Assembly: GCF_002775205.1 (NCBI RefSeq)
Contig: NC_036453.1
Coordinates: forward strand, 27,822,713-27,886,712
DNA: 64,000 bases
DNA from: Xiphophorus maculatus
Taxonomy: Eukaryota; Chordata; Actinopteri; Cyprinodontiformes; Poeciliidae
Reading direction: 5' to 3'
Shown: one piece after another, positions 1 to 64,000 of the stretch
How the letters are laid out: each line of letters begins with the position of its first letter
How positions within the stretch are numbered: the stretch's first letter is position 1
Program-made: the position numbers and the translations under genes
The notes under the pieces: generated by a model
Told to the model about the DNA's origin: nothing
Database searches by the model: none
Seen by the model: only the letters and a program-made list of their open reading frames with translations

Positions 1-942
1 GCCTCGTGAGTTGAAGTTAGAACTAGAACTGCAAGCAGTTATCAACGGGTTCCTCACCCAACCCAGCAAGTCCCCCTTGCCGAGCCCCTCAGTACATGTG
101 TCCTGTCAGCCATATTGAGCACCTGTATTAAGTATGACTTAGTAATCAGTTATACACTGAAGATTGTAAAAGTTACTGTGTCAAAACTGCAAAACATTAC
201 CTTCATACCTCTCTTACATGTTAAATTCTTCTATTGGCCTTTTTCCAGAAGCACCCAGCCGCTCTACAGACTCGGCTCTACTCTACACGCCGTTGCCAAC
301 TTAGTCGCTTTGTTGCTATATTTAGCAACTTTTTTTTTTCAAAAAGGCAGCTGGAGATAAATCTAGCAACTTTTTTCGATGCTATTGGAGATTTTGGCGA
401 CAGCATACGAAAGAACAAATCATATATCAGCAATGAGTGCTGAACTGAGACCCTCCCACCCCAACAGCTGCAGGTGGTCAGTCTGACAGCAGCCTGCAGT
501 CAGGGCAGAGAGGAGATCAACTCCATCCCATTTCCATACTGCAATTGCATCACGTATGTGCAAACCTACCGCTGATACCACTATGAATCACAAAGAATGT
601 AAATATAATCTAAATATAGTATTTTTATGTGACTTAAGGTTAAGAAACTGCCACACTAAAATAAATTTGTGCTTTTGATTCACGCAGCTTCAGTCATTTA
701 TTTGCCTAAAACATATTTAGAGTATTTTTAATTACATTTTGACTTACTGACGTTAATATTTTTTTCTTTTAAAGCCCATGGCGAAATATGCAGATTAGTT
801 GATGACATCATCAAGCGACTTTTAGGACAGTCAATAACTGTAGTATCTAAACAGTTTAAGTGGTTCACTATTATGACTGAGTAACAGTCCTCGTGGGCGG
901 GTTTTTCCATTTAGTTGGGTGACTCCAGAGTGTGAAGCATGG

Positions 943-1160
943 GTATCAAACTCCAGTCCTCAAGGGCCGGTGTCCTGCAGTTTTTAGATGTACCTCAGGT
1001 ACAAAACACTGAAAAGAAATGGCTTAATCAACTCCTTCTTGTGTAGATCAGTTCTCCAGAGCCTTGCTAATGACCTAATTATTCTACTCAGGTGTGGTGC
1101 AGCAGAAGCGCATCTAAAAGTTGCAGGACAGCGGCCCTTGAGGACTGGAGTTTGACACCT
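943..1160 (+). mobile_element. Short nonautonomous TIR element, copy 1
   Basis: About 220 bp bounded by inverted ends: TCAAACTCCAGTCCTCAAGG at the left and its complement (CCTTGAGGACTGGAGTTTGA) at the right, extending through CTGCAG/TGCAGG to about 45 bp. No coding capacity. A second copy lies at 23072-23294. This looks like a MITE of a cut-and-paste DNA transposon. Confidence 0.75.
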
Positions 1161-4100
1161 GTGGTCTGAAGTATCATGACGTGATCTGTACCCGACAATG
1201 GAGGACATGTTGAATATTCAGCTCACTCCATGGCTTATTGTCAGACTCAGTTGCGACTTTTTACAAATGGTGTATTGGACTGTGGCAAGGGAGTTGCCCT
1301 TGTGACGTCACCCTATAGCCAATCAGTGACCAACAGTCTTTTGATGCGTCTTCAGCCCGACTCTACACCCTTGCGAAGGAGGTTCTGAAAAGTGGGCCTG
1401 GTACCACACAATCATTGCATGTGGAAAACCTTTATAACTGTACAGAGCTGAGTGGGGTCATGCTGAGTAGGTACTAGTGGAAAAATGAGCCAGAGAAAGT
1501 GATTAAGTGAGAATAGTTTTCATCAGCTGTGTCGAGTAATGGCTGAACACTGCTGACCAGAAGGCTAGTTTATGTTTAAATATAGTATGAAAACTAAGGC
1601 GTGTTTTACATAGTGTTTTAAGGCAGGAAATTAAAGATATATTTGGCAAGCTATAAACAGCAACTCAGACAAGCAGCAGGCTAGATACCCGAGCCAAAAG
1701 CCCGGTCAATTAACCAGCTGATATTAACTTTTTATGTCCGTGTTACTCGATAAAGACAGGAGACCTGCACCTAGATTTAATTTCATATTTCCACAAAATT
1801 ATTTATCAAAATCAAAACACCCCAAATAAAGACCTTAAACAACATTATTGTAACTGCGACAATATGTGCCATTGTTTTTGCAGCAAGTGGAATGACTGCT
1901 GAAAACATTTTATGTTTTAAATTTTGGTGGTTTACAACATTATGGCACCATGGGATGGATGGGGAGGTTTTGTTAACAACCCTCCCCAAGCTTACAGCCT
2001 ACTAATATCTGCAATATTTCTCTCTACAACAACTGGAAATTGTTTTCAAGCCTATTTCACTTCAATTTAGTAAATTTTATCTTATATCTTTCCCATATTT
2101 AATTCAAAACACAACACAATGTTTACATCTTGGCAGAAAAAAGAGGATCTCTCTTTAAATTAACCTACACTACTAAGCCAAAAAGCGCAACAACAATGTT
2201 TAGTCTAGTTCCTGCAGATTGTGGCCTGCTGTATTTACAATAACACGAACAAAGAATAAGGACTATGTCACCATCTTGTTTCTGGAAGAAAAAGAAAACA
2301 AGCCGATTTGATCCGACTCTTTGAGCTTTAGATGCAAAATAAGATGATCCGTCTCTGCGTGTCCCGTCTTCCCCCTCTTTTTCTGCCTCACTACACACTA
2401 TCATCTCCTTAAGCATTCCAGTCTGGGTTAAATGAAACCTTTAACAGTTCAATGTGCATCCATTAACATATGCTTGAGTCTGCTCACAGCCACGTCGAGG
2501 CACATGTACGCACTGCGGAGCCTCAAAGAAACTAAAAAGAATCCTGACCCGATGGCACCAACAAATCCCAAAGTGATTAGTCCGCTCTGTCCACAAAAAG
2601 AGTGAGTCACTAATCCTTTCTGATGTTACATCTTCAGCATCTTATAAAAAAAAAAAATGGACTTCTTACTGCCATCTAGAGCACTAGCTATGATACTTCT
2701 CATATTTACAGAAGGATTAAAGCCTCTTTAATTTATTCGTTGCCATGAGCAGTCTTAAATAAAAACCTGAAAAGTGACTAAGGCTATATCATTGTATCGG
2801 TCTTAAAATAATGACTTGTTTCACTGTGTTATTGTATAGAACCAATGGAAATATGACCACCATTTTATTCAAACCGAGCGTTTTGAAGCTTTGCTCCCCG
2901 TGGCCTACATTCAGTTGACTGGTGTGCTGATTTTAAAGTGCGACTGAAGAGCTGAGCTCGGCTGTTGTTTGCTGATGTGTGTTGCCTCGACTCTGTCAAC
3001 CCTTCCTGCCTCTACGTGAAGTGACAGATGTAAACCAAAAGGCGTGGGTCTTCAGAGACCCACTTTCTCTCTGGCCCTCATGTGACCTCTAAGCATCCTT
3101 GTTTTGACTGGTGATAGTTGTTTAAAACTGTAAAATAGAACAGAATACGGTATCTAAGAATAATTTTAAAAAATGCTGTGAAATTAATGACTTTTGAGGA
3201 ACCGTAGAGCGGGAATCGTCCTCTGTAGTGTTGCTACTATAAAAATGTTTTCTATCAAAGTGGCTGCCCTGGATTTCTGAAAAATCAAAGTTGCTATCAT
3301 ATGGTTTCTTAAAAAACCTTACTTAGAAGTTTTCCAAATAATATTGATGAATCATAATTTATTAAACAGCCGTGTTTGACACAATCAGCAAAGTTCAAAT
3401 TAATTTTGTTTGACAACTACTTCAGTAAACATACATTAACTTATGAGATGTAGGCAATTTCAAATTCAACCAGAAATTAAAAACATGAAAAGCATCCAAG
3501 AAAAATTTAGCTCTTGCTTCTAAATATTACAATTTAAGTTTAGCTACTACATATAGCTGCCTGCTACTAAAATATGTAAAAGCCCATTACTGTAAACTTG
3601 CTATAGAGATAGCTGAACTCAAGTTAGAAGAAAATTGTGTTTCTGTCTTTAGTTTTCAACAAAATCTGGAAAAATCAGAACTTTTAAATATTGAAATATT
3701 GGAACCAGTACATAAAAGTTTAATCAGTGCAACCCTAAAAATCATGTTAATACAGACTCTGACTTTAGACATTTCTAACACCAGTGGATCAGTACTGCAA
3801 TCATGATTAGATGCTGAGGAGCTTTTGGATAAAATCTAGATACATGAATGGTTTGTTCTGGTAAAAAATAAAAGAAGACCCGTGAGGTTTTTCTTCTGCT
3901 GTCCTTCCAGCAGCACATCAGTATTATTTCTCAGCACTACCACCTACAGTTTGGAAATAGAACTACAGCAAGTCTGCCAAAATAAAAGCTGAAAGTGCAT
4001 CTATAGTCCATTTCACCCTAATCATGCAAATCATGTGAGTATCTTCTGTCAATACTTTTGAATTATATGTCCTTATTTTTGGTAAATCAAAACTTTTTTT

Positions 4101-4208
4101 CACTTTAATTGTCCTTGTTTGAAAATAATAACCACTTTTTGTATTCTGTAAAGGTCAAGACATTTTCCATTATGAACAGTGTCAAAGAGATTTACCTATT
4201 CTTATTGA

Positions 4209-4310
4209 TAATATAATATAATATAATATAATATAATATAATATAATATAATATAATATAATATAATATAATATAATATAATATAATATAATATAATATA
4301 ATATAATATA
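4209..4310. repeat. (TATAA)n microsatellite
   Basis: About 20 perfect tandem copies of a 5-bp unit. Read on the minus strand it gives a spurious YIILYYIILY peptide. Confidence 0.98.
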
Positions 4311-7300
4311 GAGAATCTGGAAAATAAACTTTTTGCTTCCTACTACTAAGATACCGAAAAGCTGCAAATTACACTTTTATGGTAGAATTTTCATAGAAGT
4401 CAGATGTTCATTGATATGGAAAATAACACAAGATCCTCCTGTGATAAAAGCTTTGGGCTTAATTGCATCTCATGTATCGCTAATATATCAGATAAACATA
4501 TCGTATCGTTCACAGAGCACAGATGCCCGACCCCAGTAAGATCTTCACTTTCAAAAGTGCTTGCACTAGTCTTGTTCTCCAGGATTAAGAACTGATGGGG
4601 AAACAAATTAAACACGAATCTGTCAACATGTCAACGCATAGGAGTGGGCAGTTATCGCACCTTTTATCGTGAAACATTTCTTATCGTGATAAGAATTTGA
4701 TTTATTGTAGCCTCTATAAATTCCAATTAATGACATTAAATAAAAGAACAAACTCACAGCATTGTCGGAAAGGTTATTTTTACTATTTTGTCCACTTGTT
4801 TGTTCTATGAGAGCATCAATAAATATCAGAACATTTAAAATTATTAATAAATGCAGTTACTGTTTGTAGCTTGGTGATATAAATCATACTTCAGTAAGTA
4901 ATTCACATCCTGAAGAAGCCTGTTTGAAATTGGGATATTTTTCCAAGATCAGGATTTGTGTTTGTGGTGCTCTGAAGACTGTGCAATGCAGTAAAAAAGA
5001 GCAAATTTTTTTTTAATAATAATTTTTTATCATTATCGCAATAGCACCACAAAAAAAATCACAACAAAATCCTATGTCCATACCATCCACCCATAGTAAC
5101 ACATCATTTGACCAATCACTGTGATCAATAGGTTCCTTGGAGCCAATCTAAAAACACAGAATATCATTTCTAAGATATTTTTATTCCAACCTGGTCTCCT
5201 GTCTCTGGGCTTCACTGACTCTGATAATCCCTGTTTCTACCGGGATCAGTCTAACTACTGATGACAGACAACTTGGACGCATTTTCCTAACATGAATGAC
5301 CCAATAAATAGTTTACTTTGCAGAAACTATCACTAAACCCAAGTGCAGTGAAAAAACAAACAACCTAAATTCTACTTTATAACATGATGAACTTAAGAGG
5401 TCTAATCTCTTAATGTGTCTTTCAGTTCCACACAGAAAGCTAAATGTATTCAAAAGCCAACAGAGGATCTCCACTGTATGTTTACAGAGCTTATTAGGGT
5501 CTGATGGAGCATCCGCTTCAGCCTTGTCCTCATCCCCGGGCAAAAACCCCCAAAATAAAACAACATTATGCCACTTCCTCCATTCTGTCCCCTAATAATC
5601 AGAATATTTTGTTCCTATTACATTTATGGTTTTAATAGGCGCTTTTGCGAGAGCACTTCAAAGGCTCGAGCGGCGCTGAAGTGAACTCCACAGCAGCTTT
5701 CACTCTCTGCAGCAGTGGATTGTTTATATGCGCTGGAGATGAGCTTGCAAATGTGTCCTCAAATTGGCAAATAGCAGTTCGGAGCTAAACGGGGAAGAGG
5801 GGAGGTGGGGGGATACGTGTGACGGGCTCACAAATGCTCACTGCAGAGTTAGATTTTTTTTTCTTTCCTTCATGAAAAGGCATAACAAAATATAAACAAA
5901 TCAATGCGATCATTGAAGCAAATCAGACCAAGTAGTGAAAGGTAATCATCATGTAATTGCAAGGAAGGAGTAAAGGGCTGTAATATAGCGAAAAGCGTTG
6001 CTCGGGTCACCTGAACGGAGTGCAGCGTTTTCTCCTGCCCAAAGCCCACACTGCAGCAGCACTCATTACCTGGGTCTCCATAGAGACAACCTCAGCAGCC
6101 CGCACTGGACCGGAGCTCTAAAAGCTTTCATTTCATAGAGCTGCAGCTCTCAGTCCAGAAGAGGTGCAAAATAATAATAACAAAAAAGAAAATAAAATTA
6201 AAAAAACATTCTGCTGGAGGCTGCTCACCAGCCCCTTAGTCTCTGCAGGCCTATTGAAGCACAACAAACAGGCGGCAGAAACAAAGCTATCAGAGATCAG
6301 CAGTCACAGATTCTTATTGCGAATGAAAGACGAGGAGTGAAAATACAAAGGGAGGCTTGTTTATGGTGCATCTGAGTGTTTCATTATTAAAAAAAGAAAA
6401 AAAAAGGCTGCGTTTAATTCTTCGACTCGACACAGAAGCTCAGAGTCAAACAGAGCGAGGTTATTTTAATATATATACGACAAATCTAACATTTATCACT
6501 ATTGCACGACTGGCTGTGTCTGCCATTCAAAGTTTTCCTCTAGCTGTCTGTAGCAGCAGCCATTTTGCAACACTGTTGCCTGGACCAAAGAGACTGAAAA
6601 AGCCATTCACCAGCAAAGCAAACAGAAGAATTTTTTTTATTTTTTAAGCTCGATACAGAGAGACAGTCCTGCAGCAACCAGCGGCGTCCTCTTTTGTTTC
6701 CAGGATCTGTTTCCAGAAAATCATGTTTGCTTTTTTTTTTCTTTTCTAAGTCTCCCCCTCCAAATAACGTCTGTCTTCGCTGAGCCCTTAGCATGGCCAC
6801 AAAATGGTTTGCCTGTCATGTTTGCTTGACGCATCGTCCTCTGATCTCAGTCCACACTCTGGCCACTTTTAACCCCTTTCTTTCAATTTTTCCTCCCAGA
6901 AAAGCTTTAAAACATCCTTCTTTTCTGTCTAACTGATATCTGCCCCCCAACACACGCACATCCCACCCATTACACCACTGTCCCCCCCTTCACAGCCTCC
7001 GCCTTTCCTCAATTCTTGTATTCGCCGTAACAATCATAATAAAAAGTAACCCTTATTCCAAAGTGAGCAGAAAGCTTCTTATCCAGCCCGTCTTTCGAGG
7101 ACTTTGCTGTGCTCAAAACGATGTATGGGTTCATTTAGTGAGATGTGCACTTAGGCAAGGGCTATAAAGGGCTTGTCTTCTTTTTTTTCTTTCCCCCCCA
7201 ATTCAAAATGACTCCACGTCTGTGCTTCTAATATGGCGGGTGCAATGCCGGAAAAAAAAAAAAAAAAACGCAGACAACCTATGTATTCGTAATTCTTAAG

Positions 7301-8689
7301 CTACACATTGGATGTTGCAGGGGGAAAAAAAACAAAAAACATGGAAACATGCAATCCCATGTAACAGCAATTTGTTAACAACCTAAAATAATAAAAATGC
7401 ATGCATGTAAATGGATCACATTTCCACCAAAATGCTGGCTCGTTTTCAGGCTCACTTTATCATGTTGAATTTAAACAATTATTATTCTTCTAATTAAAGG
7501 GGGACTGAGGGGCACAACTGATTTTCTGAAATAAATTAGAAATGCAGCTTTAAGATTTAAACAATTTCCTGATTGCACCAAGTAAGCACTGAAGTATATT
7601 GAGGAAAAATCGTTTGCCAATGAATATCCTTTCATGAGGCAGGTTTTATAAGTACAAATTGATTATTTGCTGTTGATTTGCAGACAAATGCAGGAAAAGC
7701 CACAGACTGAGGCCCTGTGCAGGTTTAGGATGGAGAATAAATAATCACCTTCAGAAGCTGCTAATAATGAAGCTAAATAATTGTTAGATGTCGTTCAAAC
7801 CTTAAATTTAAGACTTAAATGAGGGATTTAAACAATATTTGGAAATGCATAATGTTGCTTCTGCAGCACAGGCTGCACCTATCATCAGCCTACATTTTTT
7901 TTCCCTTTCTTTTTGCTTCCCTCTCCTCTCTTTCTGCTTCACATCTCCCTTCATAAAAGGTTATTTGTAAATGTTGAACCTGCAGAAATGACGAAACAAT
8001 TTTACACTTGAGCTCCATGAGGGCTCCTGCGGACTGAACCGTCAGCCCACCCCCCTGAGCCCCCACACGTACAGAGCCCATAGCCTGTGACAGGACATAG
8101 CAACAGCCTGTTCCTCATCCTTTCGATTATAAAGCATCACTAAAAAAAAAAAGAAAAGAAAGAAAAAAAAAAGAAATAATCGAATTTTTTCCGCAGACCA
8201 GCACCGGCACCGTGCAGGCTGGGATTCGAACCGTCAGATAACGCTGCGATAATTATGCTAAACTTGAAGTTCCGATGTGCGCATAAGCATCACTCACCAT
8301 TCAAGATGCACTGGGAAAAGATAAGAGCCAATATCCACATGCCCCGCTCCGTTCAATATCCAATCTTAATGCTTTTTCTTCTTCTCTCCACGCACTCTTT
8401 CTTGTTGTTTCTCCGTTTTTTTATTTTTATTATTATTATTATTATCCCTTCAACAAGTCAGTTGCAATGAAAGAAAGCGGAGCTTGCAAATCTCTTTCCC
8501 TCTCTCCCTTCTCTCTGCCTCTCTGTCTCTCTCTCCCTCAATCCTGCACGTTGAGGAAAAAGAAGAAGATGAAGAGGAGGAGGTTAGAGCTTCTTCCTGC
8601 TGGTGATTGTCTCCTAGTACAGCCGCAGATATTGTATAAGATCCACAACTGTAGCGTCTCTTCTGCTTCTCCCCCCCCCTCCACACCCT

Positions 8690-8860
8690 GCGCCGCCGTT
8701 TGGACTTGACCGCACCGCTCCGGGCCTCAGAGCAGCCGTCCGCCCGTATCGGAGCGCTGTTCTGCGGGGAACATGAGCGAGCTCGGCTCGGTGCGCTCCG
8801 GTCCAGGTGAGCAGTGCCGACACCTCCGCTGCTGCTGCCGCTCAGTCAGAGGCTGGAGAC
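8690..8860 (+). promoter_or_regulatory. CpG-rich promoter-like segment
   Basis: A short GC- and CpG-rich stretch within otherwise AT-rich DNA, holding GCCGCCG, CCGCACCGCTCCGG and several CCG/CGG clusters. It ends in an ATG (8773) followed by a good donor (CCAG/GTGAGC at 8806/8807). This is what a vertebrate transcription start with a first exon looks like, but no gene is recognised. Confidence 0.4.
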
Positions 8861-11800
8861 GCATAGGACAAAGTACCTTTTTTTTTTTTTTTTGCGCACA
8901 CCCAACTACAAGAACAATAAAAACAAACAAGAAAAGCCTTTTAAAAAAAATAAGGAAAATAAATAATATGAGATTAAAAAAAAAAAAATTAGAAGCGTGA
9001 AGCCAGATGTGTCATCCCAGCCGCCAGAGGGAAAAGTTGGAAAGAAGAAGAAGAAAAAAATCAAGAGGATGGAGTTGATTGTTAGCTGCGCTGGAAACTC
9101 CTTTTCTCTTCTTCGCCGCCTCTCTCCGTCCGCGGAGCAACAAGCACACGCATCTTCCACGCACACACTGCGCACTGCTGTGGTTCCCTGCGCTCAGAAC
9201 CTGCCCTGCCTCAGAGCGCGCTGGAATAAACCCGCGCCTCCTCCGCAGACGCTTTTGTCCCTCTCCATTGCCTTAAAGGTACAGGGGTGAGGTGAGGTGG
9301 GGTGGGGAGGGGGAGCGCGCAGCTGAGCCTCTGAAGGAGCGTTAGAAAGCAAGAAAAAAAAAATCTATTTTTCTTTTTTTTCTATATCACAGAGATGACG
9401 GATCAAGGTGCCCCACTCAGAGGCAGGGCTGCTTTAATAGGTGAGAGAGATCTAGCAATTCAGGACATCCTTCTGTTTTTTCTGGGGTTTTTTTTGCTTT
9501 TTTGCTGGGACTGCTAGTGTGTAGGGCTGGAGGAAGGAGGAAGGAGGATAGTGATGTAGCCTACACCTGACTTGATGCTATGGAGGCATTTAGGAGAGAA
9601 AAGAAAACACATGCTAAATTACCTTAATTGGGAGGAGATCTAAATCCTGACTTTAAAATAAATGTGTTGTTTGGATAATTTATGACTCTCTGGGGCGGTT
9701 TTGGGGGGTCCGTGTGTGTGTGTTTGTGTGTGTGGAGGGGGGGATCCTTCCAGCTGTAACCCCCTTGCATTCAATAATTGACCTTGACAAATATGTAATT
9801 CTCCCCTCTGCAGCAGGGGGCATCAAACAGCAGCCATGTCAGACCCACTCCTTGAGTTCTGGTCCATTCCAATTGCACATGAGGACTGAGGGGGGATATG
9901 AGAGGGGATTCACATGCACACTAAATGCCTAAACTGCGAGGTAAATGTTGATTATTTGAAATAATTAGAGGTGACCTCCACATTAACATATCACAGCTAG
10001 TAATGAGCAGGTGGCTCTTTAGAGAATAGACTGGCATGATGTACAAAGGCGACTTCCTGGCAATGAATATTTTCTGCTAAATCTCTTTACTTCACAGAAT
10101 AAAGTAAAAAATAATTGACTGTGCTGTAATTATTGTACTGTAACCTGAAACTAAAACGCCGGCTCGGTTTTAACAACATCCTTTAAAAGGTTTTTTCCTA
10201 CTCTACAGCCAGTCAAGTGATCATCCTCAGACTTTATAGTTCCACTAACACGGTCTGTTTATTTACAACTTTAACACTGACTCTAGTTATGAACTGATAT
10301 TAGGATGTGAAATTATTTAATCTTTTTTGTTCTAACAGCACTGCTTAAACGCTACTAATCTATTCTTTTTTACATATATCTTCTAACAGGCCTTTTTACC
10401 TTGAAATCAATAGTCAATCTCACCTTAATCTGTCACTGTAATGCTTCAGTTGTTGACTGTGTGTTCTATTACTTTGTATTTTTGTGGTTTTATGTAGAGA
10501 ACTTTGAACTGCCTTGTTGCTGAAATGTGCCATACAAATAAACCTGATTAAACTTGATTGATTATTGATTGATATCTTAATTAAAAAAATGTAAACTTAC
10601 ACCTTAATTAACTTTTGTTCCAACTACTCTCATTGTGCTGTAACTAAGTTTGGGACTTTAGCATGTTAATTTTGATAAAGTAGTTCCATAGATCTTAACG
10701 CGTTAAAAATTTGAATGCAAATAATTGCTTTTTTCTTCTTCTTTTTTTCTAAATACAAAGGTTCCAGCCTGAACAATTTTGAATTGTTTCTGGTACGCCC
10801 TTAAATCAGACGCACACGCAGCATTCGCAAACGACGACAAACGGCAAAGCCACTTCTCTTGGACCACTGAGGGCTAATTTTTACTTCAAAAAACGATTTG
10901 ATGGGACGCTGGAAAAGATCATTGTTGTGTTCAAGTTGTGTTAAAAGGAGTTAACCTATAACCAAACTATTCAAGCCTAAAAAAGCATAGTTATGCAAAA
11001 CACATTGGTTGTTTTTTAATAGAGAAATGTGGGCTTTATGGAAAAGTGCGTTTAATACCTACTTTTATTATGTTATTTTCAAACAATACTTTTTATCTGA
11101 CAAAATGAAAACACTTCCTGATTTGTTGAATGTGACTGTACAGGCTGATTAACAAGCTCACAAGACCTAACATGTGCGTGTTATAAGAATGTTGCAAGTG
11201 AGAGTGTCTAAGTTGTACATTAAAATTGGGCGAATTCAATCTTAACGACAGTGTATCTGCATAGCATTGCTGTGGTAGCATCATGCTGTGGGGCTGTTTT
11301 TTCTTTCACAAAACTCACATGAGAGCTATTTTTCATCTGTTATTACAAAAACTCAGTTGGTTACAGAAACTACGAAGGCAAGATTTCACCACCTTTTAGA
11401 AGTGCAACACAAAAACGAACAAAAAAAATAACCAAACAATACCTGTGACATCTCCACGACCCAGTTACGCCAACTAGCCCCAACCCTAAACCCCAGCCTC
11501 ATATCTGTCTCATAGATTCAGCATCTATACCAGACATGAACAATTTTTCTTTCCACCAGAAATGCACAACCTGCCACCGCCTGTCTGGCCTCTGCATACG
11601 CTCCCAGCTAGGCGTCCCCCAAAATAAAACCGATTATTATCACAGACAGCGGGGATGAAACATGCAGTGCTTCTCTGTGTGTGTGTGCAAGAAGTGTTTG
11701 CTTCAGTGTTTGTAAAGATTATACCAAATCCCCCCCTCATTGTGCACAGCTCTAATCTGCAGATTGGTGCTGTACAATGCCCTCTATCCATTTTTAAACA

Positions 11801-14800
11801 CATTACTATTTGAAACCCTGCTTTCTTTATTTTGTTCCAGCCGACTGACAAACCAATCCGATGCATCCCACCAGCAAAACAGATCTCCACGTACACACCT
11901 ACATAAAATACTTACTAATAGAGTTCATTATATATGTGCACGCCAAAGGTAGTTTTTTCTGCTCTTTATTTTTTCACTAAGTTAAAGTTCATTTCCTAGA
12001 AGGCCATAAAATGCCTCAAGTGGAGACAAGTTATTTCTAATGGATGTTTGGACTACCACATTTGGATTTCGTTCCCTTTATCTGAGTAGAAATGTTTTCA
12101 AAGCCAATTTTCTGCTGCCAATTTGAGCAAAATTAATCCAGAGTTTTAGCTCAAAGTATTGTTTGGAAATCAGCTGTAGCATCATACTTCACCAAATGGC
12201 GTTCTTACCACTCAAAGTTGAATAAAAAGACATTTGAAATGGCAATCTTGCTTGTAAAATTTGATTGTAGGATCCTCACAACTCATAAAGATTGTGCTAG
12301 GAAGCACTAAGACATCTCTTTAATTCATTATCCTTAATTTGTTTTAACATTTAATGGCTAAACCACATATGTTGTGCAGAACAGGGTCCCCATTACTGCA
12401 TTTTCTCAGTTTAGGACAGGGAGCTGAACAGAGAGCAGCATTTAATTTTACTCTGATCAAATCAAAGCTCTAAGTCTATTCAGCAAAACAACTTTTTTTC
12501 TTTATGTTTTGTCAAACCTGATTACCTGATATATCCTACAAGCTATATTATCAATGAGTTTTATCAAAACAGAATGCAACATGCTAATATTAGCCTGGTT
12601 TAAAGCAGGGTACTCACCATGAGACCAGCGGGAACAATACACGAGCTTTCCTAATTGAGTTAAATGAAGAAATAAAATATCTGTTGTTCTCAAGTACAGT
12701 GGATTGAAGAGACTGCCTGGAATGTCATTGGTAAGTATATATGTGTTACACTGATGTAATTTTTGTTTTTGTAGTTTCATTTTTGTAGTTTTTGGGCATA
12801 CACATGCCATTGATTTTTTTTTTTATTATTATTTTTGATGAAATGTTGAGCTGTGATTTGATATTGGAAAATCTCTGATCTTGAAAGACTCAGTTCAGTA
12901 TTGAAAACAAAACAAACAACAACAACAAAAATCAGGATTGGCACATTCCTAATTCCAGAAATTCATAGTTGAACTATCACCAGAACTGTCGATAGCAACA
13001 ACAGGACTTTGGTATCCAACAACAACATTTCAGAAATCTCAAGCATTCCTCCCCAAGTGTTCTGGTCCACTTCCAAATCATTCTTGTTTTGTATTGTTTA
13101 TCTAATCTTTCAGCCATATGCTGAATGGTTCTCGCCAGCGTTTATCCCAGTGGAGGCTGTACAGAGATTGGATTAAAATCACTGGCAGTATGGTCAAACA
13201 GAGCTCCAACCTTATTTGTCTAATCCCTTCTTTAGGTCTCTGACATGTTGTGAGGTCATGATCAAATCAAAAGGCATTAATCTATTTATATTCTTCTGTA
13301 CATTAAATGACTTTTTTCCCTAAATGAGTGCCCAACATTTTAATTCTTTTCTAAGCGTCCAAAACACTGTTCAAATATGACTAAAGATTATTCATAACAT
13401 GGGGTTTTCCAAAACTAGTGCTGTAATTGTTTTTCTAACTGTACCTTTTTGGAGTGAAAATGCAATTTTTTCCTTCAGGCTTCAAACTGCTTTTTGACAG
13501 ATTTAGACATTAGATTGAAAATGGAACAAGACAATAGTGTCACTTTGAAGGTGTAGACAGAGCATTGGGCTAGGAACACATAAGCATGGTCACAATAACA
13601 ATTTTAACGTGCAGATATTTAAAATACATAACTTTTCCATATTCACTTGTCCGAATTTAGCATGAATGCAAAGATAAAAATCTTCATTCAATGGTTCCTG
13701 AAAAAATAAAAGATAAAGAAAAATGACAGACTGCTATAACAATATATAAACCTCGTTCATCTGGTAATTTCTTTAATGATATTTAAAGAGGATGTTTAAA
13801 GTAATAATGAAAGGGCATGAATATTTTCTGATATGGTGATTAGTCTGATGATTGATCATCTTGAAACATTATCAGTAAACACAGGACTGTTGTTGGGCAG
13901 ATTTTATGATCTAATAAAACAAAGTTCTTAAGGAGATGTAGAGCAAGGTTGCTGAAAGTGACTGAAACAAGTGATTGGTCAGTTTAGAACACATTATTTA
14001 GCTGGCTAATGATATGCACTGTCTAACATGTGGTCATCTAAAAAGAAGCCAAAACATCTTTGATCAGTGTAAGGTAATGTTATCTTAATATTGCTGATCA
14101 TCTTGAGATTGAGAGTTAAGTGTCTTCGCAGATGCAGGTTTAACAATCTATCCCCTCAAATCCATATGCTTGTAAAGTTTGAGTTATCTGCAAAAAAGAG
14201 CTAAGCTGATTTCAGCTTCTTAGTGTAGTTGTAATTGTTTGGCCCATTATATTGGCTCTCTGCAATCCAAACATATTTTCCTGTTTCCACAAACTGGTCT
14301 GAAAAACAATCGTTGATGAATAAGCCACTGCTCATAGGTTAGTGCTACCAAAGAAATGTCTCCAACTCCTCAAAGTAAGACTTCAGTTTTAGCTAAGTTA
14401 AGTTTTTACTGCTGCTTTCGATGTGCCACTTTATAGCAATTTAGTTTGCTTTTTACTTTACTTTTTTTATTGAATGTCAGGAAACAGTCATCTCTGAGGT
14501 TCCCCAAGGGTGACGTCTTGGCACATTTGTCTTTAAATTACTCCTGTGTGGTAAAGTCAGATAGAAATCATTTTACTCCTGCCATTCCCATGCACATGAT
14601 TCTCCATGTAAGTGTATTTTCCCTGAGATGATTTAACAAAGGCCTGCATCACATTGAAGCAGCAGTAAGAAGTGTTTCTGCATATTTACATTCGTCTTAT
14701 TGGGATGATATTCCGCAGACATGCCAGAAGTCAGCGACTGGTCAGCAGTCATTCATAAAGCAAAAGTAAAATTCTTTGAATTTGACTCTTCTGGTCCATA

Positions 14801-17800
14801 ACTGCCCAACATGGGGTGTCAGCGTTGCTTAGTAACCACAGCACATGAGTGACCTTATCGGTGCGGTCATAAAAATGTATGAAGTCTTTTTTTTTCCACA
14901 TTCGCTTGTGTGCTGCTTTTTCTCCCTCTCTCGCTCCCTCTGTCTCACACAAACATCGACACAGACACGTAGTCCAGATGAACAGACCCTAAACGTGCTG
15001 TCCTTTGTACGTGGGGGTGTGTGCGTGGGTGTGTGTGTGCATCAGAGAGAGACAGAGGGAGAGATAAAGCAGCAGAGTGGTAATGAAAGGCTGTACCTGA
15101 CACATGCCACAGACTGCATGGAGCAGCATAAGGAGTTGGAGGTGGGGGGTTTGCATTCAGCGACAAGAATATCAGCACAATTTCAGAGGATGTTTAGTTT
15201 CACTAGAACATTCCTGCGATGTTACTTAAAGTACAAAAAGGCAGATAGAGGCTTAGGAATCCATAATGATATTTGGATTATATGTTTGCGCCACTATCCA
15301 TATCAAATCTCTGTGATAGACTTACGGGATGTAAATCTGTGCACTGTGGTTTCCAGAGTCTTAATCTGAATTTAATCCCCAAAACATATTTATTGAAGTG
15401 ACAGATCGCCAGGCAGCGCTGGCTTTGTGTGTACGCATGTGTGGGATTTTCCAAGGCCTTCATAAGCCAGCAGCAGCGATGATAACACACAGAACATTAA
15501 ACACAGCATCTGTCAGCTCGTACTATCACAGCGACTGGCTTTCATACAAAGTGCTGCTATGTTGTTCCCACAGGGAGCACAGATGTTAGCCTTGCTGTCG
15601 CCTCCGTGGCCATCTTTTCTCCCCGAAAACATCTGTACAGCTGTGTTTGTCGGGGCCGAAGCACCGCACGCCGCTCTTGAACTGCTGACAGCTAGGGGCA
15701 GGTCGGCACAGATGGCAGAGAGGGGGTGTCAAGAGACTGGCACCGGGTGGAGGTGGTGGAAGGGCGGGGGTGGAGAGGCGGTGGCAGGTAGAAACGTGTG
15801 GGGGCTCCCATCTGGCCTCGGTGCTGGTAGTTTGACCCTGGGGCATATTCAATGTTTCCTCAGCACACAGCCTGCCAGGAGCTGGAAGTCACCTTGTGCA
15901 AAATGCCTTATTCTGTAGAAGGTTTATGCAGAGTTGAGACAAGTGTCATAATGACAAAGCGGGCGTGGAGTCGAACACTACCGGTGTTATTACTTAAACT
16001 AACAGCACAAAGTACAATGGAGGCTTTGGAAACCATTGGGGAAATAAGTAGCCTATGTCATTACAGTTTCAACAATTCTTGACTCCAGAAAATACTGGAT
16101 CACAGTTTTTGTTTGGGTCTATACTAAAAATATTCACATAATGGCAGCATAGCAGTAGAAAGATCCTTGGCCTGCCGGGATCTTTCTAGCTCTTGGCTCC
16201 CTTAGCCCTTGGTATTTTTTTCTAGTGTATCATGTTAATTTTTCCTGATGTTTTCATCATTTGGAATAGCTGTATCACTCATAATGGCTTTATTCTGCTG
16301 TTTATTAATGATCACAATGTCTGGATCTGTTGGCCATTACCAGCAGCTGGATAACTCAGTTGGCAAGGCATCCCACCTAAGATACTGGGGTTCGCCTCAC
16401 AAGGCATACATCTTGGGGTTATTTAGCTGGAGAATGTTAATCATTCAATGTTCGTCCTTAGAAACCATCAAGACCATCAATGTTGACTGCCTCTCTGATT
16501 AAATGACAGCAAATAAACTGAGAACCATACCAGCTCAGACATTGTCCAGTCAAACAAAGTCTGCGTCGAGGACACTGATGAGAAATGGACAACTAAAGCA
16601 TGTTGGCAGTAGACATGGGAAAAAACACGGCACTGTTGCTAAGCAGTGCCTTATTTTTTAATTGTATTTAATTAAAGAAAAACTGTATTTAATTTGTTCA
16701 AAATAAGCTGTACAACTGCTCTATTAAAGACACTTGGTAGAATTTCAGTAAAGTTCATTCCATGCCTTTTAGGCATCTCATAGATGTAAAAAGAATTAAT
16801 TTAGATATCAAGACAGTTCCACTTTTGTACAAAAAGACCCCATTTCATTAAAGACATCGATGGACTATTAAGGCTTTAATATTTTCCAGAACTAAAAATT
16901 CTCAGTAGGACCCCTCAGATTATGGGTAAAAAGATACTCATTCATTATGAGGAATTTCCTCAACTGAACTATGAATCCTACGGTCTTAAATACACAAAAC
17001 GTCCTTTCTCTTGCTGCTCCTCTTCACTGTCAAGAGGAATAGCAGGGTTTCTCCTAGCATAAGTTCTTTTTAGTTCAACACAGTTCCAACAATATCAGAC
17101 AGTTTGACTGCCAAACCACACGGCAGGATTAAGTTAGATACATCTCAGGTTGTTTCAAGAAATTACTACAAATTTCAAACTACAGTTTATCAAAATGACA
17201 CAAGTGAAACCTATTTGAAGACTTTGAAATCCACCAAGTCAGTCAGTCATAAGAATAAGCCTTAGATGAGGTCTTAGGTCTTAGATTCTTTTGTCAAGGT
17301 ATACAAACTGAAAAATATGGGTTGTTTGTTTTTTTACAAAGCATTATTTTTTTTTTATTTTGTATTTGATGAGGGTAGCCAGTGCTAAGCTAGCATAAAA
17401 CTGTATATGCACCATTCAGTGGAGCTGTAGTCAATATGTTGACTGGCATATGCCTAGTCAAATATAAACCGACTTTGTTAGCCAAAAGTCTATTCACCTG
17501 GAAATCACCGGCATAACTTTAAAACAAATTTTTACAATTGAAATCTAAATTAAACAGAAGTTATCCTAAGTTAGGATTTTTGAGATTTCCTGGTTCAGTC
17601 ATTGCAGTACAGCATTTACATTCTGCTTTCTTTGCATCAAAGATCGTTTTCAATCAAGTTTATACCAAGTTGCAGACCTGACCAGACAATGTCTACAGAT
17701 TGAGTATGAGAATGCCCTGCAGGCCTGATCACTGAACAGACCTGTGGATCCCAATGACTCTGGGCAGCAGCATGGGGTGCTGCTCAGTGGGGGTGCCAGG

Positions 17801-20555
17801 CCTGACCTGGACTGGCTGTCCAGGGCACAGGGCCAACACACAAGAAAAGCGCTTTACGGAAGGGACATGTGGTCCGTTCAGGTCAACCCGACGTCTTCAA
17901 CCTCACCCATCCCCCGTTACAGCTCCCCTCCCTTAATCCCAGCCTAAGGCTTCCTCCTCACCTCAGCCCCCTCCCCTGTTTGGAGCATGCAGTGAGGAAA
18001 TGCCACCAGATGCCCAGTGTCTAAGACGGGCATTATGTTCTTAGAGGATGTCCTGGTAATTCTGCTTCTTTTCTGCAGACTGTGTGGAGGAGACAGATCA
18101 CAAAGAACAACAGGTAGCCAGGGTCTCTACACTGTCACGTGGTTCTGCTGTCTATGCAAACCAAGATGCGACTCCCCCAGAGGGAAACATGTGTGGAGCG
18201 TGGAGTCGAACACTACCGGTGTTATTACTTAAACTAACAGCACAAAGTACAATGGAGGCTTTGGAAACCATTGGGGAAATAAGTAGCCTATGTCATTACA
18301 GTTTCAACAATTCTTGACTCCAGAAAATACTGGATCACAGTTTTTGTTTGGGTCTATACTAAAAATATTCACATAATGGCAGCATAGCAGTAGAAAGATC
18401 CTTGGCCTGCCGGGATCTTTCTAGCGTGTGGTATATGTGTGGTATATTAGGAGATACACTCCCATCATTCAACACAAATACCGCACACACCGATAGATCC
18501 TAATATTGTCCACGGTATTGTTAGTGGCATTAAGGGCATAACTAAATGGTATTCAGGGATGGCAAAACAAGGACGCACCAACAGCAGCATTTAGTCTTGT
18601 ATTTTATAACATGTTACTCATCAAGAATTTAAAACCGGAGGAGCAGGACTTCATCTGCAATAAGGAAAACTGTCAATCACAGGGACTCTGGGAGAACGTG
18701 CTTTGTCAGACCCTGAGGGGGCACCACTGACCTAAATACAAAATTGTCAACAGCAATGCTATGGTGACCAACCAAAGAGAACTCTGGGGAGATAAACATT
18801 TAACCTGAAAAACGGCATTTAGTGGAATGAGAACGCACCATCTCCAAGGGTTCATTTTATATTCTGACTCAAAAATTCACCCCTACAGGGTACAAAATAC
18901 ACTTTTTTACATATATAATATACACATATGTACCCTGACAACTATACTGAAATGTTTTTTTTTTCTGTATGGAGGGATCTTGTTATGAGAAAGTAGCTAT
19001 CTTACATGGAAATCCTTTTGTTATTCCTTAAGCTTATTTATCCAGGGAGGATCAGTCGTTTGTTTTTCTGCATTGTAATGATGGTATGGGCTGTACATAC
19101 AGGAGAAAAGAGATTGTTGAGATTACTATTAAAACCTCAGCAAAGATTATTTCTCAAACCCAAGCTCGTCAGAGATGCTGAACGTATGTTCATTCACTGA
19201 GAACTGATGCCACCGTGTGGTCAGCAGCTGTTACTGAAAGGGAGGCGGAGCGGATTAAGGAAATACAGTATGTAGACCGTAAAGTGCGTGTTTGTAAAAG
19301 AGAGAATTTAATATTGAAATAAATCATTTTTGATCCAACATTATATCTACAATATAAGGTTAGTGTATGTTTATCCAGATACATAAGGCACTACAGATAC
19401 ATGTTATAAGTTGGCATAAACCTACCAAAATGGAAATGATCTGTTGGCTACAATCTACCATATTTAGAAAACCTGCTGGTCAGGTAATTAATATCCACTC
19501 CCCGTGATTAACACAAATAAATCTGAACTCCTTTTACTGTCATTTGTAAGGTTTTGGAATTCCAGCAAAACACTGTGAGAGCCATTATCCACACATGGAG
19601 AAAACATGGAGCACTTCTGAGAAAAGGGCCACAAAAGAATCTCAAACAACATCTACAGGTCCATCTTCATGATTCAATAATAAGAAACACATTGGCCAAC
19701 ATGGAAGACCCTATGGTGAGAGGGTGACCAAAAAAAACAGAAACTCCTGTGTCAGATTTCCTAACAAATATCTTCATGAAGACTAATAGGAACAGTTTCA
19801 GAACGAGGACAACCTTTCCATTATTGATGGAACCATGAATTTTCCTCAGAAACAGAGATCCTGAAGGATATCCGGCCACAGCATTTTTTAAATGCAAAAT
19901 GTACAGTAACATGGCTGATTCACTGTTTAGCATGTTTCAGAAATAGTTACAAAAATGTAAAAAAATATATTTTTTATACCACAATGTATCATAGGGGATT
20001 CAAACTTTACATTGAAAAATAAAGATAGTATTTTTAAAACAAACATGAAAATGTGTCATCAGGTACACCAGAAAATTGTAATGAAATAATTTCTTATCTG
20101 GGTTAAAAAAGAAATTTGAATCAGCTAAAATCTGTCAGTGGATAGTTTAATGAATTGTCCACAATAAGTCTGAATTATATGTTTAAGTTGAAGTAATACT
20201 TTGGCTTCTGTTGTTTACAGCGACTTTTAATATTTCTGTACATATTAAATACAAACTCAGATTTGGCCAATAAGATGTGAAATGTATTGCAACGCTAATA
20301 CTCAGATCCAGATGAGGCTCACATCACGTTGCTGATTAAACATGATCAAACCCGGAAAAAAAAAAAAAGAAATCTGCTTTCTGTTTTGCTTTGTCATCAG
20401 TGTTCAGGTTGAAGAGGAATCTGCGAATAGCTCCTGTTTCACACAGGAGAATAGAAGCTGCACCCGCTCAGAACTGGTTGACCTACAAAACCAGCGAGAC
20501 TGCTGATGTTCACCAACACTGCAGGACCCCGGTGTGTCGTAAAGACTCACGTTGA
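8773..20555 (+). CDS. Hypothetical small multi-exon gene (unrecognised)
   Basis: Candidate model only. Exon 8773-8806 (ATG, 11 codons plus one base, GTGAGC donor) joins exon 9393-9440 (pyrimidine tract and CAG before, GTGAGA after) in phase, giving MSELGSVRSGP then EMTDQGAPLRGRAAL. From there exon 20401-20555 (pyrimidine-rich tract, TCAG acceptor) also joins in phase and runs 51 codons to a TGA, with AATAAA at 20614-20619. The total is 78 residues, basic at the C-terminal side. An alternative cassette exon, 18079-18113 (TTTTCTGCAG before, CAG/GTAGCC after), fits the same phase but leads to an early stop. I recognise no domain. It could be a small-protein gene, a noncoding RNA with chance frames, or chance altogether. 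Confidence 0.2.
10486..10576 (+). mobile_element. LINE 3' tail
   Basis: Contains TTGTTGCTGAAATGTGCCAT, ACAAATAAA and a terminal (GATT)n run. The same tail occurs at 44860-44967 (plus) and 52321-52400 (minus). It is the 3' end of a non-LTR retrotransposon family. Confidence 0.65.
15963..16190 (+). mobile_element. 228-bp repeat with terminal hairpins, copy 1
   Basis: Identical as far as I can read to 18198-18425. It starts GCGTGGAGTCG, followed at once by a small hairpin AACAC-TACCG-GTGTT, and ends with a strong hairpin AGAAAGATCC...GGGATCTTTCT followed by CTAGC. Flanks differ, so the ends of identity define an element. A 3' hairpin next to CTAG resembles Helitron or Helentron termini, but a hairpin near both ends and the missing T after CTAG leave this open. 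Confidence 0.6.
16196..16340 (-). mobile_element. LINE fragment, R2-like C-terminus
   Basis: The minus strand reads PDIVIINKQQNKAI then DTAIPNDENIRKN with a stop, then EKKYQGL after a frame change. This matches the PDIVVIDK...IDVAIPxDxNIRKKExEKLEKYQGL region that I recall from RLE-type LINEs of fish. It is broken and immobile. It abuts the end of the 228-bp repeat copy 1. Confidence 0.5.
16341..16440 (+). mobile_element. tRNA-derived SINE fragment
   Basis: Carries an A-box-like GGATAACTCAGTTGGCAAGG and, 35 bp further, a B-box-like GGGGTTCGCCTC, the internal pol III promoter of a tRNA-derived SINE. It is not a folded tRNA gene. Confidence 0.5.
18198..18425 (+). mobile_element. 228-bp repeat with terminal hairpins, copy 2
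   Basis: Same orientation as copy 1 and 2.2 kb away. No difference was seen over 228 bp, pointing to very recent movement or gene conversion. Confidence 0.6.
19537..19884 (+). mobile_element. Tc1-like transposon remnant
   Basis: Plus-strand stretches match the typical order of a fish Tc1-like transposase gene: GAGCCATTATCCACACATGG, GAACCATGAATTTTCCTCAG, ATCCTGAAGGATATCCGGCC, with the middle of the gene deleted. Frames are broken. No inverted ends were identified with confidence. Confidence 0.6.
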
Positions 20556-21599
20556 TCTGAGAGGCTATGAGGCTTGACGTGTGACATCGACCTCACGAAG
20601 GAACAGGAGGGGGAATAAACACATAACTGCCCGGTAACAGCGGCGCTCTGCTCATTGGCTGCAGAAGAATGTTGCATTGACTGTTTTCACTGTGCATAAC
20701 CACATAGACAAGATTACTGTAACACAGACACACACTAGCTTTTGTGAGCACAAAACACACACTCGTGCACATGGACTTTCTATCACCCTCACATAATTAA
20801 ACATCACAATGACACACTGACAAACTGTTCTAGAGAACTGGAGCAGAGCCACACAGCTAAGCCTCTTTTTAGTTAAATATCTGCTGAGAATTCAGCAGTT
20901 TCCTCCCTCCACTTAGATTAGCATTTAGCCCCGAGTAACGGTGCTGTCATTTTGTCTTTACACGTCACCCGCCATGCTTCAGACTTAACGTCAACGCAAC
21001 TCCTTGGATGCGTTAAGGAGCGGCGCATTGCTTATGCTTTGAAATGAGAAAATTCATTCATGTGTCTTAGCTCCAGTTTGGTGGAACTTTTAAGCACACG
21101 GTTCACAAAATGAGACAGCTGAAGAAAATGTTATTTTAGCCAAATCTGTAGCGTCAGTACGTCAGATGAGACCAAATCAAATGTTTTTAGCATACATGCA
21201 AAATGTTTTGTCCCTGCACATCACACACAGTGATGCTGTGGAAATTATTTTCTTTCGAAAGGAAAAGGAATCTGGTCAGAGTTAATAAAAAAAATGGATG
21301 GAGTTAAATCGAGGGCAAGGCACGCAAGAAAACCCATTAGACATTGTAGACCACCTGAGCCTGACAGAACCATGGTTCTGCCAAACAACGGTTTAAGCAT
21401 ACAGCCAGAGCTGTACTGTAATGGTTTAGATGAAACATATTTGGAAGTTGGGTGTTCTACCTTTACATGTAGGGATTTCTCCTGGTACTGGTGTGTAATG
21501 TTATTTAACCACTTAAAGCTGCCAAGCGCCAAGGGTGTCAAAATAATGGCTTTCATTGTAGAAAAAAATTGTTCTGAATTTATTGGTATTTCAACAACA

Positions 21600-21935
21600 A
21601 AAAAATGCCATGTTCAAAAGTATTGATAACCTTCTCAATAATCAAACCTAGCTCTAATCGAAATGTTTCTAATAATTGCTGATAAGCTTTTTGCATGTCT
21701 CCACTGGGATCTTTGACCATTTCTCGAATGTTTTTGCGGCTGTCAGGCCTCCTTACCACCACCTTAACCCTTAGCTCACTTTATAGATTCTCCATCAGAT
21801 TCACGCAAGTCCTCTGGCTAAGCCACTCAGAAACGTAAATATATTTCTTAAGTCACCTCTTCAGTAGTGTGTTCTGGGTTATTGTCATACTAAGATGTCC
21901 AGTGTTGCCCGGGTTTCTCTTCAGACTCCCTGATG
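21600..21935 (+). mobile_element. DNA-transposon remnant (Tc1-like family)
   Basis: Contains the ordered phrases GCATGTCTCCACTGGGATCT, CTTACCACCACCTTAACCCT, ATAGATTCTCCATCAGATTC, TCTGGCTAAGCCACTCAGAA and GGGTTATTGTCATACTAAGA. These recur in fish genomes as part of degraded Tc1-type elements. No open frame remains. Confidence 0.45.
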
Positions 21936-22439
21936 TTGTTGAAAACCAGTTGCGGCCCTGTCGGGTTTTTTCCAGCTATAAATCCAAAGTAGACATATAT
22001 CAAAATATATACAAAGGTATACAAACCTGTGTATTTACATGAATGAAAACAAACAAAGCTACATTATATCATGTAGTGTTCCACTTTTTGTACATACACT
22101 TTGCCCTTCTATCCTTGAGGGAAGTAAATTTCTCAATGGTTGAAGTCAGGGATGCTTTTGAAAGGTTCTTCTCCAGAAGCCAATGCATTGAGGCAATACA
22201 TTTAGTTGCAACAATGCATATTAGCACCTATTAAAAAAGTAGACTAGTATATCAAAGGGCCTCTTCTAAGGTGTGTTGCGCACTTTTTCACGATACAGCG
22301 CTACCATTTAAAAACATTGTAAAACACCTACACCGCATATTTATCCTCTATCTCACCTCATCATTCACCTGTCTTAATCCATGCTGGGTCATATCCTGAT
22401 GTTTGTAAAGGAAGGCAGGGAAAGTAGAACAAAGCGTTA

Positions 22440-22710
22440 GCCTCGCTACGTTCAGTTAGCTAACCTGTCGACTTGTCATTCAGACTAACTTTACTTCAGC
22501 TCCAGCCGTCGCCTTCATGGCGGGAAGGTCGCGGTATGCAGATCAAGCTGCATTCAGCTCTGGGCGCAGCAGAGATCCGCCCCCGAATGAGCGTGAGCTG
22601 AAGAGGAGCTACTGCGCATGTACAACCTTTAACGAAATTTTTGCGCCCCGGAAATGCGTCACCAATCGGACAACGTCGATGAACGAAAAAAACTTTACTC
22701 ATCATAAACT
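22440..22710. promoter_or_regulatory. CpG-rich promoter-like patch, orientation unclear
   Basis: A 250-bp island in AT-rich repeats. It holds an NRF1-like site (CTGCGCATG near 22612), an ETS-like CCGGAAAT (near 22650), TGACGC on the minus strand, and a CCAAT motif (near 22671). Both strands offer an ATG just beyond: plus 22517 (MAGRSRYAD...) and a minus-strand ATG overlapping it (MKATAGAEVK). Either could start a transcript. No exon of a known gene was found on either side. Confidence 0.3.
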
Positions 22711-23071
22711 ATAAACTATTTACTTCACACAACTAAAAATATACATACAAATATTTCGAAATACTTTTATTTTATTATTTCATTTTAATGTAATTTTAAA
22801 AAATGTTTTATTGAAGATAACGTGGCGAGTGGTGAGTGGTCGGCGCCCTTGCGTCCACCCGCCGGCCGCCGGCACTTTTGAAAACCTTGATGTAGTTTTG
22901 TTTTTTATACCTTTTACCTGAGGTTTACTTGTTGAACAATATTATTAACAATTTTTAACCCAACACCGTGAAGAAACCCATGATTGTTTTATGAATAGTC
23001 AAACCTTGGGGGAAATGGTGTGTCTGGAGATCTAATTGAAGCCCCTTCTCCACGGACTTGGCTTTAAGCAA

Positions 23072-23294
23072 CAGGTGTCAAACTCCAGTCCTCAAGGGCC
23101 ACTGTCCTGCAGTTTTTAGTTGTGCCACAGGTACAAAACACTGAAATGAAATGGCTTAATTACCTACTTCTTGTGTAGATCAGTTCTCCAGAGCCTTATT
23201 AATGACCTAATTTTTCTATTCAGGTGTGGTGCAGCAGAGGCACATCTAAAAGTTGCAGGACACCGGACCTTGAGGACTGGAGTTTGACACCCCT
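23072..23294 (+). mobile_element. Short nonautonomous TIR element, copy 2
   Basis: Same family as 943-1160, in the same orientation, with the same inverted ends and interior (AGATCAGTTCTCCAGAGCCT). Differences between the copies are scattered substitutions, so these are separate insertions rather than a recent local duplication. Confidence 0.75.
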
Positions 23295-25127
23295 GCTTTA
23301 AACAGTTCTACCCAGTTAATCCCGGCCAGATTTGTCTTCATGCGCAGATCTTGGAAACCAGCCAAGCAGTTTTCTGGAACCATCTCAGAGGTGGTATAAG
23401 CCGGACCTAACCAAGTCTTGCACACAAATGATGTGATTGGCAGACTGCATTCATTGATAGCCCCATGGATTTATGTCAACAACAATACCTCAACTACAAT
23501 TTTCAATCTGTAACTAGACTGTAGTAGTTGGCAACATGGTGAGCTGATAATAGATATTTCCATGGTCAAATCTTGAGGCCCAATTCTTTTTATCAATTGT
23601 GAAATACCGGGTAAACTGGTATAGGGGTAGGACAATGTGCAAAATGACATCTTCAGAGCTCCTGCGTGCAAATGGCCCACCCACATTCCTGCAATGATCC
23701 TGCCCATTTTCACATCCGCATAGTGAGGGACACACTGCCAATGAAAACAAACCCAACTTGCCTAGAACCAAGTCAGACATTAACCGGCTGGAGTTAGACC
23801 TGGTAATGGGGAAAGGGCTTTACTTTTAGAGATGGTTACAAATAATATTGGTTTAATAGAGCAGGTCTGCCCACTCACTTGAGAAGCATCAAGAAAAAGG
23901 CCAAACAGATAAAAGGCAGCCCCGCGGTTGGATATGATGCTATGTAGGTCCTCAATTGAGTGGCTAATTGTGTCATCTGTTTAACCCACTGAAGAGGTGT
24001 TGGCTCAGTATCAGGGGCCCATTAATTGGTACAAACAGGTAGCAGATGTAGTCTGGGAGATTGAACATCTGCCAAACAGTGAGCCAACCGCCACGAGCAG
24101 TGATTCGACACCCAACTGATGGAGAAGGATCAAAGAGAGGACAAGGAAGAAGGGGAAAAAAGAAGACACTTTAAATATGACACACAGAAACCTTTAATTA
24201 TATCATCAAATAAATTGTATCTGGTCTGTTTCTCTATTCTCCTAAAATGAAATCAATGTTTACCTGGATGTGATGTCACTCCTACATCTGAACTCCAACT
24301 TTTGAAACTGTTTTTAGATTGATCATTTCACAATTTTACAAAAGCAGAACAGGGAATATTTAGAAGAAAATGCTATAAATGTCTCATTCATAAAACAAAA
24401 CAAAAAAAGCAACTGTTAAGTGAGATACAAAACATTAGCTGTAGCACTTTGTATCAACACCCCAAAAGTAAAATCTAAGATACAAAAAGTTTGGTGACCC
24501 CTGGGCCCTCATCTACATGATGTGGATGTAAAGCAGGAGGATTCTATTAAGCACTCTTTTACATGATTGTTTTCTGTTCAAATAGGCTTTAATCTCAGGA
24601 GTTCCACAAACATTTGGTGAATCATTTAGAGTTGTTTTACAAAGAAATCACCTCACACGGAGCTTTGGAACAGTGAGAATACACAGAATCCTGAATAAGA
24701 TAGTTAAAGTCATAAACAAGCAAAAGACATCATGAAATTTAAATGTACATTTCCAGTTAAATAATAAAAAATCTCAGCCTGAACATTTCCTCAAACTATC
24801 TCCCTATTTCTCAATGAAGTAATAGATCAGTTTCTGTAAAGTCACACCTTGTAGCATGTTGGGATGTCTGTTTATGCCACATCCAGATTAATGAGTAGGT
24901 TAACTGTTCATTAACAGTGGCAGGAATCCACATTCAGACAAATCTCACACATCTGAGCAAATAAATAGCTAGACTTTTTTTCTAAAAGCAAACATTAAAT
25001 GCCTGCATTGAGAAAAAAACATATTTAATAAGATTTTTTTTCCCCCGATACCTGATTAAATTAAAAAAACAACCTCACTGATCACATTTCCCCAATGTTG
25101 TGGACTCAAAGTGCATTGGTAGGGACC

Positions 25128-28100
25128 TCACTCTTCTACTTTCCACTCATCCTGTGAAGATTAAAAAGGAAAGGCAGAATTAGATATTTGTGCTAATGTT
25201 TATGGTTTTAAAATCTGCACATTATTCACATGGTCTTAAACCATGTCACAAAGAATTACCAGATTCCACAAAAACACAGTTGAATGTCTTGGAAACACAA
25301 AGCAAGATCAAATAAAAAGCTGAAGTGTAGGGTTTAACAGTATTTAGCTGCAAAAAACAGAAATCTGCTGACATGCAAACATAAAAATCAGGAATAGATG
25401 TTTTGTTTTTTAATCATTCAACGGTGAAGATTTAGGACATAAAATTAAATAATTAAATTAGACATGATGTTGATGCACACTACTATACCTGCATTTGTTT
25501 CTGTATCCACTCCATAAAGAAAGATATATTGCCATACAATCCTGGCTTGGTCCTCAAACCACATCCATAGCCCCAGCTAGTGACCCCTATCAGCCACCAT
25601 ACATTTCCTGAGTTAACCACCAGAGGTCCTCCACTGTCACCCTGCAGGACACAGGACAGAAATTTGTCAGGATAATGTATTTATAACACATGCATCGTCA
25701 TAAAACAATATGCTGCCACAAGCTTTTGCTGCATTCTTGACTTCTGATGTCCCATCAAAACACTGGAGAAACAAACAAACAAACACGTCTCTTTTTTATG
25801 GTAAAATACCAGCAGCTGTGGCTGCCAGAATTTTTTATTTGGTAAAACTCTGGCAACCACAGCTGCCGGTATTTTAGCATACAGCCTTTTTTTTTACAGT
25901 GTAGCATTGCTTTAATTATTTACTTTACTTAACAAAATATAAGACAAGGAAACATAAAGATAACTGAAAACACCAAAGCAGCTGATGTCATATTTGAAGC
26001 ATTAGCTAGATTTCTTTCTTTTTTTTTCTCCCCTCCAGGGTTTTTTTTGTGGGATTTAGTGTCCCTTATATGAAAGTAGGCTGACAGGAAAGGGGGAAGA
26101 CATGTGGCAAATATCACCGGGTCCGGGAACCGAACCTGCCTGTTAAGGACTCAAGACCTCCAAACGTGGGTCGCGCTATCCCCTACGCCACCACAGCACG
26201 CCCCAGCTAGATTTCTTTTCAACATTTTGATACCAAACATTTTCCTATTAAATTTACATATGCTGTCCTAAAATAAATATCTAAACAATATCAAATTATC
26301 CCTGTACATCCAATCTACGAGCTACAGTAAAATCATTTGTGTATTTATTTTAAATGATATTTTTCTTATACGCCAGTAAAAGTGATAGCAAGGTAGTTTT
26401 TTTTTCTCTGAAGAGTTTTTGCGGCGCTAGTGGCTCGTATTTTTTTGTACAGTAGGCAGACAGGAAGGAGGGTGAGGAGAGGGGGGAAGACATGCGGTAA
26501 AGGTCGTCGGGACCGGGAGTTGAACCCGCGACGGACTAAGGCCTCCAAACGTGGGGCGTGCTAACCCCCTGCGCCACCACAGCACGCCCCAGCAAGGTAG
26601 GTTTAAAAGCATGTGTATAGTGTTATCATTGTTGTAGATTTCACAGTGTTCTGCTGTGTGATGCTGTGTTCTGTAATGTTTATTTTTTTATTTACGCTCA
26701 TATTGAAGGCTTAAGATAGAGAAACAAATTCACCGCTTAGTGAGTGGTCAGAGAATTATTAACTAAATTATCCTGAAATCACTTGAAATAATTATAATAT
26801 CTGATTCTTAGTTGTGATTATGCAGCTCTGGCATGTGAGAGCTGTGATGCTTATGAGGCAAAACTAACTTGGCAGGTATCGACGCCTCCTCGCAGATTGC
26901 CTGCGCAGAACATGGTCTCAGTTACCCTCCCATTCAACACGTAAGGATGATTACATATCTGTGGCAGATAAATGGTAACTGGAGCTTGATGTAGTGTATC
27001 AGGAGATGGACCTGAAAAAGAAAAAAATATATATTTGCAAATCTATAGTTAACTTTACGGAAGTCAAAAGTGGACATTTTCTGCACATTCTTTTTCCAGA
27101 TGGTTTTCTTGAGATAACAGGTACATAAAACCATGGTTTTTTCAAGACGAGTTAATCTTGAGAAAACAAAATTTGTTGTCTCCATGAGATGATTGGTGTG
27201 TGTTTTGATCCTGAATTCAGCCTCAAATGCATGCCGTTGTGGCAAGCGTTTGAAGGATGAAATCGGGTTTAATACACACGCAAAACCATTGGAAAATTAA
27301 CATGTTATAGCGAGAAAACCATATCCCGAAAACGGGAAATTAAGTTATCTTGAGAAAACAGGAAATTATTTTATCTTGAGAAAACCATCAGGAAATTGAC
27401 TTGTTATCTTGAGAAAACCATCGGGACAAAGTATATATGGGAAATCGCCCACTCTCGTCTTCCGTATAACTTAACTTAGTCAATCATGACAATTACTGAT
27501 CCTCAACATGTGCTGGAAGCAAAATTCAGAAAAATTAGGAAAAAGAAGAAACACAGGGAGGAAAATTTGAGAATGAAAACAGCATGAAATGTCAGGAAAA
27601 GCTGGATATGTTCAATCAGCTCACCAGATGAATACAACTGCCCCCATCCAGTGATCCAGGATCCATTGCTGCTATGTATTTGAAGCCCAACATTGGGGAG
27701 ACACAGTGGTCTCACTGTTCTTTCTGAATAAAGAAATATAATGCATTTTGTCAAGATGAAGTGAATTGATGGTTCTCATAGATGTTAGTCTATAGATGAA
27801 ACGTGGATTTAAAGAAGAAGCACTTACGTTTGAAAATGATGGGCTTACTGAGTTTTAGCAACGCAATGTCGAAGTCATTGGTCTTAGGGTCAAATTTCTT
27901 ATGCCTAACGATTCTCTTAGCTGACCTTCTAGTTGGCAGGTTTGACAAATGCACATCCCCATAGGCTACCGTCCATAATTCAGGATCAGAAAGTCTGTCA
28001 TGGAAAACAAATGCAGTGGATCTCTCTAGACGTCTTATGAGTAAGCCTTACATGAATAATTTTTGTAGTATGGACAACTACCAAGAACAGAACAGATCAT

Positions 28101-31100
28101 TGAGTTGTAAACATGATGCACATTGCTACTGCATGACACCCAGTCAATAAATTAGTACATTACACAGAGCTTAATATTGAAACCAACAAAACTAAGAGGT
28201 CCAATATAGACATAATTTATTTGGTCCAAAGTCTGTCCAGATGTACATTTGTAAAGACTGAGTTTTCAAGGAAGGGAAAGCTGTCAGAGAGCATAATTCA
28301 CATCATTTCTGAAGCAGCTTTTTTTTCCCATTTTTTTCTCCAAAGAGTTTTTGCGGCGCTAGTGGCTCATATTTTTGCGACAGTAGGCAGACAGGAAGGA
28401 GGGTGAGGAGAGGGGGGAAGACAAAGGTCGTCGGGACCAGGAGTCGAACCCGCGATGTCCACGTCGAGGACTAAGGCCTCCAAACGTGGGGCGTGCTAAC
28501 TCCCTGCGCCACCACAGCACGCCCCATGAAGCAGCTACTTTGACAGTGGGAACGGCAGAATCTTTCATTGAACACTACAAGCCAGTCGCAAGCGATCTTG
28601 TTGTCCTGAAAGGGCTGAGATGGCACGGTCAAAGTCAAGTCATAACAAATTTTGCTGGGCGATGAATTGTCCCAGTAATTACTATAACATTGTTGTTTTG
28701 AAACTGTTTTCAAGTAATATAGTGACAATGCCACAACAATGCAAATTCTCCCTCTCTGAGACTAATAAATCTTAATTTTGTAGGACTCTCCATACTGAAA
28801 CTCCATAAATATACAAAATAAAGCAGAACAACCAAAACCGATAACTAAAAAAGAAATAAAAACCACATACAAGCCATAAGAAATGGATTATAAAGTTTCT
28901 GTAAAGAAAATATGAATCATCAGAATGAAAATTATTGAGCTCATTTTAATTTAGCATGCAATTAATTGATCAATTGATTAATTGCTTATTGCGACAGGCT
29001 TACGAGGAGGTGACCGTCTCCAGACATACACAATGCCTTGTAGTTGCATAAGACAACATTAAAAACACTTATCAGAGTTTGATATGGTTCAAATTTAGGG
29101 TTGAATTTGAATGGTTGGAATTTGCAGATGACTGGTATCTATACACCCTGGTTCAGGATACCTATGTACCCAATCACCTGAGATATACATTAACCCCAAA
29201 GGAAACATGACCGAGCGCCCTTTTAAAGGTCTAATTGCAACTGTTTCCATTGCAAATGTAACAAAATTTTAGTTGATCTTCCACTAATAACAAAAACACA
29301 ATTTTGCAATTGCAATTACTGAATAAGAAACTCTATAAAAATCACGTGAGTACATTTGCTCATGCGCAAATCATTTAAAAAAAAAAAAAAAAACACGCCA
29401 AACCACGATCCTCCTCCTAGTTCCGGTCGTCTTCTTTTTCATATGACGCAAAAAAAGTTCCCATTTTCGATCCACCCAAAAAAACTGCCTCATCCTAGCC
29501 CCAAAACGTTTTATCAAAAAACATGTTTTTTTTTTATTGGTGTGTTTCAATTGAGCAAATTTGACATTTTACAATTTTCGAAATGCCAAATTGTACAATT
29601 AGATGGCAAATGGAAATGCAGTTTTTGTCATCAGAATGTCACCAGTTCTTAACATACCAATCACATAGTACTAAATTATGCCCAGATCGAACCATAAGAC
29701 CTAAACCCTTGAGTGTTTTTACGTTTATTTAGAAAATAATGAGTAACGACTCACGTTTGGAAGCAGTGCGCTGCAGTCAGGATCCAGTATGGGCTGATGA
29801 TGGAGCCGCCGCACACATGCTGATAGTAAACCTGGAGGCTGACTTGCCACGGCCAAGCTCCTTTCACCGCCTCAGAGCCGCCCATGATGCGACTGCTGGG
29901 AGCTGCAAAACTCTTGCCACATTCTCAACATTCAGAGTAAAAGAAACAAAAAAATAAATAACTTTGTAATTTAGTATTTCACCCTGTCACAAACACAAAG
30001 TCTCTGTACTTGTCTGATTTATTCTGTTATGAGTCATGCACTAATATCTTCTTATCTTGCACTCTTGTGCCAGTTAGAAACTCACCAATGCAATGCAGTT
30101 TAACAACTCTGACTGAGCACTCTGGGCTGTAAGGTAAAGTCAGATAAGATTATTATGTTATTATTTATTCACTCTATAAATCACTATCCATCCTAATATG
30201 ACGGTGTGGCCATACCTGTGCATGAGCTGTGTCTGTATCGGGGATTTATAGCTACTTCCAGACTTTAGCTTCAGGTATCCCTCTGGGGCTGAGGTGTGAA
30301 AGCTGACTTGAGTAGAGCTCTCATAAAACTTGCTGTGGGATACACAGAGAGACAAGAAACAGTGAACTTTTTAGAGTATTCAGTGTTATGATCCATTGGT
30401 GTTTGGACGTTTAGCCTCCTCTGTCTATGCTGTAAGCATTCCTTTATTGTTTTATTCCTCTTTTCTTGTCATCTTATTTTATCTTTTGTGTCAGTTCAGT
30501 TCGTTTCATTGTGTTTTTCATTCTCATTTCCTCTTTTCTCTTTCCCTGCTCTCTTCCCCAGCTGCATCCGTTCACCTGTTATTATCTCTTTGGACCCTTT
30601 GTCATCTCCACCTCCTCCTCAATAGCTAAGCTCTTCCTCATCTGTCACTCATTCCTAGATCCTCTGTTATACCTCACAAATATTTTTCTGTTACTTTAGT
30701 TTTGTCTCTGCTGGACTGAATGCTATGGGACACTCTGTTTCGTTTGCCTACACTTGTGTCCTACACTGAAGAAGGTTCTGTCTATTATGGACAATAAACA
30801 GCACCCTCTCCACCACATAGTGGACAGACAGTGGAGCACCTTCTCACATAGGCTGCTCCAGCTCTGCTGTTGTAGGGACAGATACAGAAAATCCTTCCTG
30901 CCACATGCCATCTCACTGTACAATAAAAGCTAAATCATTGTTCTGCACTAATCAGTCCAATTTTGCACAACTGCACTGTGGCACACTTGCTGTACATATA
31001 TTTACATATACATACTGTATCTGCATTTTTAGAATCTTTGCAAGGACTGCTCTAAGCTGCTTTTTATATTGATAGCATGTTATATTTTATTTTTATTTTA

Positions 31101-33417
31101 TCTTGTCTACAATTGCTACTCAGTGGTGGTTGTTGTGTGTCTTTTCTCTAGTGCTGCTGTAACTGCGAAATAATTTCTCTGCTGGGATGAATAAAGTAAT
31201 TCTATTCTATTCTATTACTCTCCACATGACACTGAGATCTTTAAATACAAAAGTTTATAATGAATATATGCCAGATACTTCTACAAACCTTTAATTTTTT
31301 ACCAGCTAAAAAAAATCCCAAACACAGATAGCTGAACGGATGGAACTTTAAGACAAAAAGGACATAAATTTTGGTAATACAGTTAATAATAATTAAGACA
31401 AAATCTTTACTGAACCTTTGCACAGTTGTCAGTTTTAATGTGCAATTTACCAAATTGCTCATGGAGTTCAAGCTGCTTATCTGTCATATAACTTAAAGGA
31501 AAATTTACAACTAATCTTGAAATCTGATAGGCCACCTTGCCTGGTCACCTACACTTGAATTGTCAACCACTTTGTTTGTAGCACACGTAGATTAGTGTTT
31601 CAAATTGGAATATTCAGACTGGAGACCAATTTAATTATAAGGACATAAAGTAGTTTTGTTCCCTTTTTAACTTCAAATTTTGATAACAAATCTAAACATA
31701 CAGCTGTAGCTGCAATGTGATGGTTTAGATTAAAGACATATTGATATTTCATGTGCTACAATGGCCTAGTCAAAGTCTGGAACTAACTCTAGCTGAGAAT
31801 TTATGGCAAAATTAGAAAATTGGTGTCTGCAGTTTAGATCAAGCTCGATCTAAACTGATCGAGCTTGAGCTATTTTGCATAAAAGAACAGGCAGAAGTGT
31901 AAGATGTGAACAGTTAGTAAATGTGATGGCCAAATCCATGCCCACACTCTGATGTCGGTAACTCTTTTTTATGCACAGTTTATTTTTTCATATAAACACA
32001 ACAACACTTTAGTTTCAATAAAAACATTTATTAGTTGATTTGGATGCATTTGTTCTATTTGTTAGCATGCACATTTAGCTAGCATATGCATTTATATCAA
32101 CTTAAAGTTAATTTTGTTTGCTTAAGATTAATTCTGTTTGTTTTCCCACCGGTACTTACCTGCCTTGGAGTTGCCAGACAAAGGATGGGGCCCAGGGCTC
32201 AGCAGGCTTAAATGCTGATTGGACTGAACCACTAGTTCCTGCTGGCAGGGGAAATTTGTAGTTTCTTTGTTGAGATAAGTTTTCTACTTAAGTAAATATT
32301 AGTATTTAAAGTTTAATATTTTTTATTTTCATTTTTGGGTCTTTAGGTTAGCCAAACTTAGCTGTACTGTTATTTGTTTTTGTGTTATTTGTAATTGTAT
32401 TCTGTTTAGTTACCCCTATTGTGTCTTGGTCTGATCAGCCAGTATATAACCCCTGTGTGTCATTTCTTTGTTAGGTCAGTTATGTTTGTTTGTGCAGCCA
32501 GTTTGTTTACACTTTTTGCCTGAGTTCAGTTTTGTTTCTTTGACCTCTTTTATGAGCTCAGTTTATCTTTGTCATTTATAATCTTTGGGTTAAAATAAAA
32601 ACCCTATTTTTCTAATATGTCCTGTGACTCCTCCTGTTTTTAACTCGGTCAATCACAGTAAAGATATACTCCAAAACACTGACAGCTGTATATGCAGCAA
32701 AAGGTGGCTCTGCAAAGTATTGAGTCAGGGAGCTGGGCATAAATGTAGGTCACACATTTCAGAGTTTGCTGTGTAACATTGTGAAAACCATGCAAATGAA
32801 TACAAATACTTTGCGTTCCATTACAGTTTAAGATTCAGTAGATACGGGGATAAACTATTAGCACCTGTCGTAGCCCATCTGCACACACACAGTACTCCCG
32901 TAGCTGTCATTCCAGTTCTCAGCACATACAGGCAACCAGGCATCGTCGTCTGATGAATAACTTTGCAGCAGGAAATCAATCCCCTGCAGGCGAACTGTGC
33001 AAAACAAACAACCGTACTCAGGGATAACAATGGCGTATTGGTGTGTATGTTAGTGAGGAACATTTAGGATTTCCATCTCAATATCTTACAGCATTGGGAC
33101 TCATCTTCTCCGTTTGAACAGTCCTGTACACCATCACACCACCGGCTGGTGCCCAGACACTTCCCACCCGGTCCACATGACTTCCCAAATGGACACTTGT
33201 AATATACTGCAAAGACACACATAGAAACAACAACAGCTAATAAAAAAAGGAAGTGGAAGGACACAAGCAGAATCACAGTTAAGTTCAAAAACAAAGTCAA
33301 GCTACAAAGTTCTCTAAGTGAACGTACAGAAATACCAGAGCAAGATGACGACCACTAACAGGACGATAGCACCACAGAAGATGGACCTCCGGGGACACAA
33401 CTTTTTTAGTGCGGAAT
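25128..33417 (-). CDS. tmprss2: TMPRSS2-like type II transmembrane serine protease
   Basis: Membrane-anchored trypsin-like protease of the cell surface. Coding exons in transcript order: 33328-33417, 33090-33206, 32865-32994, 30216-30332, 30086-30126, 29755-29923, 27828-27994, 27625-27723, 26869-27011, 25489-25641, 25128-25151 (stop at 25128-25130). All junctions have GT/AG and keep phase. Domain order seen: a short basic segment (CPRRS), a membrane helix ([14 protein letters not shown]), one LDL-receptor class A module ([21 protein letters not shown]), an SRCR domain, then a peptidase S1 domain. The catalytic triad is present: His in TAAHC, Asp in DIALLKL, Ser in GDSGGP. VDTCQ before GDSGG supplies the Asp typical of cleavage after Arg/Lys. 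The activation site reads RIMGG, where RIVGG is usual. The C-terminal run [10 protein letters not shown] is closest to TMPRSS2 as I recall the family; TMPRSS4 or 13 cannot be fully excluded. With the tentative first exon at 36567-36612 the protein is 431 residues. Confidence 0.88.
25798..25877. mobile_element. Small fold-back element in TMPRSS2-like intron
   Basis: Two arms of about 35 bp (GGTAAAATACCAGCAGCTGT... and the near-complement ending ACAGCTGCCGGTATTTTAGC) surround a short AT loop. It would form one long hairpin. No coding content. Confidence 0.6.
26018..26204 (-). mobile_element. tRNA-derived SINE with 14-bp target duplication, copy 1
   Basis: On the minus strand it starts GGGGCGTGCTGTGGTGGCGT (A-box part TGGCGTAGGGG), has a B-box-like GGTTCGGTTCCC, and ends in a T/A-rich tail. 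It is flanked by the direct repeat AGCTAGATTTCTTT at 26004-26017 and 26205-26218. Lies in a TMPRSS2-like intron. Confidence 0.85.
26397..26590 (-). mobile_element. tRNA-derived SINE, copy 2
   Basis: Same family and orientation as the copy at 26018. It is flanked by the direct repeat AGCAAGGTAG (26387-26396 and 26591-26600). It sits less than 200 bp from copy 1 in the same intron. Confidence 0.85.
27045..27475. mobile_element. Possible TIR element with internal repeats
   Basis: The left end AACTTTACGGAAG and right end CTTCCGTATAACTT are imperfect inverted copies. Between 27300 and 27430 a unit containing TTATCTTGAGAAAAC recurs at least three times. Intronic, no coding content. Confidence 0.4.
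28320..28526 (-). mobile_element. tRNA-derived SINE, copy 3
   Basis: Same family and orientation. It is flanked by TGAAGCAGCT at 28310-28319 and 28527-28536. The body is very close to copy 2, including GTTTTTGCGGCGCTAGTGGC. Confidence 0.85.
30710..31216 (+). mobile_element. LINE C-terminal end and 3' UTR
   Basis: Inside a TMPRSS2-like intron but on the opposite strand. The plus strand carries the ...[27 protein letters not shown] and LPHAISLYN pattern typical of the last part of LINE polyproteins, then a 3' UTR ending in GAATAAAGTAATTCTATTCT and a short (ATTCT)n. It is 5'-truncated. Confidence 0.6.
32700..32825 (+). mobile_element. Tc1-like end fragment
   Basis: AAGGTGGCTCTGCAAAGTAT, TGAGTCAGGGAGCTGGGCAT and CACACATTTCAGAGTTT match a common fish Tc1-like terminal region. 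Similar partial matches lie at 35935-36060, 46360-46480 and 53030-53115. It sits in an intron of the TMPRSS2-like gene. Confidence 0.4.
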
Positions 33418-33749
33418 CTGAAAAATATTCAAATTAGAATGCAAATGAAAGAAGGAACCCTGTATTAGACAGCAACACTGAAAAATACCCATCTTTTTTT
33501 CTTACTGTCTGACATAAAATCAGGTGAAACTTTTCATGTTTTAAGTCAGGTACATTATTGTAGGGTGCTGTTTTCAAAGTTATACAGTAAAAACAAATAC
33601 TGTATAATTATAGCAATATTTTTGGTTAATTTAGCTCGTCATAGAGAAAGCAAATAGGCTATGGGTGTTCATTTTAAAAAGTCATACTTTCACCATGTTA
33701 CATTTAGAAATGCCAGAGTTCCAAACTTAATGTTGAATTCACAAGCTAC

Positions 33750-35110
33750 GTATACAGTCTACAAACTATTTAGCTTTCAAATTAACTATTTTGTTTGGAA
33801 GCTAAATATTAGTGTCCAAACTACATGTTTAAGTCTGAGCTAAATATTTAGCACACACTAGTCTGGAAAATATTTATTTTCCGAACTACTTTAGTTCCAA
33901 ACTAAATATTTATTTTAAAACTAAATATTTAGGTTGCTAGCAAAATATTTAGTTCCAAGCTAATTATTTAGCCAATATACAAATTAGCTGGGTTTTGAGG
34001 ACCTGTGTATAAACTCCGCATCTCGCGGTACTGAATCGTTGCTCAAGTAACATTTTCTTTTTAATCATCGATTCTACTCCTCTCGAGTCGACGTGTCTAA
34101 CGTGCGGCGAGAAGACGCAGGGGGAACCGTATCTGATGGGGAAACGCGGATCGACGTAACGACGGTTGCACAGACGTTTACTCTGTACTTTGCAGCAGTC
34201 TTCCTCTGTACTAACAACAGTCTCACTTTACAAGTGTAAAATAGTTCTTTATTTCCATGCGTTTGACATCATTGAAAAGCTTGTTCATGGTTTTATCGTG
34301 GCCAGTCACATTTACAAAACATTACCGGCCTTCTCATTTGTTAAGAGACTAATATTTTCATCTCAGGTTTAGATGTTGTGTTATTGTGGGGGCATTTTCA
34401 AGGTAGTTGGTCCGTGAGTATTTTTCTTAAATGGGCTAAATGATCCTCAGCCTGAAAAGGTTTGAGAAACGTTGTTTTCCAGGAACAGTTGAATCAAGAG
34501 ACGATAGTACGTTCAAGCCAGAACACTTCCGGTTCATGTTCATTTACTCTTAAATTGCTTTAGAGCAGCAATCGAAGTTTAAGACTTCCCGTTTATTCAT
34601 TCGTAAAACAAAATGATGTATGTGAAAATTAGTACGAAAACTGTTTGTTTTGAAAACGTTGCTAGCAGCTCTAAAGCGGCTAAAACGTGAATCTAACATG
34701 AACCGGAAGTGTTCAGGATTGGTTGTAATGGTGTACGCTGATACAGAAAACTGTTGCTATAGAAACATGAGTAAATGTCTGGATAGCGGCTAAAACGGTA
34801 CGCCCCATGTTTTCAACTAATACGTTGGACATGTCAAGAGAAAAAGAATCGATTACATACATATTAAAAAAGAAACTTTACCTAAGCGACGACGGAAGCG
34901 ACTCATTTCCGCCAGCAGCAGAATTTAATAGAAGTCCGCAAAACCCAGCTTTTATTTTGACATTCCACTTCCGTTTATCGGCAGGCTAATTTGCATATTA
35001 GCTAAATATTTAGGTTGCTAGCAAGCCATACATTTAGTTTGAAAATTAAATGTTCAGTTTGGAAAATAAATGTTTACTTCGCAAAATAAATATTTAATTT
35101 GGGACTAAAT
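33750..35110. repeat. AAATATTTAG repeat block split by an inserted element
   Basis: 33750-33985 and 34985-35110 are built from degenerate ~25-bp units with TAAATATTTAG and TTTGGAAAATAAATG. Both contain CTAAATATTTAGGTTGCTAG. The block is interrupted by the separate inverted-ended element at 33986-34950. All of it lies upstream of the transmembrane exon of the TMPRSS2-like gene. Confidence 0.55.
33986..34950. mobile_element. 965-bp nonautonomous element with inverted ends
   Basis: It begins AGCTGGGTTTTGAGGAC and ends in the complement of AGCTGGGTTTTGCGGAC. It is much richer in CpG than its surroundings. An internal inverted repeat pairs ACACTTCCGGTTCATGTT (from about 34527) with AACATGAACCGGAAGTGT (about 34696-34713). 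No ORF of note and no clear target duplication. Confidence 0.55.
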
Positions 35111-36566
35111 TTTTTGCCAATCCCTCTTGCAGTAGAACACTCCAATCACAACACAAGAAATGTCTCCTAAAATGTAGGCTTCTGTTTCTGAAGCCTGTAA
35201 CTTGGCTTGTTGCTTTGGGTGTAATGGTTTCTTTGTAAATAAGCTGCATCTTAGCCTGAGTCCATATGGGAAACATTTTAATGTGGATAATGATACTTTC
35301 TTATGATACTAGATGCTAGTTTCAGCTAGCATCTTCAGAGGGCTTTTTGTTATTGTTAAATCACATGGATGCTCCCTATGTTTTAGCTGTGCAAGTTAAG
35401 AAATATAAAGTGTAACTATGTTTTTCTCACAAGTTGTCTTTTTTATTTTGATCTGTTAGTAAAGATGTATTTCATGTATGATGCCATTTTTATTTCTTGC
35501 TGTTTCATTTACATTGTATTTACTGAATTTAAGACTGAGTAGTTTTCATGTTATGAAAAATTACTCAAACTAAAAGATAATATTTTGGAATCTGTTACTT
35601 TGAAAATTATTAAATTCAGGACTGCAGACTGAAGGAATTTTACTGCCCACTTTATAGTGTTAACACTGGTCAGCAAACCAGTGGTCTACAGTAATGGGTT
35701 AACCGCAACCATTTATACAAACAAAATAAAGTAGCAATAAGTTGGAAAGGCTTATTAATCCTTTTGGACTAAGACAACATTTCTATTTACTTTATTTTTT
35801 ACACAGTAAAACTTAATTGTGTTATAGCAAGCCATCAAGATCAATTATTTTAATGTTTAAATAGTCAGTTGAAGCTGAGGTGTGGTGCTGATTATTAACA
35901 TGAGACAGTTTTATTCATTAAAACAATGGTTTGCTAAAGTATTCATACCTCTTGTACTCTTAAATGTTATTACAGTACAACAACAAACTTCAAATTCGAT
36001 CCAATTCGATTCGAGCCAATGAAAAGCGGCAAACTATGCAACTGTGTCATCGATCAAAAGGATTCATGAAGTTCAATTAATGTGGTCATTCATTAATAAC
36101 TTCATTTATAAAGAATTTTCTAGAAGCAGAACAGTTTGTAGGAGATAAAATCCATAATAAGAGATACAGAATGAAAGCAGATAAGAATCGATCAGTACAT
36201 AATAAAAAAAAAACTCTTAAAAGTACAATTTCAACAAATGACAGAAAAGCAAAAATAATCAGCTCCATAACCAACCAAACATGGTCAAATAATGTTTATG
36301 GTCATATATGAGCAGCAGCTGCTCGTGTTCTCACTAAAACCAAGAAGATAACAGAGAGCATCATCCCAGTTTTAAAATCATTACACTGTAGCTCAGACAA
36401 GACTTTAAAATACTTTTATAAACGGCTTGTTGATGTTTGTTGCCTGTCTTTCCCCTTCCTCTAGTTACCAGCCTTCCTGTCTTAATAAAACTTAAATAAT
36501 ACTTCTATTAGTTTATAACCACCAAACAGCTTAGCACCAAATACATAAAGGATTTGTTGTATCAAC

Positions 36567-36612
36567 CTTCCAGACTGTACTCAGGCCTTCTGGTTCTAGC
36601 GGAGAAAGTCAT
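36567..36612 (-). CDS. Tentative first coding exon of the TMPRSS2-like gene
   Basis: On the minus strand an ATG (36610-36612) opens 15 codons (MTFSARTRRPEYSLE) and ends one base into a codon at a GTTGAT donor. That phase is exactly what the transmembrane exon (33328-33417) needs, and joining them gives a 431-residue frame without a stop. The cytoplasmic tail would be short compared with human TMPRSS2 (about 80 residues), and the donor is not strong, so the true start could lie elsewhere upstream of 33417. The intron so defined holds the repeat blocks at 33.7-35.1 kb. Confidence 0.35.
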
Positions 36613-37454
36613 GACTGTGTGAAATCCAGCGGTGAACAGTATTTACTTGAATACTGTACTTAATTACACTTTTGTTGAGTATCTTTAATTTGGCCATTTA
36701 TTTTTCAGGCAACTTATGATTTTCATTCCTCTACATTTCAAGGGGAAATATTGTACTTTAGACTCATTTCTAGGTAGTTTGTTACTTCTGTTCTAGGATT
36801 TATTCTTTGGTTTTGTTACTGACTCCATACATCACAAATGGACCCAGATGTCAAACAATTCAACTTAATACTTTCTCACAGGAAGGCCAGTTACTTATGT
36901 AATGGAATCAGGTTGGTACAACAGTTTATACTTACATATTTGAGCTTGTAAAGAAAAAAAACTTTTAAAAACAACCTTACATTTTCATTCCCTTTTTCTG
37001 TTGAGAACCAATTTGATCACATCTTCTCGTTTTATATGTTCCATCCAAACTGCTTCCTCTCTGGCACATAATTAGCTGAAACGTGGCAAAAAAAACCCTC
37101 ACAGCAGCCTCTAGTGGCAGGCTTATGAATTACATCATGAGTACCTTTAAGTTTCTTCTTGAAAGTTAAACCAGCGCAGTCAATAACCACACAGCACTTT
37201 GAAAAACTATTTAATCACATCCTTTCACAGCTTAAATATTAATATGTGATTTTGACAAGACATTCCATCAAACAAGGGAGTGTTTGGAACGTTGGAGTCA
37301 TGACAATATCAGAGTGTTACGTTTTGTTTGATTAAGGCCCCTGGAACTAAAGTTGTAACAAATGGACTCTTTACAGTCACATTGATGTCCTAACCACTTG
37401 GAGCAACCGGCAACCACACGATGTAAAAGCAGGAAAAACGCTCAGCTTTTTTTC

Positions 37455-40400
37455 CTACAACTTCTGGATGAGGATGGAAGACGCTCCGCCTCCTCCGTTG
37501 CAGATTCCTGCGAGTCCGTACTGACCAGACTTCAGGTTGTGCACCATGTGACCCACGATCCTCGCCCCAGACATCCTGAAAAATTCAAGCAGGTTAGGTT
37601 TGCTGGTTTTGTAAATGCAAAAGGAAGACGTTTTCTTCAGTCTCAAAAGGTTTGATTATCAAAAATAGACAAAAAGTTCCTTCTTTGATCAGCAAGTTTG
37701 AGAGTTTAACAGAAGCCCTCATCGTATTTTGAATGAAAAGCAGAACTCCAGGCTAACGAGTTGGTACAATACTGCCATCTTGTGGTGACATCAAAACATG
37801 ACAATTAAGTTGCCATATAAAAACAAACACAATTAAAAATGTCCCTTCTGGAAACTGTGGATGGGATATAAGACTATCAGGATGATTTAGCTGTCAACTG
37901 AGAATGATCTCATCAGTTTCTCCTCCTTTACAATATAAACATATCAATAGAAGGTGAACAGATCCTAAGGTTGGTGTTCTGTAGAACCAGAAGCTGGTTT
38001 ACTGTCTTGTACACATCCTGGATCACCATCCCCACATTTACACTTTTCCGTTTGACCTCTTACCCAATCGGGTGTCCCAAAGACACAGCTCCTCCGTTGA
38101 CGTTGACTTTTGCCGGGTCGATGTCGAGCATTTTGATGTTGGCCAGCACGACCACGCTGAAGGCTTCGTTGATCTCCCACATGGCGATGTCCTCCTTCTT
38201 CAGTCCAGCTGCGTCCAGAGCCTGCAACCACAGGAGTACATTTTCTGTATAAAGTTGCATAATGATTTTTCTCTCAGTTTAATTTTGAATCTGACAAATC
38301 ATGTTCTTTTTTGTAAGTTTGTCTATTTAGTGCAGATTTACAGTGAATACATAAACATCCAGTTTGCGTATAGAAATATAAAAGGCCATTCTATCCAATC
38401 GTTTGAACAAATTTAATCTCAAATGCAAACAGTTAAATTTGATCCCAGTCATCAATCAATAAAATCAAATGTTTTCTTATTTTTAAAAGCCTGTTTGAAA
38501 TAAATCAAATCATTTTCTTGGCTTCCTTCGTCTTGCTATGATCTTATCACGATGCTGTTGGCTCCTGTTGGTCAATAACTTTAAAAATCGAACCACAGAC
38601 GGCGGCGTCCATCATTACTAACATAAACAGTGCGCTGCTGTTTGATTGCTACGTTCTTCTTCTGCTCATGCAGACTTTGAGGTCGTAAACCGTTCAAAAA
38701 GAACGGTCGCGCTTAAATACTGGAATGAATGCTCACACTAGAAAATGAGATTAGCTAACTCCACCTTCCACCCACCTTTGGGACAGCGTACGCCGGAGCG
38801 ATTGGGAAGTCAATGGGTGCGACAGCCGCATCAGCGAAAGCTATGAAGCAAGAAGAATAAATCGTGGATCATCAGAGCTGTGAGTTCGATGGATAATCCC
38901 TTCAACTCGCTGCGTTTGGAACCTACAGACGATCCTGGCCAGCGGCGTGACATTGAGTCTCTTTGCAGCGTCTGCCGTCATCAGAACGAGAGCGGCTGCT
39001 CCATCGTTCAGTGTGCTGGCGTTAGCTGCCGTCACCGTGCCTGAAAAGAAGCAGGACTTATTAAAGCTTCAGTATGCAGCTTTTCTAAAAATATGTTTTT
39101 TTTCTTATTTGTTAAAATTATCCTTATGTTGTGACAGGATGAGACAAAGAATCTGTGGAAAAATTTAGCTACTCCTTGCTATTGCAGTCTGAAGAAATGC
39201 ACTGCTCCCGGTCCACAACCAATCAGAACCAGGAGGAAGGACTTAGAGCTGCCAGTCAACTTTGTGAATGCACTGCTAAATGAGCTTGTAACAGAAAAAC
39301 AACTTACTGTTACAGGAAAAACCATCTCCATTTCTTGTAACAGGAAGCCATGCTAACTAGCCTTGGCATCCACAACAGGCTCTGCTGATAGAGAGAAGCT
39401 GTAGTGGAGAGGCACACACATACATGACTGACAGTGCTAACACCCAGCTCCTGACTCTGATTTTACAAATATGTAAAAAAATATTTTTTTATAGAAGTTA
39501 CACACTGCAGCTTTAAATGAATGAAGTCCAACTGATCAGCAGTCTGAATATTAACAAGTCAGCCAAAATCAGGCCTGTTCTGCCTATACACATATCGGTT
39601 ATGATCTTTACCGTTCTCTTTCTGGAAGACTGCCTTCAGTTTGGGCACTTTGCTGAAGTCCACCCTCCTCCACTCCTCGTCCTCGGACACCACCACGTCT
39701 GGTTTCCCTACAGAATCACAGAAACATCAGCCCAGTGGAACTTAACCGCCATGTCCTGCTGAGAACAGCGCTCTCTGGGCGCTCCTGCACCTCTCTGTGG
39801 AATGCTGACTGGGACGATCTCCTTGGCCAGCACGCCGGACTCGTGCGCCGCTTTGCTGCGGCTGTAGGAGCTGATGGCGTAGGCGTCCTGCTCCTCTCTG
39901 CTGATCTTGCACTGCTTCGCCGTGTTCTCTGCACAGTTGCCCTGTGGAAGTAGCACACGGCAGTGTTGTGGTGCTGCAAAAAACCACAGATTGAGACAAT
40001 TTTGCTCCAACATTTACCATGTGGAACTTGTTGTAGACGTCTGTGAGGCCGTCCTTGACAATGAGGTCCTCCATCCTCACGCCTCCGTAGGGTGGTGTCT
40101 CTCTGGCCATGACGTACGGCACGTTGGACATGCTCTCCATGCCTCCTGCCACCATAACATCCTGAACACACACACGTTTTTACTCTGAAAGTCTGCAAAG
40201 GAGTCACAATCTTGTTGCAGAACATTAGACAGTGAAGCTGAAGCTCTAAAGAAAACAAACAAAACAAAAAGAAAATGTGGTAAAAGTGGACTTTGTTGCT
40301 TTTACCCTCACTTGTATTACCTGATGTCCACACATTAGACTCTGTGCCGCCAACATGATGGACTTCATCCCAGAAGCACACACTTTGTTGATGGTTGTTG

Positions 40401-43400
40401 CCGGTGTCCCAATGGTCAAACCTGGAACAAAAACATGAAAAAAATTTCATTTCCATCAGCTTAATAAACTCAGCTAGTGGTGTGTCCTTTGATTTTGAAT
40501 ATTGGTCGATATCTGTACCTGATCCGATACTTCAAAAATACATTTAAAAAATGAAAAGTGAATAAACAGATTTGGGATATCCTGTATTTTTTTTTCTTGT
40601 ATCCACCTTATTTATCATTTAACTACACCGAGGCTGTGTAAGTCAGAGGCAAGTACTTTTTTTTAACTGAGCAAGTTTCGGTAAAAGAACAAAAACATTG
40701 AGCAACATGAAAAGCTATATTTACTGTAATCTAACTCATCGGGATGCATCACAAAGATAAAAATAGAAACTATATAAAATTTGACAAAAAAAAAAATACT
40801 GCAGGGTAAGGGCACAATTTCAACATCTAAACTGGACAGTTATTAAAAATAACTGAAGTCTTTTTTCTCCTTCACTTTAATTTTGTTCTTAGTTTTATAA
40901 GAAAAGCACCAACATGACCTTACCTGCCCCCAGCAGGGCCTGTCGTGTGGGAGCCTGACCCTCCGCTGCCTGAAGCACGTTGCCCATGTAAACTTCCTTC
41001 ACCTCTTCAGGAGAAATTCCTAAGGAAACAAAGTCAACTCATCATCTTGTTTCAATTGAGCAATCTTTGTTTCACTTTAAAATAAAAACAAAAAACATAC
41101 ACCAAATTTTGGCACAAACTTTCATTCTCCTGTTCTGGTAAAGCTTAGACCTACCCATATAGATTTTAATCAGTTCTGCTTTCTGTTGGGGAACAATAAT
41201 TTACAAAGATGTAAAACAGTGTTCTTTATTGCTTGTCATTTAGATTAAAAGCAAAGGGAGACAGATGTTACAGTAAAACATCTGTTACATATTTAAAACA
41301 ACGCACAGAATGCTAATGCCGCTTGTAGTCATCTGACTTGACTTAAAATAAACCAGCAAATGTTTATAATCCAAAAGTTTGCTCAGGTAACAAAAAATAA
41401 ACTTTTTTTGTTTTTGTCATAGTAATGATCCCCGTTTGTTTACAAAGATTTTTAGCAAACTTCTCACAAACGCATGTCAAATCAGGCTTTAGACGGAACC
41501 AACTGTGTGGACACACCTGCTTTCTCTATGGCTCCTTTAATAGCAACAGAGCCCAGTTTGGTGGCAGGAACTGCTGCCAGGCTGCCTCTGAAGGAGCCCA
41601 TTGGAGTTCGCACCGCGCTGACGATGACAACTTCCTGTAAACATGCGATTTTTTTTGTTTTATTCATTTTTTTTTTTTTTTACATAAAACTGACAGACCG
41701 TTTTATGTTAAAAATGTGATCCAAACACAGCTTGTTTACGATGCTTATAGGGGTACTTACATTAAGCGAAGGCCGTGATGTGTAGGTTCTGGCAAAGTAA
41801 CTGTGAGCCTACAATGACAAGACCGTAGAAAATATGACAATTCAAATAATTCATGAAGGATGCATTTGAAGACTTGTTTTGTAAATGTGAGGTTGCAAAC
41901 ATAAAAAAATGGCTGCTCTAAGGCTTTACTCAGGTGAAGTAAGGTGACTTGGGACATGTGCAAACTTTTTGTCAGATAAGCCAAAATAGTGATAAAAAAC
42001 AAAACAAAAACAACATTATAAAATCCAAAATCACACAAAAAATTACTGCTCAAAAATTAACTAATTATGCAATATTTTTACTTAAAAGCAAAGTAATCAG
42101 ATTTTTTTTTAGAAGTGATGTTGAGCTAAACTTAAAAAGGAGCTAATAAAAAAAAACATCCAGTTTGCAATTTCCTTTAGGACACCGTTGCAAGGTTAAG
42201 AAGATGATAGAAAATTTTGTCTATTCTCAGCTATAACAAGTTTTGGGTCCCTGAAAACAAACGCTTTATTTGGTCAGGCTAAATAAAATGTATTTATAGC
42301 TGGTTTGGCTGCACTAAAGTCTGTCTTTGACTAAAAATTGGTGTAGAAATCTCATCTTATGATACAAAAAAAAACGAAAGTAAAATGATTAAAAAATGCA
42401 AATATTTTGTGCTGTACCAGTTATTTTGTTTTTGTGGACTTGTTCAGGGTCTCAAACATAAAAACAAGTGTGTTTCTTTAGATCCGCAACAAGTTGCTTT
42501 GAATTTTCCACGTTTTGTTTTTGGGCTCAAATCGCCTTTATTGAGCAGTAAACAAACAGAAGGGGAAGACATGCAGCAAATGGGCCGACACCGGGAATCG
42601 AACCCAGGACAACTGAGTCGAGGACTACATAGTGCGCGCTCCAATGTATGGGACTAATACAAACTTGCTGATGGAGGCCGTCTCTGCATGCAAACGAATG
42701 GGCAATATCAGAATCTGAAAACATTTCACGGAACACGTCTCTAACTCGTTCTTTTTACTTTTATGACTGGAGTTTTCTCACAATACCTCTGTTTTCAGAG
42801 GAGGCGTGACGCCGAACAATGTCCGGAACTGTGGCGCTGCTGTCTCGGTTGTTGATATCGGGGCTGGAGAGACGAGAGTGGAACAGAACTGGGAAAAACT
42901 TTCTGTTTGTTGGCAGCGTGATTTAGCCCTTTTGTGTCTCATGCTTCGCATGTGCGACTCCACTGCCTTGATTCCCATCGTTCCGAGTTTGAAAAATTTC
43001 TTGCACAAAATACAACGTGCTACGTACATATTCGCTGGTACCGGTCGCAGCCATGTTGAAAAATTTTGGTTGAACAGCCAATTTTCGTTGAATTTACACT
43101 TTCCCATCTGGTCCTGGATAAAAACAATCACTGCTCCTGCTACAAGAGCGATGTGCATCGGCTCTGAGAGTCCCGCCCGCAACAACATCGCTTTTTATTG
43201 GTTCCGCTATCGGGATCGCGTGACGTTACAACGAGAGGCATTAGGTAAACCATTGAAAAAAAAAAAAAAGTCAAGTTATTTTAATATTTGAGACGAATTA
43301 CAACAATTAAATCCAATTTACGACATGTTAACATTTTAATATCAATTACGGCTTTATTTTTAAATTGATGAACCGCGGGAAACCTGGCACTTAAGATTTA

Positions 43401-44051
43401 TCTCTGTAATCCTTTAGCACAATTTAAATCACATTTTCTGGCGGGTCAAATTTGTACCATTCTTCACCTGTAATCTGGGGCCAGAGTGGGTAAAAGGTGA
43501 TCCAGATTTACTAAATACTATGAAATATCCCTTTGTCAAGAGCCACACGGGAAGCTTAGAATGGCACTCCAACTTTACCCGTTGTATTACTGAGGTCAAA
43601 ACTTATTAACAGAAGCAATGCTGTAGCTTTGGATAAAATGCATGACGGTTGTGCCATAAAGCTAGCAGCAGAAACTACAAACAAGTAAAAGCAGCTCTGC
43701 AGCCCCATTGCAAAGTAATGCTAAGTTTAATGCTAAGTAAGTGGACAGTGGCAGTTTACTTATTAATTGCTTATTAATTGTTTTTATGAGTGCTATGATT
43801 CACGGTGAGCCCAAATAACACAATGACCCACTCTGCTGCTGTCAGACTGTCAAAGTTTGGCCAAGGACGCGTCTCAAACAGTAAACACTTAGCACAGCTG
43901 CTCCAAGTTACGGCCTTCTGTTGCCATAGAGGTGCTAAAATGACTTTATTTTTGGCTAATATGCGCTAAACTTTACCGTCATTCTCACACTGTGACTTAC
44001 CAGGCGCCTACACGTCCGAGCCTGCACGGTTAACAGTCTGCCGGGGGACAT
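37455..44051 (-). CDS. acat1: Acetyl-CoA acetyltransferase, mitochondrial (thiolase)
   Basis: Catalyses reversible condensation of two acetyl-CoA to acetoacetyl-CoA in the mitochondrial matrix, for ketone-body and isoleucine metabolism. Exons in transcript order: 44001-44051, 41761-41808, 41517-41634, 40924-41019, 40321-40421, 40018-40161, 39791-39941, 39612-39707, 38927-39040, 38776-38840, 38064-38221, 37455-37575. All phases agree, giving 420 residues against 427 in human. The first two exons give an Arg-rich, acid-free leader ([17 protein letters not shown]) suited to mitochondrial import. Thiolase residues are visible: nucleophile Cys in [12 protein letters not shown], the His of GHPIG, and the Cys of CNGGGG near the C-terminus. 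Similarity to human ACAT1 is high throughout, for example [15 protein letters not shown] and [20 protein letters not shown]. An ATTAAA (37210-37215) about 240 bp past the stop may be the poly(A) signal. Introns carry a TIR element (39061-39516) and a transposon-derived zinc-finger ORF (42778-43188). Confidence 0.97.
39061..39516. mobile_element. TIR element in acat1 intron
   Basis: 456 bp from TTAAAGCTTCAGTATGCAGC to the near-complement (CACACTGCAGCTTTAA). The interior has CAACCAATCAGAACCAGGAG, also found in the related copy at 62525. It is a MITE-like element between acat1 exons 39612-39707 and 38927-39040. Confidence 0.7.
42535..42645 (-). mobile_element. Degraded tRNA-derived SINE, copy 4
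   Basis: The minus strand has the B-box-like GGGTTCGATTCCC and the family's CATGTCTTCCCCTTCTGT, but a diverged head. Lies in an acat1 intron next to the zinc-finger ORF. Confidence 0.55.
42778..43188 (-). CDS. Transposon-derived zinc-finger ORF in acat1 intron
   Basis: A 136-residue open frame on the same strand as acat1, between its exons 2 (41761-41808) and 1 (44001-44051). After about 28 residues it reads [10 protein letters not shown], then [10 protein letters not shown] and, about 18 residues later, [11 protein letters not shown]. This C-x2-C then H-x5-H spacing resembles BED-type fingers found at the N-terminus of hAT-like transposases and related fish mobile-element proteins. No transposase core follows within the frame, so it is either a first exon or a stranded fragment. 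Upstream on the minus strand is a CCAAT motif (near 43180) and a CRE-like TGACGT (seen as ACGTTA-type on the other strand near 43222). I infer a mobile-element origin from pattern memory; the exact family is unknown. Confidence 0.5.
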   Translation of the reverse strand: MLLRAGLSEPMHIALVAGAVIVFIQDQMGKCKFNENWLFNQNFSTWLRPVPANMYVARCILCKKFFKLGTMGIKAVESHMRSMRHKRAKSRCQQTESFSQFCSTLVSPAPISTTETAAPQFRTLFGVTPPLKTEVL

Positions 44052-46570
44052 TTTAGCCTCCAAGACAAAACAAAGCAGGAGAGTTTCACCTTCAAGCAGC
44101 ACACTGCAAAGGGTTAAGAAAACACCAGCCAGTACAGAGAGGGGTGTGTTTCGAAGACGTCATCAGTTGCTTGGCATTATGGTTGTTGTAGTTTAATCAC
44201 AGTTTGTTTCTGGGCATCGACACACTGTTGCTATTCAGTTAGATATTTTACTCTATAGCACGAAGGAAACAAAAGAATGAAAAGAAATAAAAAGAGGTAA
44301 GATGAGAAATAGGGGCTCCATTTTACTGAAACATACACAATATAATTGCTTATATTTTATTTTGGTTTTCAGGTGAACTCTTCCGCAAGCTTTTTATGAG
44401 AAGCTCAATTCGTCAGCTCTGCAGGCTTTTCCCCCCAAGATTTTTTAATGAGGAAAATCCTATTTTTCCTTAGATGTTGCCAGACCTATTGTGTTTTAAA
44501 AAAAAAAAAATGATTTGTTTTTGTCAAGAAGACCTTATTCAGCAATTGACAGGTGGGCACCTGTGTGGTGTTTTTCTGTTCCAGAGGTTTACAACTTTCA
44601 TGATCCAAAGAGTAATTCTTTCCCTCAGTCCAACTAACTAAAACTCTTTTAGAGCCGTAAATGTTACATGACCCTTCGAAAAAAGACAAAAAAGAGAAGC
44701 AGCATTCAGCTTGCACCACAAATCTGGAACAAACTTTCAGAAAACTGTAAAACAGCTGAAACACTGACTTCCTTTAAATCTCGACTATAAACCCACCTGT
44801 TTAGAGTTGTATTTGAAACGTAATCAATTACGAATTTAACGATGGCGCTTGACTTAATGTCATGTTTTGATTGTTGACTCTATGTTGCATGACTTTGTGT
44901 TTTTGTTTGTTGTCTTGTTGCTGAAATGTGCTATACAAATGAAATTTGATTGATTGATTGATTGAACCTCTAATTTTCTATTTCTACAACAGCTGTCATT
45001 TGTAAAACCAATCATTTTATTTCTGATTTTATGTTCTAAAGTAAAAATAAAAACAAAGACAATATACACATTGTCTCCTTTGAGCTGTAGATATTTGTTG
45101 AAAATTATGTAAAAAAAATTTTTTTGTCAACCTATAAAAAGTATTAATGGCAATTATCTGTAATGGAGATTCATTGTAATTATTACATGAAAAAGCATTT
45201 TTTAAAACTGCATCTTTTATTATTTTATGTTTAAAAACATCAACTGGTTCTTTATCATTTTTAGCCAAAGTTATTAAGTCCCCATTTTGAAGCTACAAAG
45301 AGTCACTTGTGGCTCCCAAACCCTGTTCTATTAAATCTTTTTTTTCTACTACATTGGTAGTTTCTATACCAAAACAATCTTCCAAAAAAAGAATTGTAAT
45401 GGTATTTTTCTCCACTGCATGATTTACAGCATTATTGTATATTTAGCAAAAGACATGCAGACATTTTTTCTCGTCTTCTCTCCAAACAAACCAAAGAAAA
45501 TGTGATTTTCTAGTGCGCGGAAACAATCAGTTTTTACCTTGTGTCTCAACCTTTAAAATCCTGAGTGAAATACAGAACAGGGGCTCAACAACCCAGCTAT
45601 AAGTAGTTCATCAAAGTGTTATGGGCTCTTCTTCGTTGGTAGTGGTATTCTGTTTGTCTTGAGCCGGAGGGAAAGTACAGGTGACCTAGAAAGGGTCAGA
45701 CGCATCATTGGCATTGTGTTGAGCCACTGCATGATTTTTTTTAGAGTGACTGACCTTTAACCGAGCATTTACCTCTGTTCTCAAAAGCAGCATCCACTGT
45801 TTGACCAATCCCAGGCAGATGCCTGTGGATGGGTTTGGGGTAGCCAAAGTTAGTTGGAATTGGGAAAAATTTATTGTCTCCAGTTGTTAATAATAGTCAA
45901 TAATTTTCAGGATTGCCCTGTTTAGAAAACAGCAGTAAGTTAAGATTATGGTATTTCCTTCTTTTTGAGCAGCAACTTTCACTTTTTTTTAAGCTTGTGA
46001 TTAAAACAAAAAAAGGTGTTTTTTTGCGATTAAAACAAAAAACACCTTTTTCTTGTGGGGCCGCCTCCACCGATCTAGGGAAAGAGAAATGCTTTGGAGT
46101 GAATTACAGAGGGAGCTATGAGACCAAAAAATGTGACAGAACCTTTCTGCTGACGCCGTTGTTTCATCTGTTGACTCATTTGATATTTACCTAAAACTGT
46201 TCAAACTGGCGCTGAATTCTTTGGAAGGCATCACATCTTATATTTCCATCATTTCGTAATTTACCAGCTGCACATTGGTGAACATGACAAAGACTAGTAC
46301 ATACACGGCAGTGCTTCTCAAACATCTGTCTTCATCTTGATCCGTGTCAGATTTCTAATCTTGTGGGTGTTTTATTGGAAATTTCTGTGAAACACCAACG
46401 CAAAGTAGTGCGATGTTGTCAAGTGGAAGAAAAAGGATATATTTTACTTTAATTTTTTACAAATAAAATGGTTTGTATTTGCTTTTAGCTCACTCTGCTG
46501 ATGCCCTAAATAAAAATGTAGGAATGTTCTTGTGAAAAGAAAACATGACCATAAAATGTTGAATGATGAT
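44052..46570. other. Intergenic DNA between acat1 and MMP-A
   Basis: The first few hundred bases upstream of the acat1 ATG should hold its promoter, but I saw no TATA box or clear CpG island. The rest is the LINE fragment at 44695-44967, a short hairpin near 45998-46050 (AAACAAAAAAAGGTGTTTTT facing AACACCTTTTTCTTG), a Tc1-like end near 46360-46480, and unremarkable AT-rich DNA. Confidence 0.5.
44695..44967 (+). mobile_element. LINE 3' fragment (L2-like reverse transcriptase end)
   Basis: One frame near 44714 reads APQIWNKLSENC then KTAETLTSFKSRL and a stop, followed by THLF-like sequence. This is the usual C-terminus of L2-type LINE polyproteins. It is followed by a short 3' UTR with the shared GCTGAAATGTGC motif and a terminal (GATT)n. 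It is 5'-truncated, as most LINE copies are. Confidence 0.7.
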
Positions 46571-46763
46571 TCTTTATTCACACATTCATTGGACAAATAA
46601 TGTTTTCAGCTCCATCTAAATGATGACATTTTTATTTTTTTTGGTTATTTTTTTTTAATTCAGAAGAGTGTATGCCTAAATTTTATCCCACCACCTCTAC
46701 ATTAAATACATTCTTAGATAAGATGAAAAGCTACGTAATGCCAAAATAAAGTAATCCCTTAAG

Positions 46764-49700
46764 CTAATTACAGCCAAGCAGGTAGGTGTTCTTCAGCACA
46801 CGTAGCAACGTCCCGCTCAACAGGTCATACATGTACATGTAGAGGCCACTGTAGATGTGAGCATAACCTGAAAAATAGAGACTAAGGGTTAGACTCTTTG
46901 ATGAATGGGAATAAGACCTAATTCATCAGACTCCGATGTACGGATAAGCAGGTACATCCAATGGCTGGATAGATGGATGCCTTGTATGTCCATATTTAGT
47001 ATTAAAGTTGAAATGCTAAAAACTGCTGACATGGCCGAATGAGTCAACGGTTCCTGTCAGTCATGTTTAAAGTTTAAATATTGGGCATTGTGGTCATCAT
47101 GACCAATATTGAGCAGGAGTTTCTGCTCAGTTGATGAGCAGAAACTTGACAAATGAGCATTTGTACAAGCTAGCATTTGAAGTAAAGCTAATATTCCCTT
47201 AGATGTTAATGCCAATGCTATATTCACCTTCTTTCTCGGTGGCTGCTGCCACCTTGTTGCTCATTCCGGAAAACGTCTGTCTCACCCAGGAAAATGATTC
47301 CACAGCCTTTCTGCTTTCATCAAAACTGAAGCAACAACAACAAAAATAAAACAAAAATTATAGATGCATAAAACCAAGGCAAATAAATGATCCATGTTGT
47401 AAATGGAGATCAGTGCACATCTGACTCACGTTAAGTAGAAGTAGCCCCCCCAGAACAGATAGGTTTTTCCAGACCGAGCATCTTGAAAAGCAGCGTCGAC
47501 TTTTGTCAAAAAACTTGGCAGACCGAATTCAGAGAGGGACTTTGGGTAGCCCGGTACCGGCTGGGTTCCAGAGAAGGCCCATACGTTAGAACCTTTAAAC
47601 AAAACAGTGGCATCAAAGAATGACTAATGCTAAATGTGAAATAGGTCTGATCCAGTGAATGACTAGGGAGGAATATTACCTTTGAAAAGTAAGACGTTGC
47701 CAGTCCTTGGGTTCTCGTAAGCAGCATCAACGCTTGTTGGGGCGTTGGGCCAGAAGCTTGAGATAAGACTTTTTTGAGGCGTGCTGCTCTGGGAGCTGCT
47801 GTGCCACAAGTAACTGAGAGCAGATATGAACATAAGCATTAGGTGCTAATGCTAAGGAACAATAAACTTCAAAATTTTGATTTAGATATCAGCATTTTGC
47901 CATGGGGGATGAATGTGTAATACCTGTCCTTGAAGAAAAACATTTCTCCTTTCAAGGTGGTGACCGCATCAAACTCCACAGGTGAGCTGCAGACATCAGG
48001 GATGGTGGGAGCCTGAGTTGTAGTTGCTCTGGGATCTCCAGAAGGTTTTGAACCTGTTGTAGTTGCTGCGGTACCTCCAGAAGGATTTGAACCTGTTGTA
48101 GTTGCTGCGGTACCTCCAGAAGGATTTGAACCTGTTGTAGTTTCTGCGGTACCTCCAGAAGGATTTGAACCTGTTGTAGTTGCTGCGGTACCTCCAGAAG
48201 GATTTGAACCTGTTGTAGTTGCTGCGGTACCTCCAGAAGGATTTGAACCTGTTGTAGTTGCTGCGGTACCTCCAGAAGGATTTGAACCTGTTGTAGTTGC
48301 TGCGGTACCTCCAGAAGGATTTGAACCTGTTGTAGTTGCTGCGGTACCTCCAGAAGGATTTGAACCTGTTGTAGTTGCTGCGGTACCTCCAGAAGGATTT
48401 GAACCTGTTGTAGTTGCTGCGGTACCTCCAGAAGGTTTTGAACCTGTTGTAGTTGCTGCGGTACCTCCAGAAGGATTTGAACCTGTTGTAGTTGCTGCGG
48501 TACCTCCAGAAGGATTTGAACCTGTTGTAGTTGCTGCGGTACCTCCAGAAGGATTTGAACCTGTTGTAGTTGCTGCGGTACCTCCAGAAGGTTTTGAACC
48601 TGTTGTAGTTGCTGCGGTACCTCCAGAAGGATTTGAACCTGTTGTAGTTGCTGCGGTACCTCCAGAAGGTTTTGAACCTGTTGTAGTTGCTGCGGTACCT
48701 CCAGAAGGATTTGAACCTGTTGTAGTTGCTGCGGTACCTCCAGAAGGATTTGAACCTGTTGTAGTTGCTGGGGTACCTCCAGAAGGATTTGAACCTGTTG
48801 TAGTTGCTGCGGTACCTCCAGAAGGATTTGAACCTGTTGTAGTTGCTGCGGTACCTCCAGAAGGATTTGAACCTGTTGTAGTTGCTGCGGTACCTCCAGA
48901 AGGATTTGAACCTGTTGTAGTTATTGTGATAACTCCAGAAGGATTTGAACCTAGAGGTGAAAAATTTCAGCACAATTTAAATTCATAATTTCTTGTTCAC
49001 AGAATAAGGTATAATCAGCATCTTTTTTTTTTTTTTTACAAGATTCTTAACAATGGTTTGAACTTTCCCCAGAGATGTAATTGTTTAAGCACTAACCATA
49101 AAGCGACTGGATGCCTCTGACATCATCTTGGGGCAGAACAAAGGTGTTGGGGTCTTTGTAAGAGTACAGAGGGTACATGAGAGCAGCGCGATTGTCAGAG
49201 TGGGACAAGCCCAGAGAGTGGCCGAACTCATGGGCAGCAACCAGGAAGAGGACGTAGCCTAAAGCAGAAAAGTACATAATGAAACGGTCATCCTGGCCAA
49301 TTTCTACAAAGAAAACAAAATCCCTTCCCAAAATAATGTATAAATGACCAACTTACCTTTGCTTGAACGAAATGTGAAGGTCTCATCGTCGTCAAAGTGA
49401 GCGTCTCCTCCGATGTCAGGAGAAGGAGCAAAGGCGTGGGCAAGAGTACTGCCAGGCCCGTCAAAGGGGTAATTATCACCGTGTGCTGTTCGCAAAAAGT
49501 GTCTGATTAGTTTGCAAACCTTTTTCGATACAACCTTTTCAAACATGTTTAATGTTTCAACAATGAAGTGACTGAATCGTTGTTGTGAATAGTAGTACAC
49601 AGCAAAGTCTGCAAAGAACTTTTGCTGTTTTAGTTTCTCCCTTTTCATGGAGCCACTAAGGATGCAATCTTACTGCCGGTGAGACTCTACAAGAAAATTT

Positions 49701-50374
49701 GCTTCCACTCACATCGGCGAGCAAAGGAGATCATGATGTCAGCCGTGCCACTGGTAAGTTTTGTGAACCTCAGAGGAGTGACTTTGGCCCAAACCTCTAG
49801 AGCTCTTCGAATGGAGTCATCCACCTCTGCCTGAGACATGTCTGGGGTGTAATTCACAAACCTGTTTTACAAAAACAACAGTCAACCACATCAGTACCAT
49901 AGCTGGGTATGACATATTTTACTGTACAAGTCCTCTTCAGACCATCCACCTGTATGTGATAGTGTTTTTTTTCCATTTGAGGCCGTCTCCAAAAGTCGAA
50001 TATCGGGCAATGTTTTCATCTGCGACTCCACAGCGGGGCTTCTTCATCACCTCCAGGGTGTTGTTATCCAGAGTCCCCGTTATCCGGAGACCAAAGAATT
50101 TCTGCATCTCACTCAGCTTCTTGCTCATTGGGTTGGCTCCTTTCCGAGATAACGGCTCTTTCTCCTCTGTCAGGTTGAAGAATCTCTTCAGGTAACCCTG
50201 TTAAAGGAGACAGCACAACTCAATGTGAAATCAATGAAACTTAAGGAATTATCCAGGACAGAAAACAAAACATACCTTTGCAAAGCTTTCATCTTGCACT
50301 GTTACTTTGGAGACAGGCACACAGCAGACTGCGGCTGCGAAGCTTAGCAGCACGTAGACACCAAAAGACTTCAT
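46764..50374 (-). CDS. Collagenase-type matrix metalloproteinase with giant repeat hinge (MMP-A)
   Basis: Secreted zinc endopeptidase of the extracellular matrix, mmp13-like. Exons in transcript order: 50276-50374, 49950-50197, 49713-49861, 49357-49485, 49097-49258, 47924-48950, 47680-47813, 47430-47592, 47228-47325, 46764-46867. Phases agree throughout; predicted length is 770 residues against about 470 for the family. Seen in order: signal peptide ([18 protein letters not shown]), propeptide with cysteine switch PRCGVAD (usual form PRCGVPD), catalytic domain with zinc site [11 protein letters not shown] and Met-turn ALMYP, hinge, and a four-blade hemopexin domain whose closing cysteines are in DVCSS and LLGCN. 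There is no furin site or membrane anchor. Exon 6 is 1027 nt because it holds 24 copies of a 39-bp repeat. The matching exon of MMP-B is 124 nt. A TATA-like box lies 48 bp upstream of the ATG, and a possible AATAAA is at 46573-46578. It is the tandem paralogue of the gene at 54393-56790. Confidence 0.95.
48017..48952 (-). repeat. 39-bp coding minisatellite, 24 units, in MMP-A hinge exon
   Basis: Exactly 936 bp, which is 24 units of 39 bp. In the MMP frame each unit reads [13 protein letters not shown] or a near variant. The frame is fixed from both sides: exon 5 ends in ...SLY plus one base, and joining to exon 6 gives G-S-N-P; after the array the frame runs into [12 protein letters not shown], the start of the hemopexin domain. 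Six of 13 residues per unit are Ser or Thr. Asn is followed by Pro, so the Asn-Pro-Ser is not a usable N-glycosylation sequon. At least four units carry Lys for Asn (GSKP), one reads AETTT and one TPATTT. The outer units are the most diverged ([13 protein letters not shown] at the start, [13 protein letters not shown] at the end), as expected for an array that expands internally. Confidence 0.97.
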
Positions 50375-50421
50375 CCTTCTTTCCTGAGTTGGTTTGTAGT
50401 GATACCCACTGAAGTCAGCTG

Positions 50422-50428
50422 TTATATA
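50422..50428 (-). promoter_or_regulatory. TATA-like box of MMP-A
   Basis: The minus strand reads TATATAA, 48 bp upstream of the MMP-A start codon. The same offset holds for the TATA-like sequence of MMP-B, which supports a shared ancestral promoter. Confidence 0.6.
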
Positions 50429-50429
50429 G

Positions 50430-53400
50430 GGTGGATGGTTTGGAGAGTAGGCAGGTTAAGCAACCATCCTCTTGGGACAGAGACACGGGAAACATTGCAT
50501 GGATGAAAAGGGATCAATGGATCAGAGGAGAGGAAGATAAGTCCAGAAAAAACCTCTGTAATTAGGACAAGACGTCAAATGACAGAGGCATGACAAGACT
50601 GATTGCTAAAGTAAATATAATGCCATAATTAAGTCAGTTAAATAGTATTGTGAAACAGCCAGTAATTTGTACTGTATAGATTTCCTTTAAATATTAATAT
50701 TGATGACTTGAATACATTTTACTTTGATTTTAGTTTGTATTTGAATATGTTTCTAATTAAAATCACTAGTTATTTATACCAAAGGCATCGCCTCCATAGC
50801 TACGTTACATTGACCTCTGTTTGCCCTTCCTTGAACACCCTGTTGTTTTGTAACATGTTTTGCGCTGTTGACATGCTAACCTGGAAACACACCATTAATG
50901 CATCACAAAAGCCTGTCTTTGTGTCAGCTGCTCTTTTAATCGTCTGCTCCATGCAGGTCGATGCCGGGAATCCAAAGATCTTCACTCACAAAAGTCTACT
51001 CCAGCCCTGAGGCTCCTGGCTCTGCCGAAAAGTCACTGATGGAGTCGGAGTGCTAATCTGTACAAGCTGGGTCATGCCGTGAACAAAAGCAGCCCTACTG
51101 TCTACACATTTTAAAGTTTACCATTAGTCAAACAACCACAATTTGAGTCCTTATGATTTTAGTGCAACTGCTGCAACCTGAAAAAGATATAATATGAACG
51201 TATGCTGTAAGGCACTGTGTGCTATCTGGGTACATTGTGCACAAAATAATTAAGGTTTAGCAAGGTTTTCTCCAGTTATCACTATTTAACTGCAGCTTTC
51301 CATCAATACGTCATAAAATCCTGTGTCACGAAAGAACATCCCGTTGTAACACCTCAATCCTTTTGTCCCAGACTGCATTGTGGTTACTGTTTCATAACAG
51401 TGGGCACCGGGAGGGGCAGAACCGTCTTCATTGTGTAAAACGTCTCAGTTCTGATTGAACAACACATGTAAATACGCTGTGTTGAAACTGCAACCCAATG
51501 AACTGACAGACATTCGTGCTGCTGTGATACGTACATCTCCTGTGGTCTACAACAAAATCTGTCATATCTTTGACTAGTTTTGATGAAGTGATGAAACTTT
51601 CGTCTGTCTATCGGTCGTGTCTTAGCGTCTTATTTTAGCCCCACTACTCATTCGTCATCAATCATGACTAAATATGTTGTGGTTATGATATCAGGAAGTA
51701 GATCCGCACGGAGAAATACCCCTCCCACACAATATTATTCAGCTGTTTTTCTTTTGTTCAACACTTAAACATAAAGAAAATATGACTAATTGTAGGATTA
51801 ATATAATTACATGAACACCTGATGTTTTGAATCACAACAAGATGTACAAAACGTAAACCTATGTGTTTTATTGATGAAATATCTGGAGTAATTTAAATAA
51901 AAGCATGTATTTGAATCGAAATCATGGCTCCACAAGACTGGGTGAAGCTGTGTTGGTCAAGGCACTAGATTGCTAATTTCCCCGACATGTTTATGAGTGT
52001 ATCATGACAGAAAGAAATGCACTGCATGTACGTAAAGAGAGATGACAGAACACACTAAAATATAATGAATTGCTGTGACAAACTGATTGTGTCGTGCGAA
52101 TAGTGGAAGTATGACCGTCTGAATCATCATTCCTGAAACTGCAAAAAAAGTATTGGAAACTGTTTACCCTCTGACCTTTAAGATTCAGAACAACAATAAC
52201 CAACGGAGAGTTAGTACCACACATACACACACGCACACGCACAAATATATTATATTAACATTTACGAGTTTGTATCCCTATCTTTATTAGGAGATTGTTT
52301 TGAGTTAATTTTACTTGCGTATCAATCAATCAATCAAATTTTATTTGTATAGCACATTTCAGCAGCAAGGCATTTCAAAGTGCTTTACATCATATCAAAC
52401 ACAGAAACACAACGCAACATAGAATCAACAATCAAAACACGACATTAAGTCAGGTTTCATCATTAAATTTAGTGTAAACGTAGTGTAATTCAAACCCTCA
52501 CAAACCAAATTCACATTTTAGTCTTCACACCAACCTCCAAACCAAAAAATAGTTTTCCACCTCAATGGGTTTCAGACCCATAAAAGTGATTTTAAAACAG
52601 AAAAAGTTTTAAAATGGTAACAAAAACCATAAAGCACAAATTTGCACTCATGCATCATTCAGTATCAAACCGACATGCTAATATTAACATCTCATAAAAA
52701 TCCCAGTTCTTCAAATAAATATTTGTGAAAGATACGTAAGATCCAAAACCTCACAATGCTGAAATATGTGATGAATTTTCAGACCAGCTTCTTCTTTTTG
52801 ATATGTTTTCCTTACAGAAAACATATCTTCCTCACTCTTTGCTATGTCTTTCTCATAATATAGACTTTGTTATGTCTGTGTTACGGGGAATCAGATCATC
52901 TTCCTGGAAATCTCTATCATATATTTACCCTTCTTCTGGATTTAAAATGTAAGAAATGTATTTATATATTTTTTAGTTGGTCTGCCTGCGACATGGAAAC
53001 ACACAGTATATTAGCATATTCAATATTCTGGAACTTTATCATATTTCATCACAGTGCAACAAACCTCAGTTTATTTTATTGTGATTGTACCAACACAAAG
53101 TGGCACAAAAGACATAAACACATAATTGTGTGAAGAAAAAGGTTTTCTCTTTTTTCCCACAAATCTAAAGATCATGTTTGTCGCACAAATTCTCATTTTC
53201 AACAACAAAATGTTCAGAAAACTTACAACAGAAAACAGTAAAACATCATAAAACAGTAAAAAAGAAAAAATCTAAATAATTACAAAAGTTTTCATTTCTT
53301 TTTTCTGCTGCAGTGAGATCAAGTAAAATTCTCCATTCTTTGATATTTACCATTTCTTGATTGTCTTTCTTATCTGAAGATTTACATGTAAATAAATTAC

Positions 53401-54392
53401 CTACTGTAACTAGCAGTAGGAATGATCTCAGAGTGGAAAATCTAAATAAAACTCCCCACGGCATTGTCTACCTAACTTTTTCTTCAGAGCCACCATGAAA
53501 ACATTTCCACTCTCTTTCCCTTCAGTCGAGCAAAGTTATACAATCTTACATACACAGCATGCATGCACAGGATCTGGACGCTGGTACAGGCTTAATTTAC
53601 TGTGACAAGCTGAATACTCTGGCATCAACGTAAAGCTGAACGAGAACATAACCTGAAGTCAGCCAGTCTCAGCTCTGCAGCTTGTAATTTGACAATTAAA
53701 CGTGTTTCTTGTGGTTCCTGTGGTTGTGTAATCAGATGAGTCCTGATTGCAGAACCCATCCCCATTTATTCACCCCAACAAGAGAGAAACACCACAAAAC
53801 CAGAAACGTTTTCTCTCTGTTTCTGCTGGTTAAATTACCTGTAATAACACAGCATGTAAGCGAGTGCAACCAAAAGCTTCTTCCAGCTGAGTAGTGCAAC
53901 CCTCCACCACCTGTTGCTGTGAGATACAATTTAGCTGACTGAAAGAACAAACAAGCGTTTTGGAAACAATTTAGAAAAACATGGACTAACTTGGGATGTT
54001 GTTGCATCATCGATGCATTTAACAAATATACAAAATGTGTTTTTTTCATCATGTCATTTTATTTTTATTACTTTTTCGTGCACACAGTCAAATAGTGCTG
54101 GAAGTGAGACATACAAAAATACTTTTTTTACAATTTGATTTGATTTATTTAAATAGAAACGCAAATAGCAACACAAACAAAGCAGACATAATTAAATGGT
54201 ACAAATAACACAAATGTAATACTTAAAAAAAACACTGTCATTAAAAAAATCCACATTAATAGAATACAAAAGGACAGATTATATTTCTAAAGTGTGGGAC
54301 AACACAACAACATAAAAAGGTTTTATTATTATAAATTATGTATTAAATTTTGGCATTAATTGAACCTTCATTGGTTTTCTTCAAAAGCTGAT
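50430..54392. other. Intergenic DNA between MMP-A and MMP-B
   Basis: No gene recognised. Contains the inverted LINE tail (52321-52480), a possible Tc1-like end (53030-53115), a short CA tract (52218-52240) and AT-rich DNA. No third MMP or MMP pseudoexon was seen between the two genes. Confidence 0.55.
52321..52480 (-). mobile_element. LINE 3' tail, inverted copy
   Basis: Starts with (ATCA)n, then ATAGCACATTTCAGCAGCAA and AGTGCTTTACA. It is the reverse-complement relative of the tails at 10486 and 44860, and lies between the two MMP genes. Confidence 0.65.
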
Positions 54393-56790
<2,398 letters not shown>

Positions 56791-56837
56791 GTTTCCTTGT
56801 TGAACTCAACTTGTGTCTCCCATCTGGAGGGAGCCGT

Positions 56838-56844
56838 TATAAAG
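56838..56844 (-). promoter_or_regulatory. TATA-like box of MMP-B
   Basis: The minus strand reads TTTATAA, 48 bp upstream of the MMP-B ATG, the same distance as in MMP-A. It is a weaker match to TATAAA than the MMP-A box. Confidence 0.45.
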
Positions 56845-57857
56845 GACCTGGACAGGGTGTGTTGAGCAACTACATACTTGAGAGAGTGACTCTTGACTCC
56901 TTTTATGGGTAGTAGAGGAAGTTTACAGCTGATTGTTCACCCCACACAAAATTTCCCCAAAACAAGACACTGTAATTATGACATGTGCTCTGTATTGTTG
57001 CAACACGTAGTATAGGAGGAGTTTTCCTATATCATAAAAAGAAACAAGCATTATAAATTCATAAGCAATATTGTAATTATTTTTCAGTGGTTAAAACTCT
57101 TTAAAAATCGATCTGTTCATACCAGAAATGAAGAATGCAGTAAGTCACTCAAAAAGTGTCAAGGATTTGAGTTCTTCCTGGAAAATGATACATATTTTCC
57201 AGGAATAACAAAAATAGGTATAATATATTGGATCCCATGATCAGTTTAGCCACTGAAGGTTGGGTTTATTGACCTTCGCAGGTTTTTATTGCTCAGACAA
57301 CATTGTATGCATTGAATTATTTTATAGTTTTGTATGTAAAAGAGTTGAAGACAATGTTCGACAAGTTCCTTATTATTTATTTATTGTGCTTTTTCTGCTT
57401 AGCTGATATTGGGTGTGGGAGGGAGCAAGCTCAGGAGAGAAACGGCTTCAGCTTGTTCTGTGAGATCCAAAAGATTTCATATGTCAGAATGAGGATAAAT
57501 AATCCGTACTCTGGGTTTCCTGCAGTAGCGAGATACCAGGAATCTTGAACTAGTTTGTGGCTGAAACTAGCCCACTACCAACAGGTGGCAATACACATTC
57601 ATTCATAACTCTGGATCTGCATGCAGAAGGTCAGAAGATAAAGAAGCCAGTCGTACCACATTATCCACATAAAGCAAGTATGTGAGCCAAAGATTCTCTA
57701 GTTACATGGACTTTAGTTAGTGGAAGATTTTATTAGTTACATCCAGCAGCTGCCAACAACGCCACCCCTCCTCAACCTTAAAATCTTAACCAATCTTGCA
57801 AATACTCCCTTTGTTAAGACATTTTTAACAGCGACATCAACAATGTTTCTCCTGACA

Positions 57858-57904
57858 TTTTAAGTTTATCTTAAAAACTCTAAGTTTTTAAGATAAACTT
57901 AAAA
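57858..57904. repeat. Near-loopless 22-bp hairpin
   Basis: Perfect inverted arms of 22 bp (left arm starts TTTTAAGTTTATC, right arm ends GATAAACTTAAAA) separated by three bases. Confidence 0.9.
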
Positions 57905-57942
57905 ACATGTTTTTCAAGAAACTACACGTTTTTCATATTAAA

Positions 57943-57960
57943 CCCCCCCCCCCCCCCCCC
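57943..57960 (+). repeat. Poly-C run (18 C)
   Basis: Eighteen consecutive C, soon followed by more C-rich sequence (ACCTCCCC). Lies 40 bp from the loopless hairpin. Confidence 0.98.
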
Positions 57961-58087
57961 ACCTCCCCGAAAGACATACACTTAGAATAGTGACGGTATT
58001 TCCAGCTAGAAAACATGCCTCCTCCTCCCCATGTCATTGTTCATGTTTCTGCTTGATGTGGGTTACACATGATGTATCCTCATGCTG

Positions 58088-58139
58088 ACTTGTCACATGT
58101 GCAATGCCATTCACCTTGTCACATGTGCAATGCCATTCA
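58088..58139 (+). repeat. 26-bp tandem duplication
   Basis: CTTGTCACATGTGCAATGCC plus ATTCAC occurs twice head to tail without mismatch. Confidence 0.9.
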
Positions 58140-58694
58140 CCATGGCGCAAGAAGACAGCAAACATTTTTATAATGAAAAATGAGAAAATTAGTAACGTAC
58201 AGTCACTTGGATGAGTAACTTTAAACTGATTACTGGTTTGATAATGTTTGCTTTGGAGAAGTTCCTTATTGTTGTAATTTCAAATACAAAGTCGGCATTA
58301 CAAGTTGAAACTGGGGACAGTCAGGAGTTGCTCCCATTTTCCCATCATCTTAGAAACAGCCCTTGTTTTAAATGTCCAAGGAATGGATAATAATAATGTC
58401 TTTAACAAATAACTTTTGAATGCGAACCATGTGCAACAGTACAATAAAATCAAATACTGTCTGATTTACTTCCACTTTTGTTTCCTTCTGACCATGCTTG
58501 CCAGCAACTTATCTCCTCTCTGCTATTTCTGTGCTCCCTTATTACTCATTTTTCTCGCAACCATAACACAACAAAGTGCCCAAAGTCACAGAAATAACGC
58601 AGTCCAGATCAGGATACGGTCTTTGTGCTACTAACTTGGAATTTGAAGAGATTCCAAGTTTCTTGGAAGATTAGTAGGATCTTCTAATCTTACT

Positions 58695-58728
58695 ATTAGA
58701 AGATTAGAAGATCTTCTAATCTTCTAAT
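58695..58728. repeat. 34-bp perfect palindrome
   Basis: ATTAGAAGATTAGAAGA followed directly by its complement. Pairing continues outward with one mismatch for several bases, and a second small hairpin (ACTTGGAAT/ATTCCAAGT) sits about 40 bp upstream. Confidence 0.95.
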
Positions 58729-58825
58729 AATAAGAAGATTAGATATAATAAGGCTGATATAAGGCTGATATATCAGGCTTATGATGTTATGATAAACATC
58801 AGGCTTTAACAAAAGTGATTTACTG

Positions 58826-58990
58826 GGATGTGCTGTGGTGGCGCAGGGGTTAAGCACAACAGACAGCCTTAGTCCTTGACGCGGATGTCGCAGGTTCCAT
58901 TCCTGGCCTGGCCATCTTTGCCGCATGTCTTCCCCTTCTCTCATTACCCACTTTTCTGTCAATTAACTATCAAAAAAGGCCACTAGAGCT
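58826..58990 (+). mobile_element. tRNA-derived SINE, copy 5
   Basis: Head GTGCTGTGGTGGCGCAGGGG, B-box-like GGTTCCATTCCTGG, then GCATGTCTTCCCCTTCTC. It is the only full copy of this family on the plus strand here. Confidence 0.8.
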
Positions 58991-61386
58991 AATGAAAGCT
59001 TAAAAATAAAAGGGCAAAGGTGAAATACAACCTGACAACAGCTGGCTGTGAAATTATTTCTTTAACAATTCCCTCAGGAGCAAATAGTTACCGATAAATA
59101 GGGGCTCGGTCGTCATTTTAACTTTTTTTTCATCTGGTGTACTCAGTGGATAAACTAATGGAACCCCCCACACAACAAGTATGCAGAAAAAAAGAAATCA
59201 TCTCAAGTTTTTCCCCCTCATCAGTTGTTTAAGACAGTCAGCTGACAGAACCGTGGAACCAGCCATTTTAATTTAAACAAATAATAATAGAGTGGGTTCT
59301 TTGGAAATATCTCTAATTTTTAAACACATGCACCGGGATGGCCTTTACAGTAGACGAGTGTTTTTATTTGGAATAATTGTGTTTTGAAACTAATGTCTTC
59401 AGCAACTTCTAAAGTCAGTGTGACTGCAAATGAAACAACCTCCTACAGGTTCAGTATCAGGGCAGATAATATCCCTGACTGCCAGAGGTCGCTATTGCTT
59501 TTCACATCACAAGTACGTCTCCATTAACACTCAGCTCCCAAGTAAAGACATGTAAGTCCCAAACTCAAGACATGCAACTCTTGAGTCAAACCCTAAACTT
59601 GTGTGGATCCACTGCCTGTGTTTGGGTTTTTCTTTCAAAACACAAAGACTTGGAGTGTAGATATAATAATAACATGAACTAGAAAATCATGACATTTTAA
59701 TGAAAGAAATACTGGAAATTTTACCATTTAATGTTATTATTGGGAAGTTTTCAGATTGCAGTGCTAACCGTTGGTATTAATTGCCAATTTATTATTTCAG
59801 GTTATAAATAATGTCTAAATAAAAACTTGAAATTCCATAAATAAGTATAAAAGTGATTCTTCAGGTCCCATGACTCAATTAGCTTTCAAGAAACACCTTA
59901 GTTTTTAAGATAACAATAACCACCTCTAAGTTGTTATGTTAACTAGTATTAATCAGGATCCTAAAAAAATGGAGCATATTATTGAATTAGCCAGCAAGGC
60001 TATTGGAGTTGATCAGGCATCTGCAGCTGAGCTGTACATTGAGCTGACATTTTAAAAAGAAGAATGAAATTCTTGTGGCTCCATCACATCCTCTGTTACT
60101 GAAGTTTGTCAGTGGCAATAGCAGTAGGTCTACAAAGAGAAATCAGGAAAATTTAGTCTTTTAATTCACCCCACTGCACATTTATACAACATCTTTAAAG
60201 GGATTTTTGGGTATCTGTTGTGTATGATTTTAGTTAAAGTTATCTGATTTCTTATCATGGTTGATAGTCCATATGTTTTACTTGAATTGCTGTTTGATCA
60301 CTTTGTAATGGAGTAAGAAAATTAATTCATCTTCATCACTTGTGTTAGTTCTGCAGTTTGTGGGTGGTTACTACAAACTGTCTGCAAATTTAAAAAACTT
60401 AAAAAATGACCAATTTCAGAAATGTAAAATAAACACTTTGTTTATTTTGGACCATTAGACCAAGGTCGTACTGGGACTCATCTTCAGCCTTCCATTTTTA
60501 AGCCACCCGCACAAGATGCTGCCCTGGGCGTTTGCCCATTTCGGCCATATTAGAAACCACCACTGAACCTGTGCTATTACTGCACACCGGTTCAATTAAA
60601 AACAAATTTAAAAAAAGGTATAACCAGCCCTTGCGACCCAGATATTAGACTGGTCAGTGGGATTTCCCCTTAACCTCCTGATTAGCAAATCCAGATCTGC
60701 ATTGGTCCCTGTGAATACAAATTAATTTATTTAATAAGTAAGCTGTAGCATAAATTTTGCATGAGAAATTTAGAAAGCAACAAACAACATTCCATCCTAA
60801 CCAACCCAATTAAGAAAAATTAAAAAATAAAAGATGCTCTCTGTTTCAGAGCATTTTGAGTTGACCTTATCATAAAATTCATTGCCACACATTTGTGGCA
60901 GCTCTGGCATTCTGTACAAAATGTTAATATAACAATTGGCAGCGCTCACATCAATGTCTAGGCAACTGCAAAAGGATCAGTCATAAGACATTTGGTTAAA
61001 TCTGTGTTACTAAAAGTGTCTTAATATTATTGCATAGTCAGGGCGTGTAAAGGGGGGGGAGTTAGGATAATTCCAAGATCCCCTGACTGACGGGGGTCCG
61101 TCGCAAAATAGTTTTTCTTCTTCATAGAAATAGAAGAAAAATTGGGGCCCTGTCAATTACAAAATTAATTATCTCGTCTTTTTAAAATTGTTTTTATCAA
61201 TAGAAATTAAATGTTACCCCTTCTAGACCAAAAAGCTCACATCCATATTTGCCCAGAACACCCCCGTAGATCTGCATGAAATGGTTCGTTCCTGCTTGGC
61301 GGCTTGCCGGTGTTCAGCAGAAGTCAGCAGAAGATAATAACGGCTATGGCAGTTACTATACTGCTAAGAAAAATTATAAAGTCAGG

Positions 61387-61990
61387 TTTTCAAAACCTGA
61401 GTGAAGTTGGCCCCCCCACCTTCTTCAAATTAGACAAAATTGGTGTCAATCAACTCGGCTACGTTTGTGCTGGTTTGTGCAGCAAAGATTTTTGTTTGTG
61501 CTGCTATCATTTTAAAGATATTAAGAAATGTTTTAGAGGTCATCAAAGGTCAACCAGCCCTCTTAATATCTTTAAAATGATAGCTGCACAAATGAAAGTC
61601 TTTGCTGCACGAACCAGCACAAATGTAGCCGAGTTGATTGACACCCATTTCGTCTGATTTGAAGAAGGTGGGGGGGCTGGTTGACCTTTTGACCTTTACC
61701 CTTTCCTTAATATCTTCAAAACCGAAGCAGCACAAACAAAAATCTTTGCTGCACAAACCAGCACAAACGTAGCCGAGTTGATTGACACCCATTTCGTCTG
61801 ATTTGAAGAAGGTGGGGGGCTGGTTGACCTTTGATGACCTCTAAAAACATTTCTTTATATCTTTAAAATGATAGCGGCACAAACGAAAATTTTTGCTGCA
61901 CAAACCAGCACAAACGTAGCCGAGTTGATTGACACCAATTTTGTCTAATTTGAAGAAGGTGGGGGGGCCAACTTCACTCAGGTGTTTTAC
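61387..61990. repeat. Fold-back array, one forward and three inverted units
   Basis: A unit of about 130-160 bp, recognisable by AACTCGGCTACGTTTGTGCT, TGTGCAGCAAAGATTTT and a run of G or C, occurs once forward (61398-61557) and about three times reversed (61561-61690, 61700-61836, 61837-61976). The outermost ends are complementary (CCTGAGTGAAGTTGGCCCCC and its complement). Several spurious ORFs of the form NQLGYVCAGLCSKDF arise from it on both strands. Confidence 0.8.
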
Positions 61991-62524
61991 AAAGGAGAAA
62001 GAGAAAAAAGACAAGAGGGTCCATTTGTAGCCCAGTTTTTCTCCAAGAGAGGTGGGTAGACTGTGAGAGATTATCAACCATTTAGCATAGTTAGCTTAGC
62101 TTAGCTACTGTTTGCCTCCATTTCACTAGCATTTAAAGAACAAAGGTAATAAAATCTACCAACATATTGATATGTTTAACTTGTACCTGTTACTACTCTT
62201 AACAACAGATGAGTCAGACAGCAGCAGCTCCAGCCACCATATCAGAATAATCCCTCCTCCCTGTCCCAGTGAAAACGGTGAGCAATACTGTGTTCAGTGA
62301 CAAGCTAGTTAGCATCATTGCAGGGAGTCTGTAGATTTTTCCTGCCTCACTGCTCTTTTTACAATTACACAACAAAACAGTATATTTATTAGTGACAGAA
62401 ATTCAAACAATCTTTATAAAATCATAATAAAAAACAGCCTGTTGTCATTAGCTTGCCTTGCTTGCATTTAAATGATTGATATCTGTTGCCACGTCCCTCC
62501 TGACCTGTCCCCATCTAAGTGAAA

Positions 62525-62770
62525 TTAAAGCTGAAGTATGTAACTTTTATTAACAAAAAGTACATATTTGTTAAGACTGTCAGTATGTTGAGAGATTATC
62601 TGAGAATAATTTAATTCCTCTGCCTCCTCCCAGTGACTCTAGAAACAACCAATCAGAAGCAGGAGGTGGGTTTTAGCGCTGTCAATCACAATCTGTAGCT
62701 GTCAGTAGTAGGTCAGGGAGGAGCTGGAGAAGATTCACCTTTTCACAGATTATCTGTCTCATAACAAACT
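62525..62770 (+). mobile_element. Truncated relative of the acat1-intron TIR element
   Basis: Left end TTAAAGCTGAAGTATGTAAC and interior CAACCAATCAGAAGCAGGAG match the element at 39061-39516. The right inverted end was not found. Confidence 0.6.
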
Positions 62771-64000
62771 CATGACAAGAAAGCAAGGGAGCTGTATGCA
62801 TTTAAAATTGTGCCACTTTTTATGGGTCAAATAGACTCAAGACATTGTAACAGCAGGTGGGCCCAATTAAATTTTTTGTCAAGGGGCCCAAGTTTCCTGG
62901 CGGCGCCCCTGTGCATAGTAGCTTATGTTTTGTTTGGTTGTGCAGATTTTTTTTTTTTTTTTCATTCTTTCAGTTCGGGCCCGCCTCCCTCTGCTGGGTG
63001 AAAAGGCTTCACCACCACTGGCTTGTCCTCCTGTTTTCATAGGAAGCAAAATGAAAGCAGTTAAACAACACAGGGTGTTCAAAGTTCCAGTTCAAGCGAC
63101 AGGAGGAGGAAATGCTGATAAAAGGCCAGAGGTATTCAGCAGGTTGGTTTATGTTACAGGTACAGTTCAGTTGTAACATGTTATGTTTGATATTGGATAT
63201 AAAGTATTTTAAAAGTAAACAACTCGAATCCTGAGGAAATCAAAAGTCTTTGGTGTAAAAGTGCAAGTCAATATTAAGTCTTGTGATTTCATCAAGTCAA
63301 GTCTAAAGTTATTAAACTTGTGACTCAAACTTGTAATTTGATTCCAAGTTCCATGAGTTGCGTTAACACCTCTGCAAACTAGTAAAATGCAAAATCAGTT
63401 GATCAAGCTCCCGATTCTGTTTTAAAAACATCATTTGTGCTAAGTGTTATGGTGGAAAAGTCAAAATAGTTGTAAATATTTTATATATTTACATGTTTTA
63501 TATGTTTACAGCCATAGTAAGAATCAATATTTCAGACTAAATTGAATTGAACTTTTATCCAAGTTTGCATATTTGTGTTGAACTGATAAAAAGAAATTGT
63601 TTCATCTTATAGAAAGTCATTAAACAATCAGAATCACATATTTGATCATAACACATTTATTTCATTTAGATGACCTGGTGAATGAAAACATGTAAAAACT
63701 AATTTTGGGTATAACATGTCAGGGGATCAACGTTATAGTCATGTGCTTTTCATGAAGAAATTGGTTGGTTTCAAATGATAATAACTGAATTTACAAAAAT
63801 ACACAAAACTGCATTTTTTATGGTGTAATTCTATTTGTAATATTACTTTGTTGAGGCAGTCAAAAGGCCCACATTTGTACAAAGAATGTAATAAATTAAC
63901 TTATAAAAAGCAAATAACACAAAAAAGGGACTGTCCAATAATCTTAATAAATTATAATAAAAATAAAGTTAGAATAACTTAAAAAACCATTTTTGGCATA

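Follow-up and report, generated by a model that had tools for sequence, protein, structure and literature searches.

The window analysed here is a whole 64-kb stretch of Xiphophorus maculatus DNA (C11:27822713-27886712; the genome comprises 704.3 Mb in 101 contigs), and it does not contain any N. MMP-A and MMP-B lie in tandem on its minus strand, with 4.0 kb between the stop of MMP-B and the ATG of MMP-A. The coding part of MMP-A (46764..50374) consists of 10 exons, with GT/AG boundaries at all nine introns and a single open frame of 770 residues. Exons 1-5 are located at 50276-50374, 49950-50197, 49713-49861, 49357-49485 and 49097-49258, and exons 6-10 at 47924-48950, 47680-47813, 47430-47592, 47228-47325 and 46764-46867. 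A TATA-like box was found 54 nt upstream of the ATG, and AATAAA signals were found downstream of the stop. The coding part of MMP-B (54393..56790) also has 10 exons and encodes 472 residues, which match Peptidase_M10 (1.8e-63) and Hemopexin (1.8e-39). The intron phases of MMP-A and MMP-B are identical at every exon.

The two genes differ in the hinge between the catalytic and hemopexin domains. Exon 5 of MMP-A (49097..49258, minus strand) carries the zinc site and ends with GIQSLYG. Exon 6 (47924..48950, minus strand, 1027 nt), flanked by the acceptor TTTTTCACCTCTAG and the donor GTATTA, encodes a repeat hinge and the start of the hemopexin domain. Exon 6 of MMP-B (55368-55491, minus strand) encodes a hinge of 18 residues. 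This agrees with the sequence-only reading of the stretch, which had described a short hinge in the adjacent paralogue 4 kb away.

Tandem Repeats Finder detected an array of period 39 with 24.0 copies, 97% matches and 0% indels at 48017-48952, and its score of 1767 was far above the next-best score in the window (618). In the gene model, the 24 units occupy 48016..48950 on the minus strand, and exon 5 supplies the first base of unit 1. The repeat search, the gene model and the intron phases all confirmed the earlier description of 24 in-frame 39-bp units in exon 6 between the catalytic and hemopexin parts. That the array is intron sequence was ruled out, since the splice sites and phases place it in exon 6. 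Next in strength within the window is an array of 147 bp x 2.8 (61561-61966) upstream of MMP-B.

When the 24 units were aligned in register, 17 were identical, three carried Asn>Lys, one Ala>Pro and one Ala>Glu, and the first and last units were diverged. The variants are placed without period (Lys at units 8, 10, 14 and 24, Pro at 5 and Glu at 21). The consensus unit has 13 residues, including six Ser/Thr and one Pro. The hinge was delimited by the last Gly of GIQSLYG on one side and, on the other, by the Asp located two positions ahead of the hemopexin domain's first Cys. Within these bounds it is 319 residues long (27.6 kDa) in MMP-A, and the 18 residues given above for MMP-B were counted likewise. 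The MMP-A hinge contains 48 Ser and 96 Thr, so the predicted stalk of more than 300 residues with about 140 Ser/Thr was borne out by a count of 144. It has only eight charged residues (five K/R and three D/E) and no Cys. Neither an N-glycan sequon nor a Pfam family match was found in the hinge. In being built of in-frame, Ser/Thr-rich tandem units, the MMP-A hinge resembles a mucin-like coding VNTR.

The unit has no stop in all three minus-strand frames and in one plus-strand frame. Openness therefore cannot set the reading frame, which is set by the splice phases. With the three minus-strand frames all open, an array free of selection would remain open as well.

The cluster extends beyond the window. 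Three MMP-B-like, near-identical tandem genes lie directly beyond it (L009-L011, C11:27886904-27907465), a recent local expansion. Genes C, D and E agree in having ten exons, a single stop at the end, 472 residues and 18 residues of hinge; in gene F, which is more distant, the hinge measures about 21 residues. Tandem Repeats Finder did not find the 39-bp array in L009-L012. Synonymous divergence (dS) among B to E was 0.01-0.21 in the four pairs compared (B-C, B-E, D-E and C-D). Between MMP-A and B to E it was 0.54-0.69 in the catalytic part and 1.55-2.05 in the propeptide and hemopexin parts. Judged from these values, B to E are recent copies of one another and form an old sister group to MMP-A. 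For the A-B pair, dS reached 0.61 in the catalytic part, and in the propeptide and hemopexin parts it was 1.7-1.8, close to saturation. The sequence-only reading had offered MMP-B as a natural comparison for MMP-A, and this large divergence makes it a poor one. The lower catalytic value of the A-B pair (49097-50374 and 54393-56790) may reflect homogenisation of catalytic exons between the genes.

The repeat was also searched for in the whole genome. A 30-base core of the unit, with at most three mismatches allowed, gave 22 matches, and the repeat peptide gave seven matches among the best 17 candidates scored. All of them lie inside the MMP-A array. That the array was copied from, or is shared with, another gene was ruled out on this basis.

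Hinge length was then compared among 25 other MMP loci in which the catalytic match reaches the profile end (24 taken as pieces of about 7 kb, plus gene F). The hemopexin start was located by a regular expression in 18 of the 25 and separately in L034, which gave hinge estimates for 19 loci; no hemopexin start was located in L022, L023, L026, L032, L039 and L040. None of these 19 has a hinge above about 94 residues, the longest being that of L019 (about 94, with an open-frame bound of 147); the bounds are rough at L024, L035-L038 and L041, where more exons may split the hinge or the match may be spurious. The hinge of the MMP-9-like locus L034 is about 52 residues long without tandem units, and its linker contains more Pro than the consensus unit of MMP-A. 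The 39-bp array was absent from the 24 pieces (Tandem Repeats Finder, period at least 9 and copies at least 3). A similarly long hinge was thereby ruled out for B to E and for the 19 of 25 loci with an estimate. Two other observations were made at these loci. In L037, a minisatellite of 22 bp x 52 follows the catalytic exon (gene-strand positions 4334-5479). L040 and L041 (C8:9996257 and C8:10111388) are oppositely oriented, with about 115 kb between them, and encode an identical exon peptide up to WQLYG, an inverted duplicate.

The domain content of MMP-A is that of a secreted MMP. It matched Peptidase_M10 over profile positions 1-159 of 159 (1.4e-63) and Hemopexin (3.9e-28), and it has both the HExxHxxGxxH zinc site and the Met-turn ALMYP of the M10A enzymes. 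No fibronectin type II repeats were present among the six Pfam families listed for MMP-A, which separates it from gelatinase B (MMP-9). The cysteine switch in exon 2 (50100-49950) reads PRCGVADE versus PRCGVPD, with Cys kept and Pro replaced by Ala. The hemopexin domain gave three Pfam stretches versus four in MMP-B, and both bounding Cys are present. The altered switch and the three hemopexin stretches suggest that the MMP-A enzyme may differ in other ways besides its hinge.

Among solved structures of isolated catalytic domains, MMP-13 was the top match (232 bits), followed by stromelysin-1 (214), MMP-20 (210), MMP-2 (206), MMP-12 (202) and MMP-8 (200). Multi-domain structure chains score above isolated catalytic domains, with MMP-1 first (365 bits). 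The best match of exon 5 was again MMP-13 (80.8 bits). Tyr, Asp and Gly residues close to the active site mark the collagenases MMP-1, -8 and -13. MMP-A keeps the Tyr, whereas Asp is replaced by Asn and Gly by Ala; B to E keep all three. Accordingly, the segment after the zinc motif is HSDNRAALM in MMP-A, HSTDIGALM in MMP-1, HSKDPGALM in MMP-13 and HSNDPGALM in B to E. By descent MMP-A is collagenase-3-like, but it may not be a collagenase. The earlier framing of MMP-A as a collagenase acting on triple-helical collagen thus became doubtful, and with two of the three markers lost the triple-helix argument may not apply to it.

Several known proteins share single features with MMP-A. MMP-9 has a long, O-glycosylated hinge between its catalytic and hemopexin domains. 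It resembles MMP-A in having a long hinge, and differs in the fibronectin type II repeats that MMP-A lacks and, in this fish, in the shorter linker of L034 without tandem units. PRG4 (lubricin) combines mucin-like repeats with hemopexin-like sequence, but it is not a protease and its repeat is unrelated. The VNTR of GP1BA (platelet glycoprotein Ib alpha) has few copies. According to the available excerpts of PMC1273636 and PMC11018521, GP1BA has a 39-nt in-frame coding repeat in its macroglycopeptide stalk. It is the same kind of repeat as in MMP-A, but GP1BA is a platelet receptor and no protease, and its repeat is polymorphic whereas the MMP-A array is known from one genome.

MMP-13 and the teleost mmp13 paralogues are secreted enzymes, as MMP-A would be, and like it have a hemopexin domain and no fibronectin inserts. 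The hinge of MMP-13 is about 20 residues by alignment versus 319 in MMP-A, and MMP-A lacks the Asp and Gly that MMP-13 has after the zinc motif. Collagenolytic MMPs of teleosts, X. maculatus among the species listed, are the subject of a 2025 study whose main text contains no words starting with hinge, linker or repeat (PMC12649390, on teleost mmp13). In the accessible part of PMC3164694, the surface that interacts with collagen is formed jointly by the catalytic and hemopexin domains; flexible linkers and cooperation of the two domains are reported for MMP-1, -2 and -9, and flexibility is shown for MMP-1 and MMP-9. For Drosophila Mmp2, GFP placed after hinge residue R477 still gave a secreted protein with a low-level degradation product, and a tandem-repeat hinge is not mentioned in the sections available (PMC5353688). 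Drosophila Mmp2 is a GPI-anchored insect enzyme, unlike MMP-A. The available parts of PMC6660938 and PMC2915980 contain nothing bearing on the hinge.

No description of an MMP with a comparable repeat hinge was found in the literature searched. The suggestion that this architecture is unusual, and maybe undescribed, therefore holds with respect to the literature and to the hinges of B to E and of the 19 of 25 other loci. The earlier interpretation of the stalk is weakened by the units themselves, which are close to identical and differ almost wholly by replacements, as a young minisatellite would. At the sequence level, MMP-A is a real repeat-linker MMP, an unusual variant within a known enzyme family.

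We give an even chance to the explanation that a coding minisatellite built a mucin-like spacer into a collagenase-3-like secreted MMP and uncoupled its domains. In this view, 39 bp from the 5' end of the exon encoding the hinge would have been duplicated and, recently, expanded to 24 in-frame copies by slippage or unequal exchange. The product would be secreted, and its 319-residue linker, nearly uncharged, Cys-free and Ser/Thr-rich, would be disordered. The linker would probably be O-glycosylated and form a long mucin-like spacer, holding the domains apart as the sequence-only reading had supposed. With such a spacer, the hemopexin domain, which serves binding and localisation, would be largely uncoupled from the catalytic domain. 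MMP-A would then act normally on peptides and on soluble or unfolded proteins, and poorly in the two-domain attack on triple-helical collagen. If the domains are unable to work together, MMP-A should be weak on native collagen. It has long been asked what part the linker plays when the two domains cooperate on collagen. With a linker about 17 times the length of those in its neighbours, MMP-A offers a natural and direct test case, and it would exemplify how a coding minisatellite can remodel a protease.

A serious rival, credible though short of an even chance, is that the array is a neutral coding minisatellite. The hinge would tolerate any in-frame insert, the copy number would drift as a VNTR, and the enzyme would act like a short-hinge one without new function. 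The unit length is a multiple of 3 with a reading frame free of stops, and the secretion of Drosophila Mmp2 with a large hinge insert, described in the part of PMC5353688 available, fits a tolerant hinge. The near-identical units point to recent expansion or homogenisation. Set against the old split between the genes, they make the array, or the latest round of homogenisation, far younger than the gene.

The differences between units were also counted. With the shared Lys counted once, there were 12 replacement events versus one synonymous event, and with 12.3 of 39 sites synonymous the probability of at most one synonymous event is 0.050, which shows no sign that the unit peptide is preserved. 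On the other side, replacements fell at Ser/Thr codons in two of 12 cases versus an expected share of 0.45 (P 0.042), a weak hint that Ser/Thr are retained in the units. Both tests are post hoc, the events are non-independent and the units at either end could be ancestral. The unit differences do not prove that the peptide is under selection. Against the neutral reading, a 17-fold longer linker would be expected to alter two-domain behaviour. The expansion was tolerated and possibly exploited, and selection for it is not established.

Taking the mucin-like spacer further, one may imagine that it is a length-variable tether joining the protease and hemopexin domains, in which the repeat number tunes reach and localisation. 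MMP-A would then possibly be a non-collagenolytic mucin-like protease, with its short-hinge neighbours keeping collagen cleavage. We regard this extension as rather unlikely.

It is improbable that the array is present in the gene and absent from the protein, either because it is spliced out or because MMP-A is a recent pseudogene or unexpressed. Splice sites were scored with matrices from 45 donors and 45 acceptors of the five cluster genes, many of them near-duplicates, with the MMP-A exon 6 sites excluded. The exon 6 acceptor scored 5.2, the lowest among the true acceptors, and an acceptor-like site (2.3) follows at exon position 965, beyond the array; these sites, together with the altered cysteine switch and the three of four hemopexin stretches, would fit such a loss. 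A second acceptor-like site at position 1023 (6.3) would leave 5 nt of exon. By arithmetic, however, the use of either site shifts the frame, and skipping of exon 6 does so too because its length is 1 mod 3. The best internal donor (position 1010) scored 4.3, narrowly below the weakest true donor (4.5), and the donor within each unit scored 1.8. Splice-site scoring of exon 6 found no in-frame route for splicing the array out.

The frame of MMP-A is also open across ten exons, and dN/dS versus B, C, D and E was 0.14-0.26 in the propeptide, catalytic and hemopexin parts, which shows purifying selection on MMP-A through most of its history. Consistently, the array looks like part of a genuine spliceable coding exon whose frame is fixed by the adjoining exons. 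An assembly artefact, in the array itself or in its length, is very improbable: short reads make it difficult to count 17 identical 39-bp units, but the variant units are placed without period, the window is free of N and the chromosome-scale assembly is presumably long-read, the exact copy number of 24 being that of the assembly.

Copy E of the cluster (L011, C11:27905050-27907465) shows patches of divergence. Its exon 4 has 74% identity to that of MMP-B versus 89-99% in the other exons, and its exon 2 encodes a diverged cysteine switch, PRCGVLEKPLG. These patches look like gene conversion.
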